A stretch of DNA of 64,000 nucleotides, from contig CM057153.1 of assembly GCA_029962745.1 (NCBI GenBank), positions 38,593,667 to 38,657,666 on the forward strand, read 5' to 3'. Below are positions 1 through 64,000 of the stretch, in pieces (position 1 is the stretch's first letter; each line of letters starts with the position of its first letter). Made by a program: the position numbers and the translations under genes. The notes under the pieces are model-generated. The model was not told the DNA's origin and ran no database searches. It saw only the letters and a program-made list of their open reading frames with translations. The stretch comes from Echinometra lucunter. Taxonomy: Eukaryota; Echinodermata; Echinoidea; Camarodonta; Echinometridae.

Positions 1-63
1 CAGTTTAATTGTAAGCAAACATCCTTCCCTAAAACCTGGGAGGGATGATTGTACATGTCACCC

Positions 64-180
64 CACCCCCCCCCCCCCTCTGCATACCTCTCATCCCCCC
101 CCCCCTCCTCCCCGCTGTCTACGCCCCTATTTCCTCTAGATGATCTCTCTGTCTCTCTCTCTCTCTCTCCATCTCTTTTA
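64..180. repeat. Poly(C) and CT-rich low-complexity tract
   Basis: Two runs of about ten or more C are followed by a CT microsatellite near position 150-170. The stretch is open in several frames only because it is simple sequence. I see no gene in it. Confidence 0.8.
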
Positions 181-755
181 CACAAATTGTTGCTACCCGC
201 CAGTGGTTCCGTTCTCTGCTACTTTCAATCACCTTGCCTTGTTCCGGTCCGACGAATCCTTTTACTTGTATACTATGATGAACTTACCATGCTTACCATC
301 ACCTTTACTCATAACACAGAACACACTCATCCAAACTACACACACATTACTTTTGTTACGACCTTAAGTCAGGTAATTGTGTACTTTACATGAAGTTTCA
401 TTTTCCTTATTTCGTTGAATAATACCGCCTGGCATGTTATCACTTATTTCGATTGATTTACAACTTTCATTTATTTTTATTTTTCTGTGCGTTTATCATG
501 ATCATGTCGCTTCACTTAAAATCATCTTGATTCTGTTTTGTTGCCTTTAGTTCTGTCAAGTTGCTCATCATTATAATTTCTTTTATTTTATTTCATTTTG
601 TTTTGATTTACATAGCAATCTGATTAAGGCCTAGCAGCCGAAAGCTGATAAATCTTGTGGTCCAGACCTCCGTCATCTTGCACCGTATCTTTTTTTTCTC
701 ACGTATATACATATAAAATGGTACAACCGGCCGTTACATACATTCAAACCTCTCC

Positions 756-756
<1 letters not shown>

Positions 757-794
<38 letters not shown>
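757..794. repeat. (TA)n microsatellite
   Basis: An uninterrupted TA dinucleotide array of about 38 bases. The flanking 400-1240 region is AT-rich and shows no convincing coding sequence. Confidence 0.9.
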
Positions 795-797
<3 letters not shown>

Positions 798-1247
798 AAT
801 TTTATATTGCCTTTAATGAATAAGAATATTAGGATAACGTGTAACCAATGAAAAATACAGGTTCGTATCAAACTAATTTATGATTGAACGGTCTTGTTAA
901 AATTCCTTTGCGTTCTCCATGATATAGTTTAATATGCTATTCGATTTCAAATCGAAATTTACTTCAGCATGAAATGAACTCAGAATGACTATAATGAGGT
1001 AGGTCTACATGTTACTCTTCACGTTTCCAAATTCTTTTTTGCTTTTTATAAATGAACAGAAATATTTTCATCGCGTCTTGAATCAAAATTATATCATATA
1101 ACAAAGATAGGAATAATTCATAGCAATTCCATTCAATTGATATCTTCCATAGATGTGCTTGCAACAAACATTTTCAAACATTCTTTCCAAAATTTCCAAA
1201 ATAATTATACTGTATAGCATTAGGGAAAATACAGATAAATGGCTTAC

Positions 1248-1302
1248 CCGAGGCCGAAGCTTCCTCAGAAAGTAGTAAGATCAGAATGAAAGCGGTGTAC
1301 AT
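1248..1302 (-). CDS. First coding exon of a secreted-protein gene (partial, runs off left edge)
   Basis: On the minus strand a good 3' splice site (pyrimidine-rich tract ending TTCAG, exon from 1314) is followed 12 bases later by ATG at 1302. The exon reads MYTAFILILLLSEEASAS plus the first base of a Gly codon, then a GTAAGC donor at 1247-1242. The first eleven residues are hydrophobic, and the small residues after them (ASAS) would suit signal-peptidase cleavage, so this looks like a leader peptide of a secreted or type I membrane protein. The exon ends in phase 1, common for extracellular modular genes. The frame upstream of ATG in this exon is open, but a hydrophobic segment directly after the Met favours this start. 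Possible 5' UTR exons end at GTAAGT donors near 1771 and 1885. The mature protein lies left of the window, so no family can be named. Confidence 0.5.
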
Positions 1303-1584
1303 ATTTTTACGTTCCTGAATAGATATAAACAAAAATGGGATGGAAAAGTTCCACAAACATGACCATTTTTTATTATTTGTTACATCTCGTTATATAACTC
1401 TGGAAAGTTTGAAATAAGCTAAAATTGATCATTCATATTCTTTATACAAGATGCATGCCGCATATTTTCCTCTTTTTTTTTCTTCTTTTCTTTTTGCATT
1501 ATGAGGTCATCTAGTAGAGGTAGAAGATACAGTTTGACTGTAATATTCAGCGAAACGGGAGTGGAATTTCCATCTTCCATGTCC

Positions 1585-1662
1585 TTTTCTTTGTTTTTTG
1601 TTTTTGTTTTTTGTTTTTGTCTGTTTTTGTTTTTTGGGGTTGTTTTTGGTTTTTTTTTGTTA
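1585..1662. repeat. (GTTTTT)n-like low-complexity tract
   Basis: Irregular T-rich repeats of the form GTTTTT and GTTTTTT. Open minus-strand frames through it encode only Lys/Gln/Thr-rich simple sequence. Confidence 0.75.
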
Positions 1663-2087
1663 TATCATATAAAATGAGGTGAAAAATTGTTAAGTTTACC
1701 GGAACAACTTTTGAATACAGAATAGGAGAAAAACGAGACAACTTCGTGGTAATGCTATGAATTGGATGGTACTTACCATTGCCTCCTCTAAATTTACGAT
1801 CTATAGCTACTTCCTAGAAACCCTGTCAAGAAGAGTTTGGAACCTCATCCAAAGAAACGATGTGCAAGAATGACTTACCAGGTGTCCGTTCACTGATTCA
1901 TAATCATTTCTTCACCTTTACATCGCCATGCAGAGCTTTACTTTTTATAACTTTTCCGTACGTGATGTTAAGATTTCTACCACTACCGGTGGATGTTTAA
2001 TACATGATTTGAAGCTGTATAGCCTTCCCTGAATAACAAGGTCGTCACGATCTTCTTCTCTTTATTATTTTATTCTAATGTTCTTGA

Positions 2088-2990
2088 GGTCCGGAAGGGA
2101 TGATCAAATCGCATACTCGTACGTGCCAAAACTTCTCCTCGTGTAGACATGGTAAATGCCCGTATACACGTTGTCTGGGTTGTAATTGTCCCTTTCAGAT
2201 GGTATCATTCACCGTTTCGCCTTTTTTGTAATTAGGAAGAAGACATTGTTCATTTTCCTGAATAGTCATGTCTTTTATTCGTAGCATCCAAACTATCTTT
2301 AGCATAACTAGTGGCCTGACTATAAATCAGTAAACATGATAAAGAAATAGTCGGAAAAATCCAAAGGTTGTTCCGTCTCTATGTGAATTTTATTCCAACA
2401 AAAAAGCAAAAAGAAAATCACTAAAAATATGGCATATTATTTGTATTTGTTGTTTCTATCTAGGAATAATGATTAGTAATGTCTATCATATCAAAACACT
2501 GCATTATGAAACTATACAGATACAGGATAACGGAAATTTCATGATGAATTGAGGTTCTGAAGAGGTGATCAAATCGCATAGTAGTACGTGTCAAAACTTC
2601 TCGTCGTGTAGACATGGTAAATGTCGGTATGGACGTTGTCCGGGTTGTAATTGTCCCCTTCAGATGGTATCATTCACAGTTTCGCCTTTTTTGTAATTAG
2701 AAAGAAGACATTGTTCATTTTCCTGAATAATCATGTCTTTTATTCGTGACATCCGAACTATCCGAACGATAACTTGTGGCCTGACCAGAAAACAGTAAAC
2801 ATGAAGAGAAATAGTCGGAAAAATCCAAAGGCTGTTTATTCTCTAGGTGAATTTCATTCATAAATAATACATTAAGGAAAATACTGGATATTATTTGTAA
2901 TGATTAGTAAAGTCTATCATATTAAAAAACTGGATACAATATATTATGAAACTATACAAATGCGGAATAACGGAAATGTCATGATTAATT
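2088..2990. repeat. Tandem duplication, two diverged copies of about 0.44-0.47 kb
   Basis: The block starting near 2088 recurs from about 2554. Matching landmarks include TGATCAAATCGCATA (2101 and 2566), the shared GTAGACATGGTAAATG segment, AGACATTGTTCATTTTCCTG and CATGTCTTTTATTCGT, and the copies end with CGGAAATTTC (2531) versus CGGAAATGTC (2971). The offset falls from about 465 to 440 bases, so the second copy has lost some sequence. Both strands are broken by stops, so this is a non-coding segmental duplication or two adjacent transposon remnants. Confidence 0.8.
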
Positions 2991-3639
2991 ATCCAAATTG
3001 TAGTAGAACAGTAGAATGTTAGAGGAGAAAAAGCATCTCTGAAAGTTATCGAAAAATTGTTGCTGATTTTCAGAAGAAAAAAAATCTCTCTATACTGCCC
3101 GATGAAAATTCAATGTTATATATATCATTATGACACAAAGGGTAAAGATTACAAAACTTCGCTACAATAATCTTAAGATAAGAATATACCCTTTAATATA
3201 TATGCAAGATCCTATAGTTAGATGATGCAAGACTGGAAGTGGAAGGTAAACATACAATATTTAGCAGTAGACTATAATTCATTTATAAGTTTTATCATAA
3301 TATTAGAAGCATACAACTGTTACACGACACATTGCAAATAAGCTAAAATAGTTTGATCATAATTTTCACAGCAAATTTTGAGTATGCCCTGTAATTATGG
3401 TGGGTATAATAGGTTGTTAAAAACTATTAGCTGCATCCCCCAAATCTTTCCTGTTCCTTTCCTGTTCCTACGTGTGTACTTGTAACGTCACAATCATTAT
3501 TTAATAATTAAAATTGTAAAAGATATCACCAAATAACTATATGCTTTAAAAAAAATTACTACGAAAGAATTAAAAGAAACTCTTATAATCTTTTCCGAAG
3601 AATGATTTTTGTCGACTTTCCAACGCATGCTTCATTAAA

Positions 3640-4190
3640 GGAAACCAACGCAGTAAGTCAAGTAGTATTTTAAATCAAACCTGAGATGGAATAAAACACA
3701 TCACTATTCAGCTAAAATTTGAATAAAATCAGACAGCAAATAAGAAAATTATGGCTCTATGAAATTTTCTATTTGATAATTATTTTTTTGGCACTAGCAT
3801 AGCTATTGATGACATCATTTGTGGACAACTCTCAATGTGTTTTGTACACATAAAACAATTTCATTTAGCTTAAGATTTGCATATTTCCTTGAGCCATGCC
3901 CAAGACATATCATGTAGAAGTGTTTTCTCCACAACATACTTGGGATAAGGACAATGGAAACATGTGGTCTTCAAGAAAAGAAAAAATATGAGAAATTCTG
4001 CATACAAAATATATTGAGAGTTGTCTACAAAATGATGCCATCAATACCCGTGGTAGGGTCAAAAACAGAAAATTCATTAAGCCATAAGTTTCTTATCCCG
4101 TGTCGGATTTTGTTCCAATTTTCGCTGATCTGTTTTTTTTTTCCGTCTTAGCTTTGATTTTAAAAACTACTTGACTTGAGGATGTTGGTT
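3640..4190. mobile_element. Degenerate foldback (inverted-repeat) transposon
   Basis: The left arm (AACCAAC...AAGTCAAGTAGT, 3643-3670) is complementary to the right arm (ACTACTTGACTT...GTTGGTT, about 4165-4190). An inner pair around TTGTGGACAACTCTCA (about 3820) and TTGAGAGTTGTCTACAA (about 4013) also folds back. The inner pair matches the inner arms of the TTAA-flanked element at 47883-48448, so this is probably an older member of that family. The left end begins TTAAAGG, as that family does; the right end is eroded. No reading frame. Confidence 0.6.
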
Positions 4191-6360
4191 GAATATGTTG
4201 GCAGTGCCGTTGTAACTCTGACTCTGAAATAAATGCTTTGAAATGTCGAAAACTTGACAGGTAATGCTTTCCATTTCTAAGCTTGATCCAATCTGCAAAG
4301 AGATTTTGAATGATATTTTAACATGATAATCTTGAGGATTTATATATTCTTAATGATGCAAGAGTGTAAGGATATCATTTTGAATTGAAGGTTTTATCCC
4401 TTTTTGCTGGCATCTGTCATTACTTTGTCTAAAAATTTGTTTGACTATGGAAAAATAAAGATGTTGAATAACAACCATAACCCCTAACCGCCACCGTAGT
4501 ATACATGGTATGCATCAGGTCTTAGATCCATTCACATTGCATTAAATCTCATGAAGCAAGAATGAAAATTGATGAAATGTATAGTGTAACATAAGAAAAT
4601 TTCGTGTGCCATTATCATATTTTTACATAGATGTTATGAAAATATTAAATATTTAATAAAAAATATTCCCAAAGTACAGGTGCACAGTTCATAGTAAGCA
4701 TGGTAAACAGAATCAGACGGCACATATTCAAGAAAATTATGTCTCTTATTAATCATTTATCTATTTTCAAAAACAAGCAAAGAAACAAACGAAGACAATG
4801 AAAATTTACCTTGACTTATTTACATCACTGGGGCCCTATAAGCATAAAAAGGAGAAGGGAAGGGAAAAAGAGTCAAAAATAGCTTGGATGTTAAAAGGTC
4901 ATGAAGATTAAAGAACAATACAGACATGACAGATATGTATCAAAAATAACGACAACTATGTAGCCAATATCAAGGCGCCTGCTTCTTGAACGAACAGTTT
5001 GCACATAGTACTGCATATATGGAAACAAATCTCCATCATATTATATAGACCAATTTCACAACGCAAGAGGGCAGCAGACTGTTCGACACAGTTCGACATA
5101 CTGCGGTGGGCGCTCCAACTTTTATAGTACACAAGTCAATAGCGCGTTATGTACATTCGTTCGATTTTTTGTCTATTTTGACCAGTATATGCAGATTTAT
5201 TTTAATATTTGCAATGAGAAATTATCAGGGAAGTTCAGATCGCAGCTGTGCGGTGCTCAAATGCCACAAGGATTAGACAAAGTTTAAAAATTGGATGCTA
5301 ACTGAGTGCGAAATTCACTCGCTTTTGACTCATGAAGCCTGTTTGTGTGAGAAGCCGTACTCCCTACACAAGTTTCCGTAAGCAATGTGAAAGAATTCGT
5401 CGCCAGTGGGTAAAAACATCAACAGAAAGGACTTTTAAGTCAAGAAACATTATTATTATGTACTTTGGCGTAAAATTTAATGAGTGAAAACTTGACTTTG
5501 TAAACAGGGTAAGATTTAGGGCTCCCGTTTACTACGGCTTCTATGCTGCAATCGAACTTTTACTGACAAAAATAAGTTGAAAAACCATCGAAATTACAAA
5601 AATACATCATACCTTCATCCGTCAGATAAGACCATTGTCTTACCTCATCTAGCCATGTATCCATGCTTTATTTTATTGATCTAGAATAAAGTAAATGGAA
5701 CAATATCGGGGCATATCTCATATCTTACATTCATTTTGTACACAGAGCCAATCGCGGTCAGCGCGCTTGCCCACAGCAGCAATGGCGTCGCCGATAGAGG
5801 GCCAAATACATAAACCGGCCGTGAAATTGGTCTATATATTAATGACATTATTTTTTTTCTACGGTGTCCTTTCCCTTTTCTCTCAGTGGGGGCGGCAGTT
5901 TCTGTTGTGCGGGATTCGCCTACGATCCCGTTTTTGGTCGCTTACCATTCTATTTTGGTCGCTTGCTACTTAACATGCCACCCGGGCAGTTTACATTCAT
6001 GACAGGAATTATTTGAAGTTTATTTGATCACCTTTTCTTCTTAAAATTGGCAACACCACTATTTTTTGTTTCATTGCTAATTTTTTCTTAGAAAAATTGA
6101 TGTATCTGAAATGATTAGAAACTGACAGAAAATTTGTTGAGGAGTTAAAAGTTACCAATTTGCATGGAATAGCAGCGATCTTGAACTTTCCATCGCACTG
6201 CCAATTTAAGGACTTTAGTTAATATTTTCCTACAAAAATCAGCATCAAACGACAAACACAGAGGCCACCAGACTGGGCAAAGTATGTGCAGACTTTTTTT
6301 TTTAGTCTTCCTGCTCATATTACTGGCATGATTTTTAGGGCTCTGCATCGAAAGTGATTG
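4191..6360. other. Non-coding interval, no gene recognised
   Basis: AT-rich sequence without convincing exons. A frame containing ATG at 5785 codes for a short peptide with one hydrophobic stretch (about 5785-5886), preceded by a GC-richer patch, but there is no homology I recognise and no clear splice signal. Confidence 0.5.
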
Positions 6361-6750
6361 GGCCACACCCACTGATCTGTATGAAAAGAATCTGGATATC
6401 TCATTGGCTGAGTTTTGTGAAGCCGCCCGACCGTCACATTACCCAAAGACGTTTTAAATATATCCACTCCAAAGTACCACTCCACGAACGCATTCTCCAT
6501 TTGTTTGTGTAAAAATCCATCCCTAAAAAATGGGCTAAATTCAACGTAACATGCTGGAATTTTCAGCTCTTAACTGCATAAATCCTCAAATAGAAGGCCT
6601 TGGACCAAGATTTCGCCCATAATCATACAAAGTCATTGAGGTTTTGAGTGGTAAGATGGCCGTTTTCACCTGTGCGTCTGCTTCGAGTGTTTGTACAGTG
6701 CGTAATAGACAATGAGATATCCAGATGTTTTCATACAGATCAGTGGGCCA
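6361..6750. mobile_element. Inverted-repeat element (MITE-like) 3' of the MS4A-like gene
   Basis: ACTGATCTGTATGAAAA with its extension to ATCTGGATATCTCATTG (6371-6406) is repeated in reverse complement at 6709-6746. The arms are about 38 bp with a few mismatches, separated by about 300 bp of unrelated sequence. The outer GGCC(C/A)AC edges suggest termini near 6361 and 6750. I could not define a target-site duplication. Non-coding. Confidence 0.65.
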
Positions 6751-6822
6751 AACTATGCAATGTGGAATTCTGCCACGAATAGGTTAAAGTTTGATTCTCT
6801 CTATATCATTGCTATCTAATGG

Positions 6823-9042
6823 TCAGATTACCTCTTGATTGGGTTTGATATCTGCACCACAGCGGGCGCAGGATAATCCTGAGCAGCAGTAAGAAGATGC
6901 TACTATAGCTATGATCATCTCAAAGAGACAGATGACTGACAAGACAGAGTCTGCAGCAATCCGACCAATCTAAGAAGAGAAAAAAAAATGTTCTAAAAAG
7001 AAAGAAAGAAAAAAAGACACGGAGCAATGCTGTCAATTCACAGACTGAACGAGAGCACAGGAAAATCACAACCATCGTAAGAGCTTGTATAATCCATGTA
7101 GGCCTATACTTATTCTCTCTCAAGTAAAATTCCAGAAAAAAATGTATCATCATAAAGTCCTTAGTATAAGAACTTTTTCATGGGATTTCATTACTTTTTT
7201 TTTATTTTTTAGACAAATAACAGTGGACTATATGGCAAAATTTTCCCTTTAAATCATCATGATCATTTTGTAAAAATGGGGAGAAGGTCTATATCGTTGA
7301 GTGCCACAAATGCCAGTGCCATTCTATGTTATTCAATCGAATCAACTTTTAAACTCGAAATGAATGAGATAAAAACAAAATGTGCGTTTCTTCAAGTGAC
7401 ACGCTGTCACAGGCTATGCCTTTGTGCGACATATTTCCCTAGTATTAAAACTATACAATGAAATAAGCATCGTTAGTTTACCTACCCATGTACTCTTGCT
7501 ACAGCACTCGTATCGCCAGTCGCTTTCATAGCATTTCCCTGTTGCTGTAGCACTAATGGCGCTTACAATCATCACCCCACCCGATCCAGTTGCTGTTAGA
7601 ATGGTCATTACCATGTAAGCAATAACCTATAGAAATGATAGAAATATACATAACGAGATGTTTTATGATACTTCATGAGTTGTAGTGGGGTTTTTTTTCG
7701 GTGTAATCATGGTTAGGCCTTATGCATAAAAAGTTTGTCCCCATTAATATTTTTGAAGTTTTTTTAATACAAAATAATATGACAATAATAGTTACATTTG
7801 CATAGCAGTCAATACTACGTTTCTAAGCGCTTTACAAGTACTTACATTATGATTCATTAAGCTCTCTTATAAACTACTTGTTGTTGGGTATTATATGGCG
7901 AGGGACAATCAGAGCTCCATATTTTAGACTAAGCATTAATAATCTTGCTGATATTTCAGATATAAGAAAGCTTAGATAACTCAACAAGTTTCAGAAACGC
8001 TTACCATGTTGGCGCTCTTTTTGAAGCTGCTGATAACGCCAATGACTCCACATGGAAAGAAAACCTGCAGGAGAAAATAAGAAATAATTTTCTTTCTAGT
8101 TAATGGGAGAAAGTTATAATTTGTAAACAAATTTTTCGGCATTACTCCCAGTGTTAAAGATCGTATGTTCGATCTGTAATGAAAATCACAAGTCATAAAA
8201 AATTGGAACCAGTGGGATTCGAACCTGCCATCTATGGCTTGCCGGGCAGCGACTTAACCACCAGGCTATGATCTGGTTCACGGCCAAGTCACGGTGAACT
8301 GGAGTCAAATACCCAAGATCCTCTTCTTTCTGACTCATTAATATGCAACGGTCCGCCGTGGACAATAGATAGTAATTGAAGAAGCTTAATGGGAGAAATT
8401 TATAATTGTAAACAAATTTTCAGCATTACTCCCAGTATAAGTACTAAATAGTAAATGAAGAAACTTAATGGGAGAAATTTATTTATTCATTTGTTTATTT
8501 GAATACATTTATACATGCACAAAAGATCAGCAAACATGTTGTTTTACATCAATGTCCTGATTACAAAGTAAAATGCAACAAAAACATGAAAGTTTAGTAC
8601 ATACATATAAATGTGCAAAGATAATAATGCATAAAGTAATGTTCAGAATACACTTATTAAATAAAACAAAGAAAAAAGGCAAACTCTACAAAGACTAATT
8701 AGTTGTTCTGTAATTATGAGATAGTTGTTTGACAAATATATTCTCATTCTGAATTTTTACGTAGGATATTTTACATATCCAGTTCCAGCCATCACTTGCG
8801 TTGATACTGCAGGTGTCTCCGCTGGGCTCACTTACCAAAGCTGAGCACCATATTCCTGCTCCATACCTCCCTATCCCGGACTCCAGCACGATCTGAGCGA
8901 TCCCTAGAGTGACACAACATAGAGCACCAAAGCAGATCAAGAAGCCTGTTGCTCTGGCGGCAACGGCATTGTAGCATCCTTGATAAGTATTACATCGAGG
9001 AGGAGTTTCATTCTGCTCATGAGGTGTGGCCCCTGTCTCCAT
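6823..9042 (-). CDS. MS4A/CD20-like four-transmembrane protein (four coding exons)
   Basis: Minus-strand exons are 9042-8836, 8064-8005, 7626-7486 and 6969-6832, encoding 69, 20, 47 and 46 residues, all joined in phase 0. Donors are GTAAGT, GTAAGC and GTAGGT; acceptors end CTGCAG, CTATAG and CTTAG. The start ATG sits in a good context (GATCATGG). The product has a hydrophilic N-terminus and four membrane segments: about residues 31-53, 58-84, 91-117 and 142-164. A Cys-bearing loop (KCYESDWRYECC) lies between segments 3 and 4. The GxGIWCSAL start of segment 2 and the overall layout resemble the MS4A/CD20-like family, whose members act as membrane adaptors, chemoreceptors or ion-flux modulators. 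If exon 4 is not spliced at its GTAATC donor, translation stops two codons later at 6823 (184 residues); otherwise a C-terminal exon was missed. The family call is by pattern, not alignment. Confidence 0.65.
8100..8440. repeat. Direct repeat of about 54 bp flanking a SINE, intron 1 of the MS4A-like gene
   Basis: TTAATGGGAGAAA...GCATTACTCCCAGT occurs at 8100-8154 and again at 8388-8440, with a third start of the motif at about 8466. The tRNA-like SINE lies between the first two copies, so SINE plus flank form part of a larger repeated unit. Confidence 0.7.
8195..8345 (-). mobile_element. tRNA-derived SINE
   Basis: The minus strand carries a pol III A-box-like motif TAGCCTGGTGG (8268-8258) and a perfect B-box GGTTCGAATCC (8225-8215) at tRNA-like spacing. 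No cloverleaf with a proper anticodon stem is evident, so this is a SINE head and not a functional tRNA gene. It sits in intron 1 of the MS4A-like gene in the same orientation. Confidence 0.65.
8475..8640 (-). mobile_element. Possible non-LTR retrotransposon 3' tail
   Basis: TTTATTTATTCATTTGTTTA followed by ACATTTATACATGCACAAAAG resembles, in reverse, the AT-rich 3' ends of CR1/L2-type retroelements. No reverse-transcriptase coding sequence is nearby, so the call is weak. Confidence 0.3.
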
Positions 9043-9060
9043 GATCGTTTACGAAGTGCA

Positions 9061-12000
9061 ATTTGTAGGAAAACCTATCAGAATAGAAAGTGGGAAGGTT
9101 CTTTTAGAGGGCAAATATTAATCTTTTCCATCGTTACCATGTCGTGTTGAAATGTTAGTTCACCCTGATATCTTCTGATTTAGTGTTTTATTTGTGTTGG
9201 CATTAGCGGCTAATGATAGTCGTGGATTATAAATCATATAAGAATTAAATATTGACTGCTCTTCTGAAAGAAATGTTATGAATCAAACAGATGAAAATAA
9301 TTTTGGATGGCAATATTTTAGCAAAAGGCATATAAAAGAAAAAACAAAAGAAGCAAAAAAAAAAAACCCCACAAAAAAACAGAAACAAACACAAAACAGA
9401 GTAGCAGCAACAATTACAAAAAAAAAAATCAGCAATAACAACAACTTACTCTTTCAGAATAGTGATGCCTGAAAAACAGGAGGAGATATCACATACGTGT
9501 TGTCAGATAAACAAATAGGATTATAAATATCTGACAATTCCACGTGACTCATATCTGACAGATGATTAATTCAGTTTGTAATCCCTGCACAGAATTACGC
9601 GATTTGCGTAGCACGGGGGGGGGGGGGGGCGAAGGCGAAAGGGAGCACTTGTGCTTTAAGTAGTTAAGAGTATAATTTGAGCAACGGAAAAGCTTAGGAA
9701 GGAAGGGACCGTCTTCTCTTGTCTCTCTCCTTTTCTTTCCTTTCTTTCTAATTCACTACTGTCCTTCAGTTTTTGCCAGTAATTCAGATATTTGGGGGAT
9801 CTTCTCCCAACGCCCCATGCAGTTACATCGTATTTAAAAGATTTAAAAGATAACTGATGTATCTATCTGCATAACCTTAAGCGCAGGAAAGTTCCAAACC
9901 ACAAGTCCGCCTTTTCAGATGAAGCTATCTAATTTCCAGAAACATATTGCTCTATCAAATATTTACAGTTTAAAAAATAATCCTAGATTAGTTATCATGA
10001 TTACTGGCTTTCACGAAGGTAATCTCCATCGTTTACTAATGTCGAAAAAACGGGTGTTTGATTTGACGTGGTGCCAATATATCACCACTTTATTTTTGTC
10101 AATTTCTTGTTGGTTAACCGCCTTGACGTGAAGCACATCATATCTATAACCATGACCCTGAAATTAAATAACGTGGCTTAAAAAAAAAATTGAACAGCTC
10201 GGAGATACCCCATCCCCCTACAAACTGCTGAAGTACTATTTTCCTGAAACGAACGTTACTTTTAAATGAACATAGCAAATTTAGCACTATCTCATGCTCC
10301 ATATATGCTTCTGTGAACCCTCATGTTGTTTTATCATGCTTTGAAAAAAAATGCAAAGCTACTCTATACTTCACTAATATGTTAGAGTGATCAATATGAC
10401 TAAGCTTTATCTGCAGGGAAGGAAAAGGGTATAATGCACCCCTCCCATCCACAGGCAACTTCTCTTCCTTCGCTCAATGTCTTAGATGGGACTCTTCCAC
10501 CTGCAGGTACACTGGCTTTCTGAGTGCATTGATATATAATATACCTGTACCTACTTCCTTGCAGTCAGGTATAACAGAATGTCACCATTATTGTCACAAA
10601 ACACCTGATTTCACGTGATAATGTGGATCAAAGTTTGGTCTTTTTTAAAATTTTTTAATTATGATATTTTTCTCATTATTAATATTTCGTCATTATAATC
10701 ATGCTGTTATCATGGTAAAAAAAAAAAGAAGAAACTCTAACAGCACTGCGTTAAAAGCTGCTTTAATTATTACTGGATCAACTCAATGTCTTAGAATCGA
10801 TGTTTTCGTTAGGCTATATACCCAGAAAGTATAGTTCCTAATTTCTGACCAAAGGCAGTCAATGCAAACAAAAAATATTTTGAACAATGCGCCCTCTACC
10901 ACCAACTTCACCATACATTGACTTGGACAATCACGTGTGACCCAATTCACAATTCCCCTCCCTGCCCTATATTAATTATACGCAAACTATTTAAAAGATC
11001 AAACATAACTGTGGGAAATTTATAAGTGAATTACTTCAGAAATGTTTTGGAGAGATATAAGCCTATTCTAAGTTTTAGAAATACATGGAAAATGTGGGGA
11101 GGGGGATGGGTCGCAAACTATTTTGTCAGAAAACGGGAGGGGTATCGAATCACATTGTACTTTGATGTGGTTGAACCTTTTACAAAACGCGACTGAAAAT
11201 TACTGTTTACAGTGTTTCATCGCAATAAAGAAAGAATGAATGAATAAGATGCATCTCTGAGAAAGGTGTGCAGAAATGAATTCATCAGCCCGCCATGGTG
11301 GAACATATTATCTTCAATCGTGGCAATAAACGACTACACGACGTTCAGTGATTTTACGACAACAAAAAATGTAGAAATAAAAATAGAAATACTGTAATGT
11401 TAAATAAATCAAAATGTATTCCCTTTTGACACTGTTTGACAACTTTAATAAGTCCCATATCCTCTATCTATAGCATTCGCAAGTGTATTTTGCAATTATT
11501 TATCGGCACGAACACTTAATTTTATGCTGAATTATTTAATATCATCGAACAAGAGTCTGTCCTTGCAGACTAGTAAAAGATATAGCTCAATGATGATTAG
11601 TCGATCAAAATCATCGTGACCTATTTATGTCTCTTCTTCGATGACAGATCTCTGTTTTCCAAAGTGCAGACGTTTGGAAGATGATATTTTTCCGAACTAT
11701 GAAAATCATCATCCATTGGGATGACGAACCCATGCCTGAAAGTTTAAAATATAATATTATTCCTTGTCGCAGTTTTCGTATGTGAACATGAAACAAAACG
11801 TGGTAATTTTTTGATAATATTGTGTTGCTGAAACAGGAAAAATGCAATTCATATCAAAGTTAATTGTCATGAAATGATTAGAAAATTAGCAAAGCCTCAT
11901 AATGAGACTACTTCCCCGCAGTGATCTAAACCTGATGAGTGATTTGCCTCATCCCAAGCCGTTCAAAGAAAATAAATCAGGATTACCACAGTTTAGTCAA

Positions 12001-12535
12001 AATTTCAATAACGCGATGCCCTTTTCGTTTAGTTTTTGTTGGTCGTATGATAATCTTAGTAGATCGTCCTGGGTGGCTCTATATGCGATTTGTGTAAACT
12101 GTTGAATTTTCTAAGCGATGAAATATTGGTAAGGGGAGATGACGAGAGAACAGGGAAGGGTATCTATGAATAATAAATTTATACGAAACTTACAATGTGC
12201 AAATCTATGTTTTAAAAAGTAAGAAGAACAAAAGAAGTTGATTAAGATTTACTCTGATTAATCAGCAGTCAGCATAAAATAAAGTGAATAGAATAATATA
12301 AAAGTTCAGTAAACATGAAAAGATTCAAGTTTTATGACAATAATTTTCCGGATATTTTTGTGACAACGCTCGTATTGTATGAAAATCTGGATACAAGAAT
12401 ACTGCTCCTCTGTGAAACATTAAAATTAGACTCATAACAAGTTTATTTTTATGTTGGCCGACTGGGTAAATATTTTTATACACGTTTCAGTGATCATAAT
12501 CATACAGGGAAAAAAAACGACACCCTGACTTCATA
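9061..12535. other. Gene-poor interval; possible 5' UTR exon of the MS4A-like gene at its left end
   Basis: On the minus strand a tiny putative non-coding exon lies at about 9457-9476 (acceptor TTTTTCAG, donor GTAAGT), and an acceptor ending TGATAG lies just upstream of the ATG exon. The rest shows a poly(G) run at 9616-9629, an A-rich tract at 9340-9430, and an (AATG)-like tail at about 11225-11250 after a possible retroelement 3' end. No coding exon recognised. Confidence 0.4.
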
Positions 12536-12540
12536 GACTT

Positions 12541-12580
12541 CTTTTTGTTGTTGTTGTTGTTTTTGTTGTTGTTGTTTTAG
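12541..12580. repeat. (TTG)n microsatellite
   Basis: Short array of TTG triplets interrupted by TTTTTG. Confidence 0.8.
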
Positions 12581-12829
12581 TTTATTCAAGAGTGAATATC
12601 TACGCCAATTTTCTTTGTTTTTTTGTCCTTTAAAAAAGTTTGGTTTTTTGAAAATACATAATTGGATGTCAATTTTTAAGCTTTGAATTTTATGTTGAAG
12701 AGTTCAGCGATTGAACTTCATAGACTTAATAGACAGTCTCTAAAGCAGACAGTAGTGATCACAGAAATGTTGGTGAAAGAAAAAAAAAACGTAAAAAGAA
12801 AGTGAATACGGGGTAGAGAATAAGATGTA

Positions 12830-12930
12830 AACATTGACAGAAAGAAAGAAAGAAAGTGAAGGCAAGTATGATACACAAGAAGAAAGTTAGAGAGAGGGGG
12901 AAGGAGGGAGAGAGAGAGAGGGGGGGGGGA
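12830..12930. repeat. GA-rich low-complexity tract with poly(G)
   Basis: Imperfect GAAA, GA and GGGGG runs. Open frames across it are compositional artefacts. Confidence 0.75.
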
Positions 12931-13179
12931 CATGTGTTCCGAAGAGAGGGGCAGAAACTGAGAGATAGGCAGACTCAAAACTTGCCAACTTACCCTCCGA
13001 CGTAAATTAAGACGCAAGGATTAAGAATTCGATTCATTATTTTCTAATATTTGTGCCTTTCCAGGTATCTTAATGAGGACATCTTTCTTCAAATTTGCCT
13101 AATCCTTCTCTGTCACAGAGCACACATTATCTCCCCCACACAATACGTTAGGGAGGGGGTCAGCGGATGACAATGGGGT

Positions 13180-13345
13180 CATTATCGGTCTTTAATATGA
13201 CTCATTATTCTGATTGACAGGCTAGCAAACAATAGTCCTAACCTCGAGAGTTTGGCCAATGAGACCGGTCACCAGGCGGGAGGGCTGTTTGGAGGATCTC
13301 TTCTTCTGCAGCTGCAATTAAAATGGTGGTTTTCTTTAAGATCCG
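13180..13345. promoter_or_regulatory. Putative cis-regulatory module
   Basis: A GC-balanced island within AT-rich DNA carries TGACTCA (AP-1 type), TGATTGACAG (Pbx/Meis composite type), AACAATAG (Sox type) and GGCCAATGAG (inverted CCAAT-type) within about 100 bp. Such dense, varied motifs are typical of conserved enhancers, but motif occurrence alone is weak evidence. No coding frame fits. Confidence 0.3.
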
Positions 13346-14939
13346 GATGGTACTCAAAACGGATCATTTCCTATCATAGGAACAATGTTGGAGGGTGCCG
13401 TGGGATCCTTTCCAAGCACGTCTGAGAGTAGGGAGACAAAAGAGGGAGAAAGAAAGAGAAAGAGGGAGAGACAGAGAAAAAAAGAATTTTAAAGAAGTAT
13501 TGGTACCATGATAGCGATGTAACTGCCTTGCCCTATTAGACTCTTGTTGCATCTTACCTTCTTCTCTATAGAATTATGGGTGAAATATGATGAGGATGAA
13601 TAACTGTACAATTGATAAGTTGTCAGCTGCATGGCCAAAACAACAAAGAAAAAAAAACCATAAATATCTTTTTAAAAGTTTCCTGCAATAACTTTGTTCT
13701 ACCAAGAAATCTTACGGATGCTCTGAATACTGTCTCCCTGAGATTAAATCTACACTGTGAAAAAAATATGTTTCCTGTATTGTAGGATTTATTTCTTGAA
13801 ATAATTTGAGTAATGACCATGATTACATCGAAAGTAATTCTAAAGTGTTTTTTTTTTAAAGAAGGACTTTTTAATACCGTAAAATGAGTGTGCAGAAATG
13901 TGTCGCTTGATTGTGGTTTGTGTCAAAAAATAGTGCCAGTATTTTAACTACTAAAAGTTTGTTAGTGTTTAATTGCATTTTAAAATGAAATAATGAATAT
14001 GTATCCCCATTTAGTCTGTGAGTTTGCGTAATTTGTCATCAACCTCTGACCAACGCGTGATGTTTTTGTTTTCTATCGCATGATTTAGTTTGGAAGCATT
14101 GCACTGGTTCTGTGGTTTTGGGAGCGAGCATTGCTAATATGCATATAGCCGAGAACCGTGCCCTGCCTAAGGTATACCAGCACTGCACCATTAATTTTGC
14201 TACTAGACAGACGTGTTTTATGAGTAGGCAGTCAACTCATAATGGCAGGCGTTGTCTTTGCAACCTTTATGTGAGTGAGGGAAGATGAGGATAAGCGAGA
14301 AAGTGGAACCAAGTTAGCTGTTTTATAAGGCGCATTTTCTTCAGATATTGCGAAACCAGACATTTTTCCAGTCTCCATGCCTCTATCTCTCCAAGTTTGC
14401 TTCAGTTGCCCTGCATTGAATATTCAAACGTCTAAGGATTCGAGAGAGCGTAAGTGTTGATTCATTATTGTATTTCATAGAGAATGAAAAAGCTAAACTG
14501 CATATCATATAAAATTATGTTCATTTTTAATGTCACGAAAGAAAGACATCAAAACTGTGAGTTGATAAGTTGATAATTTTAGAATTTTAAATGATATTGA
14601 CAAGAAGCGTGTGTAGAAGTTGTTATGCCGAGTTGAATAATTTGTTTGATAACTAAGAACGGGAAAATGCATATTTTTTGTGAAAGAAAATTAAGGCTAG
14701 TTTGCCAGTTACTATATTTTGTATATTGTGTACTGACTGAGAATTAGAGAGAATATTCAATTTGTTTAGTCAAAATTTATGCAGGATATGAATGGAAAAT
14801 AGTAACAAAAAGATTCTTTTTCATGAATCATGAAATTATTACAGTTAAAGTGGCGCTATGTATTGAAAATTATAATCTGTTGTAGGTATTACTATAACAA
14901 TGTATTTTATGTATAGGATTGTTTTGTTTCTATACAGCC

Positions 14940-15180
14940 TCCCCCCCCCCTCTTCCTTGTGTACCCTTTGTGCACCCCTCTACGCTGCTGTACGCCCCTG
15001 TACCCTGTAGGAGATAGTAGCTCCAGTGAGCACCCAGGCCGTAGACGTCGACTGCACTTTTGAGGGATTGATCGACGTTCCCGAGGCAATGTTCGCTCGA
15101 CGTAGAAAGGACTTCGATGTCGCAAGTCACTGTCCCACGCGAGGACTACAGAGGGACTTTCTCTGAGAACTCTCGCGAGC
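14940..15180. other. GC-rich coding-like island, possible terminal exon
   Basis: After a very pyrimidine-rich tract ending CCCTGTAG (15010), the plus strand reads EIVAPVSTQAVDVDCTFEG and on to a TGA at about 15161-15163, 50 codons without a stop, like a last exon. The minus strand is also open for about 65 codons over the same bases, so the strand is not settled. I recognise no family and found no matching upstream exon in phase. It may also be a CpG-rich regulatory island or a transposon relic. Confidence 0.25.
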
Positions 15181-15854
15181 GAATTTAGGGAAGTTTGATT
15201 TAACCCTTAGTAATCAATTAATTAGATAAATAAGCTCCATTATTATTTGGTATACTTTATCAGATATGATTGAATGTGATAACTGGATATTTCTATAAAC
15301 ACAGAACAAGTGAATGTATTTGATTCTTGGAATTATGAAACAAGAACTTTAAAATCAGTAACAAATATTTGAATTTCTTTATTATAACAACATCACCTGG
15401 CTGAACAGAATAGTTTGTTTATGTCCCGTATATAATTATATGTATGTCCTAAGTTTCCGCGACAGTTTGATTTTAAAATTTTTCATGATATGAACTTAAT
15501 TTTGCATTATGCCTTCATCATGTTCATGCTCAACATTACCTGGGAATACACCCGAGTTATTTTATACAATAAATTATGGAGGATAATCTGATATATGAGT
15601 GAAAGGAAAAGGCTGATGTGACAACAAACGTTCTTGCTTTACACGTTTTTTCTGCTGCTAGCGTTGCTGTGTTTAAGCTAGCTGTAATCCCAAACGCTGT
15701 GAAGCAGTCATCGCGGATCAATCGACCCCAATTATGGATCTATGAAATCGAAGACATTCTCATACAAATCCCTAAGTCCGAGCGTTGATCCAGATTAGTC
15801 CAATTTCAAGTTCGTACCTTTAGTAGTCTCATGGCTCAGACACAATCAGAAGAT

Positions 15855-16020
15855 GCTCTCTCTCTCTCTTTTTTATTTCTCACTCCTGCCGTTTATCTCT
15901 TTAATGTATTCCCCCTAACCCCCTAAAGTTTTCATCTTGTCTTTCTTCCTTACCCCCTCTCCCCACCTCCCCCTCTCTCTCTCTCCTTCTCCCACTCTCT
16001 CCCCTTGTCTCCTTTATCTC
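15855..16020. repeat. CT-rich low-complexity tract
   Basis: Pyrimidine-rich simple sequence with CTCTCT and CCCCT runs. Confidence 0.75.
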
Positions 16021-16671
16021 ATCTTTCTCCGGAGGATATGTTTATCAAAAGAAAATGGAATAAATATTATTATAGTAATGTTAAGTACATGTCCAACAAA
16101 CCATTTTTCTTGATTTTAAGGTTTGTATTGTTGAAGATTATGATCTAGTCTCGTTAATAATATGTGAAATGCAATTTTGATGTTTACGGTTAAGCATGCA
16201 TTCGCAGTAGCATATTCTCGAAATTACTGTACAATATGAATGTCCATATTCCTTTTTCTTTTCTTTTTTTTTGTAGAGAAATGTCAAATTAAGCAGAGAA
16301 TAGTTGTATAGTAACATCAATCAAAATAATATAATGTGAGATTTTTTTTCTCTAGCTCTCCTTCACTGTTTTCCTCTCTATTATTTTGTGTGCATGCTTC
16401 CCTTTTTATCTTCGTTGAATGTCTCCGATTTCTCTTGTTCTTGATGTCTCTCAATGTTTTACTCTATTTGCATGGTGTCTGTGTGTCTATTTGCATTATC
16501 ATGTGTGCCTTAATTCTCTTGTCTGCTACCACTGTGGCAGACTGGGTTGGCCCACAAAATTTTTAAATCCTTAAATTTTGTTTCACATTGTATAGACGTA
16601 CTTCATCTGTTGGCCAACCCGACATACTTAATCCTCGTCCCTGATATTTCTGTACCCCTACCCCTTCTTTT

Positions 16672-16990
16672 CTCAACTTCTTTCTCTCTTTCTCTCTCTC
16701 TCTGTCTCTCTTTCTCTCTTTTCTTTTTTCTCTCTCTCTCCCATTCTCGCCCTCTCTTCATCTCTCCCTCCCCTCCCTCTCTCTTATTACTTTCTTCCTC
16801 ATTTTCTCCCGTCGCCCTTGTTTTTTCTTTTCTTTCTGTTTCACTACATACATTCCTTCCTTCCCCCTGCCTGTATACATATATACATATATATATCAAT
16901 ACTTTTTACCGCTCTTTTCTCCCCCTCTGATTCTGTCTCTTTCTCTCTCTCTCTCCCCCCCCCCCCCCCTCCCCCCGTTGCAGATCCCAC
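16672..16990. repeat. Long CT/polypyrimidine tract ending in poly(C)
   Basis: About 300 bases, mostly C and T on the plus strand, with (CT)n arrays, a short ATATACAT block near 16880 and a poly(C) run near 16957. Frames on both strands across it (Ser/Leu/Phe- or Arg/Glu-rich) are compositional. Confidence 0.85.
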
Positions 16991-17039
16991 TCCAAATCTC
17001 TTATTCCAGCGCTTGACATACTCGTAATCCATCATCAAT

Positions 17040-19750
17040 TGTGAATTCTATTTGATATCATGGCCATGATGGATGGCTTTATTTGCGCAGGTTTTTCGGT
17101 CAATGACTTCCCTCTGCGATTAAGCTATGTATTCATCCCAATTTATCCACCCATTGAAAAACTCATCTCAACCCCGGTACCGACAATATCACATGAAAGT
17201 ACAGTACATAACACTGATACTGATGATCACCATACAAGTACGTTGTAAGTCCAACATGCCTAATGCACAATTATGATTCACTTTGATATTCCAGTCACAC
17301 AAGCAGAACGACGCCAAACCGATGGATAACCGATAAACTAGGGCATGTTGGGGTAATGTAATATTTTGTTTGGTCTATATTGTCGGTCTGCCATGCATCC
17401 CGCCGTTATGACCAGGGTTAATAATAAAAAGTGGAAAAGAAAATGAGAGAGAATTAGATTTACCCCCACATTTACATACAAATGCATAGCAATATGTGCT
17501 CTGCCTTATGATGTGCACAAAATTATCTTAAGGCTCAGTTACTGTAAAGTATGTTTTGAAAAAATTTGTCTTCAACCATGAACATGATGAATCCGATAGT
17601 AGCATTTATGGAGAACATACGTAATGACTTGTGTGAAAAAATCAGAACATTAACCTCAAGTATCCACAAGCTAAAAATGTTTCTCAATAAACGACACATC
17701 TGCCCGTATGACAGTTAGATATCACCATGGGGACAACTGCAATTTGGGAGTGCGATTAAAACCAACATGGGGGTCATTAGAATATATCTACCGGGGGGGG
17801 GGGGGGATATTAAAACATGATAGCATGTATTAACTCCCTAAAAATGTGCATGATAGCTCAGGGTTTTTTTTTAGCTTGATAATTTCTAGACACAATACCA
17901 CCAAAATAATGTGGTGCCTAAGAAACAGAGAAGTCCATTAGTTGTGATCGGAGACAGACTCCATATTTTTGACGCATATTCTGTCATTATCAGATAGCTC
18001 CCGACCACAGTGAGCGATCCTTAAACCTGACCACGGGGGGGGGGGGGGGCGTGTCTTGGGTGTGCCCATAGGGCGTCTACGAGCAAAATATGAGTAAAAG
18101 TCCCATCTCCCTCTGTAACCATTTCGCTCCTAGAATGATTTTGTTATGAGAGAGATAGGCTACAGTCCGTTCCTAAGTTGCTTCAGCATGACTTTTTTCC
18201 AGACGGGGGGGGGGGGGGGGGGGAGGAGGTTATTATGGTGTTGAATTCTGGGCATCTGTATCACGGCCTTCTCTCCTAATTACATGTGAAGCAAATATTT
18301 ATTTCTTTTTTTTTTTCTGATTCATTTTTATATTACTTTAATTCAATTAGAAGACTTGTTGACAAAAATATCATTCCTCAATCATTTCGATGTGACGTCG
18401 GGAATAACCCATTTCATTTATTCCTCGAGAAAACCCTTTCATCACCTTCAAATGCATTTAAGACATTTTTCTTTTAAATCTAAGATCACCTGCACTCTCT
18501 AAATCGCTTAACATAATGCGGAAGGTCCGGGGGTTCTTACGTGTACTCGAGTGTTATTGTGGGACAGGCAAGTTTTCATGGCGCATTTATCAAAATATTA
18601 CTCGTGACATGGCGTATCGTCATCTCTGACAACGATTTCCTGAATGGTTCGGTAGATCAACACCTCCCTGACAGAGACAGGTAGACAGAATAACAAATGA
18701 ACTGGATGGCGAAGTGCACTGACAAACTGAAGTGAATTACATCGGTTGAATGGGAATATTTCATAGAATGTCAAGAAGATGAATATAAACGATTTGGTAA
18801 TTTGACGTAAAATTACATAATGGATACAAAATGCTTGTAAATGATTGTAAGAGGAATAATATAGACAGATAGACGTGGTATGAAATAGAATCTTAGGAAA
18901 ATGAGGACATAAACTAGTATGTGAAGTGCTATCAAACTGTTAAGCCAATAGATTTGATCTTAAACAGGGTATATCAGTTTTGAAAACATTGTAAATAAAT
19001 TATGGCACTGGTGCCATCGTGGAAGAAATGATTTCCACATTAGTAAATATCGATACATCATTATGGTTATGGTTTCTTTAAGGAATGCACGCATAGTGTT
19101 TTTCCCCCATTTCTGTAGCATTTATTACAAATGCAAACAGCAATCCTCATCTTTGCATATTTTACATTCCTAACTTTAGAGGTATGCAAGTAAGCAAACA
19201 GCTACACTTGGCCTTTCTGAATGGAGACAGATGAATTGTCATTAAATCATCATTATCTCATTTCCACATACTATTATTATTATCATATAAAACAACAACA
19301 AACGTAACATCTTTTTAGTTATCAAAGTGATGGAAGTTATGAAACTATTTTGAAATCAAATACCTACCTTTTTGTGCTTCTTGTCTTGAATCTTAAGTTC
19401 GAAATCCCGTCGGAACTTCTCATCACTTTCATTCCTACACAATGTTTTATTTCTGCCTTGAACACTTCTTGAAAATCTCATAGTATACGTTAAATGATGC
19501 TCAGACAGGTATACGTGTTTGATATGTTCATGTTTGGTAAAATTCTGTAGAAGTATTGCTTCAAAACTGTTCAATGAAAAAGAAAGAACAGTGAAGTGAT
19601 TTAAATTCAATATTTCTCTTCCTTCAAACCCAATCTTTCGTACTGTAACACTGATTCCCAAATAAAAACCTTTTTTTGGATGGAAAAGCCCGGTACTATC
19701 ATTATTTGTAAGTTCATTTATAAAAAAAAAACATGTATATTAGCCTGCAG
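17040..19750. other. Non-coding interval with three long poly(G) runs
   Basis: Poly(G) runs occur near 17793, 18036 and 18205 (the last is about 18 bases). No exon or transposon with clear ends recognised. Confidence 0.6.
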
Positions 19751-19754
19751 TATA

Positions 19755-19850
19755 AGGAGCAGGAGGTGGTCTAGCGGTAACGTCAGCTCATTATCTGCGC
19801 CTACAAACTGTCTCTGATCGGACCTAGGTTCAAGTCTGAATCACGGTCTT
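19755..19850 (+). mobile_element. tRNA-derived SINE head (tRNA-Glu/Asp-like)
   Basis: TGGTCTAGCGG (19767-19777) resembles a pol III A box and GGTTCAAGTCT (19827-19837) a B box with one or two mismatches. No acceptor stem pairs, so it is not a functional tRNA. Confidence 0.4.
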
Positions 19851-20215
19851 TCATATTGCGACGTTAACTGTTGACCCCAAAGGTAAATAATCATATCTGA
19901 TTGATGCACGTTTGTATTAAAAAAAAACACAATATCAAACACACCCACACACACACCCTCACGCACTTTTTTCATAATGCTTTTTTATTGGAGATTAAAA
20001 AAAATACATGATAAAAAAATAAAGCAATATAAATGACAATAGGACTGTTAGGACACGCCTATGGTATAGGGCTGGGGGGGGGGGGGCTTATTAGAACATA
20101 ATTGCTTCACCTTCCAAGATTATCTTTTTTATTTTAGATTTGTTTGTTTTTAAATGATATGATTGGGTATCTAAATAAGAAATCACATCCCCTCAGTCTT
20201 CTTCAAACTTGTGGG

Positions 20216-20216
20216 T

Positions 20217-20248
<32 letters not shown>

Positions 20249-20275
20249 TTGTTTTGTTTTGTTGTTTTTTGGTGC
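20216..20275. repeat. (GTTTT)n tract
   Basis: Array of GTTTT pentamers broken by longer T runs. Confidence 0.8.
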
Positions 20276-21089
20276 TTTTTTTTTCAAATTTCGCAACAAA
20301 CATGGAATACTCTCTGCACGTCGTCATATTGTCATAATGTCGGTTTAAAACGTCAGGTTTTTTTTTTTATGTTCCTTGTATTGCGAAATTCCATGGATAT
20401 GCCGAAGAAAAATTCCCCTCATAACCCTTCCATAGACCTCTAACTTTTGATCCTAGCATTCAAAGAATCCCTTCTTGATAGTCCATAATACGCTCTTATA
20501 CGTGACCGATCACAAAACAAATATCATCACAAAAACAAACATTCTATTTAACGGTAGAATGCCAACCGCTCTCGATGACATTTTGAATCTAGCCCGAGGT
20601 AAAATGGCCTGACACGGAGTTCAGAAGAACATTTTGTCAGATTGTTCTTGATATGTAGTCCTGTTTTTTAGTTATGTGGTTTCGTTGCTTTCATTCTTGT
20701 CAGCTTGTTGTCTCATATAACATGAGTCAAAAGTCTTAACATGCTAAAGATAGAAAATACGTAACTGGCCCTAACAGTCGTTGTAAACATTGAATGTACA
20801 TTCGAACTGTTAATGATTTTATTTTCTTCTGTTTCCTATTTCTATAATGCTTAAGCAACGTTTCTTCAAAATCAAGTCTTTACAATAATGGAATTCCTAA
20901 ATTCAATATGATAATACACATGCTGGCCCCCAAACGCTAAACCTAAACATAATCAGAAACACAAATTGTCACCTAACTTTAATCATTATTAATCGCGCTG
21001 AGAAAATGTAGCCGGATGATATCAAATCACATTAATTTTTCTGATGGCTCAATCGACATTCAGCATGAATCACGCTTATGCCTAATCTA

Positions 21090-21420
21090 TGGTGGCCCTG
21101 AAGTACGCTCGACAACAGGTCATGTGCGACGTGAATTTCGCATCCCAGGTCCTGAATTTCGCGTCGCGGGTCGTGAATTTCACGACTGGGATGCAAAGTT
21201 CGCGCCACGGGTCCTGAATTTCACGACAGGCATTCAAAGTTCGCGCCTTTCGCATCGCCGGTCGTGAATTTCGCATCCGAGGTCCTGAATTTCGCATAGC
21301 GGGTCGTTAAATTTATGACCTGGGACGCGAAGTTCACGACCCGCGATGCGAAATTCAGGACCTGGGATGCGAAATTCACGTCGCACATGACCTGTTGTCG
21401 AGCGTACTTCAGGGCCACCA
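21090..21420. mobile_element. Foldback transposon with ~90-bp inverted termini and TA target duplication
   Basis: Starts TGGTGGCCCTGAAGTACGCT and ends with the exact reverse complement; the arms (about 21090-21178 and 21332-21420) are nearly perfect. TA flanks both sides (21088-21089 and 21421-21422), as expected for a Tc1/mariner-type non-autonomous element. The interior is built from diverged 20-21 bp units of the form GGTCCTGAATTTCGCATC in both orientations. The near-perfect arms argue for a recent insertion. No coding capacity. Confidence 0.8.
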
Positions 21421-21636
21421 TACTAATCACATTCGATTATTGCATGTGACTAGTTCTTATTAACACACATCCATTCGATGTGAAAGTAGCTCGCTCTCTA
21501 CCTAGCTTGTACCCTCTAGTTTGTTTGCTGAGTTCAAGTTTTTTTTTTTTTTTCAAAGTTTGCGAACTTTTCTTGCTCTCAAAACGGGCAATGAACGCCT
21601 GATATGCTTCGTATAGGGTCATGGACAAGATGCACT

Positions 21637-21668
21637 AGTTACTCTGAGGGAGGGAGAGAGAGAAAAAG

Positions 21669-21762
<94 letters not shown>

Positions 21763-21795
21763 GAAAGAGGAGAGGGAGAAGGAGGGGAGGGGGCT
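21637..21795. repeat. (GA)n microsatellite with (GATA)n and poly(G)
   Basis: GATA repeats lead into about 70 bases of GA, followed by poly(G) and further GA-rich sequence. Confidence 0.9.
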
Positions 21796-22149
21796 AAATT
21801 TTATAAAACTTGACTGAGCTTTTTCATGTATAGTAAACACACACAAGCAAAAGCTCAACGGACAGTATTCAATTATTTCTGTAAAATTATACATAATTTT
21901 GTTCTTCAGTGGTCGTTTATCAACTTAGAATGTTAATCAAAAAGGTATACCCGTTTTTATGTTACATTTCGAAAGAAATGCTTTCTATGGAGAGAAAAGA
22001 ATCGGCTGTAGGCACCGGCGTAAACCCACTTTGAGGAGGGGGGGGGGTGATCGACTTTTCTGCCGATTTTGTTTCTGTCGAACTCACACTCAAGTATACA
22101 CACACCCTCACCCACCCGCACAGACCCCCCTTACACACAACTTAATTTT

Positions 22150-22385
22150 TATTTTGGGAGCGAGCGAATCGAGCGAGCCAAAAAACTAACCACTTATCTG
22201 GTTTTTAATCGCAAAATACAAATTCTACAGTATGATGGTCGTTTATGACAGATTATCAAAAATTGTAATAACTGATTTACTGAAATATCATTTCTACCTT
22301 AAAAATTGGGGGATATTAATACATGCCACCCCCGGAAAAGTGGGGGGGGGGGATATATCCCCATCCCCCGCCAATGGTTGTAGGT
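22150..22385. repeat. GAGCGAGC palindrome and poly(G)/GATAT repeat fragment
   Basis: GGGAGCGAGCGAATCGAGCG is an imperfect palindrome of the GCTCGC type that also dominates the 54.9-56.5 kb array. Further right, a poly(G) run continues into GATATATCCCCATCCCCC, a motif shared with the poly(G)-GATAT sites near 17793 and 31825. It is probably a fragment of a dispersed repeat. Confidence 0.45.
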
Positions 22386-25300
22386 ATAATGAAACTAAGG
22401 AAGAGAGCTTCTAGACAGAACGACAAATGAGCTGTCTAGGAGTCATTGTCATGATTAATGTAACTGAAAGAATATTGATTATCAAAATCAATTTTGACGT
22501 GGATCATGTTGGCGCTTCTTTAGTGTACCATACAGAAGATCATTCTTATTTGTCTAAATAAATTTAATTGGCAATGAATGATATTTTCTCTTAATTCAAT
22601 ACGAAAAATGCATTTGGGGAAGTAAGATTTGGTACCATACATTTCAATCGTTCCTTCTTGTAGAATTGGGGGTCACTTGAAGAATAGAATACAACCACAA
22701 ATTTGAGCAAGCTAAAGACAAATAAAAAGAGACGAGTTATTTGTAAATCCGTGTTTGATGAATAGAAATATGTTTCAAGGTGCTAGTAACCTGAGGGGAG
22801 AACACTTCACCTGGCTCGAGAGAAAGGTGTCAAAACGTGGATGCACTTGTTTGAATTTCTAAGCGAACTGTTTAGCAAGTGGATTTGGATGTATTTATGC
22901 AGGTGTATGGTATTTGTCCCCAAAGAAAGGAGGCTATTTGTTAATTTTTCTAAGAAAATACGGAATAATATTGATATGTATGTCTTCACAAGAGGGCATG
23001 TAACCACAATACCCGTATAATCAATGGCGTCTTCACTTAAAGACAGAAATTTAGGTTCAGAATAATAATCGGTGACATTGTTCAATAGCCGGGGGAGTAG
23101 GGGAAATTATGGTAGAATTCAGACTGGTGTTATCCAATATGTTCGGTATATCACTGCGAATACATTAGTTTGTTTTAATGCTTTCCCACAGTTCATCGAG
23201 TGATAATTCGTTGTTTGTTCCACTATTTTCATGATTTTAGAGCCTATTCAAGTTGAACCGTTTGTTTCCAATTACTTTGTTTTAATTTGAAAGCTCCATT
23301 CCTCCCCTTTGTGACATGTGAAATTTCTTGCAGTCGTACTAATCGGTCAGTGATTATCTTTATGACATTATAGAACAATTGCAATTGACCTTGCAATGGG
23401 AATCATCAAACACTGCTCAACCCTTATTTGACCTTTATGATCCAACATGTTCAAAGTGATGGACACACTATTATTCGGTCATATTTCAGTTGCCTCTTTT
23501 GCTGTTGTTTTAGCTGGAACCTTCGTTTAATGAATTTGTACCACAATAGTAACTTACAATGGTGATTTATGAAACTAAAGGCAGCCATCCTCTTACCACC
23601 AGCCACCATTCCTTGGCTCTCTCGGGGCTGACCACGTGATCACATGAGGAGGCGCCACTTACGGCCTCGTTATTACATAACACACCCAACGCACTCGTGC
23701 CTCTTCAGACAAACAACTCTCATATCGTCTCCTCATCATCGTTAGAGATGTTTGTTTGTTGATTATGATGATAATCCTTCATCTGAGATCGGAGCTCCAG
23801 GCGATATAATGAGAAGAAATGGAAATCATTCATGGAGAGCATATGATGATGATTTCACGCTCATTAACAGATGTATCATCACTGCCGTATACTCTTGAAA
23901 TCTCTTGAAAGATCTTGCGCCACTAAGATCTGATAACAGCTTAAATGCAGTGTATGCAGGAGTAAAACATAATTCTTTTATCAGCCCATCTCTATTTTGT
24001 AGTGATGAAGATGATAAGATATGATAAGTGTATCAGCTGGTAAACTTAAAATCTTTAAAGAAGAAAATTTAGAAATTTGACATTGAAAAGCGTCAGTTAT
24101 TAGATGGTTCAGTGAAAATTTGTCCGGTGTTGCATTAGTGCATCTTATGAAGCTAGATATTTGCTCAATCGGAGTATTTATGCATTCTCAACTGATCAGT
24201 GTATGATAACATCTTAGCGGCGTGACAGAAAAAAATGAGCTGTGTGAACGATCTCCGACTCGGAAAACTTGCTGATTATTTTCCAGACGAACCGCCTTGG
24301 GATGATAAGATACAATAATCATCTTTAACCATGGTAACAAGACAGTGTAGAGCTTTACTAACATGGCTGGTGGCATACTTGTGTAAAGGACACCCATTAC
24401 CATACTCGTCGTAAGATACGTCCCTTCATGGTCGTCCTATCTTCAGAAATGATTATTAATTATTCTTTTTTTCTTTCTTTCTTTTTGAGGAATGAAGAAA
24501 ATGAAAACACAAATGATCAAAATGAAAATATTGGACTTATAGCTCTTGTAATTAAATGTAAAATGTGAAATCTTAATTATCTTTAAAATTAGGAAAAAGG
24601 GAGGGATAAAATTAATGCTGTGTCTTATTCTTTCAACCAATGAGTTATTAGCAAAACTAAGTCGCTGATAAATCCTTTCTTATGAAAGAATGAAATCCCA
24701 CAACATCAGCAGCAAAAGACTCACACACATTTTTTTCTAATGAAAAGTTGTCCACTTCCTTTAAAGACAAAAAAAAAAAAAAAAAAGAATTCAGGGTAGA
24801 AATGGCTTATTTTATAAGACTTTCACTGACAAACAAACAAACAAACAAACAAACAAACAGAACCCTACTTATGTCATATAAATGTAATCATATTCTTTTG
24901 GTTTTTATTTTAGCAAACTTATGAATATATTCCTGCTCTGGGCTTTCAAAATTTACCATTCCATAACCATCGCTCCATTTCATACTTTATCTTTTAATGA
25001 TTTCCGTTATCTACAGTGAGAAAGTTACACTTAATTCTTCAAACCTTACCAGATCTAGGCATTACCTTTAAAAATCACCCCGCACTAAACGAACCAAAGT
25101 GATAAGAAAGGAAAAAGTACCGCCAAGAGATATTACGTAACCTCCACTCACTAATGGGCTGAGAGCACAGCGTGTGATTGCTCTCATTAGCGAGTACACA
25201 CAATGTTATTCAGACAGCATCTTGTACTGAAAAGAAAGAAGGAGAACATAAAGCATAGAATGTGGAGAAGAAGTGGTACAAATATGAAGAGTAAACGATT

Positions 25301-26096
25301 GGACTGAAAGTGTTTATGCTTTTTTCTCTCTCACGATAGGAAGCAAACCGATGTCATTTCAGTTAGGGAATAGTCAAAAGATCTGACACAATTATTGCAA
25401 AATTAATGTTGTGTTTAATTTCATTTTTTAAAAATTTCCTCATGGGGTGGATAGCCCTTTCAAGAGGAGTTGATTTTCAAAGTGCGATTGTAATTGATAT
25501 ATTAAATTAAAACTAAAAGGTTATTGATATTTAAAGCAACCGAACGCAGAAAGAGGGAAAATCTTATAATACACAATTCACTGTAAAACATTCATTTAAT
25601 TTCTGCCACTAACAATAGAATCAAACAAACTGAGCCTCAAAACAAAGCCTAAGAAATAAAATGAATGGTGATAAAACAATCATGGAAGATGAAACTGCAG
25701 AAGAAAATAAAGGAAGAACATATAGCTAATAAAACATTTGCTTGAAAGCATTTTGTAAGGTACACAGGCAACAACATATTGTATTACTATCTCTGGCTTA
25801 TAAGGGAGAAAACGAACATATTCTTTCATCTTCATGTGATAATCTCATGGAATTATTCAAAAACTGTGGATATGATATGATATTTCCATAATCTCTCGTC
25901 CACCATTTCTCTTCAAGTGAATAAAATGTTAAGATACTTGGCGTACGTTCCGTATCATGGACTAGAATGTCTCGAGTTCTTTATGATGGCATTTTTGCAT
26001 GTCTTATAATGTCATGCTTTCTCAGTCCCTAAGAGGAGAAATCTGTTATTTCACATTATAGAACTTAAATCATCACATTATTTTAAAGGTAAATAA

Positions 26097-26139
26097 TCTC
26101 TCTCTTTCTCTCTCTCTCTCTCTATTTCCTTCTGTGTGT

Positions 26140-26206
<67 letters not shown>
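26097..26206. repeat. Compound (CT)n(GT)n(CT)n microsatellite
   Basis: CT repeats flank a central GT array. Confidence 0.9.
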
Positions 26207-26393
26207 CTTAATATGCAGGACATTGCCTTTATTTGCTGCTACTCGCCATCTTCTAATATTCCTTATGGTAAATATCATCCAACAACCTTGTACCTGATGA
26301 TCACGATACAAAAGTAATGCACAGCCTAGATTGATTCGTTATGAAGTTATTTGAGGAGCTACTGTTACAAGTTCTACTAGACTGGAAAGGTAC

Positions 26394-26398
<5 letters not shown>

Positions 26399-26446
<48 letters not shown>
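26399..26446. repeat. (AG)n microsatellite
   Basis: Uninterrupted AG array of about 48 bases. Confidence 0.9.
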
Positions 26447-26448
<2 letters not shown>

Positions 26449-28198
26449 AAAAGGGTGGTTCTTTCCATGTCTTCCCGATCCTCAGTACCCCTTTCTCTTG
26501 TCACGCTAGACAAAAGTTTATTTGACTTAATAAGGCTGTCTACCTATTGTCCCTGCCTAGAATACTATCTAATGACCATTTGTTTGCTTAAACGCATGTC
26601 CAAAAGGAAACTGGGGATCCTTTCAACATACCTGACATTAGAACAAGTTTAAACAGGGCACTGGAAGGAGGATAAATCACTGATTGCCAGGATGTGTTGC
26701 TTAGCAACCTTATGCCACGTGCAGACGCTTCAGAGAAGGTCTTTTTGATGAGGCGTATACATGAAATCCTTTCATCACATTACAAATGCATTTTATACAT
26801 TTGTGTATTTCATATTTTGTTGGTATTTCATTTAGGTAAATTAAAACATAAATAGAAAAAGACTATCTTCGATTTAAAATCATTGACGTTATGTTTTCGC
26901 CATCTATATCTCATTTAAAAAGTTCGTTCTCTGTTTCATACACGTTATATTCATATTCATGTTTTGCTGAAAGAGTAATGATGATAATGTTTCCGCCATC
27001 CGTCGTATTAACATAGATATTTTTATGCTTTGCCATGTATATTATATTTCACTTATGTTCAGGTTTGCTATGGAAATAAACACAAACAAACAGCCTGAAC
27101 AAAAATAATGGTATAGGCATGCATTTCTATTTTAGGTAAAGAATGGCAGCTTACATGTCAAAAGGGAAGTTATAACTGTCAATGAGGGCAAGAAACAAAA
27201 CCCTTTAAAAATAAGTACAGGCTGGTCTTACTCGAAGATCTGCTTTTTCCTCAGAGCTCTGCTATGAGGAATCATATATTGGTCATCAGAATCACATCTA
27301 CAGAGCCTTTTCCTGAACATGCTGAAAAGTCTTTACATTACAATGAATATCAAGTGTGCGTGTGTGTATGTATTTGTCACCTTTTAAAAAAAATAACCTT
27401 AAAAAAATACCTTTATTCAGTTGCCTCCTTTGCATTTGCATCCATCTATCCTATTCTCAGAACTTATTTGTAACTTTACACATGATTTCATTACAGGTCC
27501 TCGTCACGGTACAGACAGAGGGAGAGAGGGAGGGGGAGGGAGAGAATGTAAACAAATGATGTCACTAGGAGTTGAGACTAACCTTAGGTCGATACACGCG
27601 GAAGGCTATCGACAGGGTCTTTATTGGAAGAAACTGTTCTATTGTTGTTAGTGTTGTGGCTTCAAATCACCTCTATTCTTTACCCATCACTACCAAGTGT
27701 CATTCAAACAAACTTCCCCTTTAAAACCAGGAACACTGAAGATAAGGGATTTAAGCACTCTAAGCAGATTATTATGATTATGATGATGGTCCTATTTTAA
27801 TCCGAATGCTCCCATTATCAAGAGGTGGCGGACACGGCAATACATACAACCGACAAGGTGTAAGAACATGATAACAAGAAAATGACAGGTTAGGTTTTCC
27901 GAGTTTTTCAATAGAACTTGAAATGAGTCTGATAGAAAACTGAACAACATTAGCAGCAATGGTCAAAGAACAAAAAACAAAGACAAGGCCTTTATGCATC
28001 AAATGCAAGATACCTCTTATGATAGCTAAATTACCAAACTGACATGGCTGCTAGACTTGAGAAAAATTGTTATTTAGCTGTAGACGTTGAATGATAGTGG
28101 GGAGATTTATTCTAAATTTTCATCACAAAAACCTCATAATAATAAGCGTTAAACATGTAAATATACAATTGTTATCATAACGCTCATTCTACATAAGG

Positions 28199-28260
28199 TA
28201 ATAATAATAATAATAATAATAATGAACAGTTTTTATATAGCGCATAACACATTACGTCTG
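28199..28260. repeat. (TAA)n with ATATAGCGC flank, retroelement-tail-like
   Basis: TAA repeats followed by GAACAGTTTTTATATAGCGC. A (TAA)n array next to a TATAGCGC motif is a layout I associate with dispersed repeats of marine invertebrates. Confidence 0.5.
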
Positions 28261-28494
28261 TATGTAACTATGAGCAGGTACACGTTGGTTTATTGCATTT
28301 CTGTTTTGTCAGTTCATTTCAAGCCTTGACAACATGACGAATACTTGAAATGTAAACATAGCATACTCCTTGGAACCAGAAAACAAAAAACAAACAAACA
28401 AACAAAAACAAACAAAAAATTAGAGGAATGGTCTCAGGACTCACATCCTTTCACTTCTCATATTATATTATATCCGTCATCGTAAGAATCTCTG

Positions 28495-28690
28495 AAATTG
28501 ATTGGTCCAATGCGCATCATGTCATAAAATACAATTCCCACCAGATTCATGCAAATTAGCAAATTTGCGATGGAGGGTAACATCTGACGTCACGAGCGGT
28601 TAATTACTATTCACGGATACTATATACGGCGTATGACATCACACTCAAAAAGTGCGCACTAGATTGTGACGACATTAATTTGCGCGTGTC
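28495..28690. promoter_or_regulatory. Putative cis-regulatory module (octamer, CRE, homeodomain motifs)
   Basis: Within about 190 bp lie ATTGGTCCAAT (CCAAT-type palindrome), ATGCAAAT at 28549-28556 (a perfect POU octamer), TGACGTCA at 28585-28592 (a perfect CRE) and TTAATTA (homeodomain core). It is about 9 kb upstream of the frizzled start. Conservation cannot be judged here. Confidence 0.35.
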
Positions 28691-30680
28691 TATTGTTTTA
28701 GGTGCCAAAGAGTGATGATGATGATGTCATCATTTTCTATGTTATCAAGAATCTAGATGTAGAATCTCTGGTTTTAAGAGTGCAGATTCTGCTCTTTTAC
28801 TAAAGATGACAGATATAAACCAAATATATGTCTGATTGAATCGGATGGAAACTGAAGAATTACAGACCCCTGCTTAACCACCCCCCCCCCCAAAAAAAAA
28901 AAATTGCCTAAAAGGGGCATAGAAACAAGCAAGAAAACATGCAGTATTTGAAAATAATTACAGTCTTTACAATTATTAAGTTTCTCTCATTCTGGATAGA
29001 ATGGGACTCGAATTATATTTTCTTTTATTCGTGAAAATCGTGAAAATTTCAAGCCAAATTAATCAACGTTGTTTTAAAAGAATTATGTTACACAAAATTA
29101 TTACTTTAAAAAATTAAAATTAGATGGTCTCAAAAGCGCTATAATATAATGAATAGCACGGACCTGCATCATTACATCTATATAGCTTTATTCAAACAAA
29201 ATAATTTATTTTATTGTTCGCCCATATAAACACAAAATAATCCAAACATGCTATCATGTTCAAACTACATGTCACCTTTGCTATCAGTGGTCAAATACGA
29301 GGGAATTACAACAATCGTATATGCGATTCGTTGACATGTGATCAGTGACAAGCAATAAAAGTGTCAGCGTTAACAGAAACAGGCAATGTTATTCGCAGTT
29401 AAAATGAAAGAAAGAAGTCGTAAAATCATATTTATGATACTTGTCATCTGTGAATTATGGAATGCTTTCAGCACGTCCATTTTGATGGATAGCTTGATCA
29501 TGTTGATGGGGCCTGGCACAGATAGGGAAGGGAAGAATATCATAATTATAGTGAAAAGAAAGCATCGAGATAACGGAGGGGCAAAATAGCTTGGACGTAA
29601 ATTAAGTCGAAAAATCATGAAGATAGTATTGAAATATTTCGTTGTGAATGGCAAAAGATGTTTTGTTTTACATACTCGTATAGTTAGTTGTTAATTTTAA
29701 AAGAAGAATCTGTTTTCAAAGCTATTACATGTATTGACTCCTCCCGTTACCTCAAATCTCTTCCAGGTTTATCCCTCTCTCTCTCCTCTCCACTCTCTGC
29801 CCCTCTCTCTCTCTCTATCTAGGTATCTATCTCTCTAGTCTATTCTGTCACACACAGTCTGCCTCTATTTCCCTCTCTCGCCTTTTCCGTTCTATTTTTA
29901 TCATCCACTACCTATCTCTTAAACCTCATTTTGTTGGGTTTATATTTATCTCTTTAGTTTTCCGTTGTCTAAGCTTTTCCTGGTACCTGCTGAGTCTCTC
30001 CTAATAAAGGCCATCCAGTTTCTTCCCCTTCTCACAATTTCTTCCTGTTCCTCACCTCTTTCAAGCAATTTCTTGGATGTTTAAGCCGAATGTCACTCAT
30101 AACATTCGTGTTTTCTTGACACACATTTAGGGAAACAAACAATCATGAAGAAAATCCCCAAGCGAATTCCAACTATGTGCGCTCCATGAGAACCAACTTC
30201 CAGAAGTCGTACTGTCGGAATTTCGGTCACCGAGTACAAAATAATGGTTGCAGATCTGTTTTTCAGTAAAAATATAAAAGCGGACAAACGTGGGAGTGTA
30301 GTTTACAGTTCAACCCTACGAATATAAAGTGTTACCCTCTTGAATTCAGTTTCCCTCGTGAAAATGGGGCGAATTGTTATTATTTCCTAGATATTAAAGA
30401 GAGAAACAGGTTTTCCCTGTGGATGTTGGCGGAATAATTACAACTTTTACCCACGATACTAGGTTTGGAAAATTTCATTTGTGACATGTTTGATGCAAGG
30501 CCTGTATTTTTCTGTGGGACCTCTTATGTCACGTGAATTTGTTGGCATCACCGTGTAAAACATCATAGCCCTAGATGCATGTCATCGATGAATAACGAGG
30601 AATGCTTCAACTTTTTCTGAATATGCTGAAAGCGCAAAGGAGAGTGGTAGAGAGGGTAGATAAGGCGAAAGACAAGACCC

Positions 30681-30683
<3 letters not shown>

Positions 30684-30731
<48 letters not shown>

Positions 30732-30745
30732 GGGGGAGGGGCACA
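30684..30745. repeat. (AG)n microsatellite with G-rich end
   Basis: AG array of about 45 bases, then GGAGGGGGGAGGGG. Confidence 0.9.
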
Positions 30746-31216
30746 GCGATATCACTGGTGGGAAGGGAAAAGACTAGATTGCTCATGAAAAATCAGTATT
30801 TTGTGTGGGGGGGGGGGGGCTTGACGGAGGCAGATAAATACAATCTTAAGCCACAGATTAGATGAATAAAAGTGAAATGGCAATTGGAGCTTGAAGAGAG
30901 ACTAAGTTAATATTTACCCTATGGGAGTTAGTTAGTGTCAGGAGGAGGGTAACCCCAAGCCGATGACGGATGGCTTGTATACAGCCGACCTCATTTTCAG
31001 GGTAGACAGTCGTCATTATTATTCCATCTTTGCTTGAAGTCGTGAACTTCAGGATTCCAGAGTTTGGCATAATACTACTCAACATGCACAAGGACAAGGG
31101 CAAATGAACAGGCCCATGCACACTCACCATATACATGGATATTCAGTTTTGCATGATGTTATGCCACATAGGCCTACATACATTCTATGTAATCTTCATG
31201 AGAATTCCCACAATTA

Positions 31217-31360
31217 GATTCAAGTTCAAGTTCAAGTTCAAGTTCAATTAATTTCTATTTCCAACAAAAACAAATCATAACAATTGGGGGAGAAATCAAA
31301 CATAATGTTTGTAGAATAATGATACAATTTACAATGCTTGAATTATAAAACAAAGGATAT
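31217..31360 (-). mobile_element. Non-LTR retroelement 3' tail, (TTGAAC)n type
   Basis: Five TTCAAG hexamers (TTGAAC-type on the minus strand) next to AATTAATTTCTATTTCCAAC resemble the reversed 3' end of a non-LTR retrotransposon. No coding part remains. Confidence 0.4.
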
Positions 31361-31689
31361 ACGAGCAATGTACCAATACAGTATAACTAGTATGTTTGGT
31401 TTATTTTTTATATAGATTATTTATTTCGATTTTGTTTATTAGATCATAATGGACAGAAAGTGAATGAAATTTCACATGCGAAACACTTAATTCACTTTTT
31501 TTTTCTTTGAATAATTACAATAGTGCATATTTTACCACTGCAAAGGTCTAGAAATCCGTAAGCAACTGAGGCCACCGTCCCTTGTCAAACTGACATCCAT
31601 GATGCCTTACAATGAATCCCTCGCTATTCGCAGATCTAGGCTTTGGAAACTCATAATTATATTTACTACTGTTTTTGTTAGTACTTTTA

Positions 31690-31823
31690 TATGAATTTGA
31701 CGCTAAAATCATGTATGCATATGTCCAGAATCATTCAAAGAATTATTTGTACGTCCGATGTATCTTTATTTTTTGTACATGGCCAATAAATTTGAATTGA
31801 ACTGAAATGAACTGAATTGAAAT
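31690..31823 (+). mobile_element. Non-LTR retroelement 3' tail
   Basis: GTACATGGCCAATAAATTTG, with a poly(A)-type signal at 31785-31790, is followed by a TTGAACTGAA-type tail and then poly(G). It faces away from the tail at 31217, so the two 3' ends are tail-out relative to each other. Confidence 0.4.
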
Positions 31824-31917
31824 GGGGGGGGGGGGGATATAGAGATCAGGAGAACTCAGTTTTTACGCACCCTTCCTGATCATTCAATGCTCATGTTCCT
31901 GTACATTCTCTCTTAGT

Positions 31918-32005
31918 CTCTTTCTCTCTCTCTCTCTCCCTCTTTCTCTCTCTCTCTTTCTCTCCCTCTTTTTTTTCTCTCTCTCTCTTTCTCGCTTTCT
32001 CTTCC
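31918..32005. repeat. (CT)n tract
   Basis: CT and CTTT repeats with a short poly(T) interruption. Confidence 0.85.
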
Positions 32006-32009
32006 AAGT

Positions 32010-34960
32010 TCCATACCCGAAACTCATGCGGAAGTTTTTCCACATGTGCGCCAAATTACCCAAGAATTCCTATTGCGTTTCCGTTGGAATCCTAATCATT
32101 AAGTTTTCTCTCGAAGATGTGAAATTGTTGCTCGCACTATGAAGCTGTGTGCTTGCAGCTTCAACCAAGCAGAGTTATTGAAGATTGAATGTCAATCAAA
32201 GTACACCACCTCGACCCCAACTCACCCTAAAGCAGCATGATACTAATAACAAATATACACGATAATGACAATAATAATCGTTATACGTTGGTGATTGAGT
32301 ACAAGGTGTCTCACAAGGAAAAAAACAAACCTTTATTTTCAAAATGATAGAAACTATAATTTGAAGAGTGTATTTCAAGACTTCGGAATCGTTACAGGAA
32401 TGATTACGATTATCAGTCGTTGCCAATCGGAAGAAAATTCTCTCAATGTAAAAGAAAAGAATTTTAAATGTTTCGCTCATTCACTGCACCACTGGAGATG
32501 AGATTGAAGTCCTTTCTTGTCTAATTTGAAAAGTGTTGCATCAAACGTCACTGGACTATAAACTTGCCTCAAACTCAAGGGTGGCGCTACAGGGAGGGTG
32601 GACCGCCCCTCTGAATTTTCAAGTGATCCCACCCCCCCCCCCCCAAAAAAAAAAGAGGAAAAAAGAGGAGAAAAGGAAGAAAAAGAGGAGGTGGAAGAAA
32701 GAAGAGTACGGGGGAAAGAGAGGGCTGGGTCATGCAACTATAACACCCCTATTTTTTTTTCATTTAAAACGTACATATATTTACCTGTGGGTCATCTTGC
32801 CCCCCCCCCATCAAAATACCCTAGCGCCGCCCCTGTTGAAACTAACCATTATCATGATTATGACCTTGCCCATCACCATTTGAAAAGAAGGGAAATGTTC
32901 ATTAAAATTAGAGAGATATTTTTTTTTCGAAAAGGGGAACTTCAGAATTTCGCTTACGAGTGTTCACTATAAATGTGTGTTATCTTGATGACTGTTCCGA
33001 GGAATATTCTTTGTCACGTTTTGACCATTATCCTGTCACTATGCATTATATTTCTACCATTCATTCAAACATGTTAGCCTCCGATCTCTTTCTTTCTGAT
33101 TTAGTGGAGGAGTAAGGGACAAGTTTGTTGTTCGTTGCGTTTCATTACATCTCACTGCCTTCCAACTGAAATTCATTACCTTGGTATTAAGAAAGTTGTA
33201 TTGCGGTTAATTGGATACAAGAACAGACCAATAGAAACGTTGAAAAGAATCATAAACTGAAAAATGTAGCTCATTTTTTTCTTTCCTCCTCCATTCAAAG
33301 GACCTAGTTCTCCGTGGTCGCCCAGTATCGGTTGTGATTTACATGTTTTTTTTTAAATATGCACTCCTGCTAGCAAAGCATACTCTTATGTGCAGAAACA
33401 AGTCAGCATTTAATAGAACGTGAAATGAGAATAAGGGTGTTTTTCATTTTAAAAAAGTTTTTCCTGCATGTTCACTCGAAATATTAACACAAAATTCCAT
33501 CGTAGCTAGTTTCTGAAGTATTAGGCCATTCGCTGGGAAAATGTTGGCAGAATTTTACGGACAGCAATGGCGTATAATATTATTCTGGATATCATGTTCA
33601 GTTTCATTAGTGTATATCCCTCTACACCCTTTAAAACAAGAAACTAAATGAAGAAAAAATGTAAGGGAGAGAGAGAGAGGAGGAAGAGAGAAAGAGAAAG
33701 AGAAAGAAAGGGGCGAGAAAAAAAAAGAAAAAGGGAAGGATCTTGAAATTCATACGTCCCAAGGTTGCAACCTCCTTACAGATAATTGTGCTAGAACTTG
33801 ACAAACACAAACGGGATTGTTTCGGTTCAAAGGGATGTTATTTCTTCTCAAGCCTAAAAATATTGACAGGGGCTACCTCACTATAATATTTAGTATATAA
33901 TGAAATCTATCGAGGCGGGAGGATTTTGTCAAAACAAATTCGAAAGACCTTTCATGTCTTCTCGGTAAAGGCTCAAATTCTAAATACCTTGGTTTCCATA
34001 CAGTTTAGTGGTGAATTTATGCAAGTGGTTCGTTCAACGGTTTTAGCAGCTTTAACGATTATGCACAGAATATAATATACATTTATATTTTTGTCACCGT
34101 CGCATAAACCAAACCTGAAATACACAACTGACCCCCAATTAGGTCTTACCTATTGATTTTAATGTGGACTTACATTAATGAAAATAATGATGATATTTGA
34201 CATTGGCAATAACTGTTATTTTGTTGTGCTTTTACAAGCACATAACAAAAACTGCATGGTTTGAAATAAGTATAATGAGGGCATGTCGTAGGGCTAAAAT
34301 GACCAACTTCAGAGGTATCTTGATAAATGAGAACAAGAAATTGCACGTGTAAAACATTCAAATAAGTGTTTACTAAGAGAGAAATTCTACAAATGAAGAG
34401 AGTTAATGAAATGCATACTGTTCGGTCAGTTCGATGACATTAATATTGCCCTTTCTCTTTTCACTCCTTTTTCACTCCTTTTACTTGTGGATTTATTTCT
34501 GTTCTTTACTTATTAGTATAGATTGAACTCGTTTCTAACATATTGCCACACTCCTTTCTTAAGCCCATCCAAAACATACACCATTCACCTTAATATCACA
34601 TCGATATAAAATAAGCAGATTTTCTTCCGACTTATTGGTTCTTAACTCGATTGAAGAAGAAACGAAAATACCCTAACAGTAGTTTCTGAGACACGGACCG
34701 CCCTCCCTATAAAGTACAACAATACAGTCTTGATTATAAAGTTAAAGAAACACTATGCGATTGAGCAAATAAAAGCAATGGCCAAGGTTTAAACGAACAA
34801 TTGAGGGAGAAGAAAGAAATCTTTTTTTTCCTCATGCTCCTACCAACCCCTCTCCTGAAACACACTCTCTTCCACGAATGTCTTGTAGTACACAGGATAC
34901 ACACATCATCCTCCGAGAGGTGTGTGTTCAGGGGAGGGTAGTCACTGCTAGTCTAAATGC
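32010..34960. other. Non-coding interval, no gene recognised
   Basis: Contains poly(C)/poly(A)/GA low-complexity sequence at 32630-32720 and a GA-rich patch near 33665-33735. CTAGCGCCGCCCCTG at 32821 resembles transposon-edge sequences seen at 57.2 kb. No splice-bounded exon convinces me. Confidence 0.5.
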
Positions 34961-35045
34961 GAAGGCTTGTATTCATTGGCTGGTGAAATAACGAACTCGG
35001 GGGAGTTATGTGGTTAATTAATGCAGCTCATTGATTATTCCCTCC
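34900..35045. promoter_or_regulatory. Putative cis-regulatory segment upstream of frizzled 5/8
   Basis: A GC-balanced patch carries ATTCATTGGCTGG (CCAAT type) and GTTAATTAATG (homeodomain type) within 80 bp, about 2.5 kb upstream of the frizzled start. Suggestive only. Confidence 0.25.
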
Positions 35046-35699
35046 CTTTAACTGTTGTAGAAAAAAAATTATGTTTAATATTAACAGTACTGGAAAGATA
35101 TTCAATGGCTTGGTATGGCCTTCGTGTTTTTTTTAATATATGAGACCTATATACCCATAATAAAGAAAAAAAAAAACAGTGTATAAAATTATTGTTATTC
35201 GTTATCATTCACTTGGTATTTCAAGTATACCACAATTGTGACAAAGGTGACTGGAATAGAAATAAGGAATTTCACATTCCTATGACCGTTATGGCCACTG
35301 AGCATTTCCCACCGACGATATTCTATGAAAATCACTGTCTTCATGAATAAAATGAATAGCCAGGGGACGACGAACGAGATTATGCTTAATGATAGATGTA
35401 ATCATTTAGATTTAAGACTGGAACTATAAAGCTCCGATAATGGCTTGATGTTTTACGGAAGCCCGCATGATCATTATAGAAAAGTCCGTGGATATTTGCA
35501 TATTGTAATCTGCATCTATCTGAAAGATAGTTTTATTGGTTTGATTTTCTCATTCCTGTAAGTGGGTAATATGGTCTACCCAGAAGTTTTTGAACTTGAG
35601 CATGATGGTTATATCATTTCAATAAAGATGTGAAGTCTATGAAATGGAAATCATCATTATTATTACAGTAGTTCTGTTAGTATCATTATCGTCATTGTA

Positions 35700-35838
35700 C
35701 TTCTTCTTCTTCTTCTTCTCCGAGTTCTCTTCATCATCATTATCATCATCATTCTCATCATCATCATCTTCTTCTTATTTTTTTTTTCCTTCTTCTAATT
35801 ATTACTATTATTGTTGTTATTATTATTATTATTATCAT

Positions 35839-35897
<59 letters not shown>

Positions 35898-36055
35898 TCA
35901 TTAGCATCGTTATCTTTATTTTTTATTATAATTATCATTCATTATCATTATCATTTTAGCAGCATTATTTCTATATTTATTTCTATTGTCATTATTATTT
36001 TATTCTTATCATCATTATTATTCTCACCACCACCACCACCATCATCATCATGGTG
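35700..36055. repeat. Trinucleotide-rich block including (TAG)n
   Basis: TTC, TCA, ATT, a pure TAG array at about 35841-35896, and CAC/TCA triplets follow one another. The frames across it are simple sequence. Confidence 0.9.
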
Positions 36056-36184
36056 TTTACCCCACATTCTTGTATAACACATGCGATATAACTTCCCTAT
36101 GATGATAGCATTCTAGCTTGCTAAGTGATCATGTATCTACTTGGAAGTTAAAATGTTTGAATGAATAGACTAAGCAGGGAGCTC

Positions 36185-36450
36185 TCTAACTTCAGCTTGT
36201 CACCGAAAGGAGGCGCTGAGCCGTGACGTCATATAACAATGCGCTAATTGGGGGGACTGTCTCGGTCTTTGATTGACGGGCAACCAGCAGCGCGCTAGTC
36301 AATGGGGACATAATGAAGTGACGAGCTTGTCACAGAGCTACGGGGTGTCACTCAGAAAGGGGATGAGGATCCTATTCATAGCCTACAACAATCGCTCAAT
36401 GAAGCCACAACTCTGACTGGAAGTCGCACAGTGCACACTGCTCAACCATC
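36185..36450 (+). promoter_or_regulatory. Probable promoter-proximal region of frizzled 5/8
   Basis: A motif-dense, GC-richer stretch about 1.1-1.3 kb before the start codon contains TGACGTCA (36224-36231, CRE), GCGCTAATTGG (homeodomain/CCAAT-like), CTTTGAT (36267-36273, TCF/LEF type) overlapping TGATTGACGG (TALE type), and TTGTCAC-type repeats. The exact transcription start is not visible. A TCF/LEF site would fit Wnt feedback on a Wnt receptor gene, which is inference. Confidence 0.4.
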
Positions 36451-37138
36451 CACCTCTCACGAGCTATATATCCATGTTTATGCTTTCATTCGGTCATCAT
36501 TTGATTTGGAGTTCGAGTGCACACATAAATCAACGTCGTCTGAAATTCAACGCGTTGGCCCGACGACTGCAGCTCGCCTACCATCAGTCATATCGTGCTC
36601 TCTCAATTATTATTATGCGAACATTATTTAGCTCAGTGAACATCCACGCTCAGCCGGGGCACACGGGGCAGCATGCTCGTTGATTTTTGGACAGGAGTAC
36701 GAGATAATTAGACTCTGCGGGTTTATATTTTCATTTTCTTCCACGTTATCTTTAGCTCTTCTCATCATTAGAAGAACCCTCGGATGACGCCAAATGGTTT
36801 CTAGCAGTGCTCTTGGAAATTGACAACCCGAGAACCTGAAAATCACAAGTGTGATAAGGGAGATATTTCAAGTATCTACACATTTGCCATAGCAGACGAT
36901 ACCACACCAGCTCGCACATTGTGAATACATGAGAAGTACAATCGCCTCATCAGTTTTGTTCGAAACAACTAGGTAGCCTATTATCATTGAGAGGAAAATC
37001 GGAAATATAGGCAAACAGTACAGAAGTGACTATTTTTTCTCTTCTTCTCCACTCTTGTACGGCTGTGTGGATTTAGTGTGGACGATTTTGCTTGTGCTAC
37101 ACATCTCGACCCCGGCTTGGAAAACAAGTTTTTGAAAG

Positions 37139-37451
37139 GTATGTGCGTTAAAGCGGACTAGTGTTTGTATAGTAAGAGGACCAATTGTGGTGGGCATGGT
37201 GAAAGTTCAGTTGGTTGAACGGGAACCTTAGCGGAGTTGAGACGAGTGGGGCTCAAGCGAATCTAAAGTAAACCCCCAATATACGGTAGCGGAATATAAG
37301 GCTTGTTTGATCAGTCAGGAGTGAGTGTTTAACCAGAGCTGGGAGCTGGTCTGTTGCAACACAAAAGGGCAAGAATACTCGGTAAACTCTCATTTTGAAA
37401 GAGCGGAGGCATACCACTAAGATCTGAGAGGGGCTCTGTTTCTTCATCGAG
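37139..37451 (+). other. Possible 5' UTR intron of frizzled 5/8
   Basis: A donor-like GAAAG|GTATGT at 37139 and an acceptor-like GTTTCTTCATCGAG|TGC ending at 37451 bracket sequence just upstream of the ATG at 37491. The coding region itself has no intron. Several in-frame stops lie upstream, so the interval is non-coding either way. Confidence 0.3.
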
Positions 37452-37490
37452 TGCATCGCAACTGTGTTAACAGTTTATCAAACCACAAAC

Positions 37491-39155
37491 ATGGCTGCCT
37501 TCGGAGTAACAATTTACCAGTCTCCTGCAGTGACAATAATCTTAATTGCTACTTTAACATCTTGTTTCAGTCTTGCGCTGAGTTATCGAGAAGCAAAATG
37601 TGAACCCATTACTGTGCCTATGTGCCGCGATATTGGCTATAATATGACTTACATGCCAAACCATTTCAACCATGATTCACAAGAAGAAGCAGGACTGGAA
37701 GTTCATCAGTTCTATCCACTGGTTGAGATCCAGTGCTCTCCAGATCTCAAATTCTTCCTTTGCAGCATGTATACTCCTATCTGTTTAGCAGACTATCACA
37801 AGCCTTTGATGGCATGCCGATCGGTTTGTGAAAGAGCGAAAGCGGGATGCGCCCCGTTGATGCGACAGTATGGATTCGCTTGGCCAGATCGCATGCAGTG
37901 TGAGAGTCTTCCGGAGTTTGGTGACCCGGAAAATCTATGCATGGATTCGAACCACACGAATTCAGGAACGAGTGCCCCAACCAACCCACCAATGACACGT
38001 CCCGGGGGTCGACGACCGCACCCACCAACCAGAAAACCGTGTGACTGTTCATGTCGTGAGCCTCTCCTCCCCGTCTCCGAATCTCATCCGTACTACAACC
38101 GCGTCTCAACTGGGGAGATCTCGAACTGTGCAACCCCTTGCAGAAGTGCCTTTTTCTCTGAGGATGAACACACATTCGCGACGTTTTGGATCGGATTGTG
38201 GTCCATATTGTGTTTCGTATCGACGCTGATGACTGTCGCAACATTCCTCATCGACATGGGACGATTTAAATACCCTGAGCGTCCAATCATCTTCCTTAGT
38301 GCCTGCTACTTCATGGTCTCACTGGGCTTCATCATCCGTCTCGTCGTCGGGCACGACCAGGTGGCATGTTCCGGTGAGTACGTCCGTGTGGGATCGACAG
38401 GTCCAGCTCTCTGCACCATCGTTTTCCTCCTCATCTATTTCTTCAGCATGTCAAGCTCTATCTGGTGGGTCATCCTTGCTTTTACTTGGTTTCTCGCCGC
38501 AGGGATGAAGTGGGGCAGTGAGGCAATCTCCAGCTATTCTCAATACTTCCATCTGGCTGCATGGCTCCTACCCAGTATCCAGTCCATCGCTGTCCTCGCT
38601 CTCAGCTCCGTTGATGGTGACTCCATCGCTGGCATCTGCTACGTAGGCAACCACGATCTCACCAAACTTCGAGGATTTGTCCTCGCACCACTCTTCATGT
38701 ACCTCATCATAGGGTGTTCATTCCTCCTCGCTGGGTTCGTCTCTCTCTTCCGCATCAGGAACGTCATCAAGCAAGGAGGTCGTAAGACGGACAAGCTTGA
38801 AAAACTCATGATCAGAATCGGCATTTTCTCCGTCCTCTACACCGTACCCGCAACCATCGTGGTCGCCATCTATATCTACGAACAGCATTCCCGACCCGAC
38901 TGGGAGCGAGGTGTTACTTGCCCATGTCTCTCAGAGCACTTACCTAAACCAGAATACTCAGTATTTATGCTCAAATATTTTATGTGCCTTGTTGTTGGAA
39001 TCACATCTGGTGTGTGGATTTGGACTGGGAAGACGCTGAGTTCGTGGCGTGGTTTCGTGAATAGGCTACTCGGGAGGAAAGCATATCCCAAGAGAGAAAG
39101 AACTTTCAACTGCAAACCAGTGATTCTTAAAACTTTACCCAATGGACAAGTGTGA
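37491..39155 (+). CDS. fz5/8: Frizzled 5/8-type Wnt receptor, intronless
   Basis: A seven-pass receptor that binds Wnt ligands at the cell surface and signals through Dishevelled. The 554-codon frame starts at ATG 37491 in a strong context (AAACATGG); a GTG nine codons upstream in the same frame is not a plausible start. A signal peptide covers about residues 1-32. The cysteine-rich domain has its ten cysteines (37, 45, 82, 91, 98, 109, 113, 120, 137, 150) and NxT sites at 51 and 154. A Pro-rich linker with CDCSC leads to seven membrane segments at about 228-254, 262-286, 304-337, 352-372, 394-420, 441-463 and 491-513. The Dishevelled-binding KTLSSW lies at 514-519. YHKPL, ERAKAGCAPLMRQYGFAWP and KTDKLEKLMIRIGIF identify the 5/8 class. 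The tail is short and ends LPNGQV, where a Ser/Thr at position -2 would be expected for a class I PDZ ligand. The lack of introns agrees with vertebrate FZD5 and FZD8. Confidence 0.97.
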   Translation: MAAFGVTIYQSPAVTIILIATLTSCFSLALSYREAKCEPITVPMCRDIGYNMTYMPNHFNHDSQEEAGLEVHQFYPLVEIQCSPDLKFFLCSMYTPICLADYHKPLMACRSVCERAKAGCAPLMRQYGFAWPDRMQCESLPEFGDPENLCMDSNHTNSGTSAPTNPPMTRPGGRRPHPPTRKPCDCSCREPLLPVSESHPYYNRVSTGEISNCATPCRSAFFSEDEHTFATFWIGLWSILCFVSTLMTVATFLIDMGRFKYPERPIIFLSACYFMVSLGFIIRLVVGHDQVACSGEYVRVGSTGPALCTIVFLLIYFFSMSSSIWWVILAFTWFLAAGMKWGSEAISSYSQYFHLAAWLLPSIQSIAVLALSSVDGDSIAGICYVGNHDLTKLRGFVLAPLFMYLIIGCSFLLAGFVSLFRIRNVIKQGGRKTDKLEKLMIRIGIFSVLYTVPATIVVAIYIYEQHSRPDWERGVTCPCLSEHLPKPEYSVFMLKYFMCLVVGITSGVWIWTGKTLSSWRGFVNRLLGRKAYPKRERTFNCKPVILKTLPNGQV

Positions 39156-39411
39156 TATATGGACTTCACAAAAAGAAATAGGACTCTTTATGCAGCATTT
39201 CAAGACAAAACAGCTGTATACTATTTGCTATTATAATTTTTCTAAAATATTCGACTTACTCTATGCTATTGCTGTCATTTGTAGTATTTTTGCCCCCCCA
39301 AATCCAGCCATATTTTCCAATTCATAACAAATTCATGTGAATCGATACATCTAAGTTTGTTCCATTATACTTTTTTCTGACATATTTGAGAAAAGTAGCC
39401 AGAAAAATATG

Positions 39412-39417
39412 AATAAA
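39412..39417 (+). terminator. Candidate poly(A) signal for frizzled 5/8
   Basis: The first AATAAA after the stop codon, 257 bases downstream, within an AT-rich 3' UTR. Later signals are possible, because AT-rich non-coding sequence continues for several kb. Confidence 0.45.
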
Positions 39418-39419
39418 AA

Positions 39420-42400
39420 TTAACAAAGAATATGAGGCTAGTTCTTCATTTTACGAGTTAATTGAGCAAAAATATCTAATGTTAATTTTGTTGGTTTAAA
39501 TATTTCTACATTGTGAACTCATATTCATGCTATTTTTCTGAAATGAAGAAAAGAACGACGTTACTGGATTCTGGTGACAACTACAGACTTTTATGCCTTG
39601 GTTATACTTCCCAACTGACAGAAATTTAGTTGTCTTGTTTTATATCTATTGTTTTTATTCGAAGGACGAGCAAAGAACGGTCAAACGTTATCAATATCGT
39701 ATCATACTTTGATTTCGTTTTACATTTTAGCAGTATTGGTATACTGCATGTCATACTCCAACAACAGCTACTCGTGAAACTGTTCACAGTGCCATACCAT
39801 TCGCATCTTTCATTAAAACTGCTATTCACGGGGTAAATCTGTGGAAGAATAGAACAAGAGAACCAAATTCCAATGCTTTGTACAATGAACTAGCTCACGT
39901 GATCACGTCATCAATGACATATTTTTCTCATGTTTGTTGGATAAAGAAATCAGTTCTATTATTATCTTGCCACTTTTTTGTCACATCTCTCCAGGTTCTG
40001 TTCACAAACTGAAAAGTTCACATATGAATATACATGTGGTGAATGTGACCATGGTGCCTGTAAGAATGAAATTTTAGAGATACATGTTGCTGATTTCTAA
40101 TTAATACAGTTGCATGTTTTAACCATTTCTTTGTTTTTAATCTTAATCGTTGTCATGTTCGTTGTTCAAGCTGCACATGAAAGCTTTATCTCTTGAACGC
40201 AGCAGCATCTTATTGTTACATTTTCATCATTATTATTATTTCTTGTTTTTTCTTGAACATAGAATAATAATATCCAGTTCATTTAAAGTTACTTTCAGTA
40301 TATTCACCTATACGTTTTTATCTATAGTTGGTACCGAAATACCCAAGCGTATGGTGCATTATTTTGGTGCATATCCATTTCGAATGCAACGTACTTATCT
40401 CTCGGTTTGTTTGAGGTTTGTTTACGTTCGATATTATAGAATGCCATTGCTATTCGATTTTTTGATAAGTTGATATCATTCAAGTACAAGGAAATTTATG
40501 TAAACCCATTGTTTTAAAATCTGATATGCTTATTTTGCCATGCCAGATTTAACATTCTTTTAAAAGTCTTATGTAGCTAATATTCAGAAGAAATGACGTA
40601 GCCATTCCAAAAGTCTTTTATTACTGTATTAGTTTTAAAACATGGATATCTATGACTATCAGATAATATCTCAATCGGTTAACTCCAATCCGATATAGGG
40701 AGGGTTTAGTTCATCGCATTATAACAGTTTTATTTGACATACTTGTTGATTATTAACTGCAATGATTCTCATGACGGATAAGAAAAAATAGTTTATTGGT
40801 CGATGCTTGATCATCAATGAACCTTCAACGTTCCTGCGAGGAAAACTGCTGTTGCATTGTAGCGCGCCATTGACTCCCTATTCCCCATTTCTTTTTTTTC
40901 TCTCTCTCTCTCTCTCTCTTGTTTTGTTTAAATTGTAGCCCTATGCTATACAGGAGTAGAATACCAACACCGAGTGGTCTTTTGCTAATAACCTCCACCA
41001 GCGGCCATCCTCGCTTGAGAGCTTTCTTTTCTCTTTCCTCTCACATAAGTAGAAACCAAACATGGTACTTAGCCAGCTACATGGCCTGCATCTGAGTTAC
41101 TTAAACAGCCGATACAGATCAAATAAATGTTACATCATGGAGTCAACATTAAAACTTGAGACACAAACACTACTTTTTTTCTTCCCAGATGCCAGCATTT
41201 GTTTGCTGCCATCACTTTTCATTGTTTGCGATGCTCTAAGTTAATCTCGGCTCTGTAGAAATGGCTTTCTCTCTATTCTTTCATACCATGTTTTCTTCAC
41301 AAGCTGAACAGAGAAACTGAGATAGTATTAAGTAACAAGATTGGTAGACCCGCGTGTAACAGGGTTGTGTTAATTTTGTTATTATGACGAGTGACCTACT
41401 CAACTTTCATTGTAAACTTAGGAACAAAAATTGAAATAAGACTTATTGCAACTGATGTGGAATTGTCGACATTATGTCTTTGTGGTCGCTGTCGACATTC
41501 AGCACCAAGATTTTCGTCCTCTTAATACCTTTTTGATTTGTTATGACTTCATTTCTTATTTATATCAGTAAGAACGAAAAAGTCCTATACATGTAGGGTA
41601 AGTCAAACATGCCAACAACACAATTTTATGAATCGCATTATTTTGTAAGCGGAATACTAATCGCAATATTTTAATTAATTTGAGGACTCATATGGACATA
41701 CATGGGTTCAGTTTGTATGTTAGTCGACATGATAATTTCAATTAGCCCAGTGACTACATAGACTTACTGCAGGGATAATCTAGTTTCAGCAGTTGAAGGG
41801 TTAAAATGTTAATACTGACATATGGTGTACAAGTTTTGATCACAATATGTTAGCTTGTTTACATTTGTCACAGATGCCATATGATTAACTTATATTGTGT
41901 CATTCGGTATTTATAGTTGGGGATATTCGATGGAGAAGTATTGTTTTCATTTCATTACAATCGCAAAAATAGACGATTCTGCTCAATGCATCATATAGTT
42001 ATGGATATTTATGCCGGCAAATTAATGACGAAGATATTGTTTATCTATCCCCAATTTCAATTACTCTTGAAAGTGCAAAGTAATAATTATTGTATTTCCA
42101 TTTTCCATTTCGTTTCTGTTTTTGTATGTTGACGAAAATGTTTACACCTGTATTTGTTTTCACGAAATGACAAAATTAAAAAAAAAAAAAGCTGATGCAT
42201 CTTGCACAAATGAAACTGTGCCAGTGTAACAAATAATGTTTATGGTTTCAGTTTTAAATGCGAAGGATCCCTTATTGCTCTGGACGATGGTGTATGATGG
42301 TGATGATAAGCATTAAAATAGTGCATTGTATAAGTTATGATGATAATGGTTGTGGTAGTAATGGTGGTGATGATGATGATGCTGATGGCGTTGATGATGA

Positions 42401-44175
42401 TGTTGATGATGATGATGGTGACTGATTTATTGATTTTATGAGCCGAATATAAAAAAGCATGTTAACATAAACGAATTATTTCGAAATGATGATTAAGAAA
42501 AAGGTAAGGATTCATGATTATAAGTCATGATTTTAAAATGGAGGAGGAAGACGATGTTCCTCATGGTCATGATTGTAATGATGAGAAGGATCAATGTGTT
42601 TTTTATTATAAAGAGGTTGATAAATGAGAAGACGACAGCGAATTGATGATACAGGAATCGTCGACGTAAAATGAAATGAAAGGGATCTACCTGTACCTTC
42701 ATCCAGTATCATAATAATTGTATAGGATAATGTGATATCTACCCTGGCATCCTTGTTAAGGGTATATATTTTTTCGGAATTATTCTTAGGCTAGGCCCAT
42801 TGCATGTTAAAAAAAAAGTAGAAAAAAAAGAGACCATATTGAGATTATTTTTCCTGTTTGTAGTGACAGTTCGGTTTGCCTGAAGTAGCGGAATAATCAC
42901 CCCGGAATTCTGTGTATTTTTAAAGTATGTAATTGTGTGTTTGCATTCAGAGGAAGAATGTGGCACGACCGGCTTGTGCTTGCCCCTTATCAGAGCTCAC
43001 TGCTCAAGCTCAAGTTCACAAGCTCAAGTTCACAACAGACAAAAATAGCGCCCGTTATTATCATTATTTTTTTTTCAAATTTGTTATGGTACGTTTTGAT
43101 TTGGAACTGTGCCTACCCCGCCCCTCCCCGAAATCCTGGATCGCCTTTGAAAGCCTTATTGCTCAACTATGTTAAGGCATTGGCCCCTACCATCAGCGTA
43201 TGCTCTCTGGAAGATCTCTATCTAGGCAGTTAGGATATACCTATCATTGTGATGGTTCTATCAAACCTCAAATCCTTTCGTGTGCCCCTAAAACAGAATA
43301 GATGTGTGCATGAATGCGCAATTAGGGAGTCCCGTTTTACCCTCTATTGTTCCCGTCAATCCTGGTATGGGGTAAAGATAAAGACCCACCACTCCTCCTC
43401 TATTGTTCCAAGGATAATGGTTCAAGGAAGAGAGGGGGTCTCTTCCTCTTCACTCAAGAGTGTTATTTCCATTCCTCTTGGCTCTCGTTAGAGAGCAAGA
43501 ACCAACAAAAGGTTCCATTCGCGATGAGTAGTGGTAAAGACCCAGAAAATAATCCTTACATTTGAGTGAGGATTCTCGCCTGGAGTTTGATGGTAACAGT
43601 TGCCAAAGGTTAGTATATTTGCATACACTTGAAAACGGAATGTTTTCGCACAATCTTAAACTGATCCCAACATGTGTATCTATCCTACTGGCTGAAAACC
43701 ATAAAGGGCCCTCTTTAGCTTTGAGAAGGAAAGGAAATGGAATTGTCAACATGGTCAAGGAATTTCACAAAACTTGCAGTGAAATGCAAGGTTATTGAAG
43801 TATATCTGCCACATGCATGTGCATGCTCTGTGAGGCTTAGGTGTTTGGATGTTACAGCACCGTCTGTGCTTGCCACAGAGTGGTCTTACGTGTCGTCAGC
43901 GAATTTGAAATTGGGAATAATGAAAATATCATGAGAAAAAAGTTATCATTCATATTTGAGTTTAGACGACGCGACATAATTTTGTCATTAGCATGATTAG
44001 AAAAACTGACTGACAATAGGCAATTTGATCTCTCAAACCTGATTATTGTTTTTATAATTATTATTATTATTTCCTTTATCCACAACTTGATGTTCTGTTG
44101 GTATATTGAACAGCAACCGGACTTCTTCCAGAAATCTAGGGTTATCTGTTCTCTGTTCTATCAAACAAGTCCTCT
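39420..44175. other. Non-coding interval downstream of frizzled 5/8
   Basis: AT-rich sequence, possibly a longer 3' UTR. It includes a (CT)n run near 40900, GAT/GTTGAT triplets at 42284-42425 and a twice-repeated CTCAAGCTCAAGTTCACAAG at about 43002-43034. No convincing exon. Confidence 0.5.
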
Positions 44176-44178
44176 TTT

Positions 44179-44276
44179 CATTATTATTATTATTACTATT
44201 ACTATTATTTATTATTATTATTATTATGATTATTATTATTATTATTATTATTATTATGATTATTATTATTATTATG

Positions 44277-44323
<47 letters not shown>

Positions 44324-44385
44324 GATTATTATTATTATTATTATTTTATTATTATTATCATTATTATTGTTATTGTTGTTGCTGT
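44179..44385. repeat. (ATT)n microsatellite
   Basis: About 200 bases of ATT with scattered ATG and ACT triplets. The Ile- or Tyr-rich frames across it are artefacts. Confidence 0.95.
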
Positions 44386-44399
44386 TTATTCATTTATTA

Positions 44400-46580
44400 A
44401 TTTCAATTCATTTACATATGTATTTTTTACCTACGAATGCTTCTTTAAAACCCTATCCGAATAAAAGTGTAAAATGCAAAAAAGCCATTGTCAAAAATGT
44501 TTCCCCATCATCATAGTAATACCTGTTTACAACCTTGATGGCAAATACAAGTTCTGTTAAAGAAATTCGACTACATCAGTATCCTACACCGTTTATAGAC
44601 TACAAAGGATTTCCTGTCAACGGACGAGGTTCGAGCTCAGTCGATATTGAAGGATCTACATCTCCACACGTTGGGGACGTAACGTCTGCTCCTTCAGTCC
44701 CACATATTGAGGTTCTCTTTCATAAACCTTAATCAGGCGTACCACCATTGTCTATTCTAAATCTTTCCCTTTGTTCCTGTCTCCGCCCCCATCAGCACCA
44801 ATTCTTTCCTCTTCTATTGATACGTCTCCTTTTATATCCCACACCATAGGGTGCTATTCTTCACTCCTTTCTTATCCTGCTTATCAACCATTCAGTTCTT
44901 CCCTGTTGATGGTCTGTTCTTTGAATCTCGTGTTCGCATGTCCTAATTATTAGTTATCTTGGTTATTATTGAATTTCTTGAAGATCTTGTCTGCTCTGGC
45001 CAGGCGTTTGCTAATTGAGCCATATCACTTTGTGACAGAGTGAACAAGTCCTTATGCACATGGATTCATACATTCATGACCAATTATTAAACATGCACTT
45101 AAGATACACGAGTAGCGAGATTCTTTAATTAAACTCCTTCAAACATTATTTTTGAATGAATCGTGCTGAAGACATTATCTATCTGCATCAAAAATGTGCT
45201 TTCTTTCAAATTTCAGACATAAAAAGCACTTGTGAAATGTGATACTTTTTTTCATGTGTACTTGTCATTGCTTTTCATTGAACTTTTCACAAATGAATAC
45301 CGAAATGTATTTTTTTTTTTTGTACATCATCTTGACAAATTCTGGATCAGCAAATCTAAAATCCCAAATCACTAAGCTTACTCAACTCCATTATGATATG
45401 AAGCCTTTAATAATTGTTATGTTTTGTTTGACAAAATAAAGGCCGGGGCATCTGTTGCTGGAGTACACACTTATTATCGGCAATAATTTTACATAAGCCG
45501 CATTCAACGTTTGATTCTGTTTCCTTCAACGTTTGATTCTGTTTCCTTCTCAAAACCATTTTTTTTTCTGGTTGTGTTCTTTGGTAGACAATGCTTGGCG
45601 CTGAAGGAAGAGGGTGTGATATTTAAGAGTGGTGTATAGATTATCAACAGCTATTAATATCATTAGTGGTATCCCACAGCCCACAGGTCAGCCAGGCTTG
45701 AAATGGAAACTCGATCACATCCAGGTTCGATGGCCTACGTATCTCCAAAAAATGGTTTTATCAGGACTCAAAATGCACCGATCATGAAAACCCTGCCAAA
45801 ATATGATTATTTTTTACCTCCTTTATTTGAACATTTACATAATTTTTCCGACTGATGTGAAAGCCGTTGAATGCTATCTTTGTTACCACAAATGCAGTCA
45901 GTGACATCTGCGGTAAGAGGGTTTTTCATAAGATGGGGATAACAGAAACATAATGAGTGATGGATAGAAAAACTATTTCTTAATTAAAACATCTTAAACA
46001 TTCTTTTAAAACGAGGCAGAAAGGGACATATCAGAAATCAATTAGAAAAAAGGGTGCCGATAAATAGGTTTTCGATATTTTCGGTACCTTGAAACACAAT
46101 GTTCTAAAATCACTCAGTGGAATCGCATAGGTCAACCAACATTAATGCAGCACTAGGAGGGGGAAACATTTTCTTTGTTAGTTTTTTTTTTCTTTTTCAT
46201 TTGAATGTTGTAAGAGCAAAATAAACACGAGTTTGTTTGGTTGCTTTTCTCTTCTTTTTGTTTTTTTCATTAAAGAATGATACATGCTATCTGCGTTTGA
46301 TTGCATTAATGTCTTATTATTGTGTGGCTATCACCCTGATCACCATGATCACGTACCTTTAATAAATTCATTGACGAAATAAAAAAGAATGATCCTCTTC
46401 GAGACTCTTATTACCCATTTTTTTTTACTTTCATATACCTCTCATTTCTCATTCTATCCCTTTCCTTTCTTTTCCCCTTCTCTTTTCTAAATTTATTTCC
46501 CTTTTCTTTTTCTTCTCCCTTCTCTTTTCTTCCCCTTCTTTAGCTTCACGATATGACTATGTCAAATATATTGAGTTTAC
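44400..46580. other. Non-coding interval, no gene recognised
   Basis: Contains a 22-bp direct duplication, TTCAACGTTTGATTCTGTTT plus CC, at about 45506-45549, and a CT-rich patch at 46440-46540. Frames are short and lack splice support. Confidence 0.5.
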
Positions 46581-46870
46581 ACGTATTAAATATCACTGAA
46601 ATACGATGCCCACGTCGATCACGGAACTGTTAGCCCAGTAAATTTTGAAGATCGAGAAATTTAATTTAACGGTGATATTGACCAGCCGGGCATACTGAAA
46701 AGAAAGGGATGATCGAATCTCTTTGATAAAATGTAAACAATGCGCCAGCTTGTGATAAAATAGAGAAAGTTTATAGGAGTGAAAATGTCAATCACATCAT
46801 GGAGTATGACGTCACTAGGACATTGTTTAGGGGAGAAATGAAGGAATGTGGGGATACTGGGGTTAGGTGG
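46580..46870. promoter_or_regulatory. Putative cis-regulatory module downstream of frizzled 5/8
   Basis: Within about 100 bp lie CTTTGAT (46721-46727, TCF/LEF type), TGTAAACA (46732-46739, forkhead type) overlapping AACAATG (Sox type), and TGACGTCA (46807-46814, CRE). ACATTGTTTA follows. The CRE plus TCF combination repeats that of the frizzled upstream region. Confidence 0.35.
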
Positions 46871-47042
46871 AATGAAAGTACAGTGCCTCGTATGGCATGT
46901 CCATGGTGTGATGAAAAACTGAATATTAAATCTTAAGAAGTATTCACTGAAAACATTTCCCGATAATTTTCTTCTTCTTAGTCTTCATTTGCTTTTCCTG
47001 ACCCCCTCAGCATCGTCAGCATTATCATCTTCGTCATTATAT

Positions 47043-47385
47043 TGCTCATTATGTTTTTTTTTCTTTTCTTCTTCTTTTTCTTCTTTTCTTTTTCTTCTTC
47101 TTCTTCTTCTTCTTCTTCTTCTTCTTCTTCTTCTTTTCTTCTTCTTTTTTTCTTCTTTTTCTTCCTCTTCTTTATCATCATCACCACCACCATAATCATG
47201 CTCATCATTCTCATTATTATCACAATCGTCATCATTCATTCATTCATTCATTCATTCATTCATTCATTATCATCATCGTCATCGTCACCATCATCACATT
47301 ATCATTATCATCATCAACATCATTATCATCATCATCATCATCAGCATCATCATCATCATCATAATCATCATCATCATCATCACGT
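47043..47385. repeat. Compound (TTC)n, (CATT)n and (TCA)n microsatellite block
   Basis: TTC array to about 47172, CATT array at 47233-47268, then TCA-rich triplets to about 47383. Confidence 0.95.
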
Positions 47386-47882
47386 TTTCGGCTCTTTCAG
47401 CAGATAACACGATAAAAACTACTTTCGAAAAATCAACTCAAGTGCAATTTCGAAAGCCTGTTGTGCCCATATAAATCATGTTCTTATTACGTAATAAGCC
47501 ATTGTAAAGTCCGTGCATTTCTAAAAGTGATAGACAGGGCTATTAAAGTTGCCTCGTTGAATTTTCGAAAGTAGATTTTATGATGTTAGATCAGATTTTG
47601 TCATCTCAGTCTGTTTGGAGTCATGGTAACCATGTGAACCGAGTATCAGTATCTAGTTCATTACATTTTATATGCTATTTGTTAAATGAAACCGAAACTT
47701 ACGAAAGGGGAGAAGGAGAAATTACAAATCTCATCAGTTGCAATTTTCGGATCGTTACGGCACTTGATTTTTTTTTTTTTTCATGGAGTTGGCTTATCCT
47801 ACATTATCCCCTGTTCTGAAGGTTTTGCGTTAAGATAAGACACTGGTCTTGGGACTCCATATAAGAGAGTCTACTAAATTAA

Positions 47883-48448
47883 AGGAGAATGCAACCCAGG
47901 CATCGGTGTGCTCTTAGTGAATGGAGATGATCAAGAAGTGCAAACAGTGAAAGTTTGAGCAAAATCGGACAATCTGTTCAAAAATTATGAATTTTGAAAG
48001 TTTCAGTAAATCCCTATTACAGGGATCCTTGGGTTGGCAACTTTGCCAACATCTGTGATGTCATCGTGGACAACTCTCCATTCATTTTGTGCATAAATCT
48101 TCCAAAAATGGATTTTTATGGAATTGCAAGTCAGGAATCAACATAATTCTTCCCAAAGTTCTTGCAGAATTGATGTAGCCATGTCATACTCAAACAATAG
48201 ATCAAACAAATTTTATTTTTCTTGAAAATGAAGAAAATGTGAAATTCTGTGTACAAAATGAGTGGAGAGTTGTCCACGATGACATCACAGATGCTGGTGG
48301 AGTTGCCAACTCAAGGATCCCCATAATAGGATTTATTTAAACTTTCAAAGTTCATAACTCTTGAACGGATTGTCCGATTTTGCTCAAACTTTCACTGCTT
48401 ACTCTTCTTGTTCTTCTTCATTCACTGATGTCTGGGTTGCATTCTCCT
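47883..48448. mobile_element. Long inverted-repeat MITE with TTAA target duplication
   Basis: Begins AGGAGAATGCAACCCAGGCA and ends in its near reverse complement. Arms of about 200 bp (47883-48093 and 48250-48448) pair along most of their length. TTAA flanks both ends (47879-47882 and 48449-48452), as in Kolobok or piggyBac-type insertion. The inner arm TGGACAACTCTCCA is shared with the old element at 3640-4190. No coding frame. Confidence 0.8.
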
Positions 48449-48959
48449 TTAACAAGATTCCATCACTTCAGTAACATGGAAGAATATCAACAATTTTTTT
48501 TAAGAAAGAAAGAAAATAGAACAAATAGGTGATAAAACAGATTGTTATGATGGATGGTCCGATGACATGTTTACAGGGATAATTGACTTGACAATGTCAC
48601 CAGAGTGCCAATTACATAGAATCCTAATCACTGTCCCCTGGCGATAGGAATGTACAGAAGGATGAAGAAAGAAATCGTCAAAATCACATTCTGACATGGC
48701 CATTGACCTCTAGGTCAGGTTCAAACAGCCGATATATTAGGATATCGTTTGATCATCATTCTCACTTTTCCTTATTTTCCTAATTTTGGCGTTTATGCGT
48801 TTATCTTTTCCCCATTCTGTAGCAGAAATAACGCACATGTCACTAAGATATAGACTCGTAACGTGACTAAAACGTACAGTGTTTGTCTACAGATTTATGC
48901 TGGTGGAGGTGGGGAGGGGTTAAGACCCTCAGTGCCCCTACCCTGTTGCCATAACAGAG

Positions 48960-49136
48960 GTGCCGTAGTCGAGTGGTTTAAGGCGCTTGAGACACGAAGG
49001 TCTGGGGTTCGATCCCCGGCACGGCACTTATGCCCTTGAGCAAGGCATTTTATTTACATTGCTGTTTTATCGTCTATCAAATAAAGTGATGTGCTATATG
49101 CATATTGATACCAACGTGTATATATGTTGTTTTTTT
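48960..49136 (+). mobile_element. tRNA-Leu-like SINE, copy 1 (intact)
   Basis: GTGCCGT at 48960-48966 can pair with ACGGCAC at 49021-49027 as an acceptor stem. TAGTCGAGTGG is A-box-like and GGTTCGATCC (49006-49015) is a B box. The anticodon arm is eroded, so this is not a working tRNA. A family-specific body follows, from CTTATGCCCTTGAGCAAGGC to TATGTTG and a T run, and the same body is found in the copy at 51556. Confidence 0.8.
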
Positions 49137-49159
49137 ACAAAAAATAATAAAAAATAACT

Positions 49160-49275
49160 AGGAGGAGAAGGAGGGGAAGGAGGAAGAGGAGGAGGGGGAG
49201 GAGGAGGAGGAGAGAGAGACACGGGGGTTGGTGGGGAGAGAGAGCGCGAGAGAGAGAGAGAGAGAGGGAGGAGAG
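49160..49275. repeat. GA/GGA-rich tract
   Basis: GGA and GA repeats, purine-only over most of its length. Confidence 0.85.
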
Positions 49276-49885
49276 GATGAAATGTTTTCCATTTAAAATG
49301 AAATACGAATATCATTTCGTCTATATATTCGTATTTACACATCCTTTAAGTTTTACTCCATGCAGCTGGAAAAATGGACCGACTATTCGAATAACCAACT
49401 TTCAATTATAAATTTACAACAAATAAAAAAGTGCAATAGGTGATTATAGTGCAAAATTCTTAGAGCATGGGAAAGAGTTAACTTGAGATCATTTGTCTCT
49501 CTCTCTCCCTCTCTCTTGAAAGTGTTTACCGCCATCTCTTGAGAGGGTAAGTGAGAAGTCTCATTACGTAATAAGCATGATAAGTACTCCCCTTCAACAT
49601 CGGTAGCACTCTTTAAAGTATTTAAGAGTTCTGTTAAAGAAAAGATGCAATGTTTACAAGGCTAAGAGAAAAAGCGCTTGGCAATTGCAAACAGAACTTG
49701 AAACCTAAATTTGGAAGAAGGGAGTACCTGGATAAACTCATCGTGAATAGTTAAGGTCCATGGTTATTTCAAGGAGTCTACTTCTCGGTTATTTCAAGGG
49801 GATTTCGACACAAGCCTCAGGTGATGCAAGGGTCATAAAACATCGCAATGATAGGGGTGATTTGATTTTTTTGGTTTTGGAATGA

Positions 49886-49890
<5 letters not shown>

Positions 49891-49938
<48 letters not shown>

Positions 49939-49946
49939 AAGAGAGA
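49891..49946. repeat. (GA)n microsatellite
   Basis: Uninterrupted GA for about 45 bases, then GAAA. A further GA-rich patch lies at 50290-50390. Confidence 0.9.
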
Positions 49947-50356
49947 TAGCATTGGGGAGAAAATATAGGAATGTTATAACAAAATATTCTCGTTAAGAGA
50001 AAGAGATTCTCATGATTCTAGAAGAACCGAAACAAGGATCTTCTTTACCGAAAGATAATAATTCCTACATGTTCAAAACATACAACTCACAATTTGAAAT
50101 AACTCTTGATGTTGTTAAGAACTTATTTGGTAATGTGTTATGTACATGACGAAGTAGTACATGGAATAATACTTAATTCAGTAGTAGTTGTGATGTACTT
50201 TTTTCCTTATATTTGGAATGAACGTGTAATATATTAATAATCATGAAAACAAAAATTCGAAAAGAAGTCGAGAGATCAAAAATAACTGGAGGAGGGGTGG
50301 AGTGAGGGAAAGAGGGAGGGGAGAAAGAGGGAGAGAGGGAGAAAAATTAAAGGGAC

Positions 50357-50391
<35 letters not shown>

Positions 50392-50932
50392 TAGGGCATG
50401 AATTAAACTATCCAGTTCACACTCTGGTTTCTTTTCAGCAATTTTAACCATTGATTGCCGTAGATGGAGCTGTACGATTTAAGCCTTTCCACGTTCTGAG
50501 CGTCGGTTTCAGTACTCGAGATACTACACGGTAGTACATGTATACGATATGGGGAACTGACTGAATATTAGAAAACTAATAATAAGATATTTATGGCTAT
50601 TAGTTCTTGTTATATCTCAGTATTTGGTTCGTTGTTCATTTTTTCAATTTACTCTCTTTGTCTTTTAAAACAAATTTAAGTGGGAAGTTCCCGTTGATAT
50701 CAGTTTTTATGTTGTAACTTTCAATCAAAATCAAAATCAAAAGCAAGAGAATGACAGAAAGAGCTGAAATTTTGAAGAAAATTCAGTAAAGTATTGGTCA
50801 ATTCAGCGTGGATTGGTTACTCTGTAAATTAACAGAACCAGAAATTTCACAGTCAAAACTCTTGTACTGACGCTGACTGAAGGAATAAAATGAATGTCGG
50901 ATGTAATACCATCTTTGAAATAACAGGAAACA

Positions 50933-50933
<1 letters not shown>

Positions 50934-50998
<65 letters not shown>

Positions 50999-51000
50999 TA

Positions 51001-51040
<40 letters not shown>

Positions 51041-51088
51041 TTTGATTATCACTATTATTATCATCATAATCATCATCATCATCATCTT
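50934..51088. repeat. (ATT)n microsatellite
   Basis: Pure ATT for about 60 bases, then ATT with ACT and ATC interruptions, ending in TCA triplets. Confidence 0.95.
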
Positions 51089-51242
51089 TGTCACATACCC
51101 TTTTTTAGAAATCAATTTATGATTTTTTTTCCTTCTTTTCTTCTTGTAGAGCAAAATTAAGAAAGGTGGGAAAGATAAATAAATACCCCTTCAAATAACG
51201 TTCTTATCCTTTACAAGGCATTTTACAAATATTTGCTGATAT

Positions 51243-51260
51243 GGGGGGGGGGGGGGGGGG
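51243..51260. repeat. Poly(G) run
   Basis: About 18 consecutive G. Confidence 0.9.
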
Positions 51261-51555
51261 CGGACAAATGTTGATGAAATGCCTCCCTGTTTCTCTTCTG
51301 TTTTATGCTTTTATTGAAGTTACCTTGATGCCATAGTGGACAACCAATTGAAAATTTCCCTAAAAACATTTCAAAATGGTCAAAGCATTATGTTTGAATG
51401 ATTGCACATTCTCCGAGTCAAAATTAAACCAATGACTTATGATAGGCCTAAATAAATGATTTTGATTATTTGAAACCATTTTTCTTGCTGAAAAGTCACT
51501 TTGCTTGAAGTATTTGAAATATCGGCAACACCAACACTCGTAGATACTAAAAGAA

Positions 51556-52485
51556 GTGCCGTAGTCGGGTGGTTTAAGGCCCTAGACTGGAGACACGAAG
51601 GTCCGGGGTTCGATCCCCGACATGGCACTTATGCCCTTGAGCAAGGCATTTTATCAAGGAGCTTTAAGAGCTGGAGTCACATCTAACTCATTCCCTTTGA
51701 ACCATGTTCGATGCCGCCAGAAGAAAATATGTCAGGCATGTGCTTAGCTGGTTGTTTCTCGCAGATGCGTAACAAAAGATTCCTGCCTGGCTTCAATCTT
51801 ACCATGCTTACGGGCCATTTTCAAAGGGAAATATGCTTTTGTAATGATGATTACCTTTCGCTACTTCTCGTCTGATAATACGAGAAGTACACAGTGCCTA
51901 TACCTTTACATGAGGCAAGCGAAAGGAAATGGTGCAAAATTTCCCAAAATATGAATCAAAATTACTCGACTGGGCATGTGTGGGCACTAATCTGACACAT
52001 AACATCATAAATGGTTGTATTTGAACAAATTCACTTTTCATTTTCGTTTTCCAGAAGTAAATGGAAAAGTGTCAAATTGCGGGGGTTTTTTTTTCACAAA
52101 TTAAAACTGCTATTATGCAACATACACAAATTTCTGGATACAACTAGGCCTTTGTATTCTTATTTTATCATCTGTTCAATTTTCTCTCTGTTAATTCAAA
52201 TAAAAGTGAAATATTAACGATATTTTATTTGTGACAAAAATCACTACTCGAGTTTCCCTTGATGATGGCGGCATCGAACCTCGGACATCAAAGGCGACAG
52301 CACACCTGTAGATTCTATTGTGCAACCTTAGAAAGGGACAGCTGCTTGAAAAAATTTGTTGCCAGTTGAGACTCCAGCTCTTAAAACTCCTTGATTTGAT
52401 CAACATTGCTGTTTTATCGTCTATCAAATATAGTGATATGCTATATGCATATTGATACCAACGTGTGCATGTGTTGGTTTTTTCA
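51556..52485 (+). mobile_element. tRNA-Leu-like SINE, copy 2, split by a later insertion
   Basis: The head at 51556-51654 matches copy 1 (GTGCCGTAGTCGGGTGGTTT, then the B box GGTTCGATCC and GCAAGGCATTTTAT). The body stops at 51654 and resumes at about 52400 with CATTGCTGTTTTATCGTCTA, which directly follows in copy 1. The 739 bases between are a separate element. Copy 2 keeps six more bases in the anticodon-arm region than copy 1. Confidence 0.8.
51655..52393. mobile_element. Inverted-repeat DNA element inserted into the SINE
   Basis: The left terminus CAAGGAGCTTTAAGAGCTGG plus AGTC (51655-51678) is matched in reverse complement at 52370-52393 with one mismatch. A second inverted pair, TTCGATGCCGCC at about 51707 and GGCGGCATCGAA at about 52266, lies inside. 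It interrupts the SINE exactly between two adjacent segments. The target duplication is short and ambiguous (AT or TTT). No transposase frame. Confidence 0.75.
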
Positions 52486-52489
52486 AAAC

Positions 52490-53230
52490 AATTATAGATA
52501 CTAGGATATTAAATCTGATTTTAAATTCCTTATTCACTAATTTTTCCTTGAAAGGTGTTTTACAAAAATGCTTAATTATGAATTTTGCATCTACGTACAA
52601 CAACAACAACAACAAAAACAACAACAACATACCTCATGCCTCGCATGTCTCCTTGCACGGAAAAGAAAGAATTTTGAAACATTTCCATGTACTATGCAAT
52701 GTTGGTTTTTTATTTATCCTCATTTGGTAGCTTCACAGAGAAATGACGATTACATTATACCGAAAAAAGTTTATGAATTTGGCTATATTGCTTTAAAGTA
52801 AATGCCAGGTCACAATGCGATATTAAAATCTAAATGAATTGTTCCCATTCCAGTTTTATTTTGTTTATAATGTATTATTGTGGTTTTACAACTTTTACTT
52901 TGTTTGATCTTACTATGTGATCACGGTGATACACTACCCTCGCCTAGAGTGGAATTAAATCCACCCTGCGTGCAGAATATTGCAATGGACAGAAAATAAA
53001 TAACAAACATGTTATCTTGCAGTGTTGTGTATGTTACATTGAAAGCTACATGTTCCAAGCTTTAGCCACAAGAATTGATACTTCAATTCCGCTGAAAGGG
53101 TAGGATATAGTTTTTACCGGATGATTTATGGAACAATTGATCGGTAGAAAAAAAAATCAAATTATTATTCATCTAGCAACTCAATGTTAAGAATTAAAGA
53201 TTTGAAAATACTGTTTTCGTAGCTATATAG
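52490..53230. other. Non-coding interval with (AAC)n
   Basis: A CAA array lies at about 52600-52628. TTTATT at about 52857 (AATAAA on the minus strand) could end the minus-strand gene's transcript, about 540 bases past its stop codon. Confidence 0.4.
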
Positions 53231-53340
53231 GCAAGAGGATTTTGGAGTATTCATTGCATTGATACTGCAAGAGGATTTTGGAGTATTCATTGCATTGATA
53301 CTGCAAGATGATTTTGGAGTAATCATTGCATTGATACTGC
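53231..53340. repeat. 36-bp minisatellite, three copies, in the 3' UTR of the microexon gene
   Basis: The unit begins GCAAGAGGATTTTGGAGTAT and includes TCATTGCATTGATACT. Copies 1 and 2 are identical or nearly so and copy 3 has two or three changes. It lies 55-165 bases past the stop codon of the minus-strand gene, so it is probably transcribed as 3' UTR. Confidence 0.85.
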
Positions 53341-53395
53341 ATTTCTATAAGCTGATAAACTACTTCAGGATCCAGTGTCTTGCTTCACTGAGCCT

Positions 53396-56300
53396 TTACT
53401 GCACACAGTCTGAAACAAAGATAGAAATGTAAACAAGCGAATAAGGCAACTAATTCACTGAACATCAGTCAGAACTACTGCATTAACATATTCACAGTAT
53501 ATGCATAGATTGTCCTTTTCGAATTTCATCCGATATGACTGCCGGTACGCTATTTTTTAAAAGGCAGATCGTTTACAATCATAGTTTGATAAGCGAATGG
53601 AGGTAGTGTGTAAAGTAAGAAACCATTTCTTGGACGAGGAACCTACTAAATTCTCTGATCTGACTCAAACCATATTTCATTGCTAAATTAGATTCCAAGA
53701 ATATTCCGATTTTTCTGGACAATCCAATACTTATACGATCAACATGAGGGTGCTATCACACTTTTGCTACACCTACCCGCCCTTCACCAATAACTATCAT
53801 CCCACCTTTAAATCAAACATGCATGTGGTATTTTTTTTTGGGGGGGGGCTACAACCTCATTAGCCCCATCTCGTATGCCTATTGCGATGAGTAATCATTA
53901 TTCTCGATAATCGGATCACTTACGGATTCGGCATTTGCGTCCTCCGTTGCAAAAGCCAAAGACATAGCGGAATCGGCCTTCATCCGAGTCTTGGATGACA
54001 AGACTCTGACCGGACCCATTGGTGACTTCACACTTTTTCTGGTTGATGGTGACAGTGATCCGCTCCTTTCGGTTCTTTACGATGAATGGTCGTTGGACCG
54101 GTTCGCACTGATTAACTCCGGCTTGGTTGGTGATGACAGACGGGCCTTCTGTGCTCAATTCTTTGTTGGGAGAACACATCAAAAGTAATAATGACACCAT
54201 TAAAAACAAACCAACTAAAAAGAAAACAACAGAAGGACATAGAAAAGGAAAGGGAGGAGAATAATGATTATTGATTATGACATAGGCGGATCCAGGGGGG
54301 GCCGAAGCGGCCGCGGCCCCCCTATTGGCGAAGCAAAAAAAAAAAAAGAGAGAGAAAAGAAAAGAAGAAAAAAAAAAAAAGAAAGAAAAAAAAAAAGAAA
54401 AAAGAAGAAGAAGAAGAAGAAAGAAAATGAAAGGGCTATGGCAAAATTTCAGCTTGCGCTTCACGCTCGCATGCTTTCATCTTGAGAGTTATAAGAAAGA
54501 ATTACAAAGAAGTATGATTCATTTTATGGGGACTTTTCCGCTCACGCTTAGGGCTCGCATATATGGGGAAGTTGATTAGGTTATCATCAGTTTTAGAATG
54601 AGTTCAAAATAAATGAGAGGCAAAATTGCTCTGCCTTCAGGTTATTGTAAACCAAAATCTCGGCTCGCGCTTCGCGCTCGCAATTGTCATTGTCACTTCC
54701 TCAAAAAAGTCTATTTCCAAAGTTGAACCACAGTAAAAAAATCCTAGGTACAGGACTGACAGAGACTTACACCCATAATGTAATACTGGGGTAGAGTTAC
54801 CATTCTCAATCGACAAATTCGCGATTGCTGTCGGAAAAAAATGAGAAAGAAAGGAAAGGGAATAGGATGAAGGGGAAAAAGAAAGAAAAAGAGGAGTAAG
54901 GTGCCCATATTCGGTTTATTTGCTTGTTCATTTGACGACGAAATAACACTGGTACCACGAAAGAGAGTGTATATTTTTCCTCGCTCGCTGCGCTAGCTCG
55001 TAAGTTCGGAAAGCAAACACATTCGGCAAGCAAACACATTCGGCAGGTGTGATGAACAAATATATAATCTAGATACTTTTCGGCAAATCATGTATTTGGA
55101 TGAAGAATTATCACTTCTACCACAAATATATATATATATATTTTCGCTTGTATAATACAAGATGGTCTTTTAAAGCAAATAAATTAGACAGGAGAGGTGA
55201 CCGCATATTTCAAAATAGAAATCTCAAAGGCCCATCGAGTATTTTGATGAAGAACTTTCACTTTTACCATGAAAGGGAGTACATAATTATGTATTTTCTG
55301 CGCTCGCTATGCTCGTTCGTACAATACTCAGATACAAGATGGATTTGGGAAAGCAAACTAATTCGGCAAGCGAGGTGACCAATGCACATATAAAAAGGTT
55401 AGTTATCTCGTGATTAATACCATCGTGTATTTGGATGAAGAATTATCACTTCTACCATTACAAATAGTATATAGATTTTTTTCCTCGCTCGCTGCTCTCG
55501 CTCGGATTGAATTTAAATACAAGATGGTATGGAAAAGCAAACGAATTCCGCAAGAGAGATGACCAAATGTACCTGTATACATAAAAGTCACATATTTCAT
55601 GATTAACACCATCGTGTATTGGGATGAATAATTATCACTTTTACAATGAAAAATAGTATACAGATTTTTTCCTCGCTCGCTGCTCTCGCTCGGATTGAAT
55701 TTAAATATAAGATGGTAGGGAAAAGCAAACGAATTCGGCAAGAGAGATGACCAAATGTACCTGTATACATAAAAGTCACATATCTCATGATTAATACCAT
55801 CGTGCAATGGGATGAAGAATTATCACTGCCCCAATAAAAAATAATAGTATATAGATTTTTCCTCGCTCGCTGCGTTCGCTGGGATTGAATTCTAATACAG
55901 TATGGTTTGGAAAAAGCAAACGAATTCAGCAAGCGAGGTGACCAAAATATGTATATGTATAAGTAAGATATCTCATAGTTAATTCTTCAGTGTATTTGGA
56001 TGAAGAATTATCACTTCTACCATGGGAAAGGTATATATTTTCCTCGCTCGCTGCGCTCGCTCATATAATATCAAGATTTAGGACGGTCTTTAAAAGCGTA
56101 TCAGGCGAAAGAGGTGACCAAATAGGCCAATGTTATCTTTAAGCCCATCATGTAGTTTCATGAAGAACTATCACTTCTACGAAAGAGAGTGTAGAATTTT
56201 TCTCGCTCGCTACGCTCGCTCGTTTTGTATTTAGACACAGGGTGTTTCCGGAAAGCAAACACATTCAGCAAGTGAGGTGAACAGTTATATCATTTAGAAG

Positions 56301-59300
56301 AAAATGTGACAGAGGCATCCAAAGCCTCGTGGGCTTTATACGGTTGAATTTATCGACATTAGTTGTCGGTAATCACTGGTATTGTTTGTTGGCAATCTGG
56401 CCTCTACACCCCTCTGCGACGCCCCTGACGATTTTCTTAATTTGGAATCTCAAAAATCATCAGATCGCGCTTCGCGCTCGCATTATCCATCATTTCCTTT
56501 TTACTCAGGAAAAGGAGTTTTATAATACCTCAATTAAAGATAACTATTTCAAGATAATAGGCGCATCTACCTCTGTGTGTATGTGGGGGGGGGGACCCAC
56601 AACTTATTTATTACGCCACTGAGTGCAGCCTTAAACCATACGTTTCTAATCGGTTCAAGCGGTTTTTAAAGGCATTGGCTAACATTGTTATGATTTGAAA
56701 AAATCTTGTTTTGTTACTTGAAAATGGGATAAACATAAGGATTATAGTGTAAAAATACCAGTCTGAAAGTTTCAAAGTATAATATCCACAGGAAGTATTT
56801 TTAAATATCAAAAATGTGAACCAATGTTTGAAAAATATACGACGGTCGGTTGCATAGAATAGACATAAGGAGTGCGCATGCGCGTATGACTCACCTTACC
56901 GTACTGTGTGTATTGGCGTATCACGCGGCGGGAGGCACATAACAGGATTTTCAAATTCAAACAAAGTGGTCCTCTTAGTGATTGTCTCGTGAGACGAAGG
57001 ATAATAAAATCGCCGTTTGCGTCTAACTTACACTTTTTCATTCCAAATTAGGGTTGGTTTCAGGGTTTTTGAGTACAAATACAAGTACTCATACACATGT
57101 TTCATCTTAGTTTGAGAATTTTTTAAATCAGCTACTCACAAAGTTAGCCAATGCCTTTAAACATTTCGCCCCCCCCCCATCCCCTATTGGAGAATGCTGG
57201 ATCCGCCCCTGTTATGATAATGATGATTAGAAAGAAGAGAAAGAAGAGAAAGAAGAAGAAGAAGAAGAAGAAGAAGAAGAAGAAGAAGAAGAAGAAGAAG
57301 AAGAAGAAGAAGAAGAAGAGGAAGATGAAGAAGGATAAGAAGAAGAAAAATAATAAGAAGAGGGAGAAAAAAGGAGCAAGATCAGTAAGTTGATCACTGG
57401 CAAGTTACCATAATATTTGAAAATCCCTTATGGTTATGGAAATGATTCGAAAATAATTGATTTTTCTCAATGAGACATATTTTATGACTGCTGTCACAAG
57501 TTTCTTTCTTTTTTTTTCCAACATACTGGTGGTAGTGCAAAGTCAAAACCAGGGGAGCGTTTCATGAAGAGTTTTGTCGGTGAAAATCACCGACAAATGT
57601 TATAAGCTACTGAAAATCCTCGCATCTGATTGGCTGAAAGCAAATTAGTCAGTGAAAATCACCGACAAAACTCTTCATGAAACGCTCCCCAGGCCGTGAA
57701 CCCTCCCGATTGGAAAAGAGGCACTTAATATCAGAGACAAGGCTAGCCTTTTGACAAGGCCTCGCGACTCAGCTTATTTTCAGTGGCTGAGACTAGACTA
57801 GCCAACGACGAAGAGAAATTGAGATACCCCGGGTGAAGGGGCGATCGAGCGACGTCAGTCCATGGTCGAGCGAGCTTTCGTGATTAGTCTTCTATTAGTC
57901 GCTCGGCGTCTGATATAAACATCACATCAGGCACAGGGACACGGGGCCCTGTCTAAAGGCTAAGACAAAGAGGGCACTGACACTCATGGCAAGACAGACG
58001 TACAAATGGGACGTACTAGAAAGATAAAAGGGGTCCTTATCGGAGGTGAGAAGGGACACTTAGCAGAAAGGAAACTGCACAATGAGAAACAAGAGACAGT
58101 CAAAAAGGTGCACTTATCACAAAAAGTGGTGGCACAGCGCCCCCGCCTCCTCTCTCCCGGGATCACCACCCCTGTTCATATGCCCTATACTCAAGCATCA
58201 TTCTTTCCAAGTGAATTTCTTCTACCAAAGTAGCACTTCTTTTTAATACATTTTTAGTAGGTATAGGTTTTGACGCTAAGATATTCTGATCGGGGTTTGT
58301 ACGAAAGCTCCTGCTACAAATGGTTCTTGGTTAAATGGTTATTATTCTGCACGAGCCCAATTCCTCACATTAACCCCAGACCAAACACTCTCCCTAACCC
58401 TTATCATGACGTTGAAACTAACTTAAAACCCCATTATCATGATTATCCCTAACGTTAAACTTTTTACGAAACAAACTCAAGAACGCATATCTATGGAGCA
58501 AATATAGGATCACATCTGGGGAGCGTTTCATGAAGAGTCTTGTCGGTGATTTACACTGATTAATTTGCTCTCGGCCAATAAGATGCGAGGATTTTCAGTA
58601 GCTTGTAACAATTGTTAGTGAAAATCACTGACAAAACTGTTCATGAAACGCTCCTCTGGTGGGGCTTTTCTTACTCATGGTGTAGGTGTCACCGTATGGA
58701 TCATTAGTGGCGCCGAAGATGATTTGGAATTCCCTAGCATCGGTCTTGATCAGGAAAGACAGTTCGAAAGGCGGAAAGACCGATGCGATCAGCTGTGGTT
58801 GACGAGAACACTCCACGAACACGGCTAAATAAAAACAATAATGAACGATCTATTACTCTAGCTGCCGTGTGTAAACGTAATCTGTTAAGTCATTCCTTGG
58901 TTTATAATCATGATAATCTATGTACTGAACTCTGCATGATGGGTGTGTAAGTGTGAGTGCGGAGTTGCAGATTCCATCGTTGAACATTCAACATGCTCAA
59001 GTATAAAAGTAGATCTAAAGCCCACCGCACATAATATGTATATTATACAATCCGTCTGCTATCCGATTTTGGAAAAAGAAAATATTGCATTTTATATGAA
59101 AATTCAAACATGTAAAATCGTAACCATCAGAGTTCCAAATAGGCGTATGAATACTAAAATCAGAAAATCGAAATTTCGAGCTACTGCGAGCCTCCCTATA
59201 GGAATAAAAGCGAATTTTATCCCGAGTCGTAGTGACGTCATGGTAATCTTGTGATCGGCAGCCGATTTGGCCTTTACTCCGACCACAAGGCTGCAGTTAA

Positions 59301-62094
59301 CCAAAATTTCGATTTTAGTATTCCTATCATTATTTCAAACTTCAAATAAGATAATTTCATTTTAAATGAACCTTTTGTATTTCATGCAAAATGCCATATA
59401 TGTTCGAAAATCGGGTCGCAGTCGGATCGTATGGTGTGCGGTGGACTTAACGAGCATTGTGCCCCACGTGCCTTTATTGGAACCACTTTGTACACATTCA
59501 TGTTATCCTTAATCCCTTTCGTGACTAAATTATGTAGTACTGCTAATATTAAATTCCTCTGGTACAAAAATAAATATGATTACTTGAACAGTTGAATATA
59601 AAGAAGATTGGAAACCAGAAGGAACTTACGAATATCGGGATCAGCAGGGTCTGTAATAAAAGAAGATAAATAGGGTATATAAAGTGACCATCCAGGGTCA
59701 TAGCTTTCTAAAAATAATTATGTGCATTTTTTTTTTGGGAGCCCCTGTACAAAGTCTTTGAGAATAAAAAGAATACTAAAGCCAACGGTGTAAATACGAT
59801 TTTATTCCATATGGATGGAATAAGTTACTTTTACTCTTCATTGCAATCTTGAGAGAATGTGTTCTGTAAAATCTTTGCAGGAGAATCATGAGAATAGTGA
59901 AATAGTTCTCAGCACTTTTTGTTTGCACTTGATCATGTACATGATGTATTATACGCAATATAATGGATAAATTCAAATTACATTCAAAAAGAGTTGTATG
60001 TTAGATACTCATATTTGCATAGGAAACTATGAAAAGAATTCACTTGCAAACAAACTTTATTGGTTGTACACTAGAAAGAAAAACAAGAAGAAGAAGAAAC
60101 TTACCAGTAGTAGTAGGGGCAAGGACTATTACAAGATAAGAGAAACGGTGGTAAATCATGTTACAGAGTCATGTATCTTTGTATTCTAAACGTGCATTAT
60201 GGGGAGCGATATGTATGCCATTTATGATTTGACTTGAAATGTAGTAAATTACTCGTAAAGTATTTCTTTTCATTGCAACCTGCAGCTTACATTTTCTCGA
60301 AATCTTTGCTGGGAAAAAGCTTCTTTGATGTTGTTGTATTTGAGCAAACGCTCAAACGGTAGCAAACAATACTGTATTTTATACATAATGTTAAACAAAA
60401 GTTGTATTTCAGATCTCAGTTAGCATGACAAATTACAAACAAAATATTCTTACTTGAGCATAGAATATGTCGGGTTTGTTTTACACAAGAAATTAGAAGA
60501 AAGTAAAGGAAACCTACCCGGAGCCGGAGGAGGAGGTGGAGCAGGGCCTAATAAGAGAAGGGAAACACAATCATGTTACGACAGTCATATAGCTTCTTAA
60601 AACATGCATGTGCCCGATGGGAAGCCTACGTCTGCTGTTTTAATGACTTGACTTAAAAGGGAAAATAGTACACTCTTATTTCTGCGGAGTCAAATTTGAC
60701 TCGCACTTGAGTCAGCTGGGAGTCAATTCTATTCGGAGTTAAAGTGACACGGATTTCCGAATTTATTTGACTCAGAATGGAGCTACTTTGACTACAATTT
60801 AGTCGATTCTCAGTTTACGCCACATCATTCCGAGTCAAATTAATTTGAAAATCTGAGTCACTTTGACTCCCAGCTGACGCCATTCCGAGTCAAATTTGAC
60901 TACGCAAAAATTAGAGTGTATTTCCTTAGTTCTGTTCGTAATGCTTTTTAAACACTTTCCACTGTAATCAACAGAGAAGGAGTCATTAAAAAACTTTGCT
61001 TGAGAACAGTCTAACAGTTACAAGCAAAGCGTATTGTTGTTGTTTCTTGTTACAATTGACATGACTGAAGAAGGTATTCTGGGCCAACTCAAACGGGGTC
61101 GGGTATGAAACATGCAGAAATTTAACGTACATTTCTTAACAACAGCAGGCAAACAGATATCTGAATAACGCAGCAAACCAAAATAAACGGATTACTTACC
61201 GCTTCTTTCTCCTATAGAGGAAAAAATAAAAAAAGAAAGAAAATAAGACATTCATAATGATATAACGATAATGGTCAATTTATTTGTAATATGCATCGCA
61301 GCCCGGAAACTAAATTGCGCAATTTTTACAAAAAAATATATACATGATAAGAAACATACCGACTGCAATTGTAAATACATTATAAACTTACACAATACTA
61401 CGAAAAAATGCCGCTGAATTGTAGTACAATTCACATTAACATACGTGGAAAAGAATAATGTACTGTATGTACATACATCATTCTTTTCTTTTCTTTGAAT
61501 TTATGAAATTATCTTCATATATCTCCCTGGACAGTTGTTCCCTATGACTTCTTTTTAAATTTTCAATTGTATCGTTTTTTTCCGGCGTTTTGGTATACAC
61601 CATGGCCAAGAGCTGCGAACAAATATCTTTTTCAATTATCTTTCAAAGCATTATATTCTCTCTCAACACTTAGATATCAAATGTAATAAGCTCGGCATTT
61701 CATGTAGTTTGTACTCACATCAAAATTCAAATTTAAAGTCCACTGGGAAAGAAATCTGCTAGATTTGAACTTTACTTCTTTTTGTGACTGAGCCGAATGG
61801 ATGATGTAATTTTTTCCTTAAGATAGATCGGAGTGATTACGAAATAGTTCAATTCAAACACCTAAAAGCTCGCACCCAAAGGTTGCATGGTTCTGCCATT
61901 CACTCATTTCCTCGTGTTTGGGATGCATTGCCTACTTCTCTTAAGATCGACATTGTATTACTCTCCTTTCACACCTGGCTCTTAAAATTAAAGGAGCAAG
62001 TCCTCTCTGTGGATTAATTATATATACGACTTTTATTAGTATTGTACATGCATATGATAAATCCGTAATCATTACATGATCTTTACACGATGAT

Positions 62095-62134
<40 letters not shown>

Positions 62135-62310
62135 TGCTTGTTACGGCTAGCTGCGCAGCGCCCTCCATCTCCACATGTGTCGGACCTGGGTACATGTATC
62201 ACAGCACCATTTATGGTGCGTGTTTTACGTGTGCCCAGGGCGACATTCTTACCTATCCTTAATTTGTATATGTTCTTTTGTTTGTTGATTCTGCCGAATA
62301 AAATAATAAA

Positions 62311-62343
<33 letters not shown>

Positions 62344-63055
62344 GAAAAAAACAGATCTATATCAGTGCTTACCAGAGCTTGATCCTATATGCGATTGTAA
62401 AAAACAAGAGAGAAAAAGATAGGACAAAATTAATTCGGAGTGGTAGAGGACTTCGCGACACAAATTAGACTACCGATTCTTTCATAGAGGTTTTCAAATC
62501 TTTTGATATTTGATTTTAGAATATGACCTCCTCCCTAAAAAACAAAAAACAAAAACAAAAACAAACACAGAAAACATAACAAAAACGAGGGTAATGTGTT
62601 TACAATCCCTAACCTAGTCATGCTAGTCAAGAACCTCAAGATAAACTACAGAGTTTAAGAAAATCTCAAGAATACCTTGTTTTAAAGTCTTTACAAGACA
62701 AAGATACAGGATGAAGCCCTGATATTATATAGATGCAAGTGTGTCTCCACAAAACTATAACTCTCATGTCGTATCATCGTCTCCCAGATTCTTATGTAAG
62801 TGTTAGAGTCAATCAGTAAAAAACAATCACTCGTTTCTCATTCTATTCTCTCCATTTTTGAATATTTTGAAGCTGTTGAAAATATTCCTAGTAGGCTAAG
62901 ATAGGCTATATCATAACATTTTGATTATACCATCGCCAGGTAGGTCAAATGAGCCTATTAATTTTGTCTTGATGTAAATAGCATAATTTATACATGTAAG
63001 TATGATATCAATCTGAATGCAATACTAACCACCGTTGCCACCTCCTGTAATGTGT

Positions 63056-63098
<43 letters not shown>

Positions 63099-63350
63099 CA
63101 TGAAATCTTCGTCATCTGCTAAACAGTCCTTCATCTGTGGAACATTTTGACGGACTGGCGTCTTTACGAATCAGTTGAAACGTTGTTGTGATATTGAACA
63201 ACACTGTGTCTTGATTTTCTTTATTGCTTTTGTTTTGTAAGGATAAGACAAAGAAATGATTTAAATTTCATTTAGATTAAACGTCATAAAAGAAATCTTT
63301 TCTATCTTATTACAAAGAATACTAACCACTGTTGCTGCTTGATCCGCCAC
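53396..63350 (-). CDS. Secreted-type protein gene with a phase-1 microexon array (5' end beyond window)
   Basis: Ten minus-strand exons: 63350-63327 (24 nt), 63044-63030 (15), 62384-62373 (12), 61211-61200 (12), 60547-60518 (30), 60125-60105 (21), 59650-59630 (21), 58824-58675 (150), 54148-53924 (225) and 53409-53396 (14, with stop). Every exon has an AG acceptor and a GT donor of GTAAGN, GTTAGT or GTAGGT type, every internal length is a multiple of three, and every joint is phase 1. The microexons read GGGSSSNSG, GGNGG, SSSG, ERSG, PAPPPPPAPV, LAPTTTD, PADPDIP, a Gly/Ser then Pro/Thr linker. The two large exons encode about 125 residues, beginning VFVECSRQPQ, passing SFLIKTDAREFQIIFGA and VQRPFIVKNRKERITVTINQ, and ending FGFCNGGRKCRIHCVQ. 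There are six cysteines and alternating hydrophobic residues, suggesting a disulphide-bonded beta domain. The layout loosely recalls the farnesoic-acid-methyltransferase-type domain, but I cannot confirm that. Codon third positions in the large exons are GC-rich, as in real genes. Confidence 0.75.
54930..56290. repeat. Tandem array, ~188-bp units, with CTCGCTCGCTGCGCTCGCTC palindromes
   Basis: Units begin near 55091, 55238, 55426, 55615, 55803, 55991 and 56151, with a partial one before. Each carries TTTGGATGAAGAATTATCAC, then TTTCCTCGCTCGCTGCGCTC, then GGAAAAGCAAACGAATTCGG. Four central units are spaced 188-189 bases; the outer ones are shorter. Related GCGCTTCGCGCTCGC motifs occur outside the array at 54445-54680 and 56465. 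Confidence 0.9.
56670..57156. mobile_element. TTAA-flanked inverted-repeat element, nested
   Basis: AGGCATTGGCTAACATTGT at 56670 pairs with ACAAAGTTAGCCAATGCCT ending 57156, and TTAA flanks both sides (56666-56669 and 57157-57160). The type is the same as the element at 47883 (TTAA target, AGG start), but the termini differ. Non-coding. Confidence 0.7.
57231..57340. repeat. (GAA)n microsatellite
   Basis: About 90 bases of AAG triplets with short interruptions. Confidence 0.95.
57554..57688. mobile_element. 135-bp MITE with 5-bp target duplication, copy 1
   Basis: Begins GGAGCGTTTCATGAAGAGTT and ends in its reverse complement, with arms of about 40 bp. CCAGG is duplicated on both sides (57549-57553 and 57689-57693). 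It lies in the same intron as the hAT-like element. Confidence 0.85.
58521..58654. mobile_element. 134-bp MITE with 5-bp target duplication, copy 2
   Basis: Same ends as the element at 57554 but the interior is inverted. The target duplication is TCTGG (58516-58520 and 58655-58659). It ends only about 15 bases from the GTAAGA donor of the 150-nt exon of the microexon gene, so it could affect splicing of that exon. Confidence 0.85.
59019..59447. mobile_element. PIF/Harbinger-like MITE
   Basis: Termini AGCCCACCGCACATAATATG and, in reverse complement, AGTCCACCGCACACCATACG, with TAA on both flanks (59016-59018 and 59448-59450). A 3-bp TWA duplication is the PIF/Harbinger signature. It lies in the intron between the 150-nt exon and the microexon at 59630. 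Confidence 0.7.
60671..60918. mobile_element. TA-flanked inverted-repeat element rich in GAGTCAAA
   Basis: CACTCTTATTTCTGCGGAGTC at the left pairs with the right end ...GCAAAAATTAGAGTG, and TA lies on both sides (60669-60670 and 60919-60920). GAGTCAAA-type octamers recur in both orientations through the interior. It is a Tc1/mariner-like non-autonomous element in an intron of the microexon gene. Confidence 0.65.
61880..62344 (+). mobile_element. 3' end of a non-LTR retrotransposon (reverse-transcriptase C-terminal relic)
   Basis: 61880-62017 reads RLHGSAIHSFPRVWDALPTS and on to LLSFHTWLLKLKEQ before TAA. The RVWDALPTSLK...SFHTWLL pattern matches the C-terminal tail of CR1/Jockey/L2-type reverse-transcriptase proteins (typically xxWNxLPxxxxxxxxxxxFKxxL). 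A 3' UTR with a 36-base poly(T) run at 62096-62131 and a (TAA)n tail at about 62300-62344 follows. It is 5'-truncated and lies antisense in an intron of the microexon gene. Confidence 0.6.
63059..63095. repeat. (AG)n microsatellite
   Basis: About 36 bases of AG, 15 bases upstream (in gene sense) of the 15-nt microexon's acceptor. On the minus strand it is a CT tract and may strengthen that acceptor's pyrimidine context. Confidence 0.9.
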
Positions 63351-63413
63351 CTGGCAAGGAAAAATAATCCAAAAGAAATTTCCTTTATAGCTATCTTCTT
63401 ACAAACACTACAT

Positions 63414-63620
63414 ACACTCTTAGCAAAATGGTGCTGATTAGAAAGCTTTCTTGTCCCACATCATCTTTAATGGTCCTTCAAAGAACCATAACTTGCCTAT
63501 AAAGTTTCTCTAAAGGGGGTTTAAGAAACTTTAGTTGCTGTCCAAGGAACCTTTGGTTGTTCTTGAAAACATAAATAACCCTGAAGAGAACCCCCTTTTT
63601 TGAGGTTCTAAATACGGCAC
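63414..63620. mobile_element. Partial element beginning TACACTCTTAGCAAAATGG
   Basis: Starts with the same TACACTCTTA as the element at 60671. It contains several AAGAACC/GGTTCTT blocks in both orientations (63477-63600). The right terminus is not clear. Non-coding. Confidence 0.4.
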
Positions 63621-64000
63621 AAAAAATGTTCAGAAACGCATTTCAGTTATTAGTTCACCGAGATGCTGACAATTAGTACTGCTAAGATCTCTTTTTAAAA
63701 GGATGCAGCAATACTAATTCGAATTCTTTTATTGTTTGTTTATTCTGTTGTTTCTTGTGCAAAATTCATAAACATTGTTACCCATCTTGTATGAATGTTG
63801 AACACCTCCTTAAAAAACAGCCCCCAAACAAAACACAAAGAAACAAAAGCATATACTGTGCGTGTGTGTGTGTGTGGTCTTTTTTTTTTTTAAGGGGGAT
63901 GGCTGTGGAAAGTTTCTCCAGCGACGTCTATTAAATTTTTTAATTTTCAGTGATTGTATCACTGGAAGACATTTGATGATTTAATCATGAATGGCACCTC

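Follow-up and report, generated by a model that had tools for sequence, protein, structure and literature searches.

Seven symmetric phase-1 microexons predicted to encode a modular Gly/Ser–Pro/Thr linker in Echinometra lucunter

The window analysed here is a 64,000-nucleotide stretch of the Echinometra lucunter genome (GCA_029962745.1, contig CM057153.1, positions 38,593,667–38,657,666, forward strand). Its minus strand carries, from 63350 to 59630, a run of seven microexons totalling 135 nt (E1 to E7, Table 1), for which the positions, lengths, AG acceptors and donors claimed in an earlier note were all borne out by reading of the sequence; all seven lengths are multiples of three and all seven exons are in phase 1. 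The in-frame join proposed in the same note, from the microexons through two larger phase-1 exons to a terminal stop, also holds across exons 8 and 9 and the last coding exon. The translated microexons form a linker of 45 residues, 33 of which are Gly, Ser, Pro, Thr or Asn; this count includes an assumed first glycine, whose codon starts with a base contributed by an exon beyond the window and taken to be G. The linker is Gly/Ser-rich towards its N-terminal end and Pro/Thr/Asp-rich towards its C-terminal end, in keeping with the modular Gly/Ser–Pro/Thr composition previously described.

Table 1. Coordinates of the predicted exons and of the associated microsatellite within the window
Feature	Position	Strand	Size (nt)	Translation	Donor	Remarks
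Microexon E1	63327..63350	-	24	(x)GGSSSNS	gttagt	Phase 1-1; acceptor score 4.2, donor score 0.5
Microexon E2	63030..63044	-	15	GGGNG	gttagt	
Microexon E3	62373..62384	-	12	GSSS	gtaagc	Weakest acceptor among the seven
Microexon E4	61200..61211	-	12	GERS	gtaagt	Strong splice sites
Microexon E5	60518..60547	-	30	GPAPPPPPAP	gtaggt	Apparent tandem duplicate of E6/E7
Microexon E6	60105..60125	-	21	VLAPTTT	gtaagt	Apparent tandem duplicate
Microexon E7	59630..59650	-	21	DPADPDI	gtaagt	Apparent tandem duplicate
Exon 8	58675..58824	-	150			Phase 1-1; starts the C-terminal domain
Exon 9	53924..54160	-	237			Phase 1-1; continues the C-terminal domain; weak acceptor (score -2.6)
Last coding exon	53396..53409	-		HCVQ		Stop codon TAA at 53398-53396
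(TC)18.5 microsatellite	63059..63095	-				AG on the plus strand

Across exons 8 and 9 the predicted phase-1 frame had the highest coding score of the six frames when assessed with Frizzled codon usage. The spliced linker scored 0.21 bits per codon in its actual frame versus 0.11 and -0.11 in the other two, a comparison that tests little either way because it involves just 45 codons of skewed composition. A further candidate exon at 54827 (acceptor score 7.4, gtaagt donor) was left out of the model because exon 8 joins exon 9 directly in frame, whereas a phase-1 join of the 54827 exon to exon 9, read by hand, creates a TAA stop. The microsatellite makes up the bulk of the polypyrimidine tract of E2 and ends 14 nt upstream of this exon. 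No Rfam family matched within the window at gathering thresholds.

The part of the protein that follows the linker comprises 133 residues with six cysteines and one N-x-S sequon, features which hint faintly that the product may be extracellular. Searches of Pfam and the PDB gave no convincing match of this domain to a known family; sub-threshold Pfam matches to Glyco_hydro_65C and AfaD, and a PDB match to an adhesin (E 1.4), were taken as noise, as was a sub-threshold DNA_ligase_C match in an open reading frame at 8695-9048. The domain was suspected of being FAMeT-like (presumably Pfam PF12248); FAMeT was not among the Pfam matches of the 133-residue part at E values up to 10, in a scan whose filters drop most matches above an E value of about 0.1 and whose copy of Pfam is assumed to contain the FAMeT model, and this identity was thus not borne out. 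FAMeT domains are described in sea-star footprint proteins (PMC9382459). Within the window, tblastn with the C-terminal domain at E values up to 10 recovered its own two exons and one other match (E 9.2) that was attributed to chance. Pattern searches of the viral and prokaryote collections returned 9 and 37 matches respectively, none of which passed tblastn; the lack of relatives in these collections is expected because this is an animal gene. A structure prediction for exon 9 alone, made without an alignment, had a mean pLDDT of 39.5 and was discarded.

The number of in-frame exon candidates in the array was compared with that in overlapping 4.4 kb control windows moved in steps of 200 bases. 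With thresholds set at the weakest acceptor and the weakest donor among the seven microexons, the array side held nine open in-frame candidates, i.e. the seven and two others that may be noise; the controls had a mean of 1.03 (maximum 4) in 299 plus-strand windows and of 0.74 (maximum 2) in 276 minus-strand windows. At strong-site thresholds the array side retained four in-frame candidates versus control means of 0.07 and 0.08 (maximum 1). Similarly, 200 dinucleotide shuffles of 59601-64000 gave a mean of 1.2 and a maximum of 5 versus eight observed, a comparison that takes in E1 to E6 of the seven exons. The exact ratios of excess are soft because the thresholds derive from the exons under test and the splice-site tables from a generic metazoan consensus. 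Gly, Ser, Pro, Thr and Asn account for 60% of residues in the nine array candidates versus 28% in 24 control candidates. The low odds that the earlier note gave to such agreement of frames and lengths are upheld by this excess over control windows and shuffles.

Comparison of the exons together with their flanking introns indicated how part of the array may have arisen. No shuffle out of 300 matched the observed similarity for E5–E6, E6–E7 or E5–E7, and these were the only three of 28 exon pairs with this result; the best of the other 25 was E1–E2 (4/300). Identity including the flanks was 68% for E5/E6 and 66% for E6/E7. When 140-nt flanks were taken separately, the likeness of E6 to E7 was weaker (11/200 and 3/200 shuffles). 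Under a lenient scoring scheme, in which shuffles also score high, z values were 6.7 for E5–E6, 4.1 for E5–E7, 2.5 for E6–E7 and 1.9 for E1–E2, and the maximum of one E6–E7 shuffle equalled the observed score; the top pair of that test, the tail of intron 4 against U4, was an artefact of blocks that overlapped themselves. The duplication result rests on the stricter tests with non-overlapping blocks. E5, E6 and E7 with their flanking introns therefore look like diverged tandem duplicates, a point new here, and with three pairs beating all 300 shuffles the Pro/Thr half of the linker would have grown by exon-plus-intron duplication; the remark that symmetric exons can duplicate thus finds an instance at this locus. 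E1 and E2 share 17 of 18 nucleotides over the exon end and donor, and their flanks gave no clear match (14/200 and 30/200 shuffles).

Taken together, we consider it very probable that the seven microexons are real coding exons specifying a modular, probably disordered linker of 45 residues, with E5 to E7 derived from one ancestral exon and its flanking intron. The linker would join an upstream part of the protein, encoded outside the window, to the cysteine-containing C-terminal domain. Because all exon boundaries are in phase 1, any subset of the seven units could be retained or omitted, and any unit duplicated, without a frameshift; such duplication would already have taken place in the Pro/Thr/Asp-rich stretch, where E5, E6 and E7 would stem from a single unit. 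The donors of E1 and E2 are weak or non-consensus and the acceptor of E3 is weak, which suggests from the splice scores that at least some exons, most likely E1 to E3, may be absent from a share of the transcripts, which would make the linker variable in length. In vertebrates the microexon regulator SRRM4 acts through UGC motifs; for seven of eight exons here, no such motif occurs in the 60 nt upstream.

The strongest competitor to a variable linker accepts the same gene model: the microexons are real and constitutive, the linker is fixed at 45 residues, and the introns are by-products of tandem duplication and phase-1 exon shuffling. We give this a little short of an even chance. The strong splice sites of E4 to E7 are consistent with it, as is the retention of coding capacity by the old duplicates E5 to E7, which fits steady inclusion; the weak sites at E1, E2 and E3 argue against it, and exons of 12–15 nt are frequently hard to include.

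A second alternative, which we regard as unlikely, is that E4 to E7 are real and that some or all of E1 to E3 are weak-site AG...GT pairs that arose by chance and were picked for their fit. Only four of the seven microexons pass the strong-site thresholds, each 4.4 kb is expected to hold roughly one random candidate at the weak thresholds, the two other open candidates of the array (61397-61392 and 61160-61131) lie outside the Gly/Ser pattern, and among the 24 control candidates there is one, GDSSS, that is equally Gly/Ser-rich. However, all three exons read as Gly/Ser/Asn (the first residue of E1 being assumed), set against the control mean given above, and the near-identical ends of E1 and E2 are as expected of duplicates, although the flanks give no clear match. 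A decayed pseudogene, or splice-like motifs aligned by chance without a gene, is a very improbable account of the locus: the homologue searches found nothing, in collections that contain no animal genomes, and the 5' end of the gene lies outside the window, but the frame is open across ten exons to the stop, exons 8 and 9 score best in the right frame and the candidates exceed the controls.

The real-exon model also admits a bolder reading, in which the locus is a diversity system like that of the schistosome micro-exon genes (MEGs) beyond flatworms, with seven optional units giving up to 128 in-frame forms and linkers of 0–45 residues, still growing by exon-plus-intron tandem duplication, and with inclusion of at least one unit, E2, set by the length of a polymorphic (TC)n microsatellite acting as its polypyrimidine tract. 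We think this improbable. Schistosomes offer the best-known examples of symmetric microexon runs, which are presumed to yield protein variants there; a second such case in another animal lineage, with duplication still visible in the introns, would show how these arrays arise. The locus also exemplifies genes that automated annotation may get wrong. For plants, one study reports that microexons no longer than 15 nt are frequently annotated wrongly or overlooked (PMC8831610).

Among known systems, the cassette exons of tropoelastin are in-frame, of low complexity and alternatively spliced. The E. lucunter exons resemble them in being in-frame and of low complexity, and differ in being shorter and in containing no exons of the Lys/Ala crosslinking type. 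The nearest comparisons are the schistosome MEGs and the duplicated hinge exons of IgG3. In PMC5825161 and PMC8293314, MEGs are described as having successive short symmetric exons (6–36 nt), whose omission leaves the reading frame intact, and products that are nearly always secreted or surface-exposed; long introns and exon lengths mostly in multiples of three are noted in PMC10526429. The array described here is likewise a symmetric run, and its exons of 12–30 nt fall within the MEG range. However, microexons make up about 80% of the MEG coding region (PMC5825161), compared with 135 of 536 visible coding nucleotides (25%, with the 5' part outside the window) in E. lucunter, where they are followed by a larger two-exon domain. 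The review PMC8293314 describes MEGs as apparently restricted to schistosomes, and a section title in PMC5825161 refers to an ancient origin; E. lucunter, an echinoid, belongs to a different phylum. For human immunoglobulins, PMC4202688 assigns a single hinge exon to IgG1, IgG2 and IgG4 and as many as four to IgG3, with hinge lengths of 12–15 residues in the former and up to 62 in the latter. Unlike in IgG3, the duplicated units here encode 7–10 residues; IgG hinges sit between Ig domains, and no Ig domain was found by Pfam on the C-terminal side of this linker, its N-terminal side lying outside the window. The likeness lies in a proline-rich linker lengthened by duplication of short exons, seen here in E5 to E7, where none of the 300 shuffles reached the observed similarity for any pair.

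Ten exons, representing the 3' part of a gene, can be read on the minus strand of the 64-kb window, and the seven minus-strand microexons (E1–E7) of the earlier note are present at the places it described. All nine exons before the last have a length that is a multiple of three, every junction lies in phase 1 (after the first base of a codon) and the spliced frame has no stop within 178 residues; coordinates and frame thus bear out the symmetric phase-1 chain that had been claimed to stay in frame with two larger exons and a stop. The first residue of this frame is uncertain since its first base sits in an exon beyond the window. A 36-nt tandem repeat closely follows the stop codon (53231–53341, 3.1 copies, 97% match) and probably belongs to the 3' untranslated region; the intron that separates exon 8 from exon 9 carries a 188-nt unit in tandem (55332–56062, 3.9 copies, 82% match). 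The intron before E5 contains nested inverted repeats with many GAGTCAAATTTGACTC-like motifs (60669–60920; outer arms of 58 nt, 88% complementary), which look like a small mobile element.

Exons of the gene model in order of transcription, with intron lengths calculated from the exon coordinates
Feature	Position	Strand	Length (nt)	Following intron (nt)
E1	63350–63327	minus	24	282
E2	63044–63030	minus	15	645
E3	62384–62373	minus	12	1161
E4	61211–61200	minus	12	652
E5	60547–60518	minus	30	392
E6	60125–60105	minus	21	454
E7	59650–59630	minus	21	805
Exon 8	58824–58675	minus	150	4514
Exon 9	54160–53924	minus	237	514
Last exon	starts 53409; stop TAA 53398–53396	minus		

Microexon candidates were counted as AG...GT pairs of 6–36 nt whose length is divisible by three and whose phase-1 frame has no stop, using splice-site tables of the general metazoan consensus; the weakest acceptor and weakest donor among E1–E7 defined the weak thresholds, and control windows of 4.4 kb were taken in 200-base steps. 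At the weak thresholds the minus strand over the array held nine candidates, compared with a mean of 1.03 (maximum 4) in 299 overlapping plus-strand windows and 0.74 (maximum 2) in 276 overlapping minus-strand windows, a comparison that somewhat favours the array because the thresholds derive from E1–E7 themselves. At strong-site thresholds there were four candidates against control means of 0.07 and 0.08 (maximum 1), a comparison independent of the weak exons but based on four exons only. Shuffles of dinucleotide type (n = 200) gave a mean of 1.2 and a maximum of 5 versus 8 observed with E7 left out. The in-frame chain of symmetric microexons is denser than chance by all of these controls, in line with the earlier view that such agreement of frames and lengths is improbable. 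Two extra open in-frame candidates inside the array (61397–61392 and 61160–61131, minus strand) are compatible with background and lack its Gly/Ser or Pro/Thr composition; they could be noise or additional optional exons.

Translation of E1–E4 gives Gly/Ser/Asn plus one Glu-Arg and that of E5–E7 gives Pro/Ala/Thr/Asp in addition to one residue each of Gly, Val, Leu and Ile, as expected of the Gly/Ser-Pro/Thr linker previously proposed; G, S, P, T or N make up 73% of its 45 residues, counting the assumed first Gly. With the Frizzled gene of the same window as codon-usage reference, exons 8 and 9 scored 0.35 and 0.26 bits per codon respectively, in both cases the best of six frames and exactly the phase-1 frame. 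The spliced linker, to which the assumed G was prefixed for scoring, reached 0.21 in its real frame versus 0.11 and -0.11, a small lead which, over 45 codons of skewed make-up, has little test power. The Frizzled gene itself (37428–39155, plus strand) is one uninterrupted open frame of 575 codons from stop to stop, with an Fz domain and the Frizzled membrane region by Pfam; the receptor looks complete, its best PDB sequence match being Frizzled-5 and the best matches of the CRD alone being Frizzled-8. A 117-codon open frame elsewhere (8695–9048, minus strand) has a hydrophobic stretch, by eye like a membrane-protein exon, and gave no match above cut-off in the Pfam scan.

The 133 residues after the linker contain six cysteines and one N-x-S sequon, with no convincing match in Pfam, NCBIfam or PDB sequences; it may fairly be inferred that the product is extracellular. 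A FAMeT-like identity, suspected for this C-terminal domain, found no support in the Pfam scan. FAMeT domains are described in sea-star adhesive proteins (PMC9382459).

Duplication was assessed with non-overlapping blocks round E1–E8 (28 pairs, 300 dinucleotide shuffles per pair). E5–E6 scored 52 (shuffle maximum 18), E6–E7 26 (maximum 18) and E5–E7 19 (maximum 17); the next-ranked pair, E1–E2, was matched by 4/300 shuffles and E3–E4 by 32/300. When upstream and downstream 140-nt flanks were scored separately (200 shuffles), the respective matches were 0/200 and 0/200 for E5–E6 and 1/200 and 0/200 for E5–E7; E6–E7 was weaker (11/200 and 3/200) and the E1–E2 flanks had no clear similarity (14/200 and 30/200). 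Identity was 68% over 265 aligned positions for E5/E6 and 66% over 149 for E6/E7, and both alignments span upstream intron, exon and downstream intron, so the copied unit is the exon with its surroundings; E5 and E7 align directly over a short stretch of the downstream intron (35 positions, 86% identity). In the E5–E6 alignment donors coincide and acceptors are offset by some bases, as fits two exons that differ by 9 nt in length, and the copied units are spaced 422 and 475 nt start to start. These scores and alignments show E5, E6 and E7 with their introns to be homologous in sequence. E1 and E2 are identical at 17/18 nt across exon end and donor and may therefore share an origin. Taken jointly, the gene model and the E5–E7 duplication are very probably right, a judgement separate from that on variable splicing.

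The linker would serve as a flexible spacer joining the upstream part of the protein to the C-terminal domain; its length may be varied by exon skipping and, over evolution, may have been changed by exon duplication. The donors of E1 and E2 and the acceptor of E3 are weak, so that of the seven exons E1–E3 are the most likely to be optional. The E2 polypyrimidine tract consists largely of a (TC)18.5 repeat, so allele length might affect E2 inclusion, a speculation that assumes the repeat to be polymorphic. A constitutive linker, in which every microexon is always included, is only slightly less probable than a variable one.

Among the matches listed by exact-word searches of the open literature on microexons and symmetric exons (sea urchins, echinoderms, tandem linkers), no title or opening of an abstract described such an array, which is weak evidence of absence. 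In the micro-exon genes (MEGs) of Schistosoma, short symmetric exons of 6–36 nt are reported to form about 80% of the coding region (PMC5825161); MEGs are considered to promote variation of their proteins, and a review describes them as apparently confined to schistosomes (PMC8293314). A run of short symmetric exons is common to MEGs and this locus, although here microexons account for 25% of the visible coding sequence and are followed by a domain. The hinge of human IgG3 is a known proline-rich linker lengthened through exon duplication (PMC4202688). This locus may work as MEGs and the IgG3 hinge do, a likeness that does not by itself make it a member of either group.
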